IMG/VR virus record: IMGVR_UViG_3300005518_000004
Span: 1 to 64,000 of that record
Source: a virus
Length of the DNA stretch: 64,000 bases
Reading direction: 5' to 3' (one strand)
A program made the translations under genes and the position numbers. This document shows positions 1-64,000 of the stretch, piece by piece (positions within the stretch are counted from its first letter, which is position 1; every line of letters begins with the position of its first letter). Below the pieces are notes generated by a model. It was not told the DNA's origin. It searched no databases and was given only the letters and a program-made list of their open reading frames with translations.

Positions 1-1
1 G

Positions 2-784
2 GTAACCAAAACCCCCCGTGGCTTGACTGCCCTACCTGCCCCTCCGACTGCTGGAGCAGAAGCCGGTGCGAAGACGGGCGGTGCCCACACCCCCACCTTT
101 GCCCCTGCGACCAAACCACGCACCGCTACTCCGGCTCCATCTACCGGTATGCCCTCCGGCTACTTGGGCCATGCCCCCCTCAGCCCGGCCCAACGCGAGG
201 CAGGGGACAAGCAATTGGGGGCGGCCAATCGTGCAGCCGAGATCATCAAGTCTATCGGCGACCGGCTGGAACTGCTCCAGAGTTTCGTAGCGGCCAAAAA
301 GATCCAGCTCGTTACCGACCCTGACAGTGGCATCATCAAGCCCCTGATCGCGCGTAATGTGCCACTCTCCGCCGAGGAAGCGGAATTAGCAGCAGACCTA
401 GTCGAAGCCCCTGAACACATCAACACCTTGCGCCTGCCGCTAGGGGGTGGGGGATTCCGCAGCGTGCAGGCGTGGAACGCTCTAGTGTCGCTGGCTGGCA
501 ACCCCATGGCTAATCCGCAAGTAACCAAGGGCGTGATCAAGCGGACGCTGGAGAGCTTGGCGTCGCAGCGGAAAGCTATTGCATTGGCGCTGGAGGGTAA
601 GGGGAAGCTGGCGAACATCGAGGAGGCACCGGGCGGGGCGCGGGATGTGACAGGGAATAGGCTGGCCCCTCCTCCTTCTACTACTGGCACCGTCAAGATG
701 CGTGCTCCTAACGGCCAGGAGCGTGACATACCCTCCGCAGAAGTCGAGCACTACAAGGCCAAAGGTGCCACGGTGGTGCAGTAG
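2..784 (+). CDS. phage virion-associated protein, C-terminal part (5' partial)
   Basis: The reading frame is already open at base 2 with no stop, so the true start lies before the window; the first in-window start codon is a TTG at 23. The visible part has a Pro/Ala/Thr-rich linker (about the first 45 residues), then a helical segment, and ends in a motif of the type MRAPNGQERDIP followed by VEHYKAKGATVV. From general familiarity, such a short C-terminal motif is common at the end of phage internal-virion or structural proteins. The stop overlaps the next gene by one base. Function is inferred from context only. Confidence 0.6.
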   Translation, partial: VTKTPRGLTALPAPPTAGAEAGAKTGGAHTPTFAPATKPRTATPAPSTGMPSGYLGHAPLSPAQREAGDKQLGAANRAAEIIKSIGDRLELLQSFVAAKKIQLVTDPDSGIIKPLIARNVPLSAEEAELAADLVEAPEHINTLRLPLGGGGFRSVQAWNALVSLAGNPMANPQVTKGVIKRTLESLASQRKAIALALEGKGKLANIEEAPGGARDVTGNRLAPPPSTTGTVKMRAPNGQERDIPSAEVEHYKAKGATVVQ

Positions 785-1890
785 TGGCCGACGATTGGTT
801 TGCCCAGAATAAGCCTGCGACTCAGGGTGGCGACTGGTTTGATGAGAATAAGCCGTCGTCTGGGCCGTCCCCTCTCAGGCGTGGGGTGGGAGCGGCGGCT
901 GAGGCATTCGGCGGTGCAGCGAAGGGTATGCTGGCTACTGTTGGCGGCCTGATGCCGTTCCAGCCCCCTCAAGCCCAACTCCAATCCTTATCCGAACTAG
1001 GTGAATCCGCCCTGCCTTGGCTTGGCAACCCTACCCCCTACGGCGGCAATATGGCGCTCAACGTGGTCCACGGTTTGCCTTTCATCGGCCCGACCGCAGC
1101 CCAGGTGGCGTCCGAGGTAGGGGAGGGGAAGTATCCAGAGGCGGCGGGGCATGCAGGTGGCAATCTGGCAGCGATGCTACTGGCTGGTAGGCTCGGCACT
1201 CCCAGACGCGGCAGTGCGGCGGTACCTGCGCCTGAAGCCGCTTATACTCCACGCTATACCGGCACAACTCCCGGCACCGTAGTCGCTCCTGAAGCCACAG
1301 TGGCATCGGCTGGGTACGGGCCTCTGTTGCAGCGCGTAGGTAATGCTGCGGTGGGGGTGGCGAGCCCACGGATCAGGCATACCATCGAGTTGGGGAAGGC
1401 GGCGTACGATCTAGGGAAGGAAGCGATGGGCAAGACGGAACTAGCCCTTACCCCCAAGCCACTCCCTCCTCCTCCCGTCCCCGAGATGAACACTGGTGGC
1501 CCACCCATCGCCAAGTACACCGTCACCGGTACTGCCAATCGCACTCCATACCTAGCCAACGTCCCCAAGCGCACAGCGCCTTCTGCTCCTGCTGACCTAC
1601 CGCTTCCCCCTGCTCCCCCACATCCCGAAGGCGCCTACGAGATCCCGCCCGAGGCCCGCACCACCCCGCGCGGCACCGCCTCCCCCGAACACTACGAACG
1701 TGGTGCCCGTACCGTTAAGGCCCGCGCCCTCGCTCGCCACCTGAAGATAGGGGGCACGACACTGGAGCAGGCACAGGCAATGGCGATGGACGATTGGAAG
1801 TCGGCGGCTAAGGAAGCGGGGGTGACGATGCCAAGCGAGGCCAGCATTCAGCAGGCGCTAGTGGAGTTTCGTAAGATGCTCGGCAAATAG
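784..1890 (+). CDS. phage structural protein with repeated DWF motifs
   Basis: 368 aa from a GTG that shares one base with the TAG of the previous gene. Residues 4-6 and 17-19 repeat the motif DWF, each followed by NKP; this N-terminal pattern is seen in virion-associated proteins of short-tailed phages. The middle is Gly/Ala-rich and possibly membrane-interacting (residues 45-65 and 95-140), followed by a Pro-rich region and a helical C-terminus. No enzymatic motif is seen. Its 3' end overlaps the convergent glycosyltransferase gene by 33 bp, marking the end of the rightward structural module. Confidence 0.55.
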   Translation: MADDWFAQNKPATQGGDWFDENKPSSGPSPLRRGVGAAAEAFGGAAKGMLATVGGLMPFQPPQAQLQSLSELGESALPWLGNPTPYGGNMALNVVHGLPFIGPTAAQVASEVGEGKYPEAAGHAGGNLAAMLLAGRLGTPRRGSAAVPAPEAAYTPRYTGTTPGTVVAPEATVASAGYGPLLQRVGNAAVGVASPRIRHTIELGKAAYDLGKEAMGKTELALTPKPLPPPPVPEMNTGGPPIAKYTVTGTANRTPYLANVPKRTAPSAPADLPLPPAPPHPEGAYEIPPEARTTPRGTASPEHYERGARTVKARALARHLKIGGTTLEQAQAMAMDDWKSAAKEAGVTMPSEASIQQALVEFRKMLGK

Positions 1891-2592
1891 CTGGTCGTAC
1901 TCCGGCGTCCCCGGAAAGCACCCATACTTGCTGAAGAAGTATTCCCTATTATGGGCGGCGTTCTGCTCGATCCGCAGCTTCTCCCCCTTATCCGCTGACT
2001 TGATCGTGGCCGATCCATGATGCAGAAACGGTATGCTCAAACAGACGGCTTTGATACCCCGCCGATGCAGCTCCACATGGGCGCAGTTATCCTCGTAGAA
2101 TGCCCCCACACAGTTCTCATCAAACCCGCCTATCGCCTGCCATGCCGACAGCTTCATCATAAAGCAGGAGAAGTCCGGGTGGGGGCGGGCCGTGATCTCG
2201 CTATAGGTCATGTCTTCACCGGGTCGGCGGCTCACACAACTCACTAGTCCCACGTCATGGTTGAGCGCCGCGTACCACTCCAGCTCCTTATAGGTATCGG
2301 GCAGCAGCTCAGTGTCGTTGTTGACGATGAGGACGTGCGGTAGGTGCATATAGTTGGCCGACTTCATGATCTGATTCCACACGTGCGATACCGAGGCTGG
2401 CTCTTGGTGGGAGATCGCGGCGACGTGGGGGTTTTGTGCCGCTACCGACCGCAGCCACTGAGCAGTGCTATCCGTCGACGCGTTGTCTACTGCCAGCACC
2501 GACACGTAGGGCGCAGTTTGGGCCAGCAGGCTCTTGAGGCAGGCCTTCGACAGCTCCACGTTGTTCCTACAGGTCATCGCTATCAGATTCAT
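1858..2592 (-). CDS. glycosyltransferase family 2 (GT-A fold)
   Basis: 244 aa. The N-terminus has the GT2 nucleotide-sugar binding pattern (alternating hydrophobics, then VDNASTDST at about residue 35), a DxD-like metal motif in NNDTEL at about residue 91, and the downstream acceptor-region motif GGFDE. It would transfer a sugar from an NDP-sugar to an unknown acceptor. It is the last gene of the leftward glycan-modification cassette and overlaps the preceding small gene. The family is clear; donor and acceptor cannot be read from sequence. Confidence 0.85.
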   Translation of the reverse strand: MNLIAMTCRNNVELSKACLKSLLAQTAPYVSVLAVDNASTDSTAQWLRSVAAQNPHVAAISHQEPASVSHVWNQIMKSANYMHLPHVLIVNNDTELLPDTYKELEWYAALNHDVGLVSCVSRRPGEDMTYSEITARPHPDFSCFMMKLSAWQAIGGFDENCVGAFYEDNCAHVELHRRGIKAVCLSIPFLHHGSATIKSADKGEKLRIEQNAAHNREYFFSKYGCFPGTPEYDQLFAEHLTKLH

Positions 2593-2800
2593 CCCGCCCC
2601 CAGTCAGCCCTAGCCTTTTCCTGCTGTCCCTTCTTAATGTCCTTCAGGATGTCAATCACCCGCGACCGCTCCCATGATTGCAAATCATCGGCATACTTCA
2701 CTGGCCTTTTGAACTCTCTTGTCAGCCAAGCCTCCCGCTGCTTGGAGGTGTTGAAGCCGCAGTCGGCAAACAGCAGCGCGATATATTCTAGCTGGTTCAC
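2567..2800 (-). CDS. hypothetical small helical protein
   Basis: 77 aa with a predicted all-helical domain (YIALLFADCGF then WERSRVIDILKDIKKG) and a very acidic tail (DESDSDDL). The helical pattern resembles small helical appendage domains found in phage DNA-metabolism proteins, but I cannot name the family. It overlaps the start of the downstream glycosyltransferase by 26 bp and its ATG overlaps the stop of the upstream methyltransferase, so it is translated as part of the cassette. Confidence 0.5.
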   Translation of the reverse strand: MNQLEYIALLFADCGFNTSKQREAWLTREFKRPVKYADDLQSWERSRVIDILKDIKKGQQEKARADWGRDESDSDDL

Positions 2801-3294
2801 TTGATCGCCTCACACCCCAATATCCACCAGTCGCAGCTGATGGAAGCATTTTCGATAGGCCGAAAGTCAAAGCTCTTGACTGTCTTCCAGCTTGCCACGC
2901 CCAGCGCCTTCGCCAGCGTCCTCCCCGTATACAACCACTTATGCCTGTCTGCCTCGTCCCCCATGTAAGCGCCGTAGAGGTTGACGCAGAAGGTGAAGTC
3001 GTCGATCATGTGGGCGATCCAGCGTCGGCATAATAAATTGAGATCAGGAGTTGTTACAATTAAACTCCCCCCCGGCTGGAGGATGCGGTGGCATTCGCGG
3101 ATAGCATTATCTAGTTCCCCCAAGCCGAAGTGCTCGATCACATGATGCAGCACAATCATCTCGGCTGAGCTGTCGGCAAACATGGGCATGTGGTTGCAGT
3201 CAGCTACCACGTCGGGGTTCCACTTAGGTTGGATATCGCAATTAGTCCAACCATCCCCAAACTTTCTCTGGCCGCTGCCCACGTTGAGCTTCAT
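2797..3294 (-). CDS. SAM-dependent methyltransferase (type 11)
   Basis: 165 aa. It opens with the SAM-binding motif LNVGSGQRKFGDGWTNCD, has an acidic residue after beta-2, and the post-motif sequence VLHHVIEHF then ILQPGGSL typical of Methyltransf_11/23 enzymes associated with glycan and polysaccharide clusters. A sugar or glycan methylation role is likely because it lies among glycosyltransferases. The 88-bp gap upstream holds only a doubtful 20-codon reading frame. Confidence 0.8.
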   Translation of the reverse strand: MKLNVGSGQRKFGDGWTNCDIQPKWNPDVVADCNHMPMFADSSAEMIVLHHVIEHFGLGELDNAIRECHRILQPGGSLIVTTPDLNLLCRRWIAHMIDDFTFCVNLYGAYMGDEADRHKWLYTGRTLAKALGVASWKTVKSFDFRPIENASISCDWWILGCEAIK

Positions 3295-3382
3295 GGCTTA
3301 CATACCGGCGATGTATATAGCATGACTAACCCAGAAACTATCCAAACGATGATGGTCCATGTGGTTAATAGGAATACTCTCT

Positions 3383-4072
3383 TCACTTGGGAAACCCCTG
3401 TGCCCTTCTCCTGCCCAGTATCTCTAGCCCTCTGTCGTATCGCTCCTGCGAATTCTGCCGCTTGTAGATGTCATCGAATGGCACCGTGGTCCCGATCCAG
3501 TGCCGGTGCTCGAACAGCAGATGCCGCGCGTCGACTACCACCCCGTCTCGCCTAGCCTTCTCAGTGAACTCGTCGTCCGCATACATCCCTTCGTAATCAG
3601 GATGAAACAGATAGCCGTAGCGCTCGTAATACTTACGTGTGAGAAAGCTGTGAGCCATGCAGCGGCGCCACTCGTCATCGAGGCTGGTCCCTGTCCTCAC
3701 CTCTACCACGTATTCGCCGTCCAGGTCGGGGATAACTTTGAGTAGCTCGGTGTCCCAGTGAGTGGGCGGGTATAGGTCGTCGGCTACCTGGATGATGAAT
3801 TTGCCGGTGGAGGCTGCGGCGGCACAGTTCCACGCATCTACGGCGTTCTGGCGCTTGAAATTTATTTCTAACTTTGCCGCGTAGAGGGGTGGTATATCTG
3901 TGTTGAAGTTATTATTTTGAGCGATGAGGTCGTTAAGATCAATGCACAAAATGTACTCTGTATCATGTGGTTTATCGCAGGACTCACACCACGCAGTCGC
4001 AGCCTTTCGCCATTCGTCAGGCACTCGCGCCGTCGCATGACATAGAGAGAATGTGGGCTGGTTAGCGGACAA
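3383..4072 (-). CDS. glycosyltransferase-like protein (GT-A)
   Basis: I place the start at a TTG (4072) because it is preceded by GAGGAG at a normal distance and because the family signature TFSLCHATARVPDEW then begins near residue 7; an upstream ATG at 4141 would overlap the FkbM gene by 80 bp. The 229-aa product has a GT-A-like strand LCIDLND and a metal-binding acidic motif VADDLYPP at about residue 90, then a late acidic cluster MYADDEF. It probably extends a glycan. It overlaps the preceding gene by 11 bp. Confidence 0.7.
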   Translation of the reverse strand: MSANQPTFSLCHATARVPDEWRKAATAWCESCDKPHDTEYILCIDLNDLIAQNNNFNTDIPPLYAAKLEINFKRQNAVDAWNCAAAASTGKFIIQVADDLYPPTHWDTELLKVIPDLDGEYVVEVRTGTSLDDEWRRCMAHSFLTRKYYERYGYLFHPDYEGMYADDEFTEKARRDGVVVDARHLLFEHRHWIGTTVPFDDIYKRQNSQERYDRGLEILGRRRAQGFPK

Positions 4073-4619
4073 AGATGATGTTCTCCTCGTTCTGCATCGC
4101 GGTCTTATAGCCGTTAGGAATCTCCACCCAGGCCCCATCATGCTCCACGCAGATCACCTTAGGAGTAGCGACCAGCAGCAGATCCCTCATCACGGCCACG
4201 CTTGTCCCCTCGGTGTCGATGCTGACCACATCGTAGGGGCCACGCTCCAGCAGATCCAGTATCCTGAGCGTAGGCACCCAGTAGCGGGCCGAGAATCCCT
4301 CGTTGATAAACCGATCTCTGTTGTCGATGCTGGTAGTAGAGTAGGTGCGTGTGTTGTTCCAGAACGGCTGCATACTGCCATCCCCCACAGCCCCGTGTAC
4401 CAGATCAATCTTGTCGTTATCCCCATGCCGTGCCAGCAGCGCCTGGAATGCTTCTAGTCCCGGCTCCACCATCACCCCCCGCCAGCCGCGCTCGACCAGA
4501 CACATGGTGTTGGAGTAGTTATAGCCGTCGTAGGCCCCTATGTCCAGGAAGCACCCCGTCTCCATGAACTCGACAGCTTTGAGAATGTAATCCTGCTCAT
4601 CCTTCTGCGAATATTTCAT
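4062..4619 (-). CDS. FkbM-family methyltransferase
   Basis: 185 aa. Motif I is FLDIGAYDGYNYSNT (residues 24-38), motif II VMVEPGLEAF (about 49-58), and the later motif VVSIDTEGTSVAVM (about 132-145) is diagnostic of FkbM methyltransferases, which O-methylate sugars and other small acceptors. It sits inside the glycosyltransferase cassette and probably methylates a sugar hydroxyl added by its neighbours. It shares ATGA-type coupling with the small gene upstream. Confidence 0.85.
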   Translation of the reverse strand: MKYSQKDEQDYILKAVEFMETGCFLDIGAYDGYNYSNTMCLVERGWRGVMVEPGLEAFQALLARHGDNDKIDLVHGAVGDGSMQPFWNNTRTYSTTSIDNRDRFINEGFSARYWVPTLRILDLLERGPYDVVSIDTEGTSVAVMRDLLLVATPKVICVEHDGAWVEIPNGYKTAMQNEENIIFVR

Positions 4620-4918
4620 CCCTTTAAGTTCTCCCCTGCTATTAGCTTCCCGCTACTGGTCTTGTAAATTGCCGGGTGCTCATCTGTAGCAGAAACAACC
4701 AGCGTGTACTCGTCAGGAGAAGGAGGCAACGGCATCCAATGCGTGGGCTTCAGAGCATTCTGAACGACTGGCGTCAGCGCGGGGTCTATATTAGTCCAAC
4801 ATTCCCCATGCCAGTACAGCACCGTGGGGATACCGAACTGACCTATACTGTTCTTCCATGCGCACAGAACCCAAGTGCCATCGCGGGGTGCAGTTTCTAT
4901 TGGTTGCCAAACCGTCAT
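4616..4918 (-). CDS. DUF551-like small protein
   Basis: 100 aa starting at an ATG that overlaps the upstream stop as ATGA; an in-frame upstream extension to 5017 lies inside the neighbouring gene and is rejected. The sequence WQPIETAPRDGTWVL at the N-terminus and PTHWMPLPPSPD later match the DUF551 pattern common in phages and prophages. The function of the family is unknown. Confidence 0.65.
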   Translation of the reverse strand: MTVWQPIETAPRDGTWVLCAWKNSIGQFGIPTVLYWHGECWTNIDPALTPVVQNALKPTHWMPLPPSPDEYTLVVSATDEHPAIYKTSSGKLIAGENLKG

Positions 4919-5562
4919 CCTTTTATCCTCTGTATGCTCAGCAGCGTCCCCTCCCCCTCCTGCCCACCCTCGGCGATCCACATGGGCGGCTGGGTGAGAT
5001 TCATCCGCAGCCGCCAAGCGATGATGGAGGCCGCAGTCTGGTCATGGCGGTGGGCGATGAAGCTGGGATCAGCCGACCCAGCCTCGTCAAATACCCCCTT
5101 CAGTCCCATCCCCGCCCAATGAAACAGAAACTCTAGGGCAAACTCCCGAGTCAGCCCGAACGCGGACGCAATGACGTGGGGGATGTGGTTGAGTTGATCC
5201 CTACTCAGCCCTACCAGCCGCGCCGCTTGGTCGCTACAGAATGGCCCCGTCATCAGGTCATAGTTGGCGCTCATCCAATACCCCTGCTGCTCGATCAGCT
5301 CCCACAGCGGCGTCAATTCAGCCAACGGCACGATCGAGGAATCCGCCCACAGCATCGTATCTATCCCCAGCCTCACAGCTTCCGTCAGCGCCGCCACCTT
5401 GAACCCATAGGGCACCATCTCGTGACTAGGGGAATCGGGGGGTAGTTCCTCAGACCAGAAAATAAACTCGGACCTTTCGTTTAAATTCAACAACGCTTGG
5501 TTGAGCCGCTTCTGCCCGATCAGGTAGTTGCCGCCAGTAGCTACATTGACGATAGCCCTCAC
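4915..5562 (-). CDS. putative glycosyltransferase-like protein
   Basis: 215 aa from a GTG whose last bases form a GTGA overlap with the upstream stop; this start was preferred to the long in-frame extension to 5706, which overlaps the neighbouring methyltransferase. The start VRAIVNVATGGNYLIGQ and the later acidic strand MLWADSSIVPL look like a GT-A nucleotide-sugar fold with a degenerate DxD. No close family is recognised, so the glycosyltransferase call rests on these patterns and the neighbourhood. Confidence 0.55.
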   Translation of the reverse strand: MRAIVNVATGGNYLIGQKRLNQALLNLNERSEFIFWSEELPPDSPSHEMVPYGFKVAALTEAVRLGIDTMLWADSSIVPLAELTPLWELIEQQGYWMSANYDLMTGPFCSDQAARLVGLSRDQLNHIPHVIASAFGLTREFALEFLFHWAGMGLKGVFDEAGSADPSFIAHRHDQTAASIIAWRLRMNLTQPPMWIAEGGQEGEGTLLSIQRIKG

Positions 5563-6089
5563 GCCTTCCACCTCATCAGCCCCAGCCCATGTGCCTCCCG
5601 CGAATGGTCCACAAACTCCCATTGGGGGTTGGCCTTGCAGTAGTCGAGAATAGCCACCGTCATGTGGTTGCCTAGCCCGAACATCCAAGTGTCGTGGAAG
5701 ATCCATAGCGTCTGGGGGCCAGCGAACCGTGACCAGATCGGTAGCTCCAATTCCATGTGTTCGTAGGTGTGGATGGTGTCGATGAAGATGATATCGGCAG
5801 AGTGGTCGGGTATAAGCTCGGCTACCTTGATAGCGGTAGATGGGGCTTCCGACGGCCCGCAGATAAAGTGCCAGTAGCTATCCGGCACCTCCTCCACCCC
5901 CTCCGGCCTGATATCGACGCCAATGTGCATCTTCACCTCAGCCGCCGACCGCTTCAGCCCCCGGGCAAATGCTCTGGTCGAACCAGCCCCCGTTCCCACG
6001 CCGACCTCGATAATGATCCCGGCCTTCGACGCAGCCTCCTCCATGAACGGCATGTGGTAGGCGATATCCGACTGATCCGGCAGACTCAT
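5559..6089 (-). CDS. class I SAM-dependent methyltransferase (Methyltransf_24-like)
   Basis: 176 aa with motif I IIEVGVGTGAGSTRAF (residues 26-41), a following acidic residue in VDIRP, the strand IIFIDTIHTYEHMELEL, and IFHDTW. These are hallmarks of the cephalosporin-hydroxylase/rhamnosyl-methyltransferase branch of methyltransferases found in surface-glycan clusters. It likely modifies a sugar. It is coupled to the next gene by GTGA. Confidence 0.75.
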   Translation of the reverse strand: MSLPDQSDIAYHMPFMEEAASKAGIIIEVGVGTGAGSTRAFARGLKRSAAEVKMHIGVDIRPEGVEEVPDSYWHFICGPSEAPSTAIKVAELIPDHSADIIFIDTIHTYEHMELELPIWSRFAGPQTLWIFHDTWMFGLGNHMTVAILDYCKANPQWEFVDHSREAHGLGLMRWKA

Positions 6090-6289
6090 ATATCATTCCA
6101 TTTATCCAGCTTGAGCCTATTATCTTCGTCGTCCAGCACCACAACGGTTTGGCCTGCGCGTAAGAGAATATTGATGACGGTTACCTGTGATACTTCCCAC
6201 GTGAGAAAATAAAAGGCCGATATGTCGCGCAGATCAACAAACACACTTGCCCCACCGTGGGCCTTCAGCTGGACTTTTAGGCCGTTCAT
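6086..6289 (-). CDS. hypothetical protein
   Basis: 67 aa, predicted mostly beta with alternating hydrophobic residues (VFVDLRDISAFYFLTW, QTVVVLDDEDNRL). It is not recognised. ATGA-type overlaps with the genes on both sides support it as a real member of the cassette. Confidence 0.55.
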   Translation of the reverse strand: MNGLKVQLKAHGGASVFVDLRDISAFYFLTWEVSQVTVINILLRAGQTVVVLDDEDNRLKLDKWNDI

Positions 6290-6945
6290 TCGTATACCAC
6301 TCCCTCCACCCGCTTCTTATGCTCATGCCCCGGACTCAGCTGGCCGTCGGTCTGTGTGATGCCAGTATCCAGCACCACATGTGGCCATACCGCCCCCACC
6401 TTATAGCCGTCCGCGCGTATCTTCTGGCAGAAGGCGTGGTCCTCGCTCTGGCCGACGCCGGGGGCGCCCGACTCCTCTAGTGGGCCGTAGGTATCCCAAA
6501 TACCCCATCGCATCAGCCACGAAGTGCCGGCGACCGCGCCATATTCATTGACCTCTCCTTGGTGATTTATTACTTGGTGGTATGGATGGTTCTGCCCTCC
6601 TACTAATACATACTGCGGATCGACATCATCTGCTAGCTTTGTCAGCTTCTGTGACCAATCTTCGGTAAAAAAGACATCATTGTCCGACATATACAGCCAG
6701 TCGCCGCGACCGAAGTAGTGCTCGCTCCAATACACCCCCAGATTCTTGATCTTGCTCACCACCCCGTTGGATCGACCTATCCGCAGCACGCAGGCATTAG
6801 GTGACTCTACCTCAAGCACGTCATCGCTTTGGTCGTCTACTAGGGTGAGGTTAAAGCTGCCGGGAGGAGTGTGGGAGTAGAGGCTGACCACAGCTTGGCG
6901 CGTGAGGTTGGGGCGATTCCTGGCTATCATGACGACGTTGATCAT
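6286..6945 (-). CDS. glycosyltransferase family 2
   Basis: 219 aa. The N-terminal motif is VMIARNRPNLTRQAVVSL, followed by LTLVDDQSDD (about residue 34) and the metal motif YMSDNDVFF (about 90), then GGQ...GTSWLMRW and an ED motif (QSEDHAFC) where GT2 enzymes carry their catalytic base. It is an inverting-type glycosyltransferase with unknown donor and acceptor, and overlaps its neighbours by 4 bp on both sides. Confidence 0.85.
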   Translation of the reverse strand: MINVVMIARNRPNLTRQAVVSLYSHTPPGSFNLTLVDDQSDDVLEVESPNACVLRIGRSNGVVSKIKNLGVYWSEHYFGRGDWLYMSDNDVFFTEDWSQKLTKLADDVDPQYVLVGGQNHPYHQVINHQGEVNEYGAVAGTSWLMRWGIWDTYGPLEESGAPGVGQSEDHAFCQKIRADGYKVGAVWPHVVLDTGITQTDGQLSPGHEHKKRVEGVVYE

Positions 6946-7646
6946 ATACGTAGGGGTAGCTCATCTCTGAAGTTGTCATACAACCAGACGTGGGGCTCCC
7001 GGTGGTCGTCTTCCACGGTCTTCCCCTGCTTCCTCAGCATCTCCGCATACTCCACCCCCGTCGACGTCCCACCCCCATGATGGTGGCAGCGTATCCCCTG
7101 CATCTTCACCTTCCACCCCAGACGCGCCGCCATGAGACACAAATAGAGGTCGTAGCAGTGGAAGCCAAACGGAAAGCCATGCCACCCCCCGATCAGATCG
7201 AGGAAGCTAGTCCGCGCGACGATAGCGAATCCATCGACTACGGCTACGTCCTTCACCCCTGTCTCCCTTACCCCATGCACCTCCCAGTCCACCTGATTGG
7301 AGGCATAGTTGATGCGCTGCAACTGCTCGATACGGTATGGCGTCTTATAGATGTCGTCCACCGCCAGCCCGGTAGCTCCCCCAAACCCCAGGATGGCTAG
7401 CTTGGGATCTTTGTCAAACAGATGACGTACTGCTAGTGGCTCCAGTATCTCCAGATCATCATGCAGGAACGCAATAACCTCATGGTCCATGCTAAACGTC
7501 TCATAGAGCGTCTGATAGGCCTTCACCATGCCCACGTTCTCGGGGAAGTTGGAGTAGCAGTCGAGATCTAGCAGCGTACACAGCCCCATCCACTTCAGCC
7601 ACTGATCCTGCTTGTCCTTGGATGTGCTAGCTGTTACCGCTATCAC
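6942..7646 (-). CDS. glycosyltransferase, GT2-like
   Basis: 234 aa. It contains a metal-binding FLHDDLEIL (about residue 60), a glycine-rich stretch ILGFGGATGL, VVDGFAIVAR, and a late histidine cluster CHHHGGGTSTG. HDD in place of DxD is common in phage and bacterial glycosyltransferases of this kind. The 5' end overlaps the GT4 gene by 20 bp. Confidence 0.75.
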   Translation of the reverse strand: MIAVTASTSKDKQDQWLKWMGLCTLLDLDCYSNFPENVGMVKAYQTLYETFSMDHEVIAFLHDDLEILEPLAVRHLFDKDPKLAILGFGGATGLAVDDIYKTPYRIEQLQRINYASNQVDWEVHGVRETGVKDVAVVDGFAIVARTSFLDLIGGWHGFPFGFHCYDLYLCLMAARLGWKVKMQGIRCHHHGGGTSTGVEYAEMLRKQGKTVEDDHREPHVWLYDNFRDELPLRI

Positions 7647-8778
7647 GCTTCAACCCTTTCCTCACCCACTTCTTCCATACCTTCACCAGCTTCGGCCAGT
7701 CCAGATGCTCCACCTGCCGCTCCTCCTCGCCCCCACCCCTATCTATCGCCGACCGTAGCGCTTGGGCCACATCCGCCGCCTCATATATAGCGCGCCTGAC
7801 GTTGTGCGGCGTCTCAATCCTGAACGCCTTTGCCGCCACCTTCCAATGCCAGAAGTCCGACTGCGCCCCATATGCCCCCGTGACTACTGGCACCCCGCAG
7901 CTCATACTCTCGACTACGGGATAGCAGAACCCCTCTCCCCCTGAGATGACTAGAGTAGCGTCACAGGCCGAGTACAGTGCCGCCATCTCCTTATCCGACC
8001 GCTCCCCGATATCCGCCACCACCCGATCCGCCACCCCATACTCAAACGCCAGTGCCTGGAGGTTCCAGCCATGAATCACTCGATCCGTATGCGCCCACAA
8101 GATAGCGTTCGGTATCAAGCTCACCGCCTCGATCACGGTGGGCCAGTGCTTGCGATCCTGGTTGGACATGCAGCAGCCGATGAGGGGGGCCACAACGTCT
8201 ACACCCAATATGCTTCTGCCATATTCCTTGTCTACTGGCTTGAACACGCTACGGTTGATGCCGTGCGGTATCCAGTCGATATCGGGGTGGTTGGTGACGG
8301 TGCGGGCCGTGATGTCATAGGCCCACTTGGATGCCAGACACACGCGATCATAGCGCGCCATCACCGAGGCCGTCTCATACGGCAGCATTCCCGGTGATGG
8401 CCCCTCCGCGTCCTGCATGAAATACCCCCAGCGTTTGAATCTGCCAGAGGTTAGGAATTTTTGCAGCTTCTCAGGCATTCCCTCGCTGGGATTGGTGAAC
8501 CATAGGAGCCGGGTGGCGTCCCAGATCGTGAAGATGATGCCTTCTCTGCCGGCGCTTAGATCGCCCCATGCCTCGGCGATCTTGTGCTCCCCCCACCCGC
8601 CACGGAAGCTGTATTGCGCCCAAGGAAACTTAGCCCGCCCCGTAGCTTCCCTCCCTAGGTAGCCGACATGGAACTCGGGCATCGACGACAGCAGCCAGGC
8701 GAGGTCATGGCCGATGCGACCTAGGCCATTATGTAAGTCAGGACTATCCCCTAGGATCAGCAGTGGGGTGGCGCTCAT
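7627..8778 (-). CDS. glycosyltransferase family 4 (GT-B fold)
   Basis: 383 aa. The C-terminal half carries the GT4 donor-binding signature SGGEGFCYPVVESMSCGVPV (E-x7-E motif, about residues 279-298) and the N-terminal half begins with the glycine-rich DSPDLHNGLGRIGHDLAW. It is a retaining GT-B enzyme and the only one of this fold in the cassette, so it could start or elongate the glycan made by the other transferases. It is the most promoter-proximal of the recognisable glycan genes. Confidence 0.85.
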   Translation of the reverse strand: MSATPLLILGDSPDLHNGLGRIGHDLAWLLSSMPEFHVGYLGREATGRAKFPWAQYSFRGGWGEHKIAEAWGDLSAGREGIIFTIWDATRLLWFTNPSEGMPEKLQKFLTSGRFKRWGYFMQDAEGPSPGMLPYETASVMARYDRVCLASKWAYDITARTVTNHPDIDWIPHGINRSVFKPVDKEYGRSILGVDVVAPLIGCCMSNQDRKHWPTVIEAVSLIPNAILWAHTDRVIHGWNLQALAFEYGVADRVVADIGERSDKEMAALYSACDATLVISGGEGFCYPVVESMSCGVPVVTGAYGAQSDFWHWKVAAKAFRIETPHNVRRAIYEAADVAQALRSAIDRGGGEEERQVEHLDWPKLVKVWKKWVRKGLKRDSGNS

Positions 8779-9014
8779 GACTTGGCGGCGGCTTTCGATT
8801 TGAGTTTGCGCTTTGACTTAGACGTGTTGGCTTGTATGCGTCGAAGCATAGAGGGAATCATCTGGAAGTTGGGGCATAGGAGCAGATTGTTCAAGCGCTG
8901 CAACTCGTCACGAATATCCATAAGGATGGCTAGTTGTATCCACTCTGGGGTAAATCCATCATCCCTTTTCCATAGCCTCCAATCGACATTCTTAGGGCGC
9001 TCCACAAGATTCAT
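8775..9014 (-). CDS. hypothetical protein with basic C-terminus
   Basis: 79 aa from an ATG that overlaps the upstream stop as ATGA. A helical core (WIQLAILMDIRDELQRLNNLLL) is followed by a Lys/Arg/Ser-rich tail (SKSKRKLKSKAAAKS). It is not recognised; the tail suggests nucleic-acid or envelope contact. Confidence 0.5.
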   Translation of the reverse strand: MNLVERPKNVDWRLWKRDDGFTPEWIQLAILMDIRDELQRLNNLLLCPNFQMIPSMLRRIQANTSKSKRKLKSKAAAKS

Positions 9015-9190
9015 ATCGGTGCCCCAGCTTCCTTCAGCAGCCTCTCCACCTTGCCCCCCTTGGACTTCCTCCGACCACGGATCACAAGGTAGACGAATTG
9101 AGGCGTCACCTTGGCCCGCTCGGCGATCTTGGTCATGGTGCCACGATTCGCCGCCTGCCACATCAGCACCTTCATATTAGGGGTCGCCAT
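9011..9190 (-). CDS. small helix-turn-helix DNA-binding protein
   Basis: 59 aa. The segment GTMTKIAERAKVTPQFVYLVIRGRR has the spacing of an XRE/lambda-like helix-turn-helix (helix 2 MTKIAERAKV, recognition helix TPQFVYLVIR). The ATG at 9190 follows the upstream stop by two bases; an ORF extension to 9283 would overlap the preceding gene. It could regulate the glycan cassette, but its target is unknown. Confidence 0.6.
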   Translation of the reverse strand: MATPNMKVLMWQAANRGTMTKIAERAKVTPQFVYLVIRGRRKSKGGKVERLLKEAGAPI

Positions 9191-9192
9191 GA

Positions 9193-9441
9193 TTATCTTC
9201 GTTCTAACGCGAATACAAGGCGCTTCAGGAGGCTGACGGCATGCCAAGCTGGAACATAGTAACGCCATGCTAGATCCTCCCAATCCCAGTTTGGGTCAGA
9301 GCCAGCTGGCGGTATGCCCGTCTCCACATAGCTGTTTATGGCTTCTATCGTCTTTTCGTGAGCGGCAAACTTTGAAGATGTGCCAGCGCCGAATACCTTG
9401 GCCAAATCATCGAATTCAGGTGGTGTAATTTTTTTAGCCAT
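9193..9441 (-). CDS. hypothetical protein, first gene of the glycan cassette
   Basis: 82 aa, acidic and aromatic in the middle (SDPNWDWEDLAWRYYVPAWH). It is not recognised. A promoter with an overlapping palindromic operator lies immediately upstream; the -10 ends ten bases before the ATG, so the transcript would have almost no leader. Confidence 0.55.
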   Translation of the reverse strand: MAKKITPPEFDDLAKVFGAGTSSKFAAHEKTIEAINSYVETGIPPAGSDPNWDWEDLAWRYYVPAWHAVSLLKRLVFALERR

Positions 9442-9444
9442 TGG

Positions 9445-9461
9445 AGGTTTAATTTTAACCT
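9445..9461. promoter_or_regulatory. operator palindrome AGGTT-N7-AACCT, site 1
   Basis: AGGTTTAATTTTAACCT, a 17-bp palindrome with perfect 5-bp arms. It covers the -10 of the glycan-cassette promoter and the stop codon of the small gene upstream. An identical 17-mer occurs at 9593-9609. Confidence 0.6.
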
Positions 9462-9479
9462 ACTTGGAGAAGGTTGCAA
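9452..9479 (-). promoter_or_regulatory. sigma-70-like promoter of the glycan cassette
   Basis: On the minus strand: -35 TTGCAA (9479-9474), 16-bp spacer, -10 TAAAAT (9457-9452). The ATG of the first cassette gene lies at 9441, so transcription would begin only a few bases before it. The -10 lies inside the 17-bp palindrome at 9445-9461. Confidence 0.5.
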
Positions 9480-9591
9480 GCAGGAAAAATATGAACGCTA
9501 GCCAAGACCAAGGGAATCCGGCTCCAAACAGTAGCTCTTTGGAGAACTCCGAGAGCATGTAGAACTCCAAGCGTATTTTTTCCCTGTTCAT
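9460..9591 (-). CDS. small membrane protein
   Basis: 43 aa starting at an ATG placed directly after an operator/promoter. The C-terminal 25 residues (FPWSWLAFIFFLLATF) form one transmembrane helix; the N-terminus is charged. It is not recognised. The ORF is open further upstream, but that would run through the promoter, so the ATG at 9591 is preferred. Confidence 0.5.
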   Translation of the reverse strand: MNREKIRLEFYMLSEFSKELLFGAGFPWSWLAFIFFLLATFSK

Positions 9592-9592
9592 G

Positions 9593-9609
9593 AGGTTTAA
9601 TTTTAACCT
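9593..9609. promoter_or_regulatory. operator palindrome, site 2
   Basis: AGGTTTAATTTTAACCT, identical to the palindrome at 9445-9461 and again covering a -10 element. Confidence 0.6.
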
Positions 9610-9628
9610 ATTGACAATATCCGCGCAA
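9600..9628 (-). promoter_or_regulatory. sigma-70-like promoter of the small membrane-protein gene
   Basis: Minus strand: -35 TTGCGC (9628-9623), 17-bp spacer, -10 TAAAAT (9605-9600) inside a 17-bp palindrome. The ATG is eight bases beyond the -10, so the transcript would be nearly leaderless. Confidence 0.45.
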
Positions 9629-9639
9629 TAGGTTAATTT
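9611..9639 (+). promoter_or_regulatory. plus-strand promoter candidate (antisense direction)
   Basis: Consensus -35 TTGACA (9611-9616), 17-bp spacer, TAATTT (9634-9639). It would transcribe rightward, antisense to the genes at 9717-12412, where I see no rightward gene. It is either an antisense promoter or fortuitous. Confidence 0.3.
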
Positions 9640-9646
9640 TAAACAT
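9630..9646. promoter_or_regulatory. operator palindrome, site 3 (one arm imperfect)
   Basis: AGGTTAATTTTAAACAT, 37 bp from site 2 centre to centre. Five of five bases match in the left arm and four of five in the right. It overlaps the -10 of a plus-strand promoter candidate. Confidence 0.45.
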
Positions 9647-9716
9647 CTGCTTTTCCCAAAGGCAGGTTGCTGATCCTCTGTCACCGTGGCGAGGGGGCTG
9701 ATTCCCACATCCAGTC

Positions 9717-10142
9717 TCAGTCCTCCTCGCCCCTTTTTTCCTCCCGTCTAGTATTCACCAGCTTCCGCTCCACAAATGCCTTCCCCGTCTTGACTGATTT
9801 GGCAATCACCGCCGCCTTCACCCCGTTCTCCAGCAGCAGCTCCCGGCTGAGAGACTTCCGACCTTCTGCTTGTCTTTCGTAAAACACCCAATCCAAGTAG
9901 CGAATCCCCTTCTGCCTCACCTCGCGCTGCAACTCCCCGAGTGCCACCTTCAGCTCCTCCAGCCGCGTCTGGTTCTGCTGGATGAGCGCCGCCAGTATCT
10001 CGGCTTCCTCAAACAGACCAACCACGTAGAGCGCCTTATCCGGGCTCAGAATTTCCCTGGGGTCGGGCAGCTCGTCGTACTTTATGCTGCTTTTGCCCAG
10101 CGCGTCATGATGCTTCCCTCGGTTTTGATCGGCACCCTGCAT
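9717..10142 (-). CDS. hypothetical phage protein, coiled coil
   Basis: About 141 aa; start uncertain. The ATG at 10142 overlaps the end of the polymerase gene by 61 bp; no ATG exists between the polymerase stop and the conserved region, and a GTG about 120 bases further in is an alternative. A coiled-coil segment (about residues 45-75) is followed by SLSRELLLENGVKAAVIAKS and a charged tail. Similar C-terminal patterns occur in small phage genes next to DNA polymerase; function is unknown. Confidence 0.5.
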   Translation of the reverse strand: MQGADQNRGKHHDALGKSSIKYDELPDPREILSPDKALYVVGLFEEAEILAALIQQNQTRLEELKVALGELQREVRQKGIRYLDWVFYERQAEGRKSLSRELLLENGVKAAVIAKSVKTGKAFVERKLVNTRREEKRGEED

Positions 10143-12412
10143 CTCAATTCCCCGCTTTCGTCCACCAGCGCCCGCTCCATCTCCCATCTGCACACCTCCT
10201 CCACTTCCTCCGCCCACTCCGCGTCTACCTCGATCAGCAGCTCATCATGCACCGGCAGCAGCGCCTCCGCGTATACACCGCTTGCCCTGATCCCCTCCAA
10301 CACTCTCTCGACGCGCGCCATCCCGATCTTCATCACGCCGGCGGCAGCGGCCTGGATGGGGAGATTCCCCGCCTGCCTCAACCCCGCGTACTGAACGCGC
10401 TCCAGCTGACTACGGACTTCTGGTACCAGACGGGTGCGCCCAAACATATCCCACACCATCTCGTACCGCCTAGCCCTCCAATGCTGGAGCTGAAAATACT
10501 CCAGCGCGTCTGGGTATAAATTAAACCACTTCTCGATGAATCGCTCGCACCACTCGATGTCCAGCCAGTCAGGCATGGGCAGGCCAGCAGTCGCATACGT
10601 CACCGCCATCAGGTCGTACAACCCGGAGGCAGTTAGCCCATAACAGTTGCTGACTAATTTGCCTTCGACGGTGAAGCGCCTGCGGGGGCCTGCATTGCGG
10701 ATGTCGTAGACCGGCGTCTCCTGGGAAATCGGCACAGGATCTCCTGCCAAGAGACTCCCTGAGCGGCTAAGCGCCTCGTCGTGCCGAGTGTCAGGCGAAA
10801 CCATGGGTAGTCCCTTACTAGCACTGGGTACAACTGAGTGGCAGTCAGTACTTGATTCTTGTAACGCACCCATTTGTTCCGTCGTGTGTTGCTGCCATTT
10901 TCCGAACGTGTCTCTAGCTCTAGATTCCCTGGCGCGTAGTGGCCGTCGTTGTCCTTTCGGCCAATATCCACTCCCCGATATGTCGGGTGCGGCAGATAGC
11001 GCAACATGTACTTTATGAAGTGCTCCGGGCTCTGAAACCTGCACTCGATCCCCCGACCGCCATAGTTGGGCCAACTCGGGCTCCTTGGGTTGGTGCAGCG
11101 CTGCCACATAGCCGAGTAGCGTTCCTGTAATACAAAGGCTCTCGGATCGCGGTATTTGGTCTGTTGGCACTTGCACTGTCGGCTTTTGCCACTTAGGATG
11201 TTGTCCACCGATACTTCCCTCACTACCTCGCAGGCCGTGCAGGTCATTTTCACATGCCTGTATGCCTTCCTCCCCAAGCGGTAAATCTTTGACGCCACCC
11301 GGAGCGTATCGAACGGGATGCTCTCCACGGCCTGTAACAGCAAGTTCAGATCCCTCGGCCACGGCTTGGGATAGGGGGATCTTTCGACCGTCTTGTACCC
11401 AAACTTTATGGTCCGGGGTCGCGGTGAGTCCTTGGTAGGTGATGACTCGCTTGATGCCTTTGTAGATGACTCCTTCATGGCGGACGAACTCCTCTCCGTC
11501 CCATACCATATCATGACATGACACGTTTTGTATAGGAATCAGTCCATGGTTTGTGAGCACCTGCTGCCCATGCGCGATGCATACTCCAAAGTTAATGTTT
11601 TTGCACGGATTACGCTGGGATATCTTGTCCACCTTATCGGGGTCGTCAATCCCAAACGCCCTCATCGCGGTCTCGGTATGGATGTCGCCTCCCGACTCGA
11701 ACACACGTATCATGGCCCGCTCCCGTGCGCGATCCGCCAGCAGCCGCAGCTCTATCTGGGAATAGTCGATGCTAATGAGCCGGCAGCCGGGGCGCGAGAT
11801 AAAGGCTCGGCGGATCATCTGGCCCAGCTTGGTGCGGGTAGGAATATTTTGCAGGTTGGGAAGTTTACTGGCCAGGCGTCCTGTAGACGTCCTAGTAGTG
11901 GGCAGCTGGGTGTGTATGATGCGCAGATCGCCTTCTGCTTTCGCCAGCAGCGGCAGCGCGTCGGCATAAGTGGACTTCAGCTTGGATGCCTCCCTATACT
12001 CCAGTATCTTTGGGATAACGGGATGATCGCGCTTCAGCTTCTCCAGCTGCTTTTTCCCCGTCGATATCCTGAGGCCGCTGGGGGTGCGCTTCAGATCCTT
12101 CCCCTCTCCCAGCTTCAGCGCCTTGAACAGTAGATCGGCTATCTGCTCGGCGGAGTCTACGTTGATGGCGATGTCGTCCCCTGATTCAGCCAAAAACGCG
12201 TTGAGGTAGGCAGGCGGGATATAGGAGGTGATCTCCAGCTCTAGTTCCGCCATCTTCGCCGCCAAGATCTCGCTAAGCTCCCCCAGCCTCTCCACATCAA
12301 TCGCCACCCCCACCTGCATCATGCGGCAGATCTGGGGGATGGGGAGCAGATCGAGGGCACGCACGTTGGCTAAGTCAGGGTGGCCGGGAAGCTCGATGCC
12401 GCCGAATAGCAT
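10082..12412 (-). CDS. polA: DNA polymerase A family, polymerase domain, interrupted by an intein
   Basis: 776 aa unspliced, 464 aa after removal of a 312-residue intein. Motif A is SIDYSQIEL (D216), motif B KNINFG (residues 271-276) is interrupted after V277 and resumes with CYG at 590-592, and motif C is VHDE (721-724). The thumb region is at the N-terminus, but there is no exonuclease domain; that domain is in the gene ending at 12413, in the same frame with only a TAG between. This is probably the phage replicative polymerase. The intein must be removed to rebuild the nucleotide-binding O-helix. The ATG follows the TAG directly and has only a weak ribosome-binding site, suggesting translational coupling or readthrough. 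Confidence 0.92.
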   Translation of the reverse strand: MLFGGIELPGHPDLANVRALDLLPIPQICRMMQVGVAIDVERLGELSEILAAKMAELELEITSYIPPAYLNAFLAESGDDIAINVDSAEQIADLLFKALKLGEGKDLKRTPSGLRISTGKKQLEKLKRDHPVIPKILEYREASKLKSTYADALPLLAKAEGDLRIIHTQLPTTRTSTGRLASKLPNLQNIPTRTKLGQMIRRAFISRPGCRLISIDYSQIELRLLADRARERAMIRVFESGGDIHTETAMRAFGIDDPDKVDKISQRNPCKNINFGVCIAHGQQVLTNHGLIPIQNVSCHDMVWDGEEFVRHEGVIYKGIKRVITYQGLTATPDHKVWVQDGRKIPLSQAVAEGSELAVTGRGEHPVRYAPGGVKDLPLGEEGIQACENDLHGLRGSEGSIGGQHPKWQKPTVQVPTDQIPRSESLCITGTLLGYVAALHQPKEPELAQLWRSGDRVQVSEPGALHKVHVALSAAPDISGSGYWPKGQRRPLRARESRARDTFGKWQQHTTEQMGALQESSTDCHSVVPSASKGLPMVSPDTRHDEALSRSGSLLAGDPVPISQETPVYDIRNAGPRRRFTVEGKLVSNCYGLTASGLYDLMAVTYATAGLPMPDWLDIEWCERFIEKWFNLYPDALEYFQLQHWRARRYEMVWDMFGRTRLVPEVRSQLERVQYAGLRQAGNLPIQAAAAGVMKIGMARVERVLEGIRASGVYAEALLPVHDELLIEVDAEWAEEVEEVCRWEMERALVDESGELRCRVPIKTEGSIMTRWAKAA
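10646..11581 (-). mobile_element. intein in the motif B (O-helix) of DNA polymerase A
   Basis: Residues 278-589 of the polymerase ORF. Block A begins CIAHGQQVLTNHGLIPI with nucleophile Cys278; block B is GLTATPDHKV with TxxH (332-335); block F is PVYDIRNAGPRRRFTV; block G ends KLVSN with terminal Asn589, followed by Cys590 as the +1 extein residue. Block F usually has His in GPRHRF; here it is Arg, and the penultimate residue is Ser instead of His, so splicing may be slow or need a test. The middle of the in-frame translation (about residues 355-560) matches no intein endonuclease and is the shadow of a different-frame gene. Confidence 0.85.
10654..11514 (-). CDS. homing-endonuclease-like (HNH family) gene nested out of frame in the intein
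   Basis: 286 aa from the ATG at 11514 (another ATG at 11478), in the +1 frame relative to the polymerase. A zinc-ribbon (CTAC at about residue 91, CKC near 113) is followed by YSAMWQRCTNP, NYGGRGIECRF, a VDIGRKDNDGHYAPGNLELET block and NGSNTRRNK. This order matches the GGRGI/IDRxDNxGxYxPxNCRW family of phage HNH-type endonucleases. Its TAG stop lies eight bases before the end of the intein coding region. It presumably makes the mobile element active for homing, independently of protein splicing. The first 40 residues are the out-of-frame reading of the intein N-terminal blocks, so the true start may be later. Confidence 0.7.
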   Translation of the reverse strand: MIWYGTERSSSAMKESSTKASSESSPTKDSPRPRTIKFGYKTVERSPYPKPWPRDLNLLLQAVESIPFDTLRVASKIYRLGRKAYRHVKMTCTACEVVREVSVDNILSGKSRQCKCQQTKYRDPRAFVLQERYSAMWQRCTNPRSPSWPNYGGRGIECRFQSPEHFIKYMLRYLPHPTYRGVDIGRKDNDGHYAPGNLELETRSENGSNTRRNKWVRYKNQVLTATQLYPVLVRDYPWFRLTLGTTRRLAAQGVSWQEILCRFPRRRRSTTSAMQAPAGASPSKAN

Positions 12413-13750
12413 CTACTGATCCCAATCTTCTACCGGCACTTCCACCGCCAGCTGCTGGTCCATCCACGTCCCTACTCGCCCCGTCACGTCGGCATCCCTA
12501 CACCCATACTCCACGACTTCCTCCAGCGGCACATGCCCAATCCCAGGCCTCGGCACCTCCCCGCATACTTCTACCAACTCATCAGTCACCAGCCCCGCCG
12601 CCTCCGCCCGCTCCCAGATGTCATAGTCAGGCTTGTGGGCGTGCTTGATGATCCTGGCGATGTCACGCTCCATCGCCGTACGCCTATAGGTGATCTTGAG
12701 CTTGGTTTTGAGCTGCGTCTCCTGCCGCTCCCGGTTATCGCTCGCCCAGTCCCATGCCCTCGACAGCCACTCCACCATGCGGGCGCGGGAGTAGGGCATC
12801 ACCAGATCCTCCCAGGACTTCATCCGAATGCCGAATAGCCGCCACCCTAGCGCCTTCAAGCCTTGTGGTAGGTTGCCTCGGTGATACGCCTCTTGCATGG
12901 TGTCACGGAACTTGAACCCGGTAATCCCCATTTGCTCTAACCAGTAAAGGTCGTGTGGAGCATTGTGTAGGACGAGCCCTTCATAGTGCTTGATGTAGCC
13001 CTTGAACCATTCAAGCATTTTTGGCTCATTCAGAATCATGAATCCGAAGTTGGGGGATTGGGAAAACTGTAGCGAATAAGCGCCTTCTGCCGTGTTTTCT
13101 GTATCTACCGCCAGCCAACCTGACTGCCCGTATGCTGCTGCGAGCGGCGCATGGGTTAAAAGAGAGTATTGTGCATACCGAATACCATTAGGCGGCACCC
13201 ACTTCTCCCTCCGCCACTGACCCATGCGCTCAAAATCCTGTATGAGCGGTATCATGAGGCTGGTCTGATGCAACCCCGCAGCCGGATGGTAGCTGGGCCA
13301 CACCCACCCCTCCCACGCCCCTAACACGCTTCTGGCATGTTGCTTCTCCAGCCAGAGCGGTATCCCATGGTCCTTGTCTAGCTCAATCTCAGGCACTAGC
13401 TTGCACGCGGTCGCCCCCAATGGCACAATCACCCTAGGCCTGCACCTGGCTACCTCCTCTGCCAGCCAGTACCGCGCACACGCCGACATCTGGGCCTCGG
13501 TAGGCTTGGCATTAGATGCTCCTAACCGACACTTAAGTACGTTGGTGATGCGGACCTGGGACCTATCGAGGCCTGCTAAGGGCAGATACAGCCCATCCAG
13601 CTCCACTCCCGCATCTCCCACAAACACCCGCTGCCTCCTGTCCTCTTCCTTCCCCGGCTTCTCCCCAATCAGTAGGTAGTCACAGGGCTCGGGGCCGGAT
13701 GGGTGGACGAAGCGGCAGTTGGGATCGCAGGCGGAGCAGCGGCTAACCAT
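12413..13750 (-). CDS. uracil-DNA glycosylase / DnaQ-type 3'-5' exonuclease fusion
   Basis: 445 aa from an ATG in a TGATG overlap (a TTG lies one codon earlier). Residues 1-175 are a UDG-superfamily domain: GEKPGKEED (29-37), FVGDAGVEL, and SYHPAA (153-158); Cys5, Cys8, Cys91 and Cys103 could hold the Fe-S cluster of family 4/5 enzymes. Residues 205-445 are a polymerase-type proofreading exonuclease with Exo I DTE (216-218), Exo II NAPHD (263-267) and Exo III YGCRD (415-419), all catalytic acids present. The stop is a TAG directly followed, in the same frame, by the polymerase ATG. A UDG-like domain at the N-terminus of a phage Pol I has precedent in SPO1-like phages. Confidence 0.85.
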   Translation of the reverse strand: MVSRCSACDPNCRFVHPSGPEPCDYLLIGEKPGKEEDRRQRVFVGDAGVELDGLYLPLAGLDRSQVRITNVLKCRLGASNAKPTEAQMSACARYWLAEEVARCRPRVIVPLGATACKLVPEIELDKDHGIPLWLEKQHARSVLGAWEGWVWPSYHPAAGLHQTSLMIPLIQDFERMGQWRREKWVPPNGIRYAQYSLLTHAPLAAAYGQSGWLAVDTENTAEGAYSLQFSQSPNFGFMILNEPKMLEWFKGYIKHYEGLVLHNAPHDLYWLEQMGITGFKFRDTMQEAYHRGNLPQGLKALGWRLFGIRMKSWEDLVMPYSRARMVEWLSRAWDWASDNRERQETQLKTKLKITYRRTAMERDIARIIKHAHKPDYDIWERAEAAGLVTDELVEVCGEVPRPGIGHVPLEEVVEYGCRDADVTGRVGTWMDQQLAVEVPVEDWDQ

Positions 13751-13935
13751 CAATCCCTACTAGCGCGCAATAACTCACAGCCACTGTCATAACCAGCCTG
13801 ATAAACAGAATCCAGCAAATCCACTACTTCCTCTACCATGCTTCTAGTCCATCCACCAGACTTCCGCAAATAAGCTACCAACCTGCCTTCTCTATACACG
13901 CTAAACCCCTCAGGCATCGCTATCAGATCGTACAT
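13750..13935 (-). CDS. hypothetical small protein
   Basis: 61 aa (MYDLIAMPEGFSVYREGRLV at the start), a short beta segment followed by an amphipathic helix. It is not recognised. It overlaps the HTH gene upstream by 26 bp and the UDG gene by one base, and is likely a translated operon member. Confidence 0.5.
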   Translation of the reverse strand: MYDLIAMPEGFSVYREGRLVAYLRKSGGWTRSMVEEVVDLLDSVYQAGYDSGCELLRASRD

Positions 13936-14158
13936 ATCCCCCCTCCGCTTTCAACTCCTCTAATCCCTGCCGCTCCACCCGCATCTTCTCTGCTGCCTCC
14001 ACCACCTTGGGATCGCGCCTAGCCCGCTTGATACTGGATATCGCCTGCTGCCGCGATACGTCCCATGCCTTGGCAATAGCGTCAAAAGTGTCTCCGCGAT
14101 TCCGCCTCCACAGCATATCCACGCGGCGATTGAAGTGGTAGAGCTGGAGCCAGGTCAA
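13910..14158 (-). CDS. small helix-turn-helix protein
   Basis: 82 aa, strongly basic. Residues 25-45 (FDAIAKAWDVSRQQAISSI) read as a helix-turn-helix; the C-terminal part is a charged helix. It is probably a DNA-binding accessory protein of the replication operon. The ATG forms an ATGA overlap with the ERCC4 nuclease stop. Confidence 0.55.
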   Translation of the reverse strand: MTWLQLYHFNRRVDMLWRRNRGDTFDAIAKAWDVSRQQAISSIKRARRDPKVVEAAEKMRVERQGLEELKAEGGYVRSDSDA

Positions 14159-14886
14159 CGATTAAGCGCCTCTACGATCTTCTTCGCCCCCACCTTACCC
14201 ACCGCCCCCTTGATCAGCCAGTCCTTCTCGGTCGCCATCACCATCTCCCGAACGCTCCCAAACTTCTTCGCTACTTCCCGCGCTCGCTGATCCAGCCCAG
14301 GCAACTGTAGCGCTACCTTCTCCACTAGGCTGACTCTACGCGGCACCAAGCTCATTCGTCTCCCCTGCTGCCCGTCTGCCGGCGCATAAACCATGTCATG
14401 AGCCTTGTGCTTGGCCCACTCCTTATCCGTCCACCACCGGTATAGGTCCACTATCTGCCATACTGACTCGCGCGGTGAAGCAGTGCGCCGATATACAACC
14501 CCAGCAAGAAGCTCCAGAGTTGTGAGATAGGCATCCACAGCCCGGTAATGAATGCCACGACCATGATTGCGGGACCAAGTACCGTTGTTGATCTCCAGTT
14601 CACCGTCTTCTCCAGGTCGCCATATCCCCTCCACAATCAGATAGCAGTAGTCGTACTGTTCAGCCATCCCCGGCAGCTGATGCCCCGACAGCCGCTTTGA
14701 CTGCATGGAGGCAACCAGATCGTGTATGGTTTTGCGCTCGACGACAACCGCGCATTCCCCATTCGGCCCATGCCCCACAAAATCTGCATCCCCGTAGTCG
14801 AGCTTGGAGCGCTGGGGCCGGATACCAAACGGCTCGAATAGCCTAGCAAGCTCCCAAGAACCGGTCCGATAATCAAGACGGATCAC
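14155..14886 (-). CDS. ERCC4/XPF-type nuclease with helix-hairpin-helix
   Basis: 243 aa from a GTG in a GTGA overlap; an ATG at 14904 is an alternative. It contains DYGDADF (30-36) and the nuclease motif VERKTIHD (ERKxxxD, 49-56), the signature of the XPF/ERCC4 structure-specific endonuclease fold. The C-terminus (about residues 195-243) has a tandem helix-hairpin-helix (LPGLDQRAREVAKKFGS, GAVGKVGAKKIVEAL) that would bind branched DNA. A role in processing replication or recombination junctions is likely. Its neighbours are the recombination ATPase and nuclease genes. Confidence 0.82.
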   Translation of the reverse strand: MIRLDYRTGSWELARLFEPFGIRPQRSKLDYGDADFVGHGPNGECAVVVERKTIHDLVASMQSKRLSGHQLPGMAEQYDYCYLIVEGIWRPGEDGELEINNGTWSRNHGRGIHYRAVDAYLTTLELLAGVVYRRTASPRESVWQIVDLYRWWTDKEWAKHKAHDMVYAPADGQQGRRMSLVPRRVSLVEKVALQLPGLDQRAREVAKKFGSVREMVMATEKDWLIKGAVGKVGAKKIVEALNR

Positions 14887-15164
14887 TGAGTAGTATTGAA
14901 CCAAGGCAGGGCATCCTCGGCTTCCATCTGCCTTCTACGCTCCTCCGCCAGCTCCTGCTCCGCTTGGTACTCACGCTCTATGATCGTTTGCAGGTGATCG
15001 GAGAAGCTGCCCTCCGGTCGGCGGATATCCACCTTCTCATCCACGATGATCACGCTATTCCCCGTAGCCTCCAGCTTAGCCATGTCGGCGGCTGCTAATG
15101 GATCATCAGCGTCAACTACAGTTTCAAACTCCGTTGTCCGCGTCACCCGTATTAGATACTCCAT
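14883..15164 (-). CDS. hypothetical protein
   Basis: 93 aa. A beta-rich N-terminus (EYLIRVTRTTEFETVV, with DADDPLAAADMAKLE) is followed by a long charged helix and a C-terminal DALPWFNTTQ. The N-terminal pattern resembles small DpnD/PcfM-like domains, but this is not firm. The ATG at 15164 is three bases after the stop of the ATPase gene. Confidence 0.5.
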   Translation of the reverse strand: MEYLIRVTRTTEFETVVDADDPLAAADMAKLEATGNSVIIVDEKVDIRRPEGSFSDHLQTIIEREYQAEQELAEERRRQMEAEDALPWFNTTQ

Positions 15165-15166
15165 AT

Positions 15167-16000
15167 TTATTCCCCTTCCTGCCCGATCACCATCATCAGG
15201 TTCTCCCACGTAATCCCCTCCCCCGCCAACCCATAGTCAGTCAGATCCTGCCCCTCCAGCAGCGTGTTGCCCTTGCAGCGGATAAGCTTGCACTTGTATT
15301 TGGCCCTGTAGGCGTCCTCGGGGTCCATATCATACTTCTTCTGACCGCTCGACAACTCAATAGTGGCCGTGACAAACCGATCGATCTGGTTGAAGCCGTC
15401 GGGCTTGAATTTGCCGCTGGGGGCTTGCTTCTTCTTCCCCTGTGTATCCACTTCCCCGGTGTCCTTCCATATTTCGGTAGCTTTGCAGATCAGGCAGAGG
15501 TTCTTCTTGCTCAGGGCATTGATGATGTCGATCATGTCCTGGTTGGGGGCGCCGCGCATGAACGACTCGATCTGGTTGCGGCGGCCAAAGTGGGAGAAGA
15601 GAATATAGTCGAACAACTGGCTACAGCGGTCGATCACGATATTCTCCACGTCTTTGTGGTCGTGCAGCGCCATCAGCCGGTCAATCACCCGCTTCAACGC
15701 CTCCGCATACACGGCCTTTACCTTTTTGGGGTCGTCGTTCATGGCGATCTCGACCGCTGCCTTCTCGCCGATGAATGGTTCCTTGTTGATGAGTATGGGT
15801 AGGCCACGCTTCACCCGGTGCTCATCCACGGTGGCCTTGGAGTTGCGATCGAGCGCGATCCAGCCGCTCATGCCGCCGTTGGTGGGGAGAGTGGTGCCAA
15901 ACCGAGTGGTCCCCGTGTTCGCCTCGCCGAATACGCAGACGGCTGGCTTGACATCGGGCTTGGTGTCGGAGGTGAAGCCCTCTATTTTGATCTCACGCAC
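15167..16000 (-). CDS. RecA-like phage ATPase (Sak4-like / AAA_24), altered Walker A
   Basis: 277 aa. The fold order matches phage RecA-like single-strand annealing ATPases: N-terminal strand, Walker A position VFGEANTGTTR (about 23-33), WIALDRNS, Walker B IVIDRCSQLFDYI (about 121-133), and a sensor-like strand LCLICKATEIW. The Walker A lysine is replaced by threonine (GEANTGTT instead of GxxxxGKT), which should weaken or abolish normal ATP hydrolysis. It sits between a Cas4-like nuclease and an ERCC4 nuclease, the usual company of phage recombination ATPases. Confidence 0.7.
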   Translation of the reverse strand: MREIKIEGFTSDTKPDVKPAVCVFGEANTGTTRFGTTLPTNGGMSGWIALDRNSKATVDEHRVKRGLPILINKEPFIGEKAAVEIAMNDDPKKVKAVYAEALKRVIDRLMALHDHKDVENIVIDRCSQLFDYILFSHFGRRNQIESFMRGAPNQDMIDIINALSKKNLCLICKATEIWKDTGEVDTQGKKKQAPSGKFKPDGFNQIDRFVTATIELSSGQKKYDMDPEDAYRAKYKCKLIRCKGNTLLEGQDLTDYGLAGEGITWENLMMVIGQEGE

Positions 16001-16604
16001 GCGCCCGCTCCGGCTCTACCTGATCCTTATTTGCCATGACCACATTCCTCCAAAACTCCTCCAGCTCCTGCTCGGTGAATCGTAGCAGGTAGGTGCGATA
16101 CACAGGCGAGGGCGGTCGGTAGTCGCCATTCACCCATAACACATGCAGCCGCGCGTAAGTGAGCCCCATCATGGCGCAGTAGCCCGCCATCTGCCACACC
16201 CATAACCGGTTCAAGGGGGCTAGGATATCGCCGTATTTGTTGAGCGACTTCCACGTACATTTAAACTCCTCCAACCAGTAGTACTTGGATGGGCTGGCTT
16301 CCTTAGACTTACCATCCGGGCTGCCAAATATCCCATCCCTCTCACATTCCCCAGGTTGCCACTCAATCGTCGGCCACAACCCCACTGCCCACTCCTCCCA
16401 AGCCATCCCCACCGCCATCCTCACCGGCATTCCATCCTCCTCATCCTCCCGCGTCAATATGCCCGCTGTCCTTGCCGCATACTCGATCACGCCGCTGAGA
16501 TGGATGCCGGGTGAACGGGTAGTCGAGATGCGGCGCTTGGGGGTGCGGCTATTGATGTCCGACCAGTCGAGTTTGATTTCGGATTCGGATATGAGCTTGG
16601 GCAT
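15993..16604 (-). CDS. Cas4/RecB-like PD-(D/E)XK exonuclease
   Basis: 203 aa from the ATG at 16604 (an in-frame ATG at 16643 is less likely). The conserved block GMAWEEWAVGLWP corresponds to the G-x-x-x-E helix, DGIFGSPDG carries the catalytic Asp and WLEEFKCTWKS the E-x-K, the three elements of the RecB/Cas4 nuclease family. YCAMMGL matches the Q/Y-helix region. It is probably the exonuclease partner of the neighbouring RecA-like ATPase. It overlaps that gene by 8 bp. Confidence 0.72.
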   Translation of the reverse strand: MPKLISESEIKLDWSDINSRTPKRRISTTRSPGIHLSGVIEYAARTAGILTREDEEDGMPVRMAVGMAWEEWAVGLWPTIEWQPGECERDGIFGSPDGKSKEASPSKYYWLEEFKCTWKSLNKYGDILAPLNRLWVWQMAGYCAMMGLTYARLHVLWVNGDYRPPSPVYRTYLLRFTEQELEEFWRNVVMANKDQVEPERARA

Positions 16605-16694
16605 TGGTGAGTTAGCCGGGGACCAAACAATCGGGGTTTTCAAGGCCTCTACGACTGTTCAGCCCCCTACCTCAGTACTGAGGATCTTATTCAA
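16605..16694. other. short intergenic region with perfect palindrome
   Basis: No gene is seen. CCTCAGTACTGAGG at 16670-16683 is a perfect 14-bp palindrome just downstream of the SSB-like gene stop site. It has no T-tract and is more likely a binding site than a terminator. Confidence 0.35.
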
Positions 16695-17627
16695 CTACCA
16701 GGGAATATCGCTCCCCAGTCGTCCCTCGTCGCCAAACACCACAGTCCCCTTGTCGAAGTCCACTGTCATGCCGTAGTCGGCGGCATGTTTGCGTAACCAG
16801 GCGTCGTCCTTGGTAAACGACATCACCGGCACAAACAAGCGGGGGTCGATCTTCCGCTCCTGTAGCTGCTGGTTGATGCGAGTGTTAAGGGCCTTGCGGG
16901 TCATGGAGACGCCAGGATTCGCCTCCTGGAGCGTGACCAATATCATCGCCAGCAGCCCCTCGGCTTCAGCGCCCTTGTCCTGCCCATTCGCCGCTGCCCC
17001 GACTGGTGCCTTCCCCGTGGTCTTGGATTTGGGCTTCTCGTAGGGGGCACGGATGATGCGGTCGACCACCTTGTAGTTGATGGTGTTCTTGTCGTCGGGC
17101 CTGATCTTCTCGTCGGTGACTTTGGTCTTCATACGGCACACTAGCCCCTTGAAGTCGGGCGCCCAGATGCGATCCAGATACTCTTCCTTGTAGCCGGCGT
17201 CCTTGAGCGACCCATAGAGCTGGCTCACCGACGACTTCTCATGGGGCATCCAGCTGGTATTGACCAGAAACAGGGTATTGCCCCGGCTCTCCCCCGGATC
17301 TGCCCCTGCATCCTCGATCTCGTTATCATCCGGCGACTCAGCCTTACCCGGATGCACTTGGGCCAGCGACTTGCCGCCGCATGAGAATAGCAGCCGCTCG
17401 GTCACGGGCGTGTCGTCTTCCGGGTGGGTAAGCGGCTCTAGCTCCTCATCCAACCGCGTCACATCCCATACGAGCGACGTGGTAATCAGCCGATCCGGCA
17501 TCCCCGGCTGTGGATCTTGCGGCTTAGGCACAGAGAAATAGCTGTCATCGACCCTGACATTCCCCTCCTTGAATCCGCCACCGGTCGATTTGACGGCGTT
17601 TTTGGGGTTGAGTAGTCCTTTTGGCAT
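16695..17627 (-). CDS. putative single-strand DNA-binding-like phage protein
   Basis: 310 aa. The first 190 residues are predicted beta-rich and typical of unnamed phage proteins next to recombination ATPases; residues about 205-230 are a Lys/Ala/Gly linker and the rest a helical domain. The protein ends LGSDIPW, close to the acidic D-I-P-F tip through which SSB proteins recruit partners. The position next to the RecA-like ATPase and exonuclease supports an SSB function, but I do not recognise an OB-fold motif. Confidence 0.45.
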   Translation of the reverse strand: MPKGLLNPKNAVKSTGGGFKEGNVRVDDSYFSVPKPQDPQPGMPDRLITTSLVWDVTRLDEELEPLTHPEDDTPVTERLLFSCGGKSLAQVHPGKAESPDDNEIEDAGADPGESRGNTLFLVNTSWMPHEKSSVSQLYGSLKDAGYKEEYLDRIWAPDFKGLVCRMKTKVTDEKIRPDDKNTINYKVVDRIIRAPYEKPKSKTTGKAPVGAAANGQDKGAEAEGLLAMILVTLQEANPGVSMTRKALNTRINQQLQERKIDPRLFVPVMSFTKDDAWLRKHAADYGMTVDFDKGTVVFGDEGRLGSDIPW

Positions 17628-17645
17628 TGCGTTCGATTCTCCTTT

Positions 17646-17849
17646 TCAGTATTTCCTGCCAAGCAGTTCGAGCGCTCGGCTTAAGTCTGGGTTGCGTTCC
17701 AGCAAGCCCAAAAGTTCGTCTGTTCTAGCTAATTCCAACTGCGCCCGTTCACGCTCCCCCTCAATCTGCTCTTTGAGCGTGATAGGGCGCGCTGAAGGCA
17801 GCTGAGTAGCATATTGCAATTTGTCTAGTTGCTCGCCGCCATACGACAT
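17646..17849 (-). CDS. hypothetical protein, first gene of the recombination operon
   Basis: 67 aa, mostly one long charged helix (TLKEQIEGERERAQLELART) and probably a coiled coil. The ATG at 17849 has AGGAG upstream; a GTG two codons earlier is possible. A promoter and operator lie about 30 bp upstream. Confidence 0.5.
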   Translation of the reverse strand: MSYGGEQLDKLQYATQLPSARPITLKEQIEGERERAQLELARTDELLGLLERNPDLSRALELLGRKY

Positions 17850-17878
17850 GTTCACCTCTCTCCTTTTGGCTTTCGATT

Positions 17879-17907
17879 ACTATAGCTCACTCTAGGTTAC
17901 AATTCAA
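17879..17907 (-). promoter_or_regulatory. sigma-70-like promoter of the recombination/replication operon
   Basis: Minus strand: -35 TTGAAT (17907-17902), 17-bp spacer, -10 TATAGT (17884-17879). The -35 lies inside the 17-bp operator at 17894-17910. A short leader with AGGAG follows. Confidence 0.6.
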
Positions 17908-17910
17908 CCT
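17894..17910. promoter_or_regulatory. operator palindrome, site 4
   Basis: AGGTTACAATTCAACCT, perfect 5-bp arms with a 7-bp centre, covering the -35 of the operon promoter. Confidence 0.6.
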
Positions 17911-17917
17911 AAATCTT

Positions 17918-18070
17918 TCAATCATCTTCCTCATCCACATACTGCCCCGGCCCATGGCAGCGCGGACACCATTCCACCGGGTGCCGCTCGTCGCAGGCAC
18001 ACTTGTCCCACGGCTTGCGGCACTCCGAACATATCTCGCCTGTGCCGTCACAGACTTCACATATGGTCAT
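17918..18070 (-). CDS. small CxxC zinc-ribbon protein
   Basis: 50 aa. It begins MTICEVCDGTGEICSECRK and carries four further Cys (CACD, CPRC), i.e. a DnaJ-like CxxCxGxG arrangement, and ends in an acidic tail. The ATG forms an ATGA overlap with the stop of the AAA ATPase gene. It is probably a zinc-binding accessory protein of unknown role. Confidence 0.6.
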   Translation of the reverse strand: MTICEVCDGTGEICSECRKPWDKCACDERHPVEWCPRCHGPGQYVDEEDD

Positions 18071-19239
18071 TGTAGGAAGCCTCGTTCATATTCCGTCTTC
18101 ATCCGCGCCGTCAGCCCATACCGCACAATCCCCGTCAGCGACTTCTCCCGCTCGACCACATGATGGACAGCAAGATCCTGCAACGTCCGCAGCATCACTG
18201 ACTGGCTGCATCCGACCAAATTCATAGCTTCTTCAGCTGATATCGTTGGATTGATTAGCAGATACTCCACCAGCATCTGCCGCATCCGCGGCATGGAATC
18301 CAAGGCTACACGCTTAATAGACTTCCACCGATTCGCTTCTGACACACCTACGACTTTGAGCCCCGCCATGAGTTGCCCCAACGTCCCCGCGAGGCGACTC
18401 GACTGCTCCGTCTCCCGCGGCCCAATAATCTCCCTCGATCCCGATGTCTCCCGCAACACGGCTGATCGGCATGGGGCTACGAAGCTGGCAATACGGATGA
18501 TGCGTACCATTTCAGCCGTCATCATCTCCGGTCGAGCCGCAATACTCTTGAATCCCAACTCCTCCACGTCAAAGAACGACCGCATCAGCTCCCTCAACTC
18601 CTCCCGCCATGAGCTGAACCCCGCATTTACCAGCGCGCGCCGCGACTTGTGGTAGCCGTCTTCCTCGGTCAGCCGATAGTAGATCCAGCGTTCCCCGAGC
18701 GATGCCGACACCGAGTGGTAGTGGTCGATCGACCCGGTAGCCCCTCCCAGAAACGCGAGCTTGCCGCACCAATGCAGTATCTTGCCCCCGTCCACCCCCA
18801 TCGCCCGGTCATATCTGCCACTGAAGGTTTGCCGCATCACGTCCATCACGATGCGTATCTGGTCGGCTGGCAGCGAGAGTATACAGCTCAGGTCGTCAAT
18901 CACCAGTGCCCCAGCTTCCCCCACTTGGCGTAATAGCCCCCCAGTAGCATCCGTGGCCCTCTCCCGGGCACTGGTGCCGCTCAGAAACACGCCCTTACCC
19001 TCTAGGCTGCTGACTGGGTGGACGCCTGGCACCCCCAGCAACGCCATCAGCAGCTCCGTCTTCCCGCTCCCCGGCGCCCCTACCAGCATCAGCCAAACCG
19101 GGTTGCCCTCAATCATGTTGGCCGCCAAGCTCCCAATCACTGTATACAGCATCAGGGGATCGGGCATATGCAGGTATTCGCGCACCTTAAGCGCAAGCCA
19201 GTCAATCGGCGTATCTGGCAATCCTCGGAATCTAGCCAC
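18067..19239 (-). CDS. AAA/P-loop ATPase with C-terminal winged helix
   Basis: 390 aa from a GTG. Walker A is GAPGSGKT (54-61), Walker B ALVIDDLS (about 110-117), then an arginine-rich sensor region and a C-terminal helix-turn-helix-like segment (ISAEEAMNLVGCSQSVMLRTL). The arrangement resembles phage and plasmid replication ATPases, so a helicase or helicase-loader role is plausible. It is preceded by a ParB-like gene and followed by the zinc-ribbon gene. Confidence 0.65.
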   Translation of the reverse strand: MARFRGLPDTPIDWLALKVREYLHMPDPLMLYTVIGSLAANMIEGNPVWLMLVGAPGSGKTELLMALLGVPGVHPVSSLEGKGVFLSGTSARERATDATGGLLRQVGEAGALVIDDLSCILSLPADQIRIVMDVMRQTFSGRYDRAMGVDGGKILHWCGKLAFLGGATGSIDHYHSVSASLGERWIYYRLTEEDGYHKSRRALVNAGFSSWREELRELMRSFFDVEELGFKSIAARPEMMTAEMVRIIRIASFVAPCRSAVLRETSGSREIIGPRETEQSSRLAGTLGQLMAGLKVVGVSEANRWKSIKRVALDSMPRMRQMLVEYLLINPTISAEEAMNLVGCSQSVMLRTLQDLAVHHVVEREKSLTGIVRYGLTARMKTEYERGFLQ

Positions 19240-19269
19240 GGATGCGGTCGTAGGGATACCAGTGTATCG

Positions 19270-20232
19270 CTATTTTTTCTGCTTGGAATATCTATAGCTG
19301 GGGGTGGGCTTATGCCTGATTTTGGGGGGTGGACCCAGCATGGCGGCGAACTTCAATGTCAATGTTCTGTCACTGCCCCTTCCCTTGGCCCACTGATCCA
19401 CCATATAGCGCGCCCACTCCGCCACCCGTGCCCCATAGGCTGGCCCATCCAGCGCTTCCACCCACTCCAGAATCTCCCGCCTAGACCTTGCCACCGCCGT
19501 ATCGGTTGTCTCCCGGATCGCCCTCTTCACCGCCGGATGCTGGATACGCCCCTGCCGCTTCTCCACCGGCTTCCTAGCCTCTTCTTCTGCCTGTATCTCC
19601 TCGGCCCGCTCCAATACCTCCTGCCGCTTCTCAGGGGGTAGCTTCTTGCGCGTCAGCTCAGCCGCCGACTGCCAACTCAGTACACCCGCGTGCAGCCGGT
19701 CCTGGAGCGACTTGTCAGCGGTCAGGAACTTCTCGTGCTCCATCACCTGCTGACGGCTGATAGCCAGGTATTCCGCGATCTTGGCCGTCCCCTTCCCCCC
19801 CACCCAGTCATGAGCATATCTGAGCCGATTAATGATCATGGCCAGATCCATGGGGGAGAAGTCCTCGCGGTGGAGGTTGGATACGATAGCCTTGCGCAGG
19901 GGGTCGCCGTTGTAGTCGACGATGACGCGCATCCTGAGCAGCGGCTGACCAGACAAGGAGCGGGACTCATTCAACAGAGCAATGGCGCGCCGCCGCCTAT
20001 GCCCCGCCACGAGCGTATAGGTGACCGTATCGCCGTTTTCAGACGCATAGACTATTCCGGCATCCAGTTGCCCGTCGCGTTCAATGGTGGCCGCCAGATC
20101 GCTCAATTTGCCATCCGCCGCCTCGCCATCCCCATAGGTGCGGACGTTAAACTTGGCGTCTACCTGGATCTGCTCGGGTAGAAGCCATTTGGTTTCAGCA
20201 CCATACTGGCGGGATTCTGGCTCCGGTATCAT
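19270..20232 (-). CDS. ParB/Spo0J-like nuclease or partition protein
   Basis: 320 aa. The ParB N-terminal domain is recognisable: IQVDAKFNVRT, IERDGQLDAGIVY, VAGHRRRRAIAL (the GxRRxxA box, about 73-84) and NLHREDFSPMDLA, followed by a helix-turn-helix (IAEYLAISRQQVMEHEKFL). The C-terminal 150 residues are helical and basic. No ParA is present in the window, so it may act as a regulator or a CTP-dependent DNA-binding protein on its own. It follows the XRE gene with a 4-bp overlap. Confidence 0.75.
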   Translation of the reverse strand: MIPEPESRQYGAETKWLLPEQIQVDAKFNVRTYGDGEAADGKLSDLAATIERDGQLDAGIVYASENGDTVTYTLVAGHRRRRAIALLNESRSLSGQPLLRMRVIVDYNGDPLRKAIVSNLHREDFSPMDLAMIINRLRYAHDWVGGKGTAKIAEYLAISRQQVMEHEKFLTADKSLQDRLHAGVLSWQSAAELTRKKLPPEKRQEVLERAEEIQAEEEARKPVEKRQGRIQHPAVKRAIRETTDTAVARSRREILEWVEALDGPAYGARVAEWARYMVDQWAKGRGSDRTLTLKFAAMLGPPPKIRHKPTPSYRYSKQKK

Positions 20233-20498
20233 CGTCTGTCCTTTCCGTTGCTGGTAATACGCATCTGATCCAGCTTCCTGGCCATCTGGATGCGCCGCAT
20301 GATGGCCGGCAGCCCAATCCCCAGTGCCTTGGCCACCCGCTCCAGCGCATCAAGCGTCACACCCTCACGCCCGGTCAGCGCCTCCCTCAGGTGTTCGGCA
20401 GTCATGTTGAGCTTGCGGGCCAAGGCGACAAAGTTGGTTTGCTCCCATCCCGGCACACGGCGGCCACGGGAATTAGGTGGGTGGGGGAACTTTTTCAT
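20229..20498 (-). CDS. XRE-family regulator, candidate phage repressor
   Basis: 89 aa. A lambda-type helix-turn-helix is visible: TNFVALARKLNMTAEHLREALTG then GVTLDALERVAKALGI. The promoter upstream is near consensus with the 17-bp palindrome just beside its -35, so the gene is likely autoregulated. It heads the leftward operon with ParB and the AAA ATPase. It is small for a CI repressor (no dimerisation or cleavage domain), so a Cro-like role is also possible. Confidence 0.65.
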   Translation of the reverse strand: MKKFPHPPNSRGRRVPGWEQTNFVALARKLNMTAEHLREALTGREGVTLDALERVAKALGIGLPAIMRRIQMARKLDQMRITSNGKDRR

Positions 20499-20509
20499 TG
20501 GACTCGTGG

Positions 20510-20538
20510 ATCATAACGCATGCTGGAGTGTGAGTCAA
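20510..20538 (-). promoter_or_regulatory. near-consensus promoter of the XRE-ParB-ATPase operon
   Basis: Minus strand: -35 TTGACT (20538-20533), 17-bp spacer, -10 TATGAT (20515-20510). The XRE start codon lies 11 bases beyond the -10, so the mRNA would be leaderless or nearly so, as for lambda cI from PRM. Confidence 0.7.
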
Positions 20539-20554
20539 GGTTGCAGTTGAACCG
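20538..20554. promoter_or_regulatory. operator palindrome, site 5
   Basis: AGGTTGCAGTTGAACCG, left arm complete and right arm four of five. It abuts the -35 of the XRE promoter. Confidence 0.55.
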
Positions 20555-20785
20555 GTGGATCTAGCCGGTTGATCTGCTCTTTCGAGCCCATGCCGAGCCA
20601 AGTTAGGCCGCTATCAGCCGCTTTCACTATCGATATGTGTATATGCTCAACATACTTAATAAGTTAGGTCAGTCGCTATTTATCCTCTATCACGGCTGTT
20701 TTACTCACTTTGAAAATAGAAACGAGAGATAGAATCCATGTCAAAACCTACAACTATAATGATTACATAGTCTTATCTCACTATC

Positions 20786-20803
20786 CACCACGGTTGAGTG
20801 GTG
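20786..20803. repeat. palindrome CACCAC-N6-GTGGTG, copy A
   Basis: CACCAC GGTTGA GTGGTG with perfect 6-bp arms. The same arms with the same 6-bp spacing occur at 27439-27456. It is a candidate binding site for the ParB-like protein. Confidence 0.5.
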
Positions 20804-21029
20804 CCTGACCTGCTATCCCAACCCAATTCTCACCTACTCTCAGTTACTATATACTATATATATATATTTATATAAAAAAAAAAGAAGATGTATAGTAGCA
20901 GAATTCCCATATCTGGACAGGCCGGTATTATAGCGACCTCTGGGGGGTAGGGGGGTGAAGAATAAGAGGTTTTGGGTGGATTAGGTGGCCATTCGAAAAG
21001 ACGATATTCTACTACTATACATATACATA

Positions 21030-21051
21030 ATAAGTATATGATTATACTTAT
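21030..21051. repeat. AT-rich inverted repeat
   Basis: Perfect 9-bp arms around TGAT (core TAAGTATA / TATACTTA), in the middle of the AT-rich region. Confidence 0.5.
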
Positions 21052-21222
21052 ATATCAATAGTATATAGTGGTTTAGAATAGGCCACAGTCTGACCTAGAT
21101 CGAAATAGTTAGCCATTTTTCCACAGTCTGCAACCTATTGCAACTGGGTGACTTATTTCTACACACGGAAGGCCATTTTTGGGGGTTGTCGAGTTTTGCG
21201 TACTATGATATGTTATCAAATT

Positions 21223-21897
21223 ATGGCCAGCCGACGCTTCTCCTTCAACCACCGCCCCACCTCCACCCCCCACCCCTTCGGCCCTATCCATCCCCAGGAA
21301 AAGCCCAAAAAGTGGCGTCAAAGCAAGAAGAAGCTGGCGCCGGGGATGAAGATCAACCTCATCCGCATCGTGGAGATTGAAACTAATTGGTCTAACTACT
21401 TTGAACACTTTTACCGTACTGGGTGGGTTAAAGTCCTGTGTCTGGCGTGCGGCAACGAGAAGCGGGTGAGACGCAATCGGCTTAGCCCCCGCCCCAGCAA
21501 ATCCATCTTCTCGTGCGGCTGCAAACGCCGACCGCTGAAGCCCCCCAAGCCCGGACGCAAGCCCAAGCCCCGCAAGCCAGGCGCCGGTCGAAAGCCCGCC
21601 GATCTCACCAATATCGTGTTCGGGCAGCTGGAGCCCCTAACCTATCAATCAGGGGTAGGCTGGATATGCAATTGCTCTTGTGGGCGCGTGTGTATTGTGC
21701 CCAAGCCCTACAAGCTGATTAAGGGGGCGGTGAAGGCGTGTCCCACTTGCAGGCCAGTGGATTGGAGCGGGAAGCGGGGGCCAAAGCCTGGGAGTCGATG
21801 GAGCAAGAAGCACTATGAGCGATTCCCGGAGCAGGACCCGCGCAATCTGCCGGGGACAGGGAAGGGGGATCTGCCCTATCCCCTGCATGAGATTTAG
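21223..21897 (+). CDS. zinc-ribbon protein with AT-hook-like linker
   Basis: 224 aa from the ATG at 21223 (ATGs at 21205 and 21148 are also in frame). Two Cys clusters, CLACGNEKR...CGCK (about 75-110) and CNCSCGR...CPTCR (about 155-185), flank a basic Pro/Lys/Gly linker (GRKPKPRKPGAGRKP) like an AT-hook. The N-terminal Cys pattern resembles the zinc ribbon of phage HNH endonucleases, but no HNH core is present, so it may be an endonuclease derivative or a DNA-binding protein. It is the only rightward gene in this half and is convergent with its neighbour by 4 bp. Confidence 0.55.
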   Translation: MASRRFSFNHRPTSTPHPFGPIHPQEKPKKWRQSKKKLAPGMKINLIRIVEIETNWSNYFEHFYRTGWVKVLCLACGNEKRVRRNRLSPRPSKSIFSCGCKRRPLKPPKPGRKPKPRKPGAGRKPADLTNIVFGQLEPLTYQSGVGWICNCSCGRVCIVPKPYKLIKGAVKACPTCRPVDWSGKRGPKPGSRWSKKHYERFPEQDPRNLPGTGKGDLPYPLHEI

Positions 21898-22130
21898 TCG
21901 GGAGCGCCTGAACGCAATAGCCGCAACGACTCCTGCAACTGACACTCCAGCTCCGACTCCGGCTCATCTCCGATAGCTGCTGGTAGTCGCCGCATGAAGA
22001 TGTAGCGCGTATAGGGGCCGCCGTCGCTATCCGTTATCACCCATGCCAGCTCCCAGCCGTCCGCGCCTAGTTTGTTGAGCTGTTGGGTGTCGAGATAGAG
22101 GGTGGATTCGATCTGCTGGTATTCGATCAC
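21894..22130 (-). CDS. DUF4177-like small protein
   Basis: 78 aa from a GTG in a GTGA overlap. The core LNKLGADGWELAWVI followed by YIFMRRL fits the DUF4177 pattern (small beta-alpha protein, function unknown). It is the last gene of the leftward accessory run. Confidence 0.6.
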   Translation of the reverse strand: MIEYQQIESTLYLDTQQLNKLGADGWELAWVITDSDGGPYTRYIFMRRLPAAIGDEPESELECQLQESLRLLRSGAPD

Positions 22131-22225
22131 GGCCGCCTCCTCGACTCTAGAAGTATCCAGGTGATGGTGAACGTGAGCGCGAAACAGACCAACCCCGGCA
22201 ATAGTATCAGCAGGTATTCGATCAT
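22127..22225 (-). CDS. small single-pass membrane peptide
   Basis: 32 aa, MIEYLLILLPGLVCFALTFT and then ITWILLESRRRP: one transmembrane helix with a basic tail. ATGA and GTGA overlaps with both neighbours support translation. The first 12 bases after its start codon's A match those of the next gene start (TGATCGAATACC). Confidence 0.5.
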   Translation of the reverse strand: MIEYLLILLPGLVCFALTFTITWILLESRRRP

Positions 22226-22434
22226 GGTATATAATCTCCCCCCACCGCCTCCCCTATTTCAGCCGCCGCGCAACGCCGGCAGACAGCGCGCCCAGTCTCA
22301 TCGTCTCCACTTCCCGGCAGGACACATTCGTCACACACATCCTCCATGCACTCTACGCAACTCCACCACGGCGTGTACTCGGGTGAGCGCGTGCCGCAGC
22401 GGTCGCAGATCACCGTGGCGTTTTCCGCAGCCAT
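22222..22434 (-). CDS. zinc-finger protein (RING/FYVE-like Cys pattern)
   Basis: 70 aa from the ATG at 22434. Eight cysteines in CxxC pairs (CDRC, CVEC, CDEC, CRRC) indicate two zinc sites. The ORF extends upstream, but that part overlaps the neighbouring genes. Function is unknown. Confidence 0.55.
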   Translation of the reverse strand: MAAENATVICDRCGTRSPEYTPWWSCVECMEDVCDECVLPGSGDDETGRAVCRRCAAAEIGEAVGGDYIP

Positions 22435-22535
22435 ACCTGCCCCCCTTTCAGCCGGCGCCGGGTGTAGCGTTTGAGCATGAGCCGCAGTGCTATCACGAGG
22501 GCGCGATGGGTGGATTTGGGATAGTAGCGTTTCAT
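22410..22535 (-). CDS. very basic small protein
   Basis: 41 aa with 13 Lys/Arg (RYTRRRLKGGQVWLRKTPR at the C-terminus). ATG in an ATGA overlap with the upstream gene; 25-bp overlap with the zinc-finger gene. Not recognised. Confidence 0.4.
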   Translation of the reverse strand: MKRYYPKSTHRALVIALRLMLKRYTRRRLKGGQVWLRKTPR

Positions 22536-22846
22536 GCCACCCCCTCCACCGGCTTTCCACTTTCCGGTACGTCCCTTGTTATCTGCTTGCGCAGCCATGG
22601 CTCGAAATGATCACCGCGCCATGAGTTGCCACGGGCAAAGGCTACATTGCCTGTAAGGGTCTCGGCTACATCGAGCACAGCACAGTCCCCCTGTTCAGGG
22701 AACACGATAGCCACCATGCGGCGCGTTTCGGCCTGTTCCGGGTCCTTCCAGTCAAACACAGCTGCATGAAACCCATTACCGGACACGCCGTTTCGATGGT
22801 AGTCGAGTTGTACCAAGCGCATTTCGTTATTCCGCATACGCCTCAC
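22532..22846 (-). CDS. hypothetical protein
   Basis: 104 aa from a GTG in a GTGA overlap with the upstream small membrane gene; ATGs at 22837 and 22822 are alternatives. A beta-rich core (RLVQLDYHRNGVSGNGFHAA, MVAIVFPEQGDCAVLDV) is seen. Not recognised; similar small proteins occur in phage accessory regions. Confidence 0.5.
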   Translation of the reverse strand: MRRMRNNEMRLVQLDYHRNGVSGNGFHAAVFDWKDPEQAETRRMVAIVFPEQGDCAVLDVAETLTGNVAFARGNSWRGDHFEPWLRKQITRDVPESGKPVEGVA

Positions 22847-22989
22847 AGCCGCCCCCTAATCACCCGCTCCACGGCGCGCACAAACTCCCTCTGCCGCCGC
22901 ATCATCCTTACCATATCCACCACTGCCCAGCCGCCGACCAGGATCATGAACAGGCAGCAGGCGAGCATGAGAATAGTTAGCATCAGCAT
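22843..22989 (-). CDS. small membrane protein
   Basis: 48 aa. A hydrophobic N-terminal helix (MLTILMLACCLFMILVGGWA) is followed by a basic amphipathic tail (RMMRRQREFVRAVERVIRGRL). A second ATG at 22983 forms a TGATG overlap with the upstream stop and may be the real start. Confidence 0.5.
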   Translation of the reverse strand: MLMLTILMLACCLFMILVGGWAVVDMVRMMRRQREFVRAVERVIRGRL

Positions 22990-23264
22990 CGGTTCCACTC
23001 CTTTGTCAGCCGCGCGAAGTACCGCGTATCTTTGGCACCCGCCCGCCAGAATGCCGTGACTCGCTCGGCACCCTCCGCGAATCCAAAGTTAGCTGAGCGC
23101 GACGTGCCATCGTCAAAATGCGCGATGTAGTGCATGTGAATCGGCGGCAGCACTTCAAGGAACCAGTAGAATAGCTCCTCATCTACTTCCACCATGCCGC
23201 CCTGATTGCGCTCTTCACAGAACGCGCTAATTGTGTCCATTGTGTAAACGCTTGTGGGTTCCAT
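22983..23264 (-). CDS. hypothetical acidic protein
   Basis: 93 aa from the ATG at 23264, two bases after the upstream stop. Aromatic-rich middle (EELFYWFLEVLPPIHMHY) and a C-terminal GAERVTAFWRAGAKDTRYF. Not recognised. Confidence 0.5.
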   Translation of the reverse strand: MEPTSVYTMDTISAFCEERNQGGMVEVDEELFYWFLEVLPPIHMHYIAHFDDGTSRSANFGFAEGAERVTAFWRAGAKDTRYFARLTKEWNRC

Positions 23265-23266
23265 GC

Positions 23267-23536
23267 TTAGGCCACCTGCTTCCACACGAAATCCACCAGC
23301 CGCCCAAGCGGGATGTTGTCAAACTTGGCCTGATGTTCAGGCTTCAGCTTCTCGTACACCGCTTTCATGGCTGACGCGGTGAACGAATCCAGCATGATCC
23401 ATCCGCGTTTGCTACCCGTGAATATCGGCTTACAGTCGTATTCCGCCGTCCCTGTTTCCGCGTGGCTGTTAGCGCGGTATCGAATGAGCACCGCACCGTT
23501 TTCTGCTGCTTGTTTGGCTATTGCACTGATCGTCAT
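23267..23536 (-). CDS. hypothetical protein
   Basis: 89 aa. The N-terminal helix ISAIAKQAAENGAVLIRY is followed by a beta segment and a C-terminal helical part. Not recognised; it is in tandem with two other small genes. Confidence 0.5.
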   Translation of the reverse strand: MTISAIAKQAAENGAVLIRYRANSHAETGTAEYDCKPIFTGSKRGWIMLDSFTASAMKAVYEKLKPEHQAKFDNIPLGRLVDFVWKQVA

Positions 23537-23557
23537 TGTCCTCTGTCACCTTTCGAT

Positions 23558-23773
23558 TTAGATTCGTCCTGCTTTGGCGTCTATCAGTACTTGTTCAAAC
23601 GCCTCAAACGACGCCACCGCCTCACGTTTGGTCTTGAATACCACGGGTGGCCCCTTGACGTGATCTGTTCCCCACACCCAGCCACGCCCCAGCTTATACA
23701 CTGGGTAGCCATCCGACCCCCAAAGCATGCAGTGATTCAATAACCACCGCTCGTCTTCGCTAATTCCTCTCAT
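23558..23773 (-). CDS. hypothetical protein
   Basis: 71 aa with a Trp/Gly-rich centre (GRGWVWGTDHVKG) and a helix KTKREAVASFEAFEQVL, similar in outline to small phage beta-beta-alpha proteins. It overlaps the end of the PEP-CTERM gene by 14 bp. Confidence 0.5.
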   Translation of the reverse strand: MRGISEDERWLLNHCMLWGSDGYPVYKLGRGWVWGTDHVKGPPVVFKTKREAVASFEAFEQVLIDAKAGRI

Positions 23774-24449
23774 GTTTGCCTCTCCCTTTCATCACACCCA
23801 CCGCCAGCAGCCCCACCGTAGTCAGCACCAGCACCCACTCCGTCGGCTCCGGTATGTGCTGCGTCCTGCTACTGGGGGCAAACGGATCACCCCCCTTGCT
23901 CAACACCTCCCACACTCTCTCCCCTTGCTCATCCTCCCGCCACGACAGCAGATTGCCGCCGCCGTTGACGTTGACTAGGAATCTCCCGCTTATGACGTCA
24001 TCAGTCGCCACGCTCCACAGCCACCCTCCATCTATTTCAGAAGTGAACACTGGGTAGGCGACTGTTTGCAGCGTGCCGTAGTACATGCCCAGATCGTTGA
24101 TCTCATAGAGCAACACCTGAGAATCGCTGGGGAAGCCGAAACTCCTAGACCACTCATCCTCATGCCACCTCACTATCCACGCGTCCCCGTCCCCCGCCAG
24201 CAGGTAGGCGGCCCAATGTGCGTCCGGCGACTCGGCTAGTGGTGCATAATACTGGCCTGCTAGCGTACCGGGGGGATAGTCGGGATGGTAGCGCAGTGGA
24301 GGGAGGGGGGGATCGGGCAGCGGGAATAGCGCCTGGCAGCCGTCGAATGTGCAGGCGTAGGCGTGGTAGGTGCCTTGGCCGATGGACGCAATATCCAGCG
24401 TATCCGCTCTAGCCGCGGCCGTCAGCAGCATTAGCAACGCCAGCCTCAT
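23760..24449 (-). CDS. exported PEP-CTERM protein
   Basis: 229 aa. It has an N-terminal Sec signal peptide (RLALLMLLTAAARA, cleavage likely near residue 16), a mature beta-rich domain with many Trp/Tyr/Gly, and a C-terminal PEP-CTERM tripartite signal: PEP at about residue 196, a hydrophobic helix (WVLVLTTVGLLAVGVM) and a basic end (KGRGKHERN). PEP-CTERM proteins are processed by exosortase and placed at the cell surface or in exopolysaccharide. No exosortase is in the window, so the host must supply it. It may be a lysogenic-conversion factor. Confidence 0.78.
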   Translation of the reverse strand: MRLALLMLLTAAARADTLDIASIGQGTYHAYACTFDGCQALFPLPDPPLPPLRYHPDYPPGTLAGQYYAPLAESPDAHWAAYLLAGDGDAWIVRWHEDEWSRSFGFPSDSQVLLYEINDLGMYYGTLQTVAYPVFTSEIDGGWLWSVATDDVISGRFLVNVNGGGNLLSWREDEQGERVWEVLSKGGDPFAPSSRTQHIPEPTEWVLVLTTVGLLAVGVMKGRGKHERN

Positions 24450-24670
24450 ACCGCCACCCTAAACCCTTCCTCGATGATCTGCTCGGCGATATCCGCCGCG
24501 TACCTGTGATCGACGTACAGCCCATTCCCTACCGTGCGCATAGCCCCGAACCATTGCCAGTCTTCGCTATAGACTTCCTCGGTTAGCCAATTAAGCGCTT
24601 TGGTCGTCAGCGGCACAAACATCCAAACCGTCCCCTGATCCGTTATCGTGAAATCCGTCCGTCTCGCCAT
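24446..24670 (-). CDS. hypothetical protein
   Basis: 74 aa. ALNWLTEEVYSEDWQWFG and a C-terminal helix ADIAEQIIEEGF are visible. Its first 80 bases overlap the 3' end of the integrase gene. Similar short proteins (TDFTITDQGT start) are frequent in phages; function is unknown. Confidence 0.55.
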   Translation of the reverse strand: MARRTDFTITDQGTVWMFVPLTTKALNWLTEEVYSEDWQWFGAMRTVGNGLYVDHRYAADIAEQIIEEGFRVAV

Positions 24671-25580
24671 CGCTTTTCTCCTCTATCTCGATTTCCACTT
24701 CGCTCAGCTTGATATCGATCCCGTCCACCGCCGCTTTCCCCCGCCTCAACTCCAGCACTCCCCCCAGATACAGCTGTGTATTGATGAGCGACTGATGACC
24801 CAGCATGCCCTGTATCTGTTCGAGCTCAGCCCCGTTCGCCCGCAGCAGCTTGGCCATGGTGCGCCTCAGATCGTGGGGAGCGAGCCTGACCCCTATAGCT
24901 GCGGCGTATTCGGCCACCAATTGGTGAATCCGGTAGTAGCCTACCCCAAACATCCACTTGCTGTAGCGACGCGTCTGAAGGGCTGTAATGCGCCAATGGT
25001 CGATTGCCTTGGCTGCCCATGTGGGGATAGGGACCGTGCGCAGCCTACCGCCTTTCCCCATAACGTCTACAAAACACATGCGATCATCGCGCGATTGGTA
25101 ATGCGTCCACGTGAGGCCAGCCACTTCCTGCCCGCGTAGGCCGGTAGACACTAATGCACATAGCAGTGCCCTATCCCGCTTCCCCTTGAGCGTGTGGGTG
25201 TCGGGCGCCTCCAACAGCCGCTTCACTTGCTCCAGTGGCAGCCAATTACCCGCCCTCACCCCCTTCGGCCTCCGTGGTAGTGGGTATTGCATGACGCCGT
25301 CGCAGGCGCGGTCGTCAATCACCCCCTGTAGCCGACATTCCTTCGCCAATGCTTTGAGCGCTGCCACATGAATGCTCGCCCTCGCCCACGACTTCACCTG
25401 AATGGGGTACAGGAACGCAATTACGCCCGCCCTGGTTAGTGGTTGCCGCGAGCCCAGGAATGCATCAATCGCCATCCGATACCGATAGCGCGTCTCAGTA
25501 GACCGATACGAATCGAGCAACGATTGGGCGCATGACTCTAGGGTTGGGATAGTGGGTGCCGGCAGCTGAAGGGCGCTCAT
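24591..25580 (-). CDS. int: tyrosine recombinase / phage integrase
   Basis: 329 aa from the ATG at 25580 (ATGA overlap; an ORF extension to 25613 is rejected). An N-terminal SAM-like core-binding domain covers about residues 10-90 and the catalytic domain 110-275. Catalytic residues are all visible: Arg149 (STGLRGQEV), Lys176, His236 and Arg239 (HDLRR), His262 (GHQS) and Tyr271 (TQLYLG). The last 55 residues are an acidic tail. It indicates a temperate lifestyle. No attachment site can be assigned with certainty. Confidence 0.92.
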   Translation of the reverse strand: MSALQLPAPTIPTLESCAQSLLDSYRSTETRYRYRMAIDAFLGSRQPLTRAGVIAFLYPIQVKSWARASIHVAALKALAKECRLQGVIDDRACDGVMQYPLPRRPKGVRAGNWLPLEQVKRLLEAPDTHTLKGKRDRALLCALVSTGLRGQEVAGLTWTHYQSRDDRMCFVDVMGKGGRLRTVPIPTWAAKAIDHWRITALQTRRYSKWMFGVGYYRIHQLVAEYAAAIGVRLAPHDLRRTMAKLLRANGAELEQIQGMLGHQSLINTQLYLGGVLELRRGKAAVDGIDIKLSEVEIEIEEKSDGETDGFHDNGSGDGLDVCAADDQSA

Positions 25581-25813
25581 ACGCTGATGGTCCGTCCACA
25601 ATCGCAGACCCATTCTTCCTTGCTTTGAATCGACGCCTCAATCTCATCTAGCCTTTGGCGTACATCCCACTCCGGGATTACCACGCCAGCGTAGCCATGC
25701 GGATGCCCGCTTTGATCGCTTTCCCCAAAGTGTCGAGTGTTCAATTCTCTATGGCTGATTAGCCACTGGCGCAGATGCACTAACAGGTCACGCGGGTTTA
25801 ATGGCGTATCCAT
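25577..25813 (-). CDS. hypothetical protein with C-terminal CxC
   Basis: 78 aa from an ATG in a TGATG overlap (a GTG precedes it). A helical N-terminus is followed by a conserved-looking AGVVIPEWDVRQRLDEIEAS and a terminal WVCDCGRTISV that may be half a zinc site. Not recognised. Confidence 0.5.
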   Translation of the reverse strand: MDTPLNPRDLLVHLRQWLISHRELNTRHFGESDQSGHPHGYAGVVIPEWDVRQRLDEIEASIQSKEEWVCDCGRTISV

Positions 25814-26025
25814 CACATTCCCACTTCCCGATAATGGTCATGCGGCAGTACCCACACGGCATATTGCTTGCGTCCGGGACCGTCGAACGACAGCCGCACA
25901 TCCACCTTGTCGTAATTGCCGCATCCGCCTAGCGCCTTGAGCTTGGCCTCCTCGCGCTGGATCTTACGCGCTTTGAGCATGGCCTTGTCGTAGGGCAGAT
26001 CGCTATAGAGTTTTAGCCAAGTCAC
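25813..26025 (-). CDS. hypothetical protein
   Basis: 70 aa from a GTG in a GTGA overlap; the longer ORF to 26115 overlaps the upstream gene. A lysine-rich helix (KAMLKARKIQREEAKLKAL) is followed by beta strands (VDVRLSFDG, QYAVWVLPHDHYR). Not recognised. Confidence 0.5.
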   Translation of the reverse strand: MTWLKLYSDLPYDKAMLKARKIQREEAKLKALGGCGNYDKVDVRLSFDGPGRKQYAVWVLPHDHYREVGM

Positions 26026-26285
26026 GTAGTGGCCTTTCGTGGTGCGTTCAGCCGATCCACTTCGGCCACGCTGCATGTATCCAGTACTTGCTCCAGCCGC
26101 TGAAGAGTAGCCCACTTGCCACGTGGGAAGTAGTCCGAGTAATCCTCAGCCGCACGCAGAATGAAGTATAGCCATGCGCAGTTCTGAGGATCGGTACAGG
26201 CTGCCTCATACAGCTCTAGCAGGTCATGCGAAGAGCAATAATCTTTGATCGCAGAACGCGCCACATACGACAATTCGTTAAGCAT
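26022..26285 (-). CDS. hypothetical helical protein
   Basis: 87 aa, predicted helical, with GGAG before the ATG. Not recognised. The 56 bp upstream contain an alternating GC run (about 26297-26315) followed by an AT-rich stretch. Confidence 0.5.
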   Translation of the reverse strand: MLNELSYVARSAIKDYCSSHDLLELYEAACTDPQNCAWLYFILRAAEDYSDYFPRGKWATLQRLEQVLDTCSVAEVDRLNAPRKATT

Positions 26286-26341
26286 TTCTCCCCCACTTAC
26301 GCGCGCGCACGCGCGTTATATACTATTACTAATACTTATAC

Positions 26342-26755
26342 TTACTCCGCACACACCAAGGCTAGTGAACGCAGGTTGTAGAGTGCTTCCGACGCAAGCT
26401 CGGCCTCTACCACACGACGATACTCTGTAGTGGGTTCGCAAATTCCCCATAGAGACGCCAATGCGATTTGCGGTGGTATGACGTTGCCATGCGCCCTTTG
26501 CTCGCGATTGAACAGAATGCAGCCTAAGGTTTCGTGTTCAGCACCGGACGCACATGGGCAATCTGGCGAACCGCAATCGCAGCCTGAACAGCCGTTATCG
26601 TCATACTCCCAGCTGAATACCCAATCGTGATCCCATGCGTAGACTTCGGCCTCAGCCAAACTGCGAGCACACCGCATCCGTCCCTGTTCCCGTGTCTCAC
26701 CTTTGCCGTAACTGTAACCGGCGTTGTCGTAGAAAAACTGCTCATCCTTAGTCAT
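26342..26755 (-). CDS. hypothetical phage protein downstream of a hammerhead ribozyme
   Basis: 137 aa. The start MTKDEQFFYDNAGYSY is a pattern I associate with small proteins of diverse tailed phages; a Cys-rich centre (CSGCDCGSPDCPC, residues 56-68) may bind metal. The ribosome-binding site GGAGG (26767-26763) is also the 3' strand of hammerhead stem I, and predicted self-cleavage falls directly before it. Translation may therefore depend on ribozyme cleavage. Function of the protein is unknown. Confidence 0.65.
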   Translation of the reverse strand: MTKDEQFFYDNAGYSYGKGETREQGRMRCARSLAEAEVYAWDHDWVFSWEYDDNGCSGCDCGSPDCPCASGAEHETLGCILFNREQRAHGNVIPPQIALASLWGICEPTTEYRRVVEAELASEALYNLRSLALVCAE

Positions 26756-26823
26756 CTGCTACCCTCCTACAAGCAGCTATCCACTGCTTGTTTCGTCCGA
26801 TTCCCACGGACTCATCAGGGAGG
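26756..26823 (-). ncRNA. type I hammerhead ribozyme
   Basis: All core elements are in place on the minus strand. Stem I 5' strand CCTCC (26823-26819); core CTGATGA (26818-26812); stem II GTCC/GGAC (26811-26808 with 26798-26795) closing loop GTGGGAATC; GAAA (26794-26791); stem III CAAGCAG/CTGCTTG (26790-26784 with 26776-26770) closing loop TGGATAG; cleavage triplet GTA (26770-26768); stem I 3' strand GGAGG (26767-26763). Three further stem I pairs follow after one mismatch. Cleavage is expected after 26768. It fills the gap between the TAA of the upstream gene (26826-26824) and the start of the downstream one, whose Shine-Dalgarno is stem I. Confidence 0.88.
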
Positions 26824-27213
26824 TTAGGTGCTGTATTCTTCCTCTATCTCCTGACTCACTGCGTCCCAAGCCTTCATCAGGTCAGCATGGTCTGTGTAGT
26901 ATTCCACGTCGACAAACCCCTGTGAGTTTTCGCTGAGGATAGCGCCTGCTTGGGCTCGCAGAAACGTGTCCTCGGCATCTGTCGGCACCACGTCGGACGG
27001 GACGCAATCAATGAGACCAGGCCGAACGCCCCCAGTAGTGCCGACCATCAGCCCATACCATCCTGTTGATTCCGATTCTCCACATTGCTCGTCTAGGTTG
27101 CCGTCCAAGCTGGCATCGTAGACATAAGAGTCGATATAGGTATTGAATTTACCCGGACCATAAGGCCGGATGCCGTCATCTGTCGTTTGCTGGCGTTCCT
27201 GTTGTTTGCTCAT
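26824..27213 (-). CDS. hypothetical acidic protein upstream of the ribozyme
   Basis: 129 aa from the ATG at 27213, preceded by AGGAG at eight bases; the open frame continues to 27297 but without a better signal. The sequence is acidic, with GPGKFNTYIDSYVYDASLDG and STGWYGLMVG. Not recognised. Its TAA abuts the 5' strand of the hammerhead ribozyme. Confidence 0.55.
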   Translation of the reverse strand: MSKQQERQQTTDDGIRPYGPGKFNTYIDSYVYDASLDGNLDEQCGESESTGWYGLMVGTTGGVRPGLIDCVPSDVVPTDAEDTFLRAQAGAILSENSQGFVDVEYYTDHADLMKAWDAVSQEIEEEYST

Positions 27214-27420
27214 CCCTCTATCTCCTATCTGTGCATTGACTAAATTATCCTGGAATTTGCTGCTCATGGGACGAGCATACACCAGGCCAGCGAGCATATC
27301 AATTATTATTATTACCTATATTTGGTTTGTTATCAGTAGTTAGTGCTTTTGAAATTCACACTAGGCTATTTTCATACTTACCCATTGAAGAATCGGCACA
27401 GGTGTGACAAAACGGCACAG

Positions 27421-27433
27421 GTAGACAGTCTAC
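27421..27433. repeat. 13-bp palindrome
   Basis: GTAGACAGTCTAC, perfect around a central A, directly after a tandem CGGCACAGGT repeat. Confidence 0.45.
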
Positions 27434-27438
27434 ATATT

Positions 27439-27456
27439 CACCACTCACTAGTGGTG
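27439..27456. repeat. palindrome CACCAC-N6-GTGGTG, copy B
   Basis: CACCAC TCACTA GTGGTG; arms and spacing are identical to copy A at 20786-20803. The inner base pair T/A extends the arms to seven. Confidence 0.5.
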
Positions 27457-27650
27457 CTGGAGTACAAGCAGCGAAACTACTGCATTCTCCAATTCCAGAT
27501 AATAAGGATTATCTTGCAATCACGCTCACCTGGCTGCAGCTGGCGGTATTGAACGGCCGGCAAAGGGGGTGAATTGTCCAAGGGGGTAGGGGTGCCGGCG
27601 CGGGGGGCGGCCTTGACCCCCTAGACCTATTAAAAAAATCCCCCGTGCTC

Positions 27651-27667
27651 GTGTTACATTTAAACCT
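27651..27667. promoter_or_regulatory. operator palindrome, site 6
   Basis: GTGTTACATTTAAACCT, one base before the GTG of the methyltransferase gene. Fourteen bases (TGTTACATTTAAAC) are identical to site 7 at 28461-28477. A TACATT -10-like element lies within it. Confidence 0.5.
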
Positions 27668-27668
27668 C

Positions 27669-28445
27669 GTGGTCTACTACAACGAAATTGATCCGTATTG
27701 TGCTCAGTGGCTGCGGAATCTCATAGTCGATGAGCAGCTGCCGTTTGGCGAAGTCGACCAGCGTGATATACGGGAGGTAAGCGCGAATGACGTTAAAGGG
27801 TATCGGCAGTGTCACTGGTTTGCCGGGATCGGGGGGTGGGCCTACGCTCTTGAGCTTGCAGGGTGGCCCGCTGACCGTGGGGTGTGGACCGGCTCCTGCC
27901 CCTGCCAGCCCTTCTCCTGCGCCGGCAAACGGCAAGGCGAGTCGGATGATCGCCATCTGTGGCCCGACTGGGGGAGTCTCATTAGCGTCTGCCAGCCTCC
28001 AGTCGTGTTTGGAGAGCAGGTTGCGGGCCTCGCTGGACGCAGCTGGCTCTCTGGAGTACGTGCTGACCTGGAAGCATTGGGATATGGAGTTGGGGCTGCC
28101 GATCTGTGCGCTGCGGGCATCGGAGCTCCGCATAAAAGACAACGGCTACATTGGGTTGCTTCTGCCAACGTGTACGGCAGACGACTCCACCGGTCGGCAG
28201 CTACACAAGCCAAAGATGACGCACAGCGGAACGTTTCGGCACAACAACAAGTCTGGAACGCAGTCTCATACCCGCCTTTCACAAGTCTTGAATCATCTAG
28301 GCAGGTCGGATCTTGCCGTGTCCGCGACTTTCCGAGGATGGATGATGGGGTTCCCCATGGCATGGACGCAGTGCGCGCCTACGGCAATGCCATCGTGCCG
28401 CCGCTCGCAGCCGAATTCATAAGAGCGTTTATGGATTGCCATTGA
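27669..28445 (+). CDS. DNA (cytosine-5) methyltransferase, orphan
   Basis: 258 aa from a GTG, chosen because the family-typical start VYYNEIDPYCAQWLRNLI then begins at residue 2. Motif I FAGIGGWAYALE (51-62), motif IV SCPCQPFS with catalytic Cys79, motif VI variant FGEQV (114-118, usually ENV), motif VIII PHKRQRLHWV and motif X GNAIVPPLA are present. The target-recognition region is short. No restriction enzyme lies beside it, so it probably protects phage DNA from host restriction or marks phage DNA. An operator palindrome abuts its start. Confidence 0.88.
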   Translation: MVYYNEIDPYCAQWLRNLIVDEQLPFGEVDQRDIREVSANDVKGYRQCHWFAGIGGWAYALELAGWPADRGVWTGSCPCQPFSCAGKRQGESDDRHLWPDWGSLISVCQPPVVFGEQVAGLAGRSWLSGVRADLEALGYGVGAADLCAAGIGAPHKRQRLHWVASANVYGRRLHRSAATQAKDDAQRNVSAQQQVWNAVSYPPFTSLESSRQVGSCRVRDFPRMDDGVPHGMDAVRAYGNAIVPPLAAEFIRAFMDCH

Positions 28446-28470
28446 CCGCTGCCGCAGTCTATGTTACATT
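28442..28470 (+). promoter_or_regulatory. sigma-70-like promoter of the rightward early genes
   Basis: -35 TTGACC (28442-28447), 17-bp spacer, -10 TACATT (28465-28470). It overlaps the end of the methyltransferase gene, and its -10 is inside operator site 7. Confidence 0.6.
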
Positions 28471-28477
28471 TAAACCG
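28461..28477. promoter_or_regulatory. operator palindrome, site 7
   Basis: ATGTTACATTTAAACCG, covering the -10 of the promoter at 28442-28470. Confidence 0.5.
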
Positions 28478-28497
28478 AATCCAAGGAGCCCATAATC

Positions 28498-28836
28498 ATG
28501 GCCAACGCCTACGTACCCGCCGCCGACCGCGAGCAAATCTCCGCTATCCGCACCATTCTTCAGCCGCGCCTCGCCGCTATCAAGGAGCAACTGGCTATCG
28601 AGGCCAACTGGCGCGACCGCTGGCAGGGGCCGCTGCATGCCGCCGAAGTCGCCGCCCTAACGTTTGAATTCCAGTGGGTGGATTCGCTGCTCAACACTCT
28701 TCTCTACAACTACGAGAACGCCGTGGATCAGTGGGCGGTGAACGACCCCGAATATAAGAGGCTGCATATGCACCAGCCGCCCAAGCCCGCCCTGCCCTCG
28801 TCTCTGGCGGCGTTTCTGCCCAAATCCGATGCCTGA
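28498..28836 (+). CDS. hypothetical protein
   Basis: 112 aa, helical, with AAGGAG before the ATG. It is the first gene after an operator-controlled promoter and may be an early gene. No motif is recognised. Confidence 0.55.
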   Translation: MANAYVPAADREQISAIRTILQPRLAAIKEQLAIEANWRDRWQGPLHAAEVAALTFEFQWVDSLLNTLLYNYENAVDQWAVNDPEYKRLHMHQPPKPALPSSLAAFLPKSDA

Positions 28837-29188
28837 CACACCACTCACCAAAGCCGAGTTGCGACGAATAGAGGGCGACTTTATCAACGGAACTTTAAGT
28901 ATCACTATTCCCGCTCTGGTCGCGGAGTTCAGGCGACTGCGGGCGGATCTCAAACAGGCGGCGAAGGATGCTGATTATAAGACAGAAGTTCTAGTAGCCA
29001 CGAGGGACTTCTTATCCTCCGTGCAAAAGCAGTTGGGTATTGTGCCGACACAGAATGCGTATTCGGCCAAAATGGCTGAAGGGGAAATGAATACCGCGCG
29101 CGCGGTTGCTGATCTGAATTCAATTACAGAGCGGCCCGATCCTGACTGGCTCAAGCGCGTGCGCGAGAGGGAGGGGAAGAATGGCTGA
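28829..29188 (+). CDS. hypothetical coiled-coil protein
   Basis: 119 aa. A helical region with AALVAEFRRLRADLKQAAKD-like heptads is followed by a charged C-terminus (RPDPDWLKRVREREGK). It overlaps the preceding gene by 8 bp. Not recognised. Confidence 0.5.
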   Translation: MPDTPLTKAELRRIEGDFINGTLSITIPALVAEFRRLRADLKQAAKDADYKTEVLVATRDFLSSVQKQLGIVPTQNAYSAKMAEGEMNTARAVADLNSITERPDPDWLKRVREREGKNG

Positions 29189-29261
29189 TTACTGGTGGAT
29201 AGAGGGCTTTATCATCGGCGTATTTTGTTTGTGGGTACTCAGGAAAGCACATATTTTATGA
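29181..29261 (+). CDS. tiny membrane peptide
   Basis: 26 aa, MADYWWIEGFIIGVFCLWVL then RKAHIL: one transmembrane helix. It overlaps the previous gene by 8 bp and the next by ATGA, and GGAGGGG precedes the ATG. Confidence 0.45.
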   Translation: MADYWWIEGFIIGVFCLWVLRKAHIL

Positions 29262-29512
29262 CTGACACCCTACAACTGGATCTGAGTGATGATGGGCTGC
29301 GGGAAATGGTTGCTAAGCAGGTTAGACCCATCCGACACGCGAGTGGCGTACCTGATGAAATCGCAGTCGAATTACTCCGCTCCGTCCGCGACCAGGCTCG
29401 TGCGGCAGAGCGGAAGAAGACGCTGCTATGGGTTGCGGATCAATTAGACGGGGAACGCTTTTGGGTTGAATGGTTGCGTCGCGCCGCCGAGGAGGGAGCG
29501 AAAGATGCCTGA
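29258..29512 (+). CDS. hypothetical protein
   Basis: 84 aa from the ATG in an ATGA overlap (the ORF extension to 29195 overlaps the membrane peptide). Charged and helical. Its 3' end (KDA then stop) repeats at the end of the next gene. Confidence 0.5.
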   Translation: MTDTLQLDLSDDGLREMVAKQVRPIRHASGVPDEIAVELLRSVRDQARAAERKKTLLWVADQLDGERFWVEWLRRAAEEGAKDA

Positions 29513-29663
29513 GTCCCGTTACTGGCAGCACAACAATCCAATCGACTGCCCAAAAGGTCACCAGATGATCTGGTCCGGTTCGGTCTATTGGCTCTGCTGC
29601 GAGTGCCATCAGGTATACGTACAGGTCAGAGAAGAAGAAGAGGAGGGAGGCAAAGATGCCTGA
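29505..29663 (+). CDS. small zinc-ribbon protein
   Basis: 52 aa with CPKGH at about residue 15 and CCECH at about 33, a probable single zinc site, and a very acidic tail (REEEEEGGKDA). The sequence around both its start and its stop is nearly the same (AAAGATGCCTGAG), as if the gene arose by a junction duplication. Confidence 0.5.
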   Translation: MPESRYWQHNNPIDCPKGHQMIWSGSVYWLCCECHQVYVQVREEEEEGGKDA

Positions 29664-29904
29664 GCTAAATGGGATTAGGTATGGAATTGGAAATAGCAGA
29701 GGTGAGCCTGCTGGAGCTTGCGGGCCATTCCATGAGTTCCCTCCAGGGCCGGATCATATGTGCCAATGTTGCAGACCGGCACCAGATGATCCCGAGATAA
29801 TAAGGGCCAATAAATGGCTTGAGAAACGGCACATCAGCACCAAATATAGCAGCAAGGAGTGGGGCGAGGGATTGGTTAAATGGGACGAGGCCGGAAGACC
29901 GTGA
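29656..29904 (+). CDS. hypothetical protein with CxxC
   Basis: 82 aa with CGPFHEFPPGPDHMCQCC in the middle, a possible metal site. The stop is in a TGATG overlap with the next gene. Not recognised. Confidence 0.45.
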   Translation: MPELNGIRYGIGNSRGEPAGACGPFHEFPPGPDHMCQCCRPAPDDPEIIRANKWLEKRHISTKYSSKEWGEGLVKWDEAGRP

Positions 29905-30221
29905 TGTCTAACCCATTAACCGCCGAGAGAGCGCGGGAGATCGCACGTGATAGCCTGAAACGTGCCACTGGGTTTCCGGTAGAGTTGATGCACCCTGTAG
30001 TAATCAACAGCATTGCCGCTGATTTCATCGACCAGCACATCGAAACGCTGGAGGCGTGCGCGAAGCAACGCTGTTTTTGCTTTGAAGAAGGCTACCGTAC
30101 ATATGAGGATGGATACGGGATCTACAGGCACGAAAGAAAAGGAATACGAGAAACTTGCCATGCCCAATACGAGCAACGCGAACTCATCCGCCTGAAACGC
30201 GAACTGGAGAAACTATGTTAG
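29904..30221 (+). CDS. hypothetical protein, paralogue of the next gene
   Basis: 105 aa from the ATG in a TGATG overlap. ARE-IA near the start, ADFIDQHIETLEA in the middle and LKRELEKL at the end are shared in order with the following gene, so the two are probably diverged duplicates. Function unknown. Confidence 0.5.
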   Translation: MSNPLTAERAREIARDSLKRATGFPVELMHPVVINSIAADFIDQHIETLEACAKQRCFCFEEGYRTYEDGYGIYRHERKGIRETCHAQYEQRELIRLKRELEKLC

Positions 30222-30520
30222 CTGATAAAGCGCGGGAGATCGCAACTAGGTTTCTTGTCGATCTCGGAGTATGGATCGCACAGAGCAAGGGGATGGAGCA
30301 CAATATTGGCAAGCTGACCGCTGTCTTGCTCGTCCAAGCCTTGGACGCTCGCATAGAGACGCTGGAGGCGTGGCTCGTAATACATCGACGCAACCGTTTG
30401 CATTGGACTGAGTATGACCGATCAGATGACTGTTTGGAATGTACAGATTTAAAGCGCGAACTCACCCGCCTGCGTAAGGAGCGGGAGACGCTAACTGCCG
30501 CTAGTACAATAATTGAGTGA
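30215..30520 (+). CDS. hypothetical protein, paralogue of the previous gene
   Basis: 101 aa. AREIATRF, ARIETLEAW and LKRELTRLRKE follow the same order as in the gene before it. A CLEC motif lies before the final helix. It overlaps its neighbours by 7 and 4 bp. Confidence 0.5.
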   Translation: MLADKAREIATRFLVDLGVWIAQSKGMEHNIGKLTAVLLVQALDARIETLEAWLVIHRRNRLHWTEYDRSDDCLECTDLKRELTRLRKERETLTAASTIIE

Positions 30521-31260
30521 TCCCCCTACTCCTCCTGCTCCTCTCCCAGCTCCCCAACCGTACCGACTTCATCTGCGAGTCCTCGAACATCCGCTACGTC
30601 TGCGGCTCGGCCTCTACTGGCTTCTACCACGCCATGCTCGATCCCCCTCCCATCTACGATACTCCCCTATATAAGGTGAGTCTGGATGCCCCTCCCCAAG
30701 ACCCCCTTCCCCCTCCCGTTCCCATCACCGTCAGCTTCTCCGGCCAGGGAGCCCAGGCCCTCTACGCGCTCACCGGCAAGCGCATCCCCGGCCTCCAACT
30801 CGTGCAGGCGACTATATGCTCCCCTATCACCACCCAAATCTCCGTCGGCGAAGTCATTCAGCTGGCCAACGCCCACCACTTTCAAACGCAGTTACCGGAG
30901 ATTTCAGCGGCCATCATCCGTCGCACCTCGAACCTCAACTGGCGCAACGTGGCGGTGAACACGAGCCGCATCCTCACTGGGGCCGCCCTGGTGCTCATAA
31001 CAGGAGGTACGATAGCCGCTACTCCGGCGTGGCAGGTGGGGATGGCGTTGGCGCATACTGGGTCGGACGCGCTACCGGGATTGTTTAGCTTAGGGACGCC
31101 CGACCCCTCCCCCTTCCTCAACTCGGTGGTCCCGGCTGATAGCCAACTAGACTTGGTGGTGCCAGCGGGGTCCGACCGCCGCTGCCGCTCGATCATGCTC
31201 ACCGCCGTCTACGGCAAGACTACCCCAGTCCTTACCGGCCCCCTACCATTGCGCCCATGA
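30517..31260 (+). CDS. exported or membrane protein of unknown function
   Basis: 247 aa from a GTG in a GTGA overlap. It starts with a short hydrophobic signal (MIPLLLLLLSQL), then a Cys-containing beta-rich domain with a Pro-rich stretch (about 60-75), and a second hydrophobic segment (TGAALVLITGGTIAATPAWQ, about 150-170). It lies just before the holin-like genes and could be a lysis or superinfection factor; that is inference. Confidence 0.5.
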   Translation: MIPLLLLLLSQLPNRTDFICESSNIRYVCGSASTGFYHAMLDPPPIYDTPLYKVSLDAPPQDPLPPPVPITVSFSGQGAQALYALTGKRIPGLQLVQATICSPITTQISVGEVIQLANAHHFQTQLPEISAAIIRRTSNLNWRNVAVNTSRILTGAALVLITGGTIAATPAWQVGMALAHTGSDALPGLFSLGTPDPSPFLNSVVPADSQLDLVVPAGSDRRCRSIMLTAVYGKTTPVLTGPLPLRP

Positions 31261-31436
31261 CCATTCAAGAACGCAAAGCACTGTGGCAGGGAATTGTTCA
31301 CCCATGGGACTGGAGGTTCTGGGCTCCGCCTAAGCGCTACAAGCCCGGAATGATCTGGCATTGTCATGGCACGGAACCGTGGTGGGCTTGGGATCAGCGT
31401 CTGCCATTGCCGCAGAGGAAAATATACAAAGGGTAG
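31257..31436 (+). CDS. hypothetical Trp-rich small protein
   Basis: 59 aa starting at the ATGA overlap with the upstream stop. Nine tryptophans (PWDWRFWAPP, MIWHCHGTEPWWAWDQ). Not recognised. Confidence 0.45.
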   Translation: MTIQERKALWQGIVHPWDWRFWAPPKRYKPGMIWHCHGTEPWWAWDQRLPLPQRKIYKG

Positions 31437-31481
31437 AGGTCGTTGCGCCCCCTGCCCTAAACCTCGTACTATAGGTCACGG

Positions 31482-31823
31482 ATGGCCACTATCACGCTTG
31501 ACTGGAGAAACTGGGCATATGGCATTGGAGCGGGCTTCATCGGCGGGGGCGCCAACGCTGTCGTGGGCGGCGTGGTGATCAACCTGGTCGACGCCAAGGA
31601 CTTCAACATCTACACCCTCAAGTTCTACGTCATGGTGGGGATGATGTTTGTAGGCAATGGCATGATGTCGATGCTCGCATTTCTGGCCCAGCACCCGCTC
31701 CCCACTGTCAAAACCGTAACTACGGTCGAAACCACCGAGAAGCAGCCACCGTCCACCGTAGTAGTTACTAAAGTAGAAGAGACCGTGATCAAGCCCGCCG
31801 ACCCCCTCAAGCCCAAACCCTAG
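31482..31823 (+). CDS. holin-like membrane protein
   Basis: 113 aa. Two hydrophobic segments (GIGAGFIGGGANAVVGGVVI, about 15-34; YVMVGMMFVGNGMMSMLAFL, about 49-68) and a Thr/Lys/Pro-rich soluble C-terminus. The size, topology and proximity to a second two-helix protein and a peptidase suggest a holin, but sequence alone cannot prove it. A TACTAT element lies nine bases before the ATG. Confidence 0.5.
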   Translation: MATITLDWRNWAYGIGAGFIGGGANAVVGGVVINLVDAKDFNIYTLKFYVMVGMMFVGNGMMSMLAFLAQHPLPTVKTVTTVETTEKQPPSTVVVTKVEETVIKPADPLKPKP

Positions 31824-31837
31824 ACCCCTACTGCTCG

Positions 31838-32131
31838 ATGCCCATATCCCACAGCTCCAAATATGTAGCCGCCGTCGTGATTATGGCGCTCATCGGCATC
31901 GTCGGCATCCTGGTAGTGGTAGGGTTGCGCCCCGCCCAGGACAACACTGCCCTCATCACCCTCATCATCGGCTTCCTAGCCCCTACCACGCTCTCCCTGC
32001 TCACCTTCATCAAAGCCGAGGAAACGCACCATTCCGTCAACAGCCGCCTGGACACCCTTTTAGCCGTCGAGCGCCGCGCCTCCCGCGCCGAGGGATTTGA
32101 GGAAGGCAGAACCCACCGCGATCCTGCATAA
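31838..32131 (+). CDS. holin-like two-helix membrane protein
   Basis: 97 aa. Two transmembrane helices (AAVVIMALIGIVGILVVVGL and ITLIIGFLAPTTLSLLTFI) and a charged cytoplasmic tail rich in Arg/Glu. This is the common layout of small phage holins or spanin-associated proteins. Confidence 0.5.
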   Translation: MPISHSSKYVAAVVIMALIGIVGILVVVGLRPAQDNTALITLIIGFLAPTTLSLLTFIKAEETHHSVNSRLDTLLAVERRASRAEGFEEGRTHRDPA

Positions 32132-32599
32132 CTAGGTGATATGTCGCCATGTTTTCCTTCTGATGATGGCAGATACCGTTGTCTGCTCTACTCCGTATCT
32201 TTTTGCTAATTCATACTGATTAACACCAGATCGGTAAGCGGATCTGAGTTCGGATATTTGCTCTGTAGTGAACTTGGCCCATGCTCGATTCTGCCCTCTT
32301 GGCATTCTCTTTTTGGCGATCATATCGGCTAAATTCGCCCCTTGAGTGCCAAGGAATAGGTGGTCTGGTCGAACGCATGCTGGATTGTCGCAGAGATGGC
32401 AGACATAGAGCTTTCCTGGGGAAATTCCATTGTATAGTTCCCAGGAGAACCGGTGTGCCCTTACTGGGCTGGCACCTTTGGAAATTCCGAACATTCCATA
32501 GCCGTCTACGTAATAGCCCCCAGTCCAGACCCAGCATGTCTCTGTCTTCCAAACAAAGCGCCAAAATCTTATAGCTGGTGGGATACTGTTACGAGGCAT
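32132..32599 (-). CDS. HNH homing endonuclease (free-standing)
   Basis: 155 aa, opposite in direction to its surroundings. The HNH_3 core is visible: CWVWTGGYYVDGYG, RAHRFSWELYNG, CHLCDNPACVRPDHLFLGT (His/Asn/His and the zinc Cys pair, about 84-103). The C-terminal helix-turn-helix (ISELRSAYRSGVNQYELAKR, then VEQTTVSAIIRRKTW) would give DNA specificity. It begins exactly at the end of the holin-like gene and looks like an inserted mobile gene. Confidence 0.85.
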   Translation of the reverse strand: MPRNSIPPAIRFWRFVWKTETCWVWTGGYYVDGYGMFGISKGASPVRAHRFSWELYNGISPGKLYVCHLCDNPACVRPDHLFLGTQGANLADMIAKKRMPRGQNRAWAKFTTEQISELRSAYRSGVNQYELAKRYGVEQTTVSAIIRRKTWRHIT

Positions 32600-32635
32600 G
32601 CGAGAAATTCGCCTTTCTCCGTGCTATTGGGGGAG

Positions 32636-32656
32636 GTGACTGTTAATGGCAGTCAC
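32636..32656. repeat. hairpin upstream of the small membrane gene
   Basis: GTGACTG TTAATGG CAGTCAC, perfect 7-bp stem. No T-tract follows, so a terminator role is weak; it lies between the inserted HNH gene and the next rightward gene. Confidence 0.35.
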
Positions 32657-32692
32657 ACTCCTCTATTGTATACCTAAGAAAAAGGAGCGAAG

Positions 32693-32875
32693 ATGCCGCT
32701 CATTATCAATCTTCTGATCTTCTGCGTAGTCCTCGCCGTTATTTGGTGGATCTGGACGCTGCTGCCCCTTCCCCAGCCGGCCAAAAACATCGTGCTCATC
32801 GTTTTGCTGATTCTATTGCTGATCACGCTCGTCGGCTATCTCGGTCCTGTATATTGGCCCGCACGCGTCCGCTAA
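32693..32875 (+). CDS. small two-helix membrane protein
   Basis: 60 aa: LIINLLIFCVVLAVIWWIW and NIVLIVLLILLLITLVGYL are two transmembrane helices with a short Pro-containing turn. AAAAAGGAG precedes the ATG. This is a widespread phage membrane protein type; a holin or pinholin role is possible. Confidence 0.55.
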   Translation: MPLIINLLIFCVVLAVIWWIWTLLPLPQPAKNIVLIVLLILLLITLVGYLGPVYWPARVR

Positions 32876-32901
32876 GTCAGCTACCATAGGATCACCCCTC
32901 G

Positions 32902-33198
32902 GTGAAAGTGAGGATACTGGTGAAGAAGCCCGACAAGCTGCCGCCCAACCTGTTTCAGCGCCTGGACGATCTGATCGCCAACATCATTGGATCCAGTCAT
33001 CGCCAGATCCTGAAGAAGCTCGATCTACTCCAGGCCGATGTCACCATCATCAAATCCATCTTGCTAGTCCCGCCTGGAGGGGGAGGGGGAGACGACCAAT
33101 CCCAGATCGACGACGCCACCCAGAAAATATTAGAATCAACCACCCGGCTGAAGGCGTCTAGCGATGCCCTCAAAGCCCTGGTGGAAGCCGAGCAATAA
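32902..33198 (+). CDS. hypothetical helical protein
   Basis: 98 aa from a GTG. Two helical regions are joined by a Gly-rich linker (PPGGGGGDDQ). The last helix resembles a coiled coil. Not recognised. Confidence 0.45.
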   Translation: MKVRILVKKPDKLPPNLFQRLDDLIANIIGSSHRQILKKLDLLQADVTIIKSILLVPPGGGGGDDQSQIDDATQKILESTTRLKASSDALKALVEAEQ

Positions 33199-33218
33199 AC
33201 CTAAAAGGAGATTCACCC

Positions 33219-33494
33219 ATGCCCGCAAACGATTTCACCGCGCTCAACCAAGCGATCTCGACGCTGACCGACCAAGTATCCGCTACCGAAACCACCGAAG
33301 CCGGTGCCGTTGCCCTGATTAAAGGGTTCTCGGCATCTCTGCAAAAAGCCGTAGCCGACGCACTGGCCGCCGACGACGCCGCCGACGCCGGTAGCATTGA
33401 GGCCGCCAACGCCGCTATTGCCGCCGTCACTGCCCGCTTCCAGGCATCTGCCGCCGCGCTCGGTGCTGCCGTGGCTGAAGTACCGCCCGCCTAA
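33219..33494 (+). CDS. Ala-rich coiled-coil phage protein
   Basis: 91 aa, alanine-rich (about one third), predicted continuous helix with ISTLTDQVSATETTEAGAVA and later AAIAAVTARF. Similar small proteins precede structural genes in many phages; function is unknown. AAAAGGAG precedes the ATG. Confidence 0.5.
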   Translation: MPANDFTALNQAISTLTDQVSATETTEAGAVALIKGFSASLQKAVADALAADDAADAGSIEAANAAIAAVTARFQASAAALGAAVAEVPPA

Positions 33495-33537
33495 ACGACT
33501 GGCTGCAACCGAAAGCGGGCATATAATAACGTTACGT

Positions 33538-33705
33538 ATGCCCGCTAAATCCCAAGCTCAACAGCGTTTATTTGCCGTAGCCGAGCACGCGCCCGGCAAG
33601 CTCTACTCTAGGAACAAAGGCTTGGCGTCTCTGCCCAAAAAGACGCTGCATGATTTTGCCGCCACCAAACGTTCCAAGCTGCCGATGCGCGCCAAACCGC
33701 GTTAA
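33538..33705 (+). CDS. DUF3008-like small basic protein
   Basis: 55 aa. MPAKSQAQQRLFAVAEHAPGK at the start and TLHDFAATKRSKLP near the end fit the DUF3008 pattern. A TATAAT lies ten bases before the ATG. Function is unknown. Confidence 0.55.
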   Translation: MPAKSQAQQRLFAVAEHAPGKLYSRNKGLASLPKKTLHDFAATKRSKLPMRAKPR

Positions 33706-33715
33706 ACTACTTTTT

Positions 33716-33856
33716 GTGCCCCACATCGTAGTGATTGTGCTTCTGACCATTCTAGGTGCTCTCGCTCTATCGGCAACCATTCTCGCTTGGCTGGAACTAT
33801 ATTGGCATGCGCGAGAAGTAGAGCGGCGGGAGCGCAAATGGGGAGGGCTAGATTAA
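33716..33856 (+). CDS. small membrane protein
   Basis: 46 aa from a GTG. One long hydrophobic helix (IVVIVLLTILGALALSATIL) is followed by a charged tail. The first 12 bases of the gene (GTGCCCCACATC) are identical to those of the next gene. Confidence 0.45.
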   Translation: MPHIVVIVLLTILGALALSATILAWLELYWHAREVERRERKWGGLD

Positions 33857-34555
33857 GTGCCCCACATCCCCGCCATCGAGCGCCTGGACATGCTGCTCGA
33901 CGACAACGGCAAAACCAAATCAATCGACCGCTATATAGCCGAAACCAGGGAAGTGGAAGCCCTCAAGGACGCCTATATCCGGTCGTTATCCGACGACATC
34001 CGCCAGCAACTGATGTTCGACGACAGCCCCCAGATCGTGGCCTTCCTCAACGACCTGTGCAGCCCGCGCCAGAAGCAAAACGTCTACCAGGTGGCGCGCA
34101 AACACGGCATCACTCCGCTGGTGCTGGTTGGCGTGATGGAGCGATTCTATAAGCACCAGGTCGTCCACAACTACTTCCGCGCCGGCCCCGCCGCCTCCCA
34201 ACGCGTGATTGCCGAAGCCATGCCCCCTCCCGTCGCCTGCCAGACTTGCGGCGGTCGCGGCAGACTCTATTTCCCGCCTCAGACCAACGATCAGGACAAG
34301 GTGGTGATGAAGGAAATGGTGCGCGACTGCCCCACCTGTGCGGGAACTGGGTCCACCATGCAGCCCGGCAGTATAGAGGCCCAGAAGATCATCTTCAAAT
34401 CCATGGGGGTGATCGACTCCAAGGAATCCCAAGTCCAGGTGCAGGTGAACAACTTCAACGGGGTGGAATCCGTCCTCGACGAGATTGAGCGGATGAAGAA
34501 AAAGCGCCCCGACCACCCTGAGATCGAGCTGGCGGCGGAGGCAACTGATGCTTGA
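33857..34555 (+). CDS. candidate terminase small subunit with zinc ribbon
   Basis: 232 aa from a GTG. An N-terminal helical part (about 1-115, KHGITPLVLVGVMERFYKHQ could be a helix-turn-helix) is followed by a DnaJ-like zinc pattern CQTCGGRGR...CPTCAGTGS (about 127-165) and a C-terminal helix near QVNNFNGVESVLDEIERM. The position upstream of packaging genes and the presence of a DNA-binding fold fit a small terminase, but other structural roles cannot be excluded. Confidence 0.4.
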   Translation: MPHIPAIERLDMLLDDNGKTKSIDRYIAETREVEALKDAYIRSLSDDIRQQLMFDDSPQIVAFLNDLCSPRQKQNVYQVARKHGITPLVLVGVMERFYKHQVVHNYFRAGPAASQRVIAEAMPPPVACQTCGGRGRLYFPPQTNDQDKVVMKEMVRDCPTCAGTGSTMQPGSIEAQKIIFKSMGVIDSKESQVQVQVNNFNGVESVLDEIERMKKKRPDHPEIELAAEATDA

Positions 34556-34715
34556 TACGCGTGGCTTTAGTGCATTCCTGCTGGATGAGTCTATTACTCG
34601 CTATGAGAACGATTGCGTGATCTGCGAGCGGCTACCGGACGGCTCTGTTCTTGTGACAGGTAAGCCGCTGAAGTCTGTCTTCATCTACGAACCGTTGGCG
34701 GCGGATGGCGAGTAG
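34548..34715 (+). CDS. hypothetical small protein
   Basis: 55 aa, beta-rich, overlapping both neighbours (8 bp with the preceding gene, 11 bp with the peptidase). Not recognised. Confidence 0.4.
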   Translation: MLDTRGFSAFLLDESITRYENDCVICERLPDGSVLVTGKPLKSVFIYEPLAADGE

Positions 34716-35145
34716 CCCCCACTTCTCCGACGCCGAGTTGTGCTGCCACCACACCGTCCGCACCGTGGATACCAACGGCATCCCCACCTTTAGCCCCTGT
34801 AACAAACTCGGCGCTACCCAGGAACTCGTGGACGCCCTGGAGCAGCTACGGCTCATTGTCGACCGCCCCATAGCCGTCAACTCCGCTTATCGCTGCCCCC
34901 AGCACCCCCTCTCTATTGCGCGTCCCGGCTCCATGCACGCCAAAGGACTAGCAGCCGACATCCGCGTACGGGGGATGACCGCGAGAGAGCTATATAGGGA
35001 AGCCCAGAAGGTGACCGCATTCCACGGCTTTGGGGTGGACGACCGCAAACAGTATCTCCACATTGATCTCCGCCTATCCGACCATGTGGCATTGTGGACC
35101 TATGGCCCCGATGGCCGGACGCTGCCATGGACCGAGGCAGTGTAA
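34705..35145 (+). CDS. peptidase M15-family endolysin-like enzyme
   Basis: 146 aa. HFSDAELCCHH opens the M15A-type domain; VNSAYRCPQHP, GSMHAKGLAADIRV (HxxGxAxD, about 79-85) and FGVDDRKQYLHIDLR provide the zinc ligands and catalytic residues expected for D-Ala-D-Ala or L-Ala-D-Glu peptidases. It should cleave peptidoglycan peptides at lysis and lies near the holin-like genes. It has no signal peptide, so export would need a holin. Confidence 0.8.
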   Translation: MASSPHFSDAELCCHHTVRTVDTNGIPTFSPCNKLGATQELVDALEQLRLIVDRPIAVNSAYRCPQHPLSIARPGSMHAKGLAADIRVRGMTARELYREAQKVTAFHGFGVDDRKQYLHIDLRLSDHVALWTYGPDGRTLPWTEAV

Positions 35146-35349
35146 ATGTTAGCGTTCGCACGTGCCCTCCTCATCTTGGCCCGCTACGTCCGCCGTGGGG
35201 CTGTGGCGCTGGAGGAACTAGTGAAGCTCTACCGCCTCGACCTAGACTCACGCGGCCTCATCCCCCCTACCGCCTCTGTAGCCGACCCCGTAGAGGTGTC
35301 CTATCCAGGCGACCGCCGCCACCCCTCCGACCCCTTTGATGGTCTATAA
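35146..35349 (+). CDS. hypothetical protein
   Basis: 67 aa. The N-terminus is amphipathic or membrane-associated (LAFARALLILARYVRRGAVA), the rest Pro-rich. It begins on the base after the peptidase stop. It could be a lysis accessory protein; not recognised. Confidence 0.4.
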   Translation: MLAFARALLILARYVRRGAVALEELVKLYRLDLDSRGLIPPTASVADPVEVSYPGDRRHPSDPFDGL

Positions 35350-35428
35350 TCCAACTAACGTTGTGGCAAGCTGTATTCTCATGCGATTGCGGGCGTAAGA
35401 TTGCAGGGCGCGAGGTAAGCTGGACTAT

Positions 35429-38400
35429 ATGACCCTGGTCACTTATGCCCGCACCCTTTTACCGCTTCTCTTATTTCCCCTCTCCCTATCCGCCATCAAC
35501 AGCCTGGTGCTCTATGAGGTGGACGGCGCCACCCAGTCCACGCGCCCCACCGAGTTTGGACGCGTATTCGCCGACTCCGAGAACATTGCCCAATGCCCCC
35601 AAGCCATCATCGACGGCACCCCCGTGGGCGCCGGACAGTGGCAGGCAGACGTGAAGACCCGGTATGCGTCGGGCAACGCCAAGTTCGCCATCATCACGCT
35701 AAATACGAGTTTCACGGCTAATCCTACTTCCGGCTCCTCCCACACCGTGACATTCCAAAACGCCACATGCTCCAACACCCCGCTCTCCCAAGCCCAGATG
35801 CTGGCGTTCAACAGCGGCAACTGGGCGGCCCAGATGGAGATCGGCATCTCCGGCTCCAGCTTCAACACCAGCTTCGAGAATGGCACCATATCCGACTTCT
35901 GCTCCCCTGGCACCTTCAACGCCGGCCCCCCCGAATCCTGCTCCGGCTCAAACGGCGGCAATACCGAGCCCAGCGGCATCGCCTCCACCACGGTAGTCAG
36001 CACCCCCGTCCACTCCGGCACCAAGTCGCTCAAGCTCCAGATATCGACTCCGAATACGCCTACGTCGGGGGAGCGTATGTTCCGCTGGCTGGAGCCGCGC
36101 GCCATGCAGAAGGGCTACTACTCGGTCTGGATCAACATCCCCCAGCGCTACGTCCTCACCGGCAACCCGGTCAACGGCCACTTCGTCAATCTCTTCCAGT
36201 TCAAGTCAGCAGACGGCGGTGGGCGGATCGACCCCATCTGGGCGCTCCACATCAACGACGACGACCCGGCTCACTGGTATTTGCAGATGATATGGGGCGA
36301 CGGCGGATTCACTGGGGCTGGACCGCATTCTGGCGACCCCGTGAGCCGCAAAGCCTATACGCAGGCAATTAAGGAACTACCAGTCGGATCGTGGGTCCAC
36401 CTGGAAGCCTACTTGTCGCAGTCCAACGCATTCGGCGGCCAACTGACTATCTGGCAGGACGGCACCCAGATCTTCAACTTCACCAGCGTGAAAACCAGCT
36501 ACAACAACTGCGCCTACAACTCCTGGTGCGCCGACGACGAATGGTCAGTCAACCTCTACTCCGACGGACTCACCCCCAACCCTGCCTACATCTACGTGGA
36601 TGACTTTCACATCTATAGCGTGAGAGTGAGGGCGGCGGACATGCTGGGGGGGACAGACCCAGGGGGCGCCCCCGAATGCGGCAACAACTACTGGCGATCG
36701 GGGCCAGTCGTCACCACCGTAGTCGTCCAGGACTGCACCTCGACTACGCTCTATGACTTCGGCTGGACCTGGAACGGCGCCACCATGGCGTCCCCCGTTA
36801 CCGGCAACGCCTCCACCGCCAGCCTCCACCCCATCTACATCCTCTCCTTCTACGCCCAGAACATCGTGAAGGTGGAGAGCATCCTGGAAAATACGTGGAC
36901 AGGCCGCTACCAGGATCAAAAGTACAACTTCCGCCTCGAATCCGGCTCCCCCCTCACCGTCTCCTTCGACCATGCCTCTACCCTCTTCACCCACGTAGGC
37001 CGCACCCGCTGGCGCAAGATTGGATGGTCGGGCACCCCACCCGGCAAAATCCGTATCGACCACAACCTGGCCCACTTCGGCTCCACAGGGGCTCTCCCCA
37101 ACTACGACCTCACGCGCCGCGCCTCCGTGACCACGTCCAACCCCGGCAATTACGCCTACTCGATCGCCAACTTCATAGCGGGCGACAGGGCCGACATCTG
37201 CCCCACATGCGCTACAGCCGGGCTAGGCCCCGCCACCCCATGGACAGGCGACTACGCATCCAATGGCGAGGGCGCGATCCTGCAACGTGAGGATCTGCTC
37301 TACCTCTACAACATGAACGCTTCCACGTCGTTCGACGGCAGTAGCTGTGGCACCCCCAACAGTCAATGCGCCTCTGCCTGGTACATGCTGACCGGCGAGA
37401 GTGGGCTACTGGACACTACGCTCCCGGCTATATCGGGAGGGGGAGCAGGCGCGTGGAACATGATCACCCACGTCCCCTACCACACGCGCGAGAGCCGCGC
37501 TGGCAACTTCTACTGCGCGGGCCGCGCCGACAAAAATGCCAGCCAGGGGGCAGCCTGTGGGTCCGCCACCGGCAACGCCACGGGCCGCACCTTCTCCCGC
37601 CACGCTTATCCCGGCGACCAGAACGTCCCCAGCCCACCGCCAGTAGCGGCTGTCGGCACCAAAACAAGCGGCGGCTGGAGCTACGACATCGCCCATTGGC
37701 TGGACTACGCCTACCCGGCCTACCTGCTGACGGGAGATTATTTCTGGCTGGATGAGGAATACTCAGCGGCGGGCAGCATCCTGAGCTTCACCAACTCCAC
37801 GGTTCGCTTATTCGGCAGCGCCAGCTTCTTCTCCGCCTTCACCGTGTCGGCTAATGGCTACCGGTCCGCTGCGTGGCCCCTCCAGACAGTAGCTCGTGCC
37901 GCGTACATCGCTCCCGACGGCACCGCGGAGAAAACCTACTTCACCTCCATGCTGGACTCGACTATCGGCGTCTACGAAGGCATCCTCAACATCACCGGCA
38001 CCACCCTAACCCCCACGGTGGCCGACACGAATGGTTCGATTACTAATTCCACCTGTGCCGGATTTACTTATAGCGGCCCCACCTCCGCCTCCACCGCCAA
38101 CCGCTGGAACCTAGGCCACTGCGAATGGACCCAAGCCTCGCTCAACAGTTCCATCGTCCCCGGCATCTCGACGCTCCACAACCTGGGCGAGATCGGCTGC
38201 TCCTCCACAGGCGAAGTCCTGCAATTCTTCAACACCGCCGTGTCCAAGTCCAACGGTCCCATCTGGCAGCGCAACCAGCTAGGGCTCGCGCTCGGCCACA
38301 TCAACGAGCTAGGATTCGCCGAAGTCCTCCCAGTAGCCCAACACATCTGGAAAACCCCGGTAGAAATGGTGATGGACGTCGCCTACAACCCCTTCCTGGT

Positions 38401-38860
38401 GGGATCGTACAAGACTCCTACAGCTGGGGTGGCCCAGGTATGTGGCAACTCCAACGGGGCTTTCTCCTCCAACACCTACTTCCAGACGTGGGCGGCCACC
38501 CTGGCTGGCTACTTGTCCACGGTGCAGGCGGTCAACGGCTTCAACTCCACACAGGACGCCATCAGCGGCAACACCCGGTGCGGCGATCACGGCTACTCCG
38601 GCCTCGCCCGGGCAGCGTTGACGTTCGCTAAGAACAACACCATCGTCGGCGCCTGCTCCCAAGGCGCTTGTTCCGCCAACGACGCCTATACGTGGGCCGC
38701 TGCTAATATCCCCTACTTCAACACCCTGGCCCAGCCGCCCTCGACCAACTGCGGCACCTCTGATTTCCAAATCAAACTCGCCCTATCCCCACGCTCCACC
38801 ACCCCGCCCAACGGCATGAACGGCAAGGTAGTGATATCCGGGGAAGGCGTGATAAGGTAG
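35429..38860 (+). CDS. large exported carbohydrate-active enzyme candidate (lyase/depolymerase-like)
   Basis: 1143 aa with a Sec-type signal (TLLPLLLFPLSLSA). Region about 25-110 (TRPTEFGRVFADSEN, ADVKTRYASGNAKFAIITL) resembles the N-terminal RIFT-barrel domain of YetA/PcRGLX-type rhamnogalacturonan lyases. Region about 160-400 is a jelly-roll with SGTKSLKLQ, GYYSVWINIP and LPVGSWVHLEAYL, as in polysaccharide-lyase or lectin domains. Region about 640-1130 (WSYDIAHWLDYAYPAYLLTGDYF and similar) looks like an alpha/alpha toroid. Together they suggest a surface-polysaccharide lyase or hydrolase. It sits just before the terminase, not in a tail module. The identification is by pattern only. Confidence 0.5.
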   Translation: MTLVTYARTLLPLLLFPLSLSAINSLVLYEVDGATQSTRPTEFGRVFADSENIAQCPQAIIDGTPVGAGQWQADVKTRYASGNAKFAIITLNTSFTANPTSGSSHTVTFQNATCSNTPLSQAQMLAFNSGNWAAQMEIGISGSSFNTSFENGTISDFCSPGTFNAGPPESCSGSNGGNTEPSGIASTTVVSTPVHSGTKSLKLQISTPNTPTSGERMFRWLEPRAMQKGYYSVWINIPQRYVLTGNPVNGHFVNLFQFKSADGGGRIDPIWALHINDDDPAHWYLQMIWGDGGFTGAGPHSGDPVSRKAYTQAIKELPVGSWVHLEAYLSQSNAFGGQLTIWQDGTQIFNFTSVKTSYNNCAYNSWCADDEWSVNLYSDGLTPNPAYIYVDDFHIYSVRVRAADMLGGTDPGGAPECGNNYWRSGPVVTTVVVQDCTSTTLYDFGWTWNGATMASPVTGNASTASLHPIYILSFYAQNIVKVESILENTWTGRYQDQKYNFRLESGSPLTVSFDHASTLFTHVGRTRWRKIGWSGTPPGKIRIDHNLAHFGSTGALPNYDLTRRASVTTSNPGNYAYSIANFIAGDRADICPTCATAGLGPATPWTGDYASNGEGAILQREDLLYLYNMNASTSFDGSSCGTPNSQCASAWYMLTGESGLLDTTLPAISGGGAGAWNMITHVPYHTRESRAGNFYCAGRADKNASQGAACGSATGNATGRTFSRHAYPGDQNVPSPPPVAAVGTKTSGGWSYDIAHWLDYAYPAYLLTGDYFWLDEEYSAAGSILSFTNSTVRLFGSASFFSAFTVSANGYRSAAWPLQTVARAAYIAPDGTAEKTYFTSMLDSTIGVYEGILNITGTTLTPTVADTNGSITNSTCAGFTYSGPTSASTANRWNLGHCEWTQASLNSSIVPGISTLHNLGEIGCSSTGEVLQFFNTAVSKSNGPIWQRNQLGLALGHINELGFAEVLPVAQHIWKTPVEMVMDVAYNPFLVGSYKTPTAGVAQVCGNSNGAFSSNTYFQTWAATLAGYLSTVQAVNGFNSTQDAISGNTRCGDHGYSGLARAALTFAKNNTIVGACSQGACSANDAYTWAAANIPYFNTLAQPPSTNCGTSDFQIKLALSPRSTTPPNGMNGKVVISGEGVIR

Positions 38861-38867
38861 GACCACG

Positions 38868-39206
38868 ATGAAACGCTATATCCCAATACTTGCTATTTGC
38901 CTATCTCTGCTAGCCCAAGCGTCGGGCGTCACCGTTACTGCGTCTATGACCGGCACAGGCTCCACTATCAATGCCGACATCACCATTCCGCTCGCCCCCA
39001 GCTCGATCACATGGGTGTGTACGCCGGCACTGTTGCAAAAAGGCTCCACGGTCAGCTGCGTGGGGACGCTGGATCAGCCGGTGCCAACTGGTATGACGGG
39101 CACCATTACCCTCACTGCCCCCGCTAACTTCACGGTTGCCCCGGCCACAGTCACTGTCGCCGCTGGCGCCTCCACCACTCCTCCTGTTGTAGTGGGCCGC
39201 CCATAG
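38868..39206 (+). CDS. exported Ig-like small protein
   Basis: 112 aa with a clear Sec signal peptide (KRYIPILAICLSLLAQASG) and a beta-sandwich-like Thr/Val-rich mature part ending in VTVAAGASTTPPVVV. It follows the large carbohydrate-active candidate with a 7-bp gap. Probably secreted or envelope-located; not recognised. Confidence 0.5.
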   Translation: MKRYIPILAICLSLLAQASGVTVTASMTGTGSTINADITIPLAPSSITWVCTPALLQKGSTVSCVGTLDQPVPTGMTGTITLTAPANFTVAPATVTVAAGASTTPPVVVGRP

Positions 39207-39222
39207 CCCTATACTTGTCTCC

Positions 39223-39504
39223 ATGGTCCACGCCCTAGCTGATCTCACGCTCAACGGCAGCGCACAACAACTTACTGCTACTCCAACCAAATGCAACTGG
39301 GTGATTCTACAAGGCGTGGGATCGAACGCCGTGGTGCGTGTGGCAGACTCGAATGTCGCTACCGGCAGGGGTGGCATTATCACGGCTAGCGGCGGCATCC
39401 TGACGCTTCCCCCCGTTACCGACAACAACGGCTACGATCTAGCGCAAATCTACGTGATCGGCACCAACAACGACAAAATCACCATCTTATATTTCGTGAG
39501 GTAG
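39223..39504 (+). CDS. small phage structural protein
   Basis: 93 aa, all-beta: LADLTLNGSAQQLTATPTKC, VVRVADSNVATGRGGIIT and LPPVTDNNGYDLAQIYVIGT. This layout is typical of small decoration proteins encoded next to packaging genes. A TATACT lies seven bases before the ATG. Confidence 0.5.
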   Translation: MVHALADLTLNGSAQQLTATPTKCNWVILQGVGSNAVVRVADSNVATGRGGIITASGGILTLPPVTDNNGYDLAQIYVIGTNNDKITILYFVR

Positions 39505-39508
39505 ACCC

Positions 39509-39556
39509 ATGTTCACCAGCTGGTATCAGGTGTGGAAGCTATTATTCGGCTGCTAA
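39509..39556 (+). CDS. 15-residue micro-ORF before the terminase
   Basis: MFTSWYQVWKLLFGC, ending directly on the base before the terminase GTG. It may only couple translation. Weakly supported. Confidence 0.25.
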   Translation: MFTSWYQVWKLLFGC

Positions 39557-40780
39557 GTGTACTCGCCACTTATCGTTGAGCGCAACCTCCACTCGCTCAA
39601 CATCCCTCCTCTCCGCCGCCGGACTGTATGGGAGTGCCGGGAGTTCGTCGATGCCATGGATAAGTCGCTCGACCCTGCTACCGGCTCACTCACCCGCGGC
39701 CTGACCAACGGAGAAGCAGCGTTCATCAAGTCCGAAACACTCTTATGCCAACATGATTTCCGCTACTGGGCCGAGCGCTATGGCTATATGGAGCTGGACG
39801 CATCTACTGGCGGCGGCATCGGGCTAGCTACGTTTTGGGCCTCTCAGAACCGTGCCTTGGATCTGATCGCCAAACGGGAGGAGGAGTCGTGGGCGAGCTA
39901 TGACAAACACGGATTTGGCGAAGGCATCCTCACGGTGTGGCATAAGGCGCGCCAGTTGGGGGCGACGGCAATCATGCGGCTGATCTCGCTCCACCGCATG
40001 ACGCTGCACAAAAACACCCGCCTCATTGCCGCCTCGCTCGACGAGGACAAGATCCACGAACTCTATACGCGCGACAAGGTGGTGCTCGACAACCTGCCGT
40101 TCTTCTTCCGCCCCAAGGTAGAGTTCGACGTGAAGGACCAGCACCTATCGCTCGACCTGATTAAGTCCCGCCTCACCTACCAGCAGGCCAACCAGCAGGC
40201 AGGGATTGGAACGGGATCGCAGTTTGACCTGTTCCACTTTACGGAGGTAGCGATGTGGAGCTGGGCCGACCGTCTGAAGTTCGATTTCCTCCCCGCCGTC
40301 CCCAAGCACCCTAAAGTCTTCGGCGCCCTCGAATCTACAGCCAATGGCCGGGGCAACTTCTGGCACGAATTCTCGGAGAACGTCCGCAAACGTGAGTATG
40401 GGTATGAGTCGTGGATCTACATCTTCGCCCCCTATTACATTGAGCCCACCAAATACCGCCGCCCCGCCCCCGACGACTGGCGTCCCAACCAAGTCACTAT
40501 CCAGCATGCGGAGATGGTGGAGCAGACGAGCCCCGACGTGATCGGCGTGACGCAGCGGTTGACGCGCGACCAGATGTATTGGTGGGAGACCGAGCGCGAG
40601 ATGTATCGCAAGGACGGCAGTCTGAATGTGTTTCTGACGAATTACTGCGCCACCCCTGAAGAGAGTTTCCAGCATTCCACGCAGTCGGCACTCCCCATAG
40701 AGACTATTGAGTGGATGCGGGCCACGAGCGCGATCAAGGGTATCCCCTATCTCCCCACCGACCTGAGCTTCCGGGCATGA
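39557..40780 (+). CDS. terminase large subunit, ATPase part
   Basis: 407 aa from a GTG. A helical N-terminus is followed by the packaging ATPase: a P-loop variant VWHKARQLGATAI (about 127-139), Walker B DLFHFTE (224-230) and the coupling motif ALESTANGRG (about 256-265). The nuclease domain is missing; it is supplied by the next gene, whose ATG overlaps this TGA. The motor would package DNA into the prohead. Confidence 0.85.
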   Translation: MYSPLIVERNLHSLNIPPLRRRTVWECREFVDAMDKSLDPATGSLTRGLTNGEAAFIKSETLLCQHDFRYWAERYGYMELDASTGGGIGLATFWASQNRALDLIAKREEESWASYDKHGFGEGILTVWHKARQLGATAIMRLISLHRMTLHKNTRLIAASLDEDKIHELYTRDKVVLDNLPFFFRPKVEFDVKDQHLSLDLIKSRLTYQQANQQAGIGTGSQFDLFHFTEVAMWSWADRLKFDFLPAVPKHPKVFGALESTANGRGNFWHEFSENVRKREYGYESWIYIFAPYYIEPTKYRRPAPDDWRPNQVTIQHAEMVEQTSPDVIGVTQRLTRDQMYWWETEREMYRKDGSLNVFLTNYCATPEESFQHSTQSALPIETIEWMRATSAIKGIPYLPTDLSFRA

Positions 40781-41616
40781 GCAACTTCCCTTCCACCTAC
40801 ACCATCGGCAGCTCCGGCAGCCTGTCCCGTATGGAGACCGCGGAATGGGACGCCGACCCCCGCGGCATCTTGTGGATGTGGGAGCCCCCCAGCAAATCCT
40901 CTTCCTACTGTATGGGAGTGGACGTAGCGGTAGGGCGAACGGGGTGGAACCGCTACAACCGGGTGAGAGAGGACCACAAGACCGACAATGGGGCTATCGA
41001 AATCCTCCGCATAGGCCGCAACGGAGCCCCCGACCACCAGGTAGCCGAATTCGCCGCCCCCATCGACCCCTTCGAGCTAGGCGACGTGGCCAACCTCATG
41101 GGCCGCCTCTACGCCGGCACCGAGGACGACCAATGCAAGTGCATCATCGAAGTCCACCCAGGCCCAGGCTTTGGCACCCTGCAACGGATGCTGGAAGCCG
41201 GATATACCAACCACTTCCGCTGGGAGTATTACGCCGACGCCCCCGCCGCCCCCACTCGCACCCTGGCGTTCGGGTGGCACGCCTCCCAGCGCACCAACCG
41301 CGATTTGTGGGTGAAAGCCAGTCGCCACCTCAACCTCCGCAACGTCCACATCCGATCCCCGTGGCTGGCGGAGGAGTATGCGGACTGCCGCATGGATCAG
41401 GACAAGCAGTATGCGGATAATCCTGGGGGCCACGATGACCGGGTCCGCGCTATGAATTTGGCTATCTGGCAGGCGAATGGCTGGAGCTTCTCGGTCGAGC
41501 GCACCACCGAGCCTGTCCGCCCTAACACAAAGATGGTAGATTGGCAGAATACCGATATGGGCCATGATGAGATCATGGCGGACTGGGCTAACGCGCTGGA
41601 TCGGCTGGGGAACTGA
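40777..41616 (+). CDS. terminase large subunit, nuclease part
   Basis: 279 aa from the ATG in an ATGA overlap (an in-frame ORF extension to 40711 lies inside the ATPase gene). The RNase H-like nuclease acids are visible: GVDVAVG (Asp49), IIEVHPGPG (Glu125) and GGHDDRVRA (Asp220/221). It is in a different frame from the ATPase gene. It would make the headful or cos cut in complex with the ATPase subunit. Confidence 0.85.
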   Translation: MSNFPSTYTIGSSGSLSRMETAEWDADPRGILWMWEPPSKSSSYCMGVDVAVGRTGWNRYNRVREDHKTDNGAIEILRIGRNGAPDHQVAEFAAPIDPFELGDVANLMGRLYAGTEDDQCKCIIEVHPGPGFGTLQRMLEAGYTNHFRWEYYADAPAAPTRTLAFGWHASQRTNRDLWVKASRHLNLRNVHIRSPWLAEEYADCRMDQDKQYADNPGGHDDRVRAMNLAIWQANGWSFSVERTTEPVRPNTKMVDWQNTDMGHDEIMADWANALDRLGN

Positions 41617-41831
41617 TGCTGTCGTTTGAGCCCGAGAAGAGTTCGCATATTAAGCTAGTGGAATACGAACCGGATCATAAGCTACTGCATGTGACGTTCT
41701 CGACCAATGGCCGCCGCTACACCTACCGCAACGTCCCCCAGGCGGCCTATACCAACTTCAGCCGCTACCGGTCGCCGGGCCAGTTCCTGCATCAGGTGAT
41801 CGTGAAAAACTACCCATTGCAGGAGGTATAA
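41616..41831 (+). CDS. KTSC-domain protein
   Basis: 71 aa. KLVEYEPDHKLLHVTFSTNG, YTYRNVPQAAYTNF and SPGQFLHQVI match the KTSC domain, a small domain often found near phage packaging genes. Function unknown. TGATG overlap with the terminase nuclease gene. Confidence 0.7.
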   Translation: MLSFEPEKSSHIKLVEYEPDHKLLHVTFSTNGRRYTYRNVPQAAYTNFSRYRSPGQFLHQVIVKNYPLQEV

Positions 41832-41840
41832 TTTAAACCA
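41824..41840. promoter_or_regulatory. operator-like palindrome with TATAAT, site 8
   Basis: AGGTATAATTTAAACCA, arms degenerate but spacing kept. It includes a perfect TATAAT (41827-41832) ten bases before the next ATG; no good -35 is seen. Confidence 0.4.
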
Positions 41841-41842
41841 CT

Positions 41843-42193
41843 ATGTCCGTCATCCAGCCCGCAGCCAAAGTGAAAGACGCCAAGATGCTGTCCGACGCCA
41901 AGCCCTATCTGTCGCATAATCCCACCGACCCAGCCGAGGAGCCGTGGGCCATCGTATTGGTTGCCTCCGACATCGCCGAGATCACGCCCTACCTCGGTCT
42001 CAACGTGGCCAATCGGGAGGATCTGATTACCCGCATCAAGATGCTGTCGTCGCTGCGGCTGGATAATACGGATGTGATCTTTGAACCGGCGCTGCTGACG
42101 CGGCTGAAGTCCCGCTGCCTAGACAAGGCGAATTTCGGCAAGTGGCTGGGGGAGAGGGTGAAGGAGTGGGCGCACAGCTATGTCGGTTGGTGA
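41843..42193 (+). CDS. hypothetical phage protein
   Basis: 116 aa, probably a mixed alpha/beta protein (WAIVLVASDIAEITPYLGLN, FEPALLTRLKSRCLDKANFG). Not recognised; located between packaging and portal genes. Confidence 0.5.
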   Translation: MSVIQPAAKVKDAKMLSDAKPYLSHNPTDPAEEPWAIVLVASDIAEITPYLGLNVANREDLITRIKMLSSLRLDNTDVIFEPALLTRLKSRCLDKANFGKWLGERVKEWAHSYVGW

Positions 42194-42419
42194 TCTGGAC
42201 GCGGATGAGATTGACCGCTTATATGAGAAGGCGCTAGCTACGAGCCCCGAGCCAAATCTTTTAACACGAGAAGGAATCTCTCATGCGCTGCGGCTATTGC
42301 AAAAAGGAACTGGCAATCGGCGACTACCCCTATTGCCCCCACGACCCCGTCGAGCCCCGCAACGCCTCAGTCCACGCCTCCGAACGCGTAGTGGTGAACG
42401 TAAATCCCCAGACAGGTGA
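42180..42419 (+). CDS. doubtful small gene overlapping its neighbours
   Basis: 79 aa. The first 45 residues (SVGDLDADEIDRLYEKALA) read like protein, but the rest is an Arg/Pro-rich frame shadow of the zinc-ribbon gene. It overlaps the next gene by 137 bp. It may be real with a short life or a relic. Confidence 0.3.
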   Translation: MSVGDLDADEIDRLYEKALATSPEPNLLTREGISHALRLLQKGTGNRRLPLLPPRPRRAPQRLSPRLRTRSGERKSPDR

Positions 42420-42603
42420 AGTGCGGATTCCAGGTCGCGCCGACCGCCCTATCGACCCTAAGTATGAAGCTGCTGGGTATGTGCGGCAGGAGCTAAACTC
42501 ACTAGCCGAAGTACGCCGGTTAGAGAAAAAGCATGGGCTAATTCACGAGGAATCCAACTACGACCACTCAGGCAGGGCCGAGCGTGAAACCGGATCGCGG
42601 TAG
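42283..42603 (+). CDS. small zinc-ribbon protein
   Basis: 106 aa with CGYCKKELAIGDYPYCPH at the N-terminus (one zinc site) and a charged helical C-terminus. AGAAGGA precedes the ATG. Not recognised; such proteins often sit just before the portal gene. Confidence 0.55.
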   Translation: MRCGYCKKELAIGDYPYCPHDPVEPRNASVHASERVVVNVNPQTGEVRIPGRADRPIDPKYEAAGYVRQELNSLAEVRRLEKKHGLIHEESNYDHSGRAERETGSR

Positions 42604-42604
42604 T

Positions 42605-42621
42605 TAGTTCAATTTCAACGG
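42605..42621. promoter_or_regulatory. operator-like palindrome, site 9
   Basis: TAGTTCAATTTCAACGG, degenerate version of the 17-bp palindrome. A CATACT element and the portal GTG follow. Confidence 0.35.
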
Positions 42622-42637
42622 TGCCATACTGCACAAT

Positions 42638-44569
42638 GTGAGCACCCAGTCCTTCTCCCCCATCCCCAATGCCCCCATCCCCGACCTCCCCGGCCCCAAC
42701 AAGCTGTCCGATCCAGTCATCGGCTGGCTGAGGGAAGCCGTCCAAGAAGGGGAATCATTCCTATCCGCCCAACCCGGCTTCAGCCAAATCTCCAAGACCT
42801 TCGACACGATTCTGTCTTTGGATGAGACCGAGATATTCGACCCGCGCTCCACTATCTCCCAAACCCGCACCAACCGCGTGGCCAAGATCGCGGAAGACAT
42901 AGCGGCCATGATGACCGACACGAAGCCATTTTGGGAGTACCAGATCAACAACCGCCGCTTCGAGCAGCAGGCTAACGTCTACTCCAAACTCGCCACTAAC
43001 TGGTATGCGCGCCGCAACATCGACATGCGCATGGCGGATGTGATTAAGTACTACTGTGTAGCGGGCACCGGGTACGCCCACCTCCACTGGTCGCCTGAAA
43101 TAGAAGACCAGTATGTGTCCGCCGAAGACCCCCGTAATGTGCTGCCGATCCGACCTGTAGACTACACATCGCTGGAGTCCTGCCTAGGGGTGATCCTGAA
43201 GCGCAAAGTGCCGGTCAACTACATCGAGGAGCGCTATGGCGTGAAGGTGAACGCCGATTCCGACGGCTCAGCAGTCACCTGGCTGAACAAGATGCGGGAT
43301 TCGTTCGCCGACATCACTAGCCCCATTTGGAAGTTTACTAAGACCTCCGACTCGCCCGACATCCCCCGCATCCCCACCGTCACCCTCTACACGGCGTGGC
43401 TGAAGGACAATCGCCGCTCCAAATCCGCCACCCCCGTCCGCATGGGCAACTTCAACCCCGACGGCACTCCCGCCGACAACTGGAGCTATATCGTGAATAA
43501 GGGGGAGCTGCTGTATCCGCATCGCCGCATGGTGATGTGGGTGGGCAATACCCTGATCTACGACGGCCCGAGCATCTACTGGCACGGCCAATTCCCCATC
43601 ATCAAGCTGACCCTCAACCCGTGGCCCAACACGTGGCTGGGGAAAGCCCCGTTGTGGGATCTGCTGCGGCTGCAAACGTCGATGAACCGTCTGCTGCGGG
43701 TAGTGGACGACCATGCCAGCCAAGTCGCCCAACCCGGCAGCGTCCACGACAAGAACTCAGTCAGCCGCTCCGCCTACGAATCGTTCGACACTAGGCGGGC
43801 AGGCTGGAAAATCTACCAGAATCCGCTGGCCGGCAAGGGCATCCAGATCGTCAATCCGCCGCCTCTGGACAGTGTGATCAAGGAGCACATCGCGTGGATA
43901 CAGGCCGAGATGTCGGAGCTATCTGGCCTCACCGATATGCGCCAGCTGTTGGACCTGAATCAAATTCCGTCAACGTCTACGGTGGAGTCGATTATCCGCT
44001 CGATGTCCCCGGCTCTCAGATTCCGCAGTCGTGTGATGGAGGCGTTTGCCCGCGACTTTGCGATGCAGGTGGCCTACAACTTCTCCCAATTCACTTCGAT
44101 CACGATGCGAACAGCCGAACTCGGCCCCGGCAGTATCACCCAGGATGACTTCGACTTCGACCCCGGCTCCATGATCCCCCAATACATCCACCCCGACGAC
44201 CTGAACGCCGAAACCGGAGAGCCGACCGAGGGTGCTATCCTGCGCGGCCCCCGCCCCCGCTACGACCGCGCCCGCGAATTCCTCCGCCGCTTTGTGTTCA
44301 AAATAGCCCCCGGCTCGCTGCTGAACGCGGCTCAAGTGGAGCAGAAGCTGATCTATCTACAGCTGGCGCGCGCCGGGTGGATGGATATTTTCACGCTGTG
44401 GGAGATCCTAGGCATACCCAACATAGGTGTGCTGCCGGATAACGTGAGGACGATTCCGGAGCGTCTGATCTACCAACAGGCGTTAGGATTGACTGGTATA
44501 GTTTCTCCAGCCGGAAGGAAAGCATCTGGGCAGGAGACTCCAAGATTGGTCACTAAGGAAAGTAGCTGA
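42638..44569 (+). CDS. portal protein
   Basis: 643 aa from a GTG. The size, the position after the terminase and before scaffold and capsid, and conserved-looking segments (QTRTNRVAKIAEDIAAMMTD, RMADVIKYYCVAGTGYAHLH, PNTWLGKAPLWDLLRLQTSM, SELSGLTDMRQL) fit the portal of short-tailed phages. It would form the dodecameric ring at the packaging vertex. Confidence 0.8.
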   Translation: MSTQSFSPIPNAPIPDLPGPNKLSDPVIGWLREAVQEGESFLSAQPGFSQISKTFDTILSLDETEIFDPRSTISQTRTNRVAKIAEDIAAMMTDTKPFWEYQINNRRFEQQANVYSKLATNWYARRNIDMRMADVIKYYCVAGTGYAHLHWSPEIEDQYVSAEDPRNVLPIRPVDYTSLESCLGVILKRKVPVNYIEERYGVKVNADSDGSAVTWLNKMRDSFADITSPIWKFTKTSDSPDIPRIPTVTLYTAWLKDNRRSKSATPVRMGNFNPDGTPADNWSYIVNKGELLYPHRRMVMWVGNTLIYDGPSIYWHGQFPIIKLTLNPWPNTWLGKAPLWDLLRLQTSMNRLLRVVDDHASQVAQPGSVHDKNSVSRSAYESFDTRRAGWKIYQNPLAGKGIQIVNPPPLDSVIKEHIAWIQAEMSELSGLTDMRQLLDLNQIPSTSTVESIIRSMSPALRFRSRVMEAFARDFAMQVAYNFSQFTSITMRTAELGPGSITQDDFDFDPGSMIPQYIHPDDLNAETGEPTEGAILRGPRPRYDRAREFLRRFVFKIAPGSLLNAAQVEQKLIYLQLARAGWMDIFTLWEILGIPNIGVLPDNVRTIPERLIYQQALGLTGIVSPAGRKASGQETPRLVTKESS

Positions 44570-44574
44570 TTCTC

Positions 44575-44638
44575 GGGGCGGGTCATCGCTTGGCCCAGTG
44601 TGAAATATACGAAAGCACCGGATTTCGCTCGCCGCCCC
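44575..44638 (+). other. structured RNA-like element after the portal gene
   Basis: A perfect 7-bp GC-rich outer stem (GGGGCGG 44575-44581 with CCGCCCC 44632-44638) encloses 50 nt with a CGAAA/TTTCG inner hairpin. It is not a tRNA (no T-loop or anticodon pattern) and has no U-run. It could be an RNA processing or regulatory structure; 44639-44731 holds nothing else convincing. Confidence 0.35.
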
Positions 44639-44731
44639 TTCAACCACTACTCTACCTCTAGCTAGACCCTAACACCAGTTTTACAAACAATTTCTTTTCT
44701 GTTATTTTCCACACTGAGGTAAGCCCTATCC

Positions 44732-44908
44732 ATGGCGCGTCATCCAGGCGGCTCGGGCAGCATGGGGATTCATGGCAGTATGCCCTCCCATCGCGGAGGC
44801 CGCAAGTCCATGGGTAAGCAATCAAGAGGCGGCAACCTAGCCAAAGCCAAGGTGAAGTCCTCTGCCCGTTTTTCCGCCAAGGGGGCGGCCACCAAGTCCC
44901 CTTATTAG
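44732..44908 (+). CDS. small basic Gly/Ser/Lys-rich protein
   Basis: 58 aa (MARHPGGSGSMGIHGSMPSH start). Low complexity and basic, as often found between portal and scaffold genes; function unknown. Confidence 0.5.
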   Translation: MARHPGGSGSMGIHGSMPSHRGGRKSMGKQSRGGNLAKAKVKSSARFSAKGAATKSPY

Positions 44909-44913
44909 CCACG

Positions 44914-45294
44914 ATGCCCGACTCGCTCCCACCTCTCCCTAAAAACGTATCCAAGTCGAGCGCGGCATCTACGCCCCCCGGAGCGCCCCCCATGTCAGGC
45001 GCCCCCGGAGCACCATCATCGCCAATGGCCGGCGGCCTGCCCGGTCTGATGCAAGGTATCCAGCAGGTAGAAGCGGGAGCCCAGATGCTGGCGTCACAGC
45101 TACCATCCCTCACTCCCATAATCGCGGAATTCGTATCCAAACTCCGCATGGCAATTCCATCCGCGCTTGGAGCTAACGCAGGCCAGGGACAACCTCCTAT
45201 GGGTCAGCAACAGCCTATGGGCGGCGGCATGCCCGGTGTACCCGGACCTCCGGCTATTACAGGCGGCCAGTCGCTTCCGTTACCTCCCATGTAA
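44914..45294 (+). CDS. Pro/Gly-rich protein between portal and scaffold
   Basis: 126 aa. Pro/Ala/Gly-rich ends flank one helix (LMQGIQQVEAGAQMLASQLP). Comparable proteins precede the scaffold gene in many podoviruses. Confidence 0.5.
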   Translation: MPDSLPPLPKNVSKSSAASTPPGAPPMSGAPGAPSSPMAGGLPGLMQGIQQVEAGAQMLASQLPSLTPIIAEFVSKLRMAIPSALGANAGQGQPPMGQQQPMGGGMPGVPGPPAITGGQSLPLPPM

Positions 45295-45304
45295 GGACTA
45301 GACA

Positions 45305-46081
45305 ATGGCACAGACACCAGAGCAATTCTTTACCGAGTTATGCACCGAAGCCGGGTACTCGCCAGAACAGACTGCCCAGCTATTGCAACTCGCCAAGCAC
45401 GAGAAAGTAGCAACCAAACTAGGCGGCGTACTCAAGACCGCGCAAGACGATTATCAATCTCAGGTTGGACGGCAGAAGGCAGCGGAAGATAAGTTGAAGT
45501 CCTATGAGCAGCAGGTGACGGACTGGTATGCCAAGTCCAATGCCGCCTACCAGCAGGCCCAAGCCGAACGCGACGCCATGAACCAGCAGTTGTCAGCTCT
45601 CAAGCAGCAGTTAGGCGTCGATCCAGGCAACGGCTACCAGCCTCCTACCAACGGCGACACCTCCAAATACCTGACCAAGGAGGATCTGCTGGCGGCGATG
45701 AACGAGCAAAACACCCGATTCGCCGGCGTCATCAAGGACATCACCCGCGTAGCCAGCCGCCACGCCGCCAAGTTCGGCGAGGAGCTGGACACCGAAGCAC
45801 TGGAGGAGACGCTCAAGCAACACCCTGGCCTCTCGGTCGCCCAGGCCTACGAGCAGATGGTGGGGCCGCGGCTGAGGGAGGAACAGGAGAAGAGGCACCA
45901 GAAAGAGAAAGAGGAGTATGCCGCCGAGAAGCTGCGGGATTACAAGAGCCAGCATCATCTGCCGGTTGATCCCGTACCTGCCGAGACGGCGCCGATGTAT
46001 CGCAATACAGACCCCAAGGACATGCCGAAAGATATTGATGCTGATTTGCTGGAGGCGTGGCATAGCGTGGGACGGAAGTGA
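45305..46081 (+). CDS. scaffolding protein
   Basis: 258 aa. A long coiled coil (about 50-105: AKHEKVATKL, KLKSYEQQVTDWYAKSNAAY) and a Glu/Lys-rich helix (REEQEKRHQKEKEEYAAEKL) with no globular core are typical of phage scaffolds. It lies just before the capsid gene, separated by a mobile endonuclease gene. Confidence 0.65.
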   Translation: MAQTPEQFFTELCTEAGYSPEQTAQLLQLAKHEKVATKLGGVLKTAQDDYQSQVGRQKAAEDKLKSYEQQVTDWYAKSNAAYQQAQAERDAMNQQLSALKQQLGVDPGNGYQPPTNGDTSKYLTKEDLLAAMNEQNTRFAGVIKDITRVASRHAAKFGEELDTEALEETLKQHPGLSVAQAYEQMVGPRLREEQEKRHQKEKEEYAAEKLRDYKSQHHLPVDPVPAETAPMYRNTDPKDMPKDIDADLLEAWHSVGRK

Positions 46082-46087
46082 CTCTTT

Positions 46088-46627
46088 ATGGCGCTGACTG
46101 AAGCGAAGCTGGAGTATCACCGGAAATACCGGGAAGCTCATCGCGATCAGTACAACGCCAGATTCAAGCGCTGGCATGAGGTCAATGGCAGGTCTCGATA
46201 CTACGAGAATGTCGAACTGACGAGAGCCATAAAGAGAAAGTGTTATTACAAGTCGGTCGGTAATCTACTGCAAGCTGAGAAAGAACAGGACGTGATCGAC
46301 GCGCTCCGTGAAAAATTCCCTAGAAAGCCTGGTGGGCCGCCGACTAGGTTTTCAAAAGAGGAAATGGCAGTTCGTCGAAAGGCAACCGTTCGTAAGGCTA
46401 GGTATAAAGGCATCTCGGGCATCGCAGAGAATTGCTTGAATGAACCCAAGCATTGTGAGTTGTGTGGCAGTGGCAAGAAGATCAGCATGGATCACTGTCA
46501 TGAGACTCGCAAATTTCGTGGCTGGCTTTGTGACGACTGTAATTTGGCTCTCGGGCGCGTGAAAGAAAACATCGCCACTTTAGAAGCGATGATCGCGTAC
46601 CTCAAAAAACATAAAGAAGGAGGTTAG
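46088..46627 (+). CDS. recombination endonuclease VII-like (HNH) mobile endonuclease
   Basis: 179 aa. The endonuclease VII core is visible: CELCGSGKKISMDHCHETRK (about 124-143) then FRGWLCDDCNLALGRVKENI, i.e. two CxxC zinc pairs and the DHCH catalytic motif. A basic helical N-terminus precedes it. Its location between scaffold and capsid genes and independent reading suggest a homing-type insertion rather than a phage-essential resolvase. Confidence 0.85.
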   Translation: MALTEAKLEYHRKYREAHRDQYNARFKRWHEVNGRSRYYENVELTRAIKRKCYYKSVGNLLQAEKEQDVIDALREKFPRKPGGPPTRFSKEEMAVRRKATVRKARYKGISGIAENCLNEPKHCELCGSGKKISMDHCHETRKFRGWLCDDCNLALGRVKENIATLEAMIAYLKKHKEGG

Positions 46628-46642
46628 ATTTTATAATCTAAC
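46623..46642. promoter_or_regulatory. perfect hairpin with TATAAT before the major capsid gene
   Basis: GTTAGATT TTAT AATCTAAC, 8-bp stem and 4-base loop, containing TATAAT (46632-46637) eleven bases before the capsid ATG. It could be a late promoter, an operator or an RNA hairpin at the mRNA 5' end. Confidence 0.45.
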
Positions 46643-46648
46643 TACAAC

Positions 46649-47755
46649 ATGCCAGATAACTTGGACCAAATCAATGTTAGTACGCGACGCTACATAAGAA
46701 GTAACCCCGCGCTAGTCGATAACATCTACAACCAGGACGCGCTCAATTATTTCCTCCGCAAGAATCTCAGGGAGGACTTCTCCGGCGGCTCGACGATCAA
46801 CGAGAATTTCATCTACGCCTCGATGATCGGCGGCCCCTATTTGAAGGGGAAGAACTTCAACGTGGCCCAGCGCCAGACCGAGCAGCAGCTGCGGTTTGAC
46901 GTGAAGTTTACCCAAGTCTCCGTCCCCCTCTACCAGGAAGACATCCAGGTGCTCAACAAGGGGGATCTGGCGGCGGTGAAGCTGCTGAGGGCGCGTATCG
47001 ACGAGGGGTATATGTCGTTAGGCGCGTTTGTGTCTATCCTGACGTATCTCAACGGCATCAACGCCAACTACACGGCCAATATCAACGGCCTCGCCGAGGC
47101 GCTGAACGACGGTACGACAGCCGGGTGGGACGGCAACACCTACACGACTTACGGCGGCCTGACCCGAGCTACTTATGCTCCGTCGCTCACTTCCGCCCCC
47201 ACCGTCATCGCAGGCGCCATCGAGTACGACACCATCGACCGCCAGTACATGAACGCCTTCTACGGTAGCGGCAACTACGAGCCCAACCTGATGATTACCA
47301 CCCCCATCGGGTTCAGCTACATCAAATCTAAGTTCCAGACCCAGCAGCGGTTCCAGGACACCAAGCTGGATGTGGGCGTGGGATTCCGCGGCATGAGCTT
47401 CAACGGCGCCACCCTGGTAGCCAGCCGTTATGCTCCCGGCAGCTACATGACAGGCCCCGCCGGCGCCGGCACCGCCGACCCAGTAGCGACCACGGTGCTG
47501 TCGGAAATGTCCAATGGAGCAGTGGTTGCCTACCCGGTGGGATCGCTAGGCAACTCAGGTGAGTCTCTGTTCATTTTGAACGCCCGTAAGCCGTTCCTGA
47601 ACTACTACGTGTCGAACGACTCTACGTTCGGCGGCGGCTTCAGGGACTTCATTCCGTCGGCCAACAACACGATTCTGGTCGGTCAGGTATTGCTCGCCCA
47701 CAACCTCACCCTCCACCCGCGCTACCACCGTTACCTCTACGGGTTCAGTTCATAG
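46649..47755 (+). CDS. major capsid protein (HK97-like fold expected)
   Basis: 368 aa. The position after scaffold, size and the pattern LNYFLRKNLREDFSGGSTINE, FTQVSVPLYQEDIQVLNKGD, SILTYLNGINAN, IDRQYMNAFYGSGNYEPNLM and GFRGMSFNGATLV agree with a HK97-type capsid protein of short-tailed phages. AAGGAGG precedes it together with the hairpin. Confidence 0.8.
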   Translation: MPDNLDQINVSTRRYIRSNPALVDNIYNQDALNYFLRKNLREDFSGGSTINENFIYASMIGGPYLKGKNFNVAQRQTEQQLRFDVKFTQVSVPLYQEDIQVLNKGDLAAVKLLRARIDEGYMSLGAFVSILTYLNGINANYTANINGLAEALNDGTTAGWDGNTYTTYGGLTRATYAPSLTSAPTVIAGAIEYDTIDRQYMNAFYGSGNYEPNLMITTPIGFSYIKSKFQTQQRFQDTKLDVGVGFRGMSFNGATLVASRYAPGSYMTGPAGAGTADPVATTVLSEMSNGAVVAYPVGSLGNSGESLFILNARKPFLNYYVSNDSTFGGGFRDFIPSANNTILVGQVLLAHNLTLHPRYHRYLYGFSS

Positions 47756-47782
47756 AGAAAGGATCTATAGGAGACTACTACT

Positions 47783-48343
47783 ATGCCAAATGTGGTTCGC
47801 ATCATTTCCCCTTTCATCGTGAACGGCAACCCGGACACCATGAATGTCCAGCTCACCCAGTCGCCCACCGCTCCCGGCAGCTTCACGCCCTATGCTCCCG
47901 GCGACCTGGGAGCGAGCTTCGACCTGAACGACAAGACCTATGAGGTGGTGCTGCTGGACTCGGGCGCTACCTCCGCTACTGGAGTTGGAGCGGTTACGGC
48001 TGGCCAGGTGGCGTTCTGGAAGTCCAAGACCCTGCGCGTCGTCACCAACAACTTCCAGCAATGCCTGACGCCGACGGTCCCTGCCAACTCGGTAGCTGGC
48101 ATCTTCCGCTCGGCCCTGACTCCCGGCACCTACGGGTCTCTCATCTGCGTGCTGACGCGGGGCGCAGCCATCACCGTGGCTGCTGGCACCACCGCTCTGG
48201 GATCTACGGTTATGGCGGGAGCAGTCGCTTCTACCGCTAACGTGATTACGGCTACTGGCGTCTTCACCCAGATCGGCATCGCCCGCACAGCCGACTCGGG
48301 GGGATTTGCTACCGTGGACGTAGACATCCCGAATCTGCCGTAA
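47783..48343 (+). CDS. head decoration or minor capsid protein
   Basis: 186 aa, all-beta, Thr/Ala/Gly-rich, with CLTPTVPANSVAGIFRSALT and GSLICVLTRGAAITV. It directly follows the capsid gene with AGGAG before the ATG. Decoration-protein role inferred from position and composition. Confidence 0.55.
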   Translation: MPNVVRIISPFIVNGNPDTMNVQLTQSPTAPGSFTPYAPGDLGASFDLNDKTYEVVLLDSGATSATGVGAVTAGQVAFWKSKTLRVVTNNFQQCLTPTVPANSVAGIFRSALTPGTYGSLICVLTRGAAITVAAGTTALGSTVMAGAVASTANVITATGVFTQIGIARTADSGGFATVDVDIPNLP

Positions 48344-48356
48344 AAGGAGGAGACTA

Positions 48357-48596
48357 ATGGCAGCCGTCACCCAGTTATCGGCCCGCTTCAACGTGGTGGG
48401 CAACCGCCGCTCCCAGCTCTATCGCATCTCGGGAGGCACAGGCGACACGCTCACCACGGGCCTCAACTCGATCATCGAAGTCAACGTAGAACCCAATGCC
48501 ACCAACTCGCCCACGGTGGCTAGCTCTGGCGGAGTCGTCACCTTCACCTCGGGAGGCGCTTACACCAATGTGGGGGTCGAGGTAATCGGCAACTAA
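48357..48596 (+). CDS. small structural protein
   Basis: 79 aa, all-beta (ARFNVVGNRRSQLYRISGGT), with AAAGGAGG before the ATG. Another head-surface or connector protein by position. Confidence 0.5.
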   Translation: MAAVTQLSARFNVVGNRRSQLYRISGGTGDTLTTGLNSIIEVNVEPNATNSPTVASSGGVVTFTSGGAYTNVGVEVIGN

Positions 48597-48606
48597 CGGT
48601 CACCGT

Positions 48607-49854
48607 GTGGACACCTTCTACACTCTCTGGAACCGGCTCCAGCTCCGCTCGCCCGCTATCGGCCCGGCGCTCGCCCAGGACTTCATCCGGGACGCGTTCA
48701 ACCAGTTAGCCGAACGGCGCGAGTGGAGCTGGCTCCAGAGATCGTCTGCTTTCTTCCCCCCCACCTTCACCCTCACCGGCACGGTAAGCGTAACCGGCGA
48801 TTCCGTCTACGTGACTGGAGTAGCCACTACGTTCACGGCCCTGGCTATCGGCGCTCAAATACGGATTGGCGGCTTAGGCGGCTCCTCCTACCCGACTTAT
48901 ACCATCGCCCAAATCCCCTCCGACACGTTGCTGGTGATGGACAAGCCATGGGCCGGCCCATCGCTCTCTACCCAGCAATATCAGGTATTCCAGTGCTACT
49001 ACCCGGTGCCTGCTGACTTCAACTACTTCTACTCCATCGTCAACACCACCTCCAACTACCGGCTGTGGCACAATCTCACCCAGGCGGAACTGGACTTGGC
49101 CGACCCCCAACGTGTCCAAACCGGCATCACCTTCGCGGCAGCCTTCTATGACTACACCACCAACTACAACGGAAGCGTCTCCCCCATCCTCCAGGTTAGC
49201 GGCACCGGGCCTGCGCCCGTCTCGACCACGAGTCAGGGGTTTTCTTTCCCGGCAGACTCAGTCTACACTGTCGAAATCACGACGGCAGGCGTCCCCTCGG
49301 GCGCTCTCGTCTTTGAGTGGAAGCAAGACTCGAACCCCTATAACACGGGGGTTGCGGTCGCCGACAACAATCCGATAGACCTCTCCAACGGCATCCAGGT
49401 CTACTTCCCCCAAGACACCTATGTGCTAGGCGACGTGTTTATCATCCAGGCCTTCGCCGCCACCACATCCGGCGTGCCCCGCTACGAACTGTGGCCGCGC
49501 CCCATCAATACCCCCTACGTCTACCCATACCTCTACATCGCCAAACTCCCCGATCTCTCCGACACACGGCCACAGTTGCCGGATCTGATCGCAAGGAGAG
49601 GGGACGTGCTGCTGGAGATGGCATTGGCGAATTGCGCCCGCTTCCCCGGCACCGACACTATGGCCAACCCCTACTTCAACCTCAACGTCGCGGTGCAGCA
49701 CGAGGCACGGGCGGAGCGCATGATATACGAGCTGGAGAAGAAGGATGACGACCTGGCCATCAAGGATCTGCGCTATCAGGCAGCGCCGTTCGCCCCAGCT
49801 CCATGGATGGACGGCAGCTGGCTACAGACCCACGCAATCTATAATAGTCCGTAG
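48607..49854 (+). CDS. head-tail connector (adaptor) candidate
   Basis: 415 aa from a GTG. The N-terminal helical part (FYTLWNRLQLR, LAQDFIRDAFNQLAERREWSW) is typical of phage adaptor proteins; beta domains follow and the C-terminus is helical (NPYFNLNVAVQHEARAERMI). A connector role is likely. Confidence 0.5.
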   Translation: MDTFYTLWNRLQLRSPAIGPALAQDFIRDAFNQLAERREWSWLQRSSAFFPPTFTLTGTVSVTGDSVYVTGVATTFTALAIGAQIRIGGLGGSSYPTYTIAQIPSDTLLVMDKPWAGPSLSTQQYQVFQCYYPVPADFNYFYSIVNTTSNYRLWHNLTQAELDLADPQRVQTGITFAAAFYDYTTNYNGSVSPILQVSGTGPAPVSTTSQGFSFPADSVYTVEITTAGVPSGALVFEWKQDSNPYNTGVAVADNNPIDLSNGIQVYFPQDTYVLGDVFIIQAFAATTSGVPRYELWPRPINTPYVYPYLYIAKLPDLSDTRPQLPDLIARRGDVLLEMALANCARFPGTDTMANPYFNLNVAVQHEARAERMIYELEKKDDDLAIKDLRYQAAPFAPAPWMDGSWLQTHAIYNSP

Positions 49855-49857
49855 CCT

Positions 49858-50328
49858 ATGCGTGACCCCTACTTGAAGCTGTCCGACTCCACTCCCTCAG
49901 TCGGCACTACCCCCATCGCCCTCCCCCATGCCGCCACCTACTTCGACGGTAGTAGTGAGGCGCGTCTGCGGAATATAGAGCAGCTACTACAGCTACTGAC
50001 GCCGCGTGTGAGCCAGTTGGAAGCCGTCACCCTCAAGCAATCAGCCGAGCTAGCGTCGGCGCTGAATCAAGTCTCTCTCGCCTACTCCATCGTCAGCGAC
50101 CTCAGTTCCCGGCTGCTATTGGCGGAGCAGCGGATAGAGAAGTTTACCGAAGACACCCATTCCCAAGTATCCATGCTGCTGCCATTGGTCCATCGCTTGG
50201 AGGATGCAATTGCCGCCGACCGCCGCCTCTACACCGCTCAGGCCCTCGACATAGCCTCCCGCGTGGACAAACTAGAACTCACTCTCTGGCAGCGCATCCG
50301 TTACTGGCTCTCTAACTTATGGCCCTAG
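49858..50328 (+). CDS. coiled-coil virion protein
   Basis: 156 aa. Residues about 38-150 form a long predicted coiled coil (RLRNIEQLLQLLTPRVSQLE and so on), ending in a hydrophobic, aromatic tail (WQRIRYWLSNLWP) that could be membrane-active. The role may be in a fibre shaft or lysis; not recognised. Confidence 0.5.
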   Translation: MRDPYLKLSDSTPSVGTTPIALPHAATYFDGSSEARLRNIEQLLQLLTPRVSQLEAVTLKQSAELASALNQVSLAYSIVSDLSSRLLLAEQRIEKFTEDTHSQVSMLLPLVHRLEDAIAADRRLYTAQALDIASRVDKLELTLWQRIRYWLSNLWP

Positions 50329-51950
50329 CCGCCACGACAATCTGGGAGGTTCAGACCGGTGGCTCGGACGCCAACAACGGCGGCGCATTTGATCCGGGGC
50401 AAACGGCGGGCATGTTTACCGATGGTGCCGCCACCGTGGCTACCTCCGCTGCTCCTGTATTCACCTCGGCGTCCTACAACTTCGTGGCAGGCGACGTGTC
50501 GGCGTGGCTGTATATAGCGAGTGGCACCAACTGGATTGCAGGGTGGTATAAGATTGCCTCGGTCGCAGCCAACGCTGCCACCTTGACCGCAACTGCCGGC
50601 GCCGCTGTACTCTCTACCCGCACTCCCACCACAGCCACTGGATGCGCGACTACTGCCTCCCCTACTGGCGCTACATGGTCGATCGACTACTCCCAGCAAG
50701 CCGGAGCGGAGTTCACCTATACCGACATCACCTCTACCGGCGTCGGCCTGACCGCGACATCGGCTGCACACCCGTTCGGCAAGCAGCAGGTGGGAAACTC
50801 GCTGGTCATCACGGGCGGCACCAACTTCCTTACTGGCCGCTACGTGCTGGCGTCGGTATCCGGCGTCACCGGCACCTTCATCGGCCCTACTAATCTGCAT
50901 AACGCTGCCGGCACCAACAACAACGGTGCGGGCGGCATGGGGGGAGCGCTCGTGACTCTAGGCACCCCCAATGGCATCATGGTGAGCGGTAACTGCTGCT
51001 ACGTGGCGGCTGGTACCTACGTCATCACCGTAGGCATTACCCTCACCGCTGGTGCTACTAGCCTCAACAAGCGCTGGTATGGCTATACCACGGTACGCGG
51101 CGATAGTGGGAAGGCCACTATCCAACTCTCCGGCTCGACGATCACGATGATCACGATGTCGAACGCCAATACGACGTTCCAGAACTTTATCCTGGACGCC
51201 AACGCTCAAACTGCCTCGATCTGCCTAAGCATCAGCAGTTCCACTTCCTACGCGAATAACATCAAGTGCTCGAACTTCAGGGGCGCACAGGCAGTAGTAG
51301 TGACGGGCGGCGCGTCGGCATCTAATATCTGGGCTACTGGCGGCAGTTCAGCGGTTACGCAGGCGTTCATTGTCAATTCAGCTAGCAGCGTGTTGCTTTA
51401 CTGTATCGCCAACGGCAACGCTCACCGGGGGTTCACGGCGGGTGCGGCGTGTGCTTTCATCGGCTGCATTGCGGCCAACAATTCAGGAGCCTCGACCGAC
51501 GGCTTCGTGTCCGCTACTTCCAGCAATTTCCGCATGGTGAACTGCATCGCCTACGGCAACGCGCGGGACGGCATCCGGGTGTCGGTGGGACTACTTGATG
51601 GGGCTACTCTCATCAACAACATCTCCTATCTCAACTCCGGTATTGACATCAACGAAACCGGCACGGCAGTGACGGATGGCCAACTCTACTTCGACTACAA
51701 CGCCTACGCTACCAAAACCGGCGTCCCCTCCGGCGTCCATGACGTGGTGCTGACTGCCGATCCCTTCATCAACGCCCCCTCCCTCAACTTTGCCCTCAAC
51801 ACCGTGGCGGGCGGCGGCGCGGCATTGCGGGGCGTCGGGTTTCCGGGTGTGTTTGTGGACGGTGGGTCTACCGGCTACGAAGACCTCTGCCTGATCCAGC
51901 ATCATGATCCCTTCTTCCACACGGGCATGGCTGGAGGATTTCCGGCATGA
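50319..51950 (+). CDS. right-handed beta-helix virion protein (tailspike-like)
   Basis: 543 aa. After an N-terminal head (WEVQTGGSDANNGG), the middle has repeated turns of beta-helix type with Asn/Ser/Cys ladders (NANTTFQNFILDANAQ, IWATGGSSAVTQAFIVNSA, CIANGNAHRGF, CIAANNSGASTDGF, CIAYGNARDGIRVS). The fold is shared by tailspikes and pectate lyases. It could bind or cleave host polysaccharide. Confidence 0.65.
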   Translation: MALAATTIWEVQTGGSDANNGGAFDPGQTAGMFTDGAATVATSAAPVFTSASYNFVAGDVSAWLYIASGTNWIAGWYKIASVAANAATLTATAGAAVLSTRTPTTATGCATTASPTGATWSIDYSQQAGAEFTYTDITSTGVGLTATSAAHPFGKQQVGNSLVITGGTNFLTGRYVLASVSGVTGTFIGPTNLHNAAGTNNNGAGGMGGALVTLGTPNGIMVSGNCCYVAAGTYVITVGITLTAGATSLNKRWYGYTTVRGDSGKATIQLSGSTITMITMSNANTTFQNFILDANAQTASICLSISSSTSYANNIKCSNFRGAQAVVVTGGASASNIWATGGSSAVTQAFIVNSASSVLLYCIANGNAHRGFTAGAACAFIGCIAANNSGASTDGFVSATSSNFRMVNCIAYGNARDGIRVSVGLLDGATLINNISYLNSGIDINETGTAVTDGQLYFDYNAYATKTGVPSGVHDVVLTADPFINAPSLNFALNTVAGGGAALRGVGFPGVFVDGGSTGYEDLCLIQHHDPFFHTGMAGGFPA

Positions 51951-52708
51951 AGCTCGATATCCTCCAGGGCAAGACCTCCAAGCGCATCGTGGTGTTTATC
52001 CAGAGTTCCATCTCGACCAACGGAGCGGGGCTGACGGGGCTGGTGAATAATAGTGGCGGCCTTACTTGGTACTACTGGCGCGAGGACACTGGCAATGCGG
52101 CGGGCACCATAGTAAACATTGTCTCCGCCACGCGTGGCACCTTCACCTCCAGCGGCTTCATCGAGATAGACGCCACCAATCTCCCCGGCTTCTACGAGCT
52201 AGGCGTTCCCAATGCGGTGCTGGCGACGGGCGCAACGTGGGCCGTGATGATGCTACAGGGGGCGGCGAATATGGTGCCATGTCCGGTCGAAATTCAGCTA
52301 ACCGCCTACGACCCGTACAACGCTACGACTCTAGGGCTGACCAACTTGGACGCCACCATCAGCAGCCGCAGCACCTATGCCGGTGGTGCTGTGGCGTCGG
52401 TCACCGCCCCGGTAACCATAACGGCTGGCCAGTTGTTCATCAAAAAGAACACGGCGCTCGCCAACTTCGAGTTCCTGATGGTAAGCTCTACCGACCACAT
52501 CACCCCCAAGACCGGCCTCACCATTACCGCCCAGCGCTCCATCGACGGCGGCGCCTTTGCAGCATGCGCCAACGCCGCTACAGAACTCAGCGCCGGCATC
52601 TACGTGATCAACCTCAACGCATCCGATCTCAATGGCTCCGTAATTACGTTCAAATTCTCGGGTACTGGGGCCGACACCCGCTACCTCACCATGGTGACTC
52701 AAACATGA
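51947..52708 (+). CDS. two-module structural protein
   Basis: 253 aa. Residues about 1-118 and 160-253 share an outline (opening strand, GLT, a dipeptide-rich loop, then FYELGVPNAVL versus GIYVINLNASDL, and a final beta strand), suggesting an internal duplication. It is placed in the fibre region; no enzymatic motif. Confidence 0.45.
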   Translation: MKLDILQGKTSKRIVVFIQSSISTNGAGLTGLVNNSGGLTWYYWREDTGNAAGTIVNIVSATRGTFTSSGFIEIDATNLPGFYELGVPNAVLATGATWAVMMLQGAANMVPCPVEIQLTAYDPYNATTLGLTNLDATISSRSTYAGGAVASVTAPVTITAGQLFIKKNTALANFEFLMVSSTDHITPKTGLTITAQRSIDGGAFAACANAATELSAGIYVINLNASDLNGSVITFKFSGTGADTRYLTMVTQT

Positions 52709-52878
52709 TCATCGACTGGAACTCGCAGGATATCGGCAATTACGCGCTAGGATGGTTGCTGGACTGGTCTACTGGCGCTTCCGTTACACCGTCTGGAGGA
52801 GCCGCCAACGACCAGCGCGTCTCGATCGGCACCATCTTCGGCCTCAAAACTCCCGAGCCTCGGATCGGAGGATTCTAG
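52705..52878 (+). CDS. hypothetical structural-region protein
   Basis: 57 aa from the ATG in an ATGA overlap. WNSQDIGNYALGWLLDWS and a C-terminal RIGGF. Its stop is directly followed by the next ATG. Not recognised. Confidence 0.45.
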   Translation: MIIDWNSQDIGNYALGWLLDWSTGASVTPSGGAANDQRVSIGTIFGLKTPEPRIGGF

Positions 52879-53175
52879 ATGCAGCGCCCGCTCGGCACTA
52901 TCGTGGTACTCACCCCCGGCACCCCAGTGGCTATCAGCCCCACCCAGCTCAACTGCCAGTCGATCCTCATCCAGGCCCTATTCACCAACACAGGCCGCAT
53001 CTACATCAACTGCTACGGCCAGCGCGTGGCCACCCTCGCCGTCCCTACTGCCAACTCCATCCCCTCGTTCTCGGTCACGATCCCCGATGCGCCGGGGGGG
53101 TTGGATGCACTGGCCTATACGATTGATGCCCAAGTAGGGGGCGAAGGAGTTGACGTGAGCTATGCAAGACCCTAG
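52879..53175 (+). CDS. small structural protein
   Basis: 98 aa, all-beta (IVVLTPGTPVAISPTQLNCQ, FTNTGRIYINCYGQRV, SVTIPDAPGGLDALAY). Similar small proteins decorate head or tail in phages; function unknown. Confidence 0.5.
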   Translation: MQRPLGTIVVLTPGTPVAISPTQLNCQSILIQALFTNTGRIYINCYGQRVATLAVPTANSIPSFSVTIPDAPGGLDALAYTIDAQVGGEGVDVSYARP

Positions 53176-53214
53176 GATGCTGGTAGACTAAGCGTGAAGG
53201 AGAACACCTGAATC

Positions 53215-53430
53215 ATGGCCAAATTGGATAGCCCCATGCAGGACGGCACCACGGTGGATCAGATTAAGACTTCCATGAGTGATGCCAACGTGGGCAAAAA
53301 GAACGGCCCCGGCGTCCACTCATACAGCGGGACGTTCAACTCTGGCGGCTCGGGCGGATCGAACAAGATCGTGGGGCCTGGGGTAGAAGGCCAGTACCCG
53401 ATCAAATCGCCCAAGGAAACCAAGCTCTAA
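53215..53430 (+). CDS. hypothetical protein
   Basis: 71 aa, hydrophilic Gly/Ser-rich centre (GTFNSGGSGGSNKIVGPG). AAGGAG precedes the ATG. Not recognised. Confidence 0.45.
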   Translation: MAKLDSPMQDGTTVDQIKTSMSDANVGKKNGPGVHSYSGTFNSGGSGGSNKIVGPGVEGQYPIKSPKETKL

Positions 53431-53440
53431 TCCTGCGTGA

Positions 53441-54757
53441 GTGCCCTATTCCCAGACCACGCTCGCCCAGTTCACCGCTGACATCAGTTCGGCGTTGCTG
53501 GACACTGCCAACGTTTACTGGACGGTGGATGAGATCGAGCGGGCGATCCGGGAGTCGCTGCTTGTATGGGGGGCGCTCACCAGCTACTGGAGAGAACGTG
53601 GCATCTTCAATACCTCGGCATCGACTGCGATATATGACTTGTCTGTGCTCCTGCCCACTCTGCGTTCCCGAGTCTACAGCTTCGATCAGCTGGCAAGAGA
53701 GATTCAATACCACTTTTATGAGCCAAGTACTGGAGTTCTGGGCACGGGGATGTCCACCCAGTTCACCATTGGACAAATCATCTCCGCCCTCGGACGCGCC
53801 CGCAACCAGTTCATAATCGACGCCCGGCTACCGATAGCCGACTTAGAGATCTCTGGTATCTTCCCCAGCCCCCCCTCTGGTCGTACCCCGCTCCCCCAGC
53901 AGGTAGTTGCGTTGTCTCATCTGTGGTGGCAAGACGCCCCTAGTGGCATCTGGTACCCGTTACGCAAGATCGACGCATGGGCCGAGGATAGCTACCTGCC
54001 GACTTGGCCTACTCAATCCGCCATCCCATTCGCCTACTCCACTGCCGAGATGCCCCCGCTCGAAGTCGGCTTCTACCCCATCCCCGGCAACTCCGGCGCG
54101 ATCTCAGCCTTCGCCTTGGAATCCGAGGACTATACTGCTACCCCCATTGATGCCTTCACCAGCCTCCTCCTCCCTGACGAGTTTTCGGCGGCAGTCAAAT
54201 ATGGTGCGATGTATTCGGTGCTGAATAGCGACAATGAGGCGTTTGACGAGCTGCGATCCCAGTACGCTAAGCAGCGGTATACGTCGTTAACCGGGGCCGC
54301 CAACGCCCTGATGCGCTCCGTCATCCGCACCCAGATCGGCAGCGTCCCCATCCCGCTCGACACCGTGGCCAACCTAGACTCTGCCAGACCTCAATGGAGA
54401 AACATACTTGGGTATCCGAATTTTGCGGCCTGCGCCTACGACCTGCTGGTATTCGCCCCTACGCCTAACGCCCAATACAGCGTGAGCTGCGACGTGGTGC
54501 GCTCTGCCCCGGTGCCGCTGACGACGAACACGCTGCTCCAAGTCGGCCCTGAGGAGCTGCCCTATCTGTTCGACTACTGCCGCCATATCCTGAGCTTCAA
54601 GCTGGGTGGGGCCGAGTTCACCGCCACCATGCCGCTCTATGACAACTTCCTGGCAGGCGCAAAACAACGTAACTCTATCCTCACCGCCAAGTCCGAATAC
54701 TTAACGCCGTTGTTCGGCCAGAGTAGAAAGGAAGCCGACCTTGCTGTCCCTGCGTAA
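53441..54757 (+). CDS. virion protein, connector or tail-associated
   Basis: 438 aa from a GTG. An N-terminal helical domain (DISSALLDTANVYWTVDEIE) and a large mixed domain with LDSARPQWRNILGYPNFAA and VGPEELPYLFDYCRHILSFK. Comparable proteins lie in podoviral tail modules. Its 3' end overlaps the following fibre gene by 17 bp. Confidence 0.5.
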   Translation: MPYSQTTLAQFTADISSALLDTANVYWTVDEIERAIRESLLVWGALTSYWRERGIFNTSASTAIYDLSVLLPTLRSRVYSFDQLAREIQYHFYEPSTGVLGTGMSTQFTIGQIISALGRARNQFIIDARLPIADLEISGIFPSPPSGRTPLPQQVVALSHLWWQDAPSGIWYPLRKIDAWAEDSYLPTWPTQSAIPFAYSTAEMPPLEVGFYPIPGNSGAISAFALESEDYTATPIDAFTSLLLPDEFSAAVKYGAMYSVLNSDNEAFDELRSQYAKQRYTSLTGAANALMRSVIRTQIGSVPIPLDTVANLDSARPQWRNILGYPNFAACAYDLLVFAPTPNAQYSVSCDVVRSAPVPLTTNTLLQVGPEELPYLFDYCRHILSFKLGGAEFTATMPLYDNFLAGAKQRNSILTAKSEYLTPLFGQSRKEADLAVPA

Positions 54758-56543
54758 TCTAGTACCCATACTTCTACTTCTCCTACCCGCTCCAGCGCTC
54801 GCCGTGAACATGCGCCTAACCGGCTGGTGCCAGCAAGGGGGGCAAGTCGTCACCATCTCCCCCAAATCCTCTACCACCAAGTTCCAGCGCTCCTACCCCG
54901 GCTGCACCGTGACCGTGTATGCCGTGGGCACCCTGACGCTGGCTACTATCTATTCAGATTCGTCGGCCACCCCATTAGCCAATCCGTTTACGGCTAATTC
55001 GGTCACCGGCATGTGGTTCTTCTACGCCGCCGATGGCCGCTACGACATTCAGCTATCCGGCTCCAACATCTCCCCCCCATTCACCATCGGCGACGTTACC
55101 TTTCTGACCACGGGAGGAGGTGGTGGGGGAGGCGGCGGTACACCGGGAGGGGCCAACCTTCAGATCCAATACAACGCTAGTGGCACATTCGGCGGCTTCA
55201 CAGTCACCGGCGACGCCACTCTCAGCACGGCCACAGGCGTCCTCACCCTCTCCACGGTCAACTCGAACGTGGGCGTCTGCGGCTCTACCACTAGCTTCCC
55301 CATCATCACCCTCGACGCCAAGGGCCGCGCCACCGCCTGTACTACCCAGACCGTAGCTGGATCGAGCGGTACCCCCGGCGGCAGTAGCGGCCAAGTGCAG
55401 TACAACAACTCCGGCGCATTCGGGGGCTTTACGGTGAGCGGCGACGGCAGTTTAAATACAACCACCGGCGTCCTCACGGTGACGGCGACCGGGGGATCGG
55501 CGTTCGCGGCATCGGCTACCACGAATGCGCTGGTAGCGTCCAACATTTCCTCGGGCACTCTCCCCACAGGCCGCCTCCCGGCGTTCTTAGGAGATGCTAC
55601 ATCAGCCGCTGGTACCGCTACCCTAACCCTAGCCACCGTCAACTCCAACACCGGCCCCTGCGGCGACTCCACCCACATCCCCCAAGTCACCCTCAACGCC
55701 AAAGGCCTGACCACGGCCTGCACCCCCGTCTCCATCTCGGCGGGCGGCGCCCCCGCGTGGTCGGCCCTAACCAACCCCACCGGCTCCCTCTCCCTTACTA
55801 TGGCCGCCTTCCAATCCATCTGGACCTACAACGCCGCTACCGGCAGTTCGGCCATGCAGCTGGTTACGGATACCGTGAACAATACCGGCACCGGCCAGCT
55901 GTGGCGCTCCTCCTCCGCTGCCGGATCTCAAGCGGTGCCGTGGCAGGCAGACGCAAACGGGGTGGGCTGGCGTGTCACTAACACCGGCAACTTCGAGAGC
56001 GTGGGGATGAGCGGGGTGCCGTGGACGATTACCGGGCTTGTGGGTACAACGCCGACTACCCCAGCGGCCTCCAACCTGACGCTATTTTTCGACACTACGA
56101 AGAAGCGCATCAGCTCAGTAGACGATGCCGGCGTAGTTACTAAGTACACGGGCGTGCTCCCCGGGGCTGTATCGGCTACAGCGCAGGTAGCAGCTATTAC
56201 GACTTCTACCCTATGTGCGACGGCCAACTGCATCGCGGGCCAGTATCGGATCACTGCCTACATCGCCTCCACGGTGACGTGTGCTACTCCTGGCCCCGGC
56301 ATCACCGGCATCACTATAGGATGGACCGACGACGTAGCGGCCAAGACCCAGAAGCTGCCCCTAGTAGGAGCCGGAGTTACTGGCAGCGACATAGCAATAG
56401 GGGATCTTACCAGTTTTGGCCAGTCCACGATCAACTTCTGGTCGAGTGGGGCAGTCGTGATCACCTACGCGACCAACTACACGGCTTGTACTACAGGCAC
56501 CGGCACTTACTCTCTACGTATAACTACAGAGAGAATTCAGTAG
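54741..56543 (+). CDS. repetitive fibre protein with signal peptide
   Basis: 600 aa from a TTG with AAGGAAG upstream. It begins with a strong Sec signal (LVPILLLLLPAPALA), unusual for a virion protein. A Gly-run (about 126-133) leads to two copies of a GGxxxQxQYNxSGxFGGFTVxGD module (about 138 and 210) and two copies of TVNSNxGxCGxxTxxPxxTL (about 172 and 298), typical fibre-shaft repeats. The C-terminus is beta-rich with Cys pairs. Role: host recognition, possibly membrane-translocated. Confidence 0.6.
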   Translation: MLSLRNLVPILLLLLPAPALAVNMRLTGWCQQGGQVVTISPKSSTTKFQRSYPGCTVTVYAVGTLTLATIYSDSSATPLANPFTANSVTGMWFFYAADGRYDIQLSGSNISPPFTIGDVTFLTTGGGGGGGGGTPGGANLQIQYNASGTFGGFTVTGDATLSTATGVLTLSTVNSNVGVCGSTTSFPIITLDAKGRATACTTQTVAGSSGTPGGSSGQVQYNNSGAFGGFTVSGDGSLNTTTGVLTVTATGGSAFAASATTNALVASNISSGTLPTGRLPAFLGDATSAAGTATLTLATVNSNTGPCGDSTHIPQVTLNAKGLTTACTPVSISAGGAPAWSALTNPTGSLSLTMAAFQSIWTYNAATGSSAMQLVTDTVNNTGTGQLWRSSSAAGSQAVPWQADANGVGWRVTNTGNFESVGMSGVPWTITGLVGTTPTTPAASNLTLFFDTTKKRISSVDDAGVVTKYTGVLPGAVSATAQVAAITTSTLCATANCIAGQYRITAYIASTVTCATPGPGITGITIGWTDDVAAKTQKLPLVGAGVTGSDIAIGDLTSFGQSTINFWSSGAVVITYATNYTACTTGTGTYSLRITTERIQ

Positions 56544-56553
56544 GAGGATTATC

Positions 56554-57027
56554 TTGAGCACGCTTAAGACATTGTATGGTACTGCCAACCAGCCTATCAC
56601 CTGTACCATCACCAGCCTTGCCGACCAGAGCTACCGTCAGTCCACAGCAGTCGACAACTCTACTAACCTCTATCTGGATGTGCTGGTCACGGTCAAAGGT
56701 AAATCCAATGCGGCTGGCGTCTCATCTACCGGCAAGCTGGAGATTTTCGCCTACGCCTCCACCGACGGTAGCTCCTACGATGGCAGCTGCACCGGTACTG
56801 ACGGCAGCTACACCCCCCCATCTACTCCTACCAACCTATCCTACTTAGGTGTCCTCAACCTCACTGGTAATGCGGTTACCGACCAGCGCACCTTCTCGCT
56901 AGCCCAAGCCTATGGCGGCTCTATCCCAACCAAGTGGGGCATCGTGGTCTACAATGCTACTGCCGCCTCGCTTGATGCCGCAGTAGGGTCGGCATGGTAT
57001 CAAGGGATTCAGGCACAGACGGTGTAG
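56554..57027 (+). CDS. structural protein of the fibre region
   Basis: 157 aa from a TTG with AGGAGG seven bases upstream. An all-beta protein with SNAAGVSSTGKLEIFAYAST and VLNLTGNAVTDQRTFSLAQAY, similar in outline to small fibre-associated proteins. Not recognised. Confidence 0.5.
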   Translation: MSTLKTLYGTANQPITCTITSLADQSYRQSTAVDNSTNLYLDVLVTVKGKSNAAGVSSTGKLEIFAYASTDGSSYDGSCTGTDGSYTPPSTPTNLSYLGVLNLTGNAVTDQRTFSLAQAYGGSIPTKWGIVVYNATAASLDAAVGSAWYQGIQAQTV

Positions 57028-57030
57028 TGG

Positions 57031-58431
57031 ATGCATTCGAGCATCTTCAGGCAGGGGACGGGGAAGCCAGCACAAGGGCTTCAGCTAAGAGGGTCGAACC
57101 ACCTCACCAATGGTCTTGTTGCCTTTGCTCCCTTCTCGATCGACGCGGCTACGTTTGGTGCCGCAGGCTCTATCACCAACCTCAAGACGCTCGACATCGG
57201 ACCCAACCTGTTCCGCGTCCAGTGGCAGAACTACTCCTCGATCACTAGCGTCTACGAGCCCTGTCCGTGGGGGACCGCTGTCCGGTTTGGTCGCTCAACC
57301 GCCCAGGCTGACCAGAACTTTTGGCTACACTATACTGCTGACCAGGTGCTGCTGGACAAGATGCCGCTCGGCACCAGCCCACGCACCATCTCTGCCCTGA
57401 TCCGTGCCGACCCTGCCTTCGACATCTACCCGCAGCAGATCGTCAACTATGGCCGCTACATCTTCGCTCCCGCCAACGGCCAGTACTTCGCCTTTCTCTA
57501 TTACAACAACAGCGTAGCCTTGTTCACCAATCCCTATCAGCTGAACGCCCTTTACCCGTCAGATGGTGGATGGCATATGGTGTCGGTAGTATTTCCTAAT
57601 AGTTCCACGCTCAACATCCAGGCCCTGATCTATGTGGATGGGCTGGTAGCTACCTCACTGGGAAATACCGGCTCGCAGACCATCGATACCCAGATGACCG
57701 TCAACCGGCAGGAGTGGGCGTTTGCCATAGGTCAGGACAACTACGAATACGCGGCGAATGGCACTCAGGTGTTTCACGGCGCGATGGCTGGGGTGTGGGT
57801 ATGGAACCGGGCACTAACTCCCAATCAGCAGATATCCCATGCGCTTGATCCGTTTCAGATGATCGCCCGCCCCCGCAGCTACGTCACCTTCATCGAAGTC
57901 CTAGCCCCCCCACCCCCCAACCCCCCTCCTACCTGCTCCATCTTCTCTAGCCCCGGCACCATCCACCCCGGCGATACCTCAACTCTCACTTGGACTACAG
58001 CCAACACTCCCGATACCGCTACCATCGACAACGGCATAGGATCGGTCAACCCGCTAGGCGGCAGCGTGGACGTGACCCCGACTACGACTACCACTTATGT
58101 ACTGACAGTGGAAAATGTGGACGGCACCTCCACCTGCGAGGCCACCGTGATCGTGCAGGAGATACCGGGAGAGCTGGAGGGGCAGTGTAATAATCCTCCG
58201 TCAGGCAGAGTAGGAGTCGATTACATCCACACATTCATCGCCACCGGCGGCGTCCCTGCCTACACCTACACCATCATTGCCGGCATCCTGCCTATCGGCC
58301 TCATTCTAGCGTCTAATGGCGTGGTCAGCGGCATCCCATTACTGCGTGGCATGTACTTCTTCACGGTGCAGGCGACGGACTCCAACGGCTTAATCTCTAC
58401 TTTTAGCTGCAATATTCCGATAGCATGTTGA
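57031..58431 (+). CDS. LamG/Concanavalin-like adhesin with Ig-like domains
   Basis: 466 aa. Residues about 25-285 form a LamG-type lectin domain (VAFAPFSIDA, PRTISALIRAD, GGWHMVSVVF, LIYVDGLVATSL, FHGAMAGVWVWNRALTP). A Pro-rich linker (about 295-305) is followed by an Ig-like domain (STLTWTTANTPDTATIDNGI) and a cadherin-like He_PIG domain (PPSGRVGVDYIHTF, SNGVVSGIPLLRG). Likely a receptor-binding virion protein. Confidence 0.65.
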   Translation: MHSSIFRQGTGKPAQGLQLRGSNHLTNGLVAFAPFSIDAATFGAAGSITNLKTLDIGPNLFRVQWQNYSSITSVYEPCPWGTAVRFGRSTAQADQNFWLHYTADQVLLDKMPLGTSPRTISALIRADPAFDIYPQQIVNYGRYIFAPANGQYFAFLYYNNSVALFTNPYQLNALYPSDGGWHMVSVVFPNSSTLNIQALIYVDGLVATSLGNTGSQTIDTQMTVNRQEWAFAIGQDNYEYAANGTQVFHGAMAGVWVWNRALTPNQQISHALDPFQMIARPRSYVTFIEVLAPPPPNPPPTCSIFSSPGTIHPGDTSTLTWTTANTPDTATIDNGIGSVNPLGGSVDVTPTTTTTYVLTVENVDGTSTCEATVIVQEIPGELEGQCNNPPSGRVGVDYIHTFIATGGVPAYTYTIIAGILPIGLILASNGVVSGIPLLRGMYFFTVQATDSNGLISTFSCNIPIAC

Positions 58432-58432
58432 T

Positions 58433-61400
58433 ATGCCGATCCCCGACCGCACCCCTTTCAAGCTGACGTTGCGCGGCATCAACTTGGTGGACCTGGTGGA
58501 CCAGCTCCCTCCTGGCGACTACCCCTACTGCAACAACATCCGCTCCCTCTCCCAGGACGGCGTCGAATCCCGCCCCGGCCAGGACCCCGTATTCCCTGCT
58601 GCGATGCCCGATCTCGCTGTCCACTCTATCCGGTCGCTCACCGACATCACCTCCCCAGCTCCTTTGTACGAGCTGCTAATCGGCGCAGGCACCAACCTCT
58701 ACGGCCAGCTAGGCGCCGCCCAGCCGGTGCTCATCGATAGCGGCTACTCCGGCAACCCCCTATCTCTCGTCCCCTACCGCCCCGACCAGTCCCCCGACCC
58801 CCGCATGTATGTGGCGAACGACCTCCGTATGTCGCGCATCAACACCACGACTGGAGTGCGGGATAACGTCGGCATAGCTCCCCCCAACGTGCCGCCATCA
58901 GCCGAAGTCACCTCCAACCTCCACGCCGTCATCAGCTCCGACGTGGCAGCGAGCTGGTCCGCTACCGGGATAGCGGGCTCCATCACGTCCCAAACCCGCG
59001 TCTCCACCAATATTGCCCAGATCCTCTACGATACCGGCACCACGGGATTCGCCACCATATCTCCAGCTTCTACCGACAACCATTGGCTGCAACCTGGAGC
59101 GCGGCTCGTGTTGGCGGGCGGGCCGGATACGTCGACCGTGCTGGAGGTGCATCCCGCTATCAGCTCGACTACGATCGACAACATCGTCTATGATTCGGGG
59201 GCTACGGGCGACTGCACCATGGTGTTGGTAGGCCTCTCCAAGGGCATCGCGCGCAATTCACTTATCGTAATCGCCGGGGAGGTGATACGTGTTCTTTCGG
59301 TTACTCCCTCCCCCGACGGCTCCTACTCCCTACGTTGCTCTACTGTCGGCTCCTATGCGGCAGGCAATGCTGTCACGGGTTTGGTCTCATTCAGGATGGT
59401 GACCAGTGTTAATTATGCGATTGGCACGACTCTTACGGCGCTGGCGGTGCAGTTTATTCTCACTACGGGGGCCACGTTTGTCGGCGGAATCAAGATGCCC
59501 CGCGTCGTCGATTTATCCAGCATTCGTCCCGGTATACCGCTTCAGCTCGACGATTACATTCACATATCTATCAACGCCAACACCCCCTCCAACATCACCA
59601 GTGGTCGTCTGCTCCTCGACGTGGACTCCACTCTCAACGATTTCACCAAGGAATACTACCAGTACGAATTCACCTCCACCGCCTTCACCGACGCCGGGTC
59701 GAGCCAGTGGGTAGAGCTATTTGTCCGCGTATCGGACTTCACTAAGATCGGTTCCGACTATACGCGTACGTTCGCCAACGTGCAGGAGATTGGGGTGGAA
59801 CTGACGGTGACTGGCAACACCACGGTCCAGATAGCGGCGTGGTGGGCAGGCGGCGGATATGGTCCCGACGTCATCCCCGGCTCCCCTGTCGGCCTCATCT
59901 ATCGTTATCGTTACCGCGACTCCAGGACAGGTGCCAAGTCCGTCCCCGGCGCCGCCACCCGCTACGAGCTATTCCCCCAGCGCCAGCAAGTGACGGTGCT
60001 GGTGTATCCATCTACCGACACTCAGGTGGACTCGATCGACATCGAGCGGCTGGACCCGCTGCTCCAAGCCCCCGCCCCCGCCACCGCCAGCTTCACCTAC
60101 GTCGGCACAGTACCCAATGCGCTGACCTTGTTCAACGACAATCTATCCGCCACCGCTATCTCGTCCAACCCATCGCTTGAGACGAATGTGTTTCAGCCAT
60201 TCCCGGTACTCAAGCCGCCGCTGGCTGGCGTCGTGAATGTAGTGGGCACGTGGGTGACCTACGTCTCGGGTGATCTGTTCCCCGCCAACCTCATCGCCGG
60301 CACGGTGATCCTGATCAACGGGGTCGCCTATCAGACGTATGGTCAGCCCCTAGCCTCCAATGTGTTGCAGCTAGTGCTGTCGGCAGGCACCCAGTTGGGC
60401 GTCAGCTACTCCATCGTCAGCCCAGTCATCGCAGGCACTCCGCTGCCAGTTCTATTCGGCCCTCTAGAAGGCCCTACGGCTTCCTTCCTGTTCGGTACTG
60501 GTGACTCAGATAACCCCGGTACTATCTACTACACCAACGGCAACGACCCGGATTCAGCAGCCTCCACCAACTTTATAGAGATCACCCCTCCATCAGAACC
60601 ACAGATAGGTGGTGTTGTATGGAATACCTATGTTTTCAGCGGTAGTCGGGAGCGCCTGTTTATGGTGCAGCCGACGTTCGACCAGCCCAACCTGTTTACG
60701 CCGCTCCAGATCCCGGCTGCATCGGGCTTCTGGTCTCCATGGTCGATAGCGGCGGGCAAGGATGGCATCTACTACCTAGGCAGGGATGGGATTTATCGGG
60801 CGGTCCCCTACTCAGGCTCCATTCCGGTAGCGACGGATCTGTGGCCGCTATTCCCCCACGAAGGCGACCCCGGCGTGCAAGCTGGACCCCTGCTGCCGGT
60901 CGACATGACCCAGGGCAGCCCCAGCTCCCTCCAACACTCGCTTACTGTGTGCGAGCAGGATGTGTACTTGGACTACCTGGATACTGGTGGGGCGCGCCGT
61001 ACCCTACGCTATGCCCCAGACAACATAGGTGCTTCTCAACCACGCCACGGCTGGCTGCCGTCAACCTATGCCCACCCGGTGACGCGCCACTACTGGGAGG
61101 AAGTCCCCTTTGGCACCACCCCTCGCTTGCTGGAGTGTACGAGCGACGGCTTTGTCATGGCGTCCAGGGGGGATGCCGATGTAGCCACCAACATCACCTG
61201 CTCCCTCCAGCTCCCCATCATCACTGCCGGGGACAGCCGCGCCCAGAAGCTGTATATGGACTGCATTACCGACATGGATGGTGTAGCGGATATTACGCTT
61301 GGGTTTAATTACAACTCGATTCTATTAGGCGCCGTGGTGACATCGGCATCTCCACGTGGCCAAGGCATCACCATCATCGACAGCGTGCTGCTATCGGGCG

Positions 61401-61849
61401 CTACAGTGGTGATCAACCTGCCGATCTTCATCAACATCTCCGCCCTATATACGTTTCATCCCGGCACTACGCTCTATGAGTTTCAGCCATCCTTCTACCC
61501 GCAGCCCTATATCGTGGAGAACGTCGTCACCCAGTTCAAGGACCACGGCATGCCGGGGTGGAAGGTCACCCGCTTCGGAAGGTTTGCCTACATCTCGGCC
61601 ACCCCCTTGACGCTGACGATCGCTACGTCCGATGAGCGCGCCTACGAGTACACGCTACCGGCTCACTTGGGCCACCTCCACGTCTACGACTTCAACGTGC
61701 AGCAGCTACAGAAGGGAGAACTATTTGCATACGACTTGAGATCGGGCGATTGCCAGCCATTTGTGCTATTCCCCGATGAGACCTATATCAAGATGAAGCC
61801 GTGGACCGGTGACGGCCCATTTAGCGAGGTCAAGCCCTTTATCACATAA
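58433..61849 (+). CDS. large tail/receptor-associated virion protein
   Basis: 1138 aa. The N-terminus PDRTPFKLTLRGINLVDLVD ... YCNNIRSLSQDGVESRPG is a pattern I associate with large tail or host-contact proteins of short-tailed phages. The rest is beta-rich, with a domain near residues 600-760 and a C-terminal region (QPYIVENVVTQFKDHGMPGW). A TAGCAT element lies six bases before the ATG and no ribosome-binding site is seen, so translation may be leaderless. Exact function is unknown. Confidence 0.5.
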   Translation: MPIPDRTPFKLTLRGINLVDLVDQLPPGDYPYCNNIRSLSQDGVESRPGQDPVFPAAMPDLAVHSIRSLTDITSPAPLYELLIGAGTNLYGQLGAAQPVLIDSGYSGNPLSLVPYRPDQSPDPRMYVANDLRMSRINTTTGVRDNVGIAPPNVPPSAEVTSNLHAVISSDVAASWSATGIAGSITSQTRVSTNIAQILYDTGTTGFATISPASTDNHWLQPGARLVLAGGPDTSTVLEVHPAISSTTIDNIVYDSGATGDCTMVLVGLSKGIARNSLIVIAGEVIRVLSVTPSPDGSYSLRCSTVGSYAAGNAVTGLVSFRMVTSVNYAIGTTLTALAVQFILTTGATFVGGIKMPRVVDLSSIRPGIPLQLDDYIHISINANTPSNITSGRLLLDVDSTLNDFTKEYYQYEFTSTAFTDAGSSQWVELFVRVSDFTKIGSDYTRTFANVQEIGVELTVTGNTTVQIAAWWAGGGYGPDVIPGSPVGLIYRYRYRDSRTGAKSVPGAATRYELFPQRQQVTVLVYPSTDTQVDSIDIERLDPLLQAPAPATASFTYVGTVPNALTLFNDNLSATAISSNPSLETNVFQPFPVLKPPLAGVVNVVGTWVTYVSGDLFPANLIAGTVILINGVAYQTYGQPLASNVLQLVLSAGTQLGVSYSIVSPVIAGTPLPVLFGPLEGPTASFLFGTGDSDNPGTIYYTNGNDPDSAASTNFIEITPPSEPQIGGVVWNTYVFSGSRERLFMVQPTFDQPNLFTPLQIPAASGFWSPWSIAAGKDGIYYLGRDGIYRAVPYSGSIPVATDLWPLFPHEGDPGVQAGPLLPVDMTQGSPSSLQHSLTVCEQDVYLDYLDTGGARRTLRYAPDNIGASQPRHGWLPSTYAHPVTRHYWEEVPFGTTPRLLECTSDGFVMASRGDADVATNITCSLQLPIITAGDSRAQKLYMDCITDMDGVADITLGFNYNSILLGAVVTSASPRGQGITIIDSVLLSGATVVINLPIFINISALYTFHPGTTLYEFQPSFYPQPYIVENVVTQFKDHGMPGWKVTRFGRFAYISATPLTLTIATSDERAYEYTLPAHLGHLHVYDFNVQQLQKGELFAYDLRSGDCQPFVLFPDETYIKMKPWTGDGPFSEVKPFIT

Positions 61850-61854
61850 ATAAT

Positions 61855-62235
61855 ATGGCCAAAATACCAAACATCCCTCTCTTGCGTGCTTATGCTACGG
61901 TACGGAGCCAGCCTAACCTAGCAGGCATCCCCGCCAACGCTCAGCGAGAGCTTGAATTCCTGCGTTCTTACGCGTACAAGTTATTAGGAAAGAGCAATAG
62001 CACAGCGGACCAGACCTCCTCCTTCCAGCAATTCGATACTACCTACGATGGCCACCCCATCCTCACCCTCCCCTCCTCCCCTGTCGAATCCACCGTGCAG
62101 GCCTACCGCAACGGCCTGCTGCTGCGGCGTGGGAAGGATCACGACTACCTGATCTCAGGCCGTATCCTGGAGCTGCGACCGGGAGCGGCGGCGCTCGCTG
62201 GCGACTGGATCGAAGTAACCTATGATTCGCTATAA
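61855..62235 (+). CDS. hypothetical virion-region protein
   Basis: 126 aa. A helical N-terminus is followed by a beta domain (VQAYRNGLLLRRGKDHDYLIS, RILELRPGAAALAGDWIEVT) resembling a small fibre-attachment module. It overlaps the next gene by 14 bp. Confidence 0.5.
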   Translation: MAKIPNIPLLRAYATVRSQPNLAGIPANAQRELEFLRSYAYKLLGKSNSTADQTSSFQQFDTTYDGHPILTLPSSPVESTVQAYRNGLLLRRGKDHDYLISGRILELRPGAAALAGDWIEVTYDSL

Positions 62236-63391
62236 CCAGATCGACAACGACGACCGGCAAGGCGACGGCACCCAGTTTCTCACCTCCGCTGGCCCCTTTA
62301 CCAGCGGCAACGTGATCACTACTGACGCCTCGGGCAAAGCAGTAGATGGGGGTGCGACTCCTGGTGCTGGTACCGTCACCCACACAGGCACTCTCACCAG
62401 CGGCCAGATCATCAAGGGCAATGGGGCAGCTGACATCACGGTGGGCAACCTAGCTGGCGACGTGACGACTAGCGGCTCCATGACCACGACGCTGGCCAAT
62501 ATTCCCAACGACACCCCCATGGCAGGAGACCTATTAGCCACGGCCATCGCTGCCCCCGCTACCCCGGCTGCGGGTAAGGGCCGGATCTATGTGGACTCGA
62601 CAGCGAAGAATATCGCGGTGAAGGATGATGCCGGAGTAGTGAAGCATGGGGTGCAGTCGAAAGCTGCGGTGGCTACTAATTTCCTGACTGCGATCTCAGA
62701 TGCTGGCTTGGTCACTGCTGCCCAGCCTACGGATGCCGACCTGTCGCTCTCCGCTATTACCACCAACGACGTGAGCACGACGAAGCACGGATTCGCCCCC
62801 ACGCTACCTAACGATGCAACAAAATTTCTAAATGGCGTAGGCGGCTATACTACTCCAGGCGGTAGTTCCGGCGGTTACGTGCTGCTCGAACAACACACCG
62901 CCTCCGCTTCCTCCACTCTTGACTTCACCACATGGTATAGCTCAGCCTATGACGACTACATCATTCGCTTCGTCAACATCCTAGTAGGCACAAATACCGC
63001 AGACCTGCTGATGCGGATGTCAACCGATGGCGGCGCGACCTATGATTCTGGCAATAATTACGGGTGGGCACTCAACGCATGGATCAGAAGCTCGGCAGGA
63101 CAGGCGGGGTCGGATACCACCAATGTCATCGAACTGGCCAACTCTATCTCCACCACTGCCAGTTATGTCACTACCGGCGAAATCAATCTAGTCGCGCCTG
63201 CCGACGCCGCTGCTTTCAAAACCGTCTACGGCATGATGTTTGCCCGCAACTCGGCCAATGGCCTACCAGCAGAAGGCAAGACAGTAGTTGGTGTCTACAA
63301 GATCACGACAGCGGTCAACGCCTTTCGCATCCTCCCCTCCACGGGCACCATCACCTCGGGCACGGTGCGGGTGTATGGGTTGGCGAAGTGA
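62222..63391 (+). CDS. tail fibre protein
   Basis: 389 aa. It contains shaft-like repeats and trimeric-fibre sequence (GNVITTDASGKAVDGG, TLTSGQIIKGNGAADITVGN, AGKGRIYVDSTAKNIAVKDD) and a C-terminal globular domain (DFTTWYSSAYDDYIIRFVNI, then TVVGVYKITTA). Probably a receptor-binding fibre; the first part resembles collar-attached fibres of other phages. Confidence 0.65.
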   Translation: MIRYNQIDNDDRQGDGTQFLTSAGPFTSGNVITTDASGKAVDGGATPGAGTVTHTGTLTSGQIIKGNGAADITVGNLAGDVTTSGSMTTTLANIPNDTPMAGDLLATAIAAPATPAAGKGRIYVDSTAKNIAVKDDAGVVKHGVQSKAAVATNFLTAISDAGLVTAAQPTDADLSLSAITTNDVSTTKHGFAPTLPNDATKFLNGVGGYTTPGGSSGGYVLLEQHTASASSTLDFTTWYSSAYDDYIIRFVNILVGTNTADLLMRMSTDGGATYDSGNNYGWALNAWIRSSAGQAGSDTTNVIELANSISTTASYVTTGEINLVAPADAAAFKTVYGMMFARNSANGLPAEGKTVVGVYKITTAVNAFRILPSTGTITSGTVRVYGLAK

Positions 63392-63744
63392 CCTACCGGT
63401 TGCTCGACCCTTGTACCGAGTGGCCGCTCATCGAATCCGAATTCACCACCCGTGGCTTCCCCATGCCAGACCCGACATTCGCCATGATCATGGGGGCATT
63501 CGATGGCACCGATACGTTGCAAGGCTTCCTAGTCTGCCAGTTGCAGCTCCACATGGAGCCCATCGTCCTCTACGCCCCTACTGCTCTACGTGGCCTGCTG
63601 CACAACATGGAAGACGCTATCAAATCCAAGGTCGGCCATGCGGTCTACTTCGCCTTCGCCCAGACTGAACTGGTCCAAGGGGTGTGTGAGCGGGTGTTGG
63701 GGATGGAGAAGGTAGACATGACGCTCTATCGCAAGCAGCTATGA
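63388..63744 (+). CDS. hypothetical phage protein of the virion region
   Basis: 118 aa from a GTG in a GTGA overlap; the larger reading frame upstream is a shadow of the fibre gene. DPCTEWPLIESEFTTRGFPM, GAFDGTDTLQGFLVCQLQLH and LRGLLHNMEDAIKS are a pattern I associate with a conserved phage gene near tail proteins, possibly acetyltransferase-like, function unproven. Confidence 0.55.
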   Translation: MTYRLLDPCTEWPLIESEFTTRGFPMPDPTFAMIMGAFDGTDTLQGFLVCQLQLHMEPIVLYAPTALRGLLHNMEDAIKSKVGHAVYFAFAQTELVQGVCERVLGMEKVDMTLYRKQL

Positions 63745-63779
63745 AGTGCAAGGGGTTTCGCCTATAATAGGGCAGACCG

Positions 63780-64000
63780 ATGCCCTTCTTACTACCATTT
63801 GCCCCGGCACTGATTGGCGCAGCAGGCGCGATCGGGGGCTCGTTAATCGGTCGTAAGGCCGGAGCTGGCAGCGCGAACCAGAAGCAAGCCTACAACCTCC
63901 TCAACTACAACGCCCAGCTAGCCCCCCGGCAGGCGCAGCAGATGTTTGGCCAAGGTCAGCAGCTGACGGGGAAGGGGATGAACCTTCTCGACAGGGCTCA
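63780..64000 (+). CDS. virion protein, 5' part (runs off the window)
   Basis: 73 codons of a protein starting MPFLLPFAPALIGAAGAIGG, a hydrophobic Gly/Ala-rich N-terminus followed by a helical Gln-rich segment (LAPRQAQQMFGQGQQ). This is typical of internal virion or ejection proteins of short-tailed phages. A TATAAT lies eleven bases before the ATG. Confidence 0.6.
   Translation, partial: MPFLLPFAPALIGAAGAIGGSLIGRKAGAGSANQKQAYNLLNYNAQLAPRQAQQMFGQGQQLTGKGMNLLDRA

Follow-up and report, generated by a model that had tools for sequence, protein, structure and literature searches.

The window, which is the whole 64,000-nucleotide stretch analyzed here, comes from a viral record that carries phage genes, among them split DNA polymerase ORFs, an integrase, a methyltransferase and a portal protein. 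Read directly from the sequence, a complete type I hammerhead is located between two phage genes on the minus strand, at 26823-26763 (Table 1). The interval between the stop codon of the upstream gene and the start codon of the downstream gene consists of a minimal ribozyme and a 7-nucleotide spacer (GTAGCAG, between GGAGG and the ATG at 26755) and nothing more. This agrees with an earlier sequence-only reading, which had placed the element between the TAA of one gene and the start region of the next. The same reading had assigned a dual role to GGAGG, as one strand of stem I and as the ribosome binding site seven nucleotides before the ATG, and the sequence bears out this overlap.

Table 1. 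Coordinates of the hammerhead and of its flanking genes in the window
Feature	Positions	Strand	Basis or remark
Upstream gene, ORF of 157 aa from 27297	26824..27297	-	ORF list, sequence
Stop codon TAA of upstream gene	26826-26824	-	directly adjoins stem I
Stem I 5' strand CCTCC (anti-Shine-Dalgarno), immediately 3' of stop	26819..26823	-	sequence, fold, model alignment
Conserved core CTGATGA (C3-A9)	26812..26818	-	sequence, model alignment
Stem II, GTCCG-TGGGAAT-CGGAC, 5 bp	26795..26811	-	fold, model alignment
Conserved GAAA, last A paired as 15.1	26791..26794	-	sequence, model alignment
Stem III, ACAAGCAG-TGGATAG-CTGCTTGT, 8-9 bp	26769..26791	-	fold, model alignment
GTA triplet (NUH type)	26770-26768	-	sequence
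Predicted cleavage, A17 (26768) / G1.1 (26767)	26767..26768	-	hammerhead consensus position
GGAGG, stem I 3' strand and Shine-Dalgarno sequence (SD) of downstream gene	26763..26767	-	sequence, fold, recurrence
Downstream gene, 137 aa, starting at ATG 26755	26342..26755	-	IMG/VR relatives

The core boxes CTGATGA and GAAA and the GTA triplet are those of a type I hammerhead, and no core position is mutated. In the minimum free energy (MFE) fold and in the model alignment, three helices surround the core, with stem I open and stems II and III closed by loops of 7 and 5-7 nucleotides, respectively. Sequence, fold and model thus place every element of the core where the sequence-only reading had seen it. 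That reading had also identified the stems, but its lengths for two of them need correction: stem II has 5 base pairs rather than 4, and stem III has 8-9 rather than 7 (8 when A15.1-U16.1 is counted, and 9 with a G-U pair). The cut site follows from its position in the hammerhead consensus, which we take to be established, and is a prediction for this RNA.

The MFE fold is exactly the hammerhead structure (-29.3 kcal/mol, z -2.45), and adds an A.G mismatch and three outer pairs beyond stem I that draw on two bases of the TAA. In sequence, loop II (TGGGAAT) is similar to the TGAGATT loops that occur in hammerheads of the type found in L012, one of the phage contigs described below. The stem I extension and this likeness are suggestive of a tertiary contact between stem I and loop II. 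If there is no such contact, cleavage could be slow at physiological magnesium.

The element was compared with chance expectation by using a permissive descriptor that covers all three topologies and requires stems I, II and III of at least 4, 4 and 5 pairs. When the window was shuffled 6,391 times with its dinucleotides preserved, this descriptor matched 10 type I hammerheads. No shuffle (0/6,391) reached the stem lengths of the window element, and GGAG was absent from stem I in every case. We also built a covariance model, R1, with the window left out, from type I hammerheads found on other phage contigs (55 members). It scores the element at 41 bits (E = 9.3e-10), and finds no other match in the window or in the whole record of 65,868 bases. 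The stems of R1 covary, with 269 changes on both sides compared with 66 in shuffles, although this signal is partly circular because the members were picked by a descriptor that demands pairing.

The sequence-only reading had proposed an Rfam hammerhead search, and that search did not recover the element: no Rfam family reaches its gathering score. A search by E value likewise stays below the cut-offs. The highest scores below threshold belong to Hammerhead_3 (22.5 bits, cut-off 48.5) and RAGATH-1 (18.9 bits, cut-off 56.3). The RF00163 model is silent on the record, but it is equally silent on all control genomes and is uninformative here. A threshold is no biological definition, and the Rfam result says little either way. 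The element is real, and chance is a negligible explanation for it.

The likelier start of the upstream gene is the ATG at 27213 (129 aa), which has AGGAG 8 nucleotides ahead of it. Searches of Pfam, PHROG, phage and IMG/VR sequences found no relatives of the upstream protein. The downstream protein has no Pfam or PHROG match, and has nine IMG/VR relatives with 38-55% identity that share a conserved EYRRVVEAELA motif; a repeat search with the alignment of this family returned the same nine loci. Phage records yielded no match to either gene, to the 14-kb region, or to the flanks of two other phage loci that carry similar ribozymes (L047 and L190, below). Because the upstream gene is without relatives, we infer a two-gene operon from the layout alone; no convincing promoter or terminator occurs between the two genes. 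This layout supports the earlier proposal that cleavage would split a two-gene mRNA.

Among the nine relatives of the downstream gene, only one is directly preceded by a hammerhead and eight have none, and this scarcity counts against the explanation that we favor below. The one hammerhead, at L009:904-957 (plus strand), is of type II, so hammerheads precede the downstream gene in two different topologies. Like the window element, it lies directly before the downstream protein (here 38% identical) and next to the stop codon of the previous gene. Unlike the window element, it is circularly permuted, with stem II open. Because the SD of L009 is outside the ribozyme, the two loci can share only processing, and not SD release.

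Two scans of viral contigs, one demanding TAGGAGG downstream and the other without this demand, provided more than 150 stretches, which are labelled by L-numbers. By the descriptor, these loci contain roughly 216-238 distinct type I hammerheads. In most of them the SD lies outside the ribozyme, 9-30 nucleotides past the cut.

In L021 (2292-8607), L033, L044, L012, L011 and L041, type I hammerheads form arrays that range from about 5 members to a dozen, with a dozen or so in L021. Within these arrays, one hammerhead is found between nearly every pair of small genes, and most are followed by a strong SD. A weak R1 match in L005 was rejected, as it sits in a poorly paired stretch.

Recurrence of an SD within stem I was studied with the pattern CTCC-CTGANGAG...CGAAAC...TH-GGAG, which leaves stem II, stem III and the start codon unconstrained. 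In viral contigs, this pattern is found in 13 contigs, all of which are also R1 matches (weakest E = 0.00012), and in most of which an ATG lies 10-14 nucleotides past the predicted cut. Bacterial and archaeal contigs totalling 257 Gb also contain 13 matches to the pattern; none of these is a complete hammerhead by the descriptor, and at most one is a marginal R1 match (E = 0.006). An ORF that begins with ATG 8-19 nucleotides past the cut accompanies 11 of the 14 collected type I hammerheads whose stem I contains GGAG, and 10 of the 220 collected ones whose stem I does not (Fisher P = 5e-11). The association persists when hammerheads are collapsed by contig (6/9 versus 9/121, P = 6e-5). In L051, L052 and L057, stem I contains GGAG and a qualifying ATG is absent.

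The SD-in-stem-I arrangement therefore recurs non-randomly in other phages. It occurs in about nine backgrounds: the window, L046, the L047 group (six related contigs from one metagenome), L050, L053, L054, L121, L190 and L202. Outside the L047 group, these backgrounds share few or no proteins in the stretches compared, and their flanking genes differ. The register of the strand that follows the cut also varies, and includes GGAGG, TGGAG (L121) and AGGAGG (L190). L190 was the single phage found in a scan for a CTCCT/AGGAG stem I, and it retains AGGAGG in both of its ribozymes, even where the 5' strand pairs imperfectly. Either convergence or an old, highly diverged ancestry could account for the recurrence.

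Two of the loci depart from the usual structure. The hammerhead at L202:5948-6018 (minus strand) has its SD in stem I, an adjoining TAA and an ATG soon after GGAGG, and its junction of core box and stem II is irregular, so it is possibly degenerate. The sequence at L201:4350-4422 (minus strand) is hammerhead-like, with a CCTCC/GGAGG stem I before an ATG (R1 E 0.09), an almost absent stem III and extra hairpins.

The position of the upstream stop codon is also constrained. In 60 of 216 hammerheads, an in-frame stop ends at offset 0 (the first base of stem I) or at offset 1, compared with about 2 stop-codon ends at each of the other offsets. A further group of upstream stops falls inside stem I or at the TGA of the core. 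An A is common at position -1 of stem I even where there is no stop codon, and a conserved base 5' of stem I that serves a structural need might thus mimic stops. This idea was rejected on the in-frame counts: stops that end at stem I are in frame with an ORF in 32 of 41 cases at offset 0 and in 28 of 41 at offset 1. Because these stops are mostly in frame, the register with the gene is real. In type I hammerheads from L010 to L190, the ribozyme seems to begin at the upstream stop codon.

Hammerheads located between genes of prophages and phages were described by Perreault et al. (2011, PMC3088659), who suggested that they divide long transcripts into mRNAs the length of single genes. Several tandem phage hammerheads from that study cleave in vitro, and for Agrobacterium cleavage was also seen upon expression in E. 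coli (PMC3088659). The window element resembles these RNAs in its intergenic position within a phage operon. The main text of the study is silent on Shine-Dalgarno sequences, stop codons and ribosomes, whereas in the window element the SD forms part of stem I and the stop adjoins it. Thus, the presence of hammerheads between phage genes is already known, and the SD as stem I, together with the abutting stop, extends that knowledge, as does the stop-codon register in the larger collection, which is likewise absent from the main text of that paper. Another natural precedent is HHphage of haloviruses HF1 and HF2, a hammerhead located 13 nucleotides before a start codon, where the 5' end of the mRNA lies at most 3 nucleotides from the cut (PMC3088659). 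In contrast to the window element, HHphage belongs to an archaeal virus, has a variant core, precedes the first gene of its transcript and has no described SD role. In the searchable literature, which lacks most subscription papers and the de la Pena and Jimenez surveys (2010-2011), we found no natural hammerhead in which stem I comprises the downstream SD and the upstream stop abuts.

The closest parallels in mechanism are engineered ribozymes that sequester an SD. As in the window element, the SD and an anti-SD pair in a stem and cleavage frees the SD. The engineered devices are synthetic and mostly ligand-gated, whereas the window element is natural and carries no aptamer. Wieland and Hartig are said to have engineered an SD-sequestering hammerhead ribozyme in 2008. 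According to its citation in a study of twister ribozymes (PMC5052635), the design was first built with hammerheads by Ogawa and Maeda in 2008. The engineered twister designs P1-SD and P3-SD, in which a ribozyme stem pairs the SD with an anti-SD, gave expression that was 5- to about 100-fold higher when the ribozyme was active (PMC5052635).

Folding predictions are consistent with SD occlusion before cleavage and release after it. The SD occupies a ribozyme stem across the cleavage site, 7 nucleotides from the ATG, and its predicted probability of being unpaired is 0.02-0.34 in uncleaved RNA and about 0.77 in cleaved RNA, varying with the length of folded context. Opening the SD in uncleaved RNA is predicted to cost 1.2-4.5 kcal/mol, again depending on context. 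In two of three context lengths, masking the region that would lie under a ribosome on the TAA opens the SD. Sequestration by the 5-base-pair stem is therefore predicted to be only moderate. The folding does favor the earlier suggestion that cleavage could free the ribosome binding site, as the SD is predicted to open upon cutting.

We favor, with a probability of roughly 0.55, an interpretation in which the element is a constitutive type I hammerhead that punctuates the mRNA, whose cutting also exposes the ribosome binding site and whose activity interacts with ribosomes. The transcript would be a minus-strand phage operon of two genes or more with the ribozyme inside it, and cutting would occur constitutively between 26768 and 26767. 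For the upstream gene, this would yield a message that retains its stop codon and has a new 3' end, capped by a hairpin and bearing a cyclic phosphate. For the downstream gene, it would yield a short-leader mRNA that opens at its own SD (5'-HO-GGAGG-N7-AUG). GGAGG would be locked in stem I ahead of the cut, and the cut would expose it because what remains of stem I is a 5-base-pair intermolecular duplex that should fall apart. Because the stop adjoins stem I, a ribosome terminating at the TAA should cover CCUCC and the core, and would keep the ribozyme unfolded. Perhaps, then, the presence of a ribosome completing the upstream gene favors re-initiation, and its absence favors cutting. Cleavage in vivo, dissociation of the duplex, the effect on translation and the interplay with ribosomes are all parts of this picture that we infer; constitutive processing with SD exposure, in which ribosomes can delay folding, is preferred because of the folding predictions.

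More tentatively, natural phages might use hammerheads as SD-releasing elements in which a ribosome at the abutting stop chooses between cleavage and re-initiation, and such elements might have originated repeatedly in unrelated phages. If so, they would be the natural counterpart of engineered SD-sequestering ribozymes, and the arrangement would offer a natural parallel to a well-used design of synthetic biology. A ribozyme bounded by the previous stop and the next SD would link self-cleavage to translation, and the role of the hammerhead becomes testable.

The strongest competing explanation, which we consider somewhat unlikely, is that an active ribozyme splits the mRNA and that its overlap with the SD reflects genome compaction, with downstream translation unaffected by the cut. 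The translation of the downstream gene could be indifferent either because ribosomes terminating at the TAA already open stem I or because a 5-base-pair stem is too weak to matter. The stop adjoins stem I here and in many phages, and the predicted opening cost in uncleaved RNA, 1.2-4.5 kcal/mol depending on context, also fits this view. Moreover, processing alone seems sufficient because the SD lies beyond stem I in most phage type I hammerheads. However, compaction alone does not require GGAGG immediately after the cut and an ATG within range in about nine backgrounds. The retention of AGGAGG in both L190 ribozymes despite imperfect pairing also argues against compaction, although a constraint on the SD alone fits that observation too.

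It is also conceivable, but improbable, that cutting lowers downstream expression by creating a very short leader whose end is degraded or poorly bound by ribosomes. Cleavage directly at the SD would leave 12 nucleotides to the AUG and no standby site, and the function of bacterial and phage hammerheads is still called an open question (PMC6155905). Nevertheless, expression was full in the engineered P3 design of the twister ribozyme, where the 5' UTR is trimmed by cleavage (PMC5052635), and a good SD with good spacing has been retained repeatedly, which argues that the cleaved message is translated.

Control by a ligand or protein, with the ribozyme as the expression platform of a riboswitch, is very unlikely. 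Ribozyme switches with an SD in a stem do exist as engineered devices, but hairpin loops as short as those of the window element leave no room for a known aptamer, and no additional domain is present between the stop and the start. Gating by a protein or by ribosomes is conceivable. Because no ligand domain is visible, the "testable switch" of the sequence-only reading finds no support as a regulated switch. A chance resemblance or an inactive relic, for which the sub-threshold Rfam scores might speak, can be set aside given the shuffles, the E value from the independent model and the unmutated core.

Other features of the window were noted. Adjacent ORFs at 10082-12412 and 12413-13753 (both within 10082-13753, minus strand) match one DNA polymerase PHROG, and could represent a split gene, a frameshift or a sequencing error. 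SD motifs are sparse in this phage; they occur at 14 of 69 gene starts versus 27 of 204 internal ATGs, a contrast that is too weak to interpret given the crude assignment of starts. At 9441, 9591, 41843 and other positions, a palindrome-like AGGTTAAAATTAAACCT or TATAAT lies 8-15 nucleotides before an ATG, suggesting near-leaderless transcripts or an operator. An alternating CG/TG tract (CGCGCGTGCGCGCGCG) occupies 26300-26320, just past the stop codon of the downstream gene.
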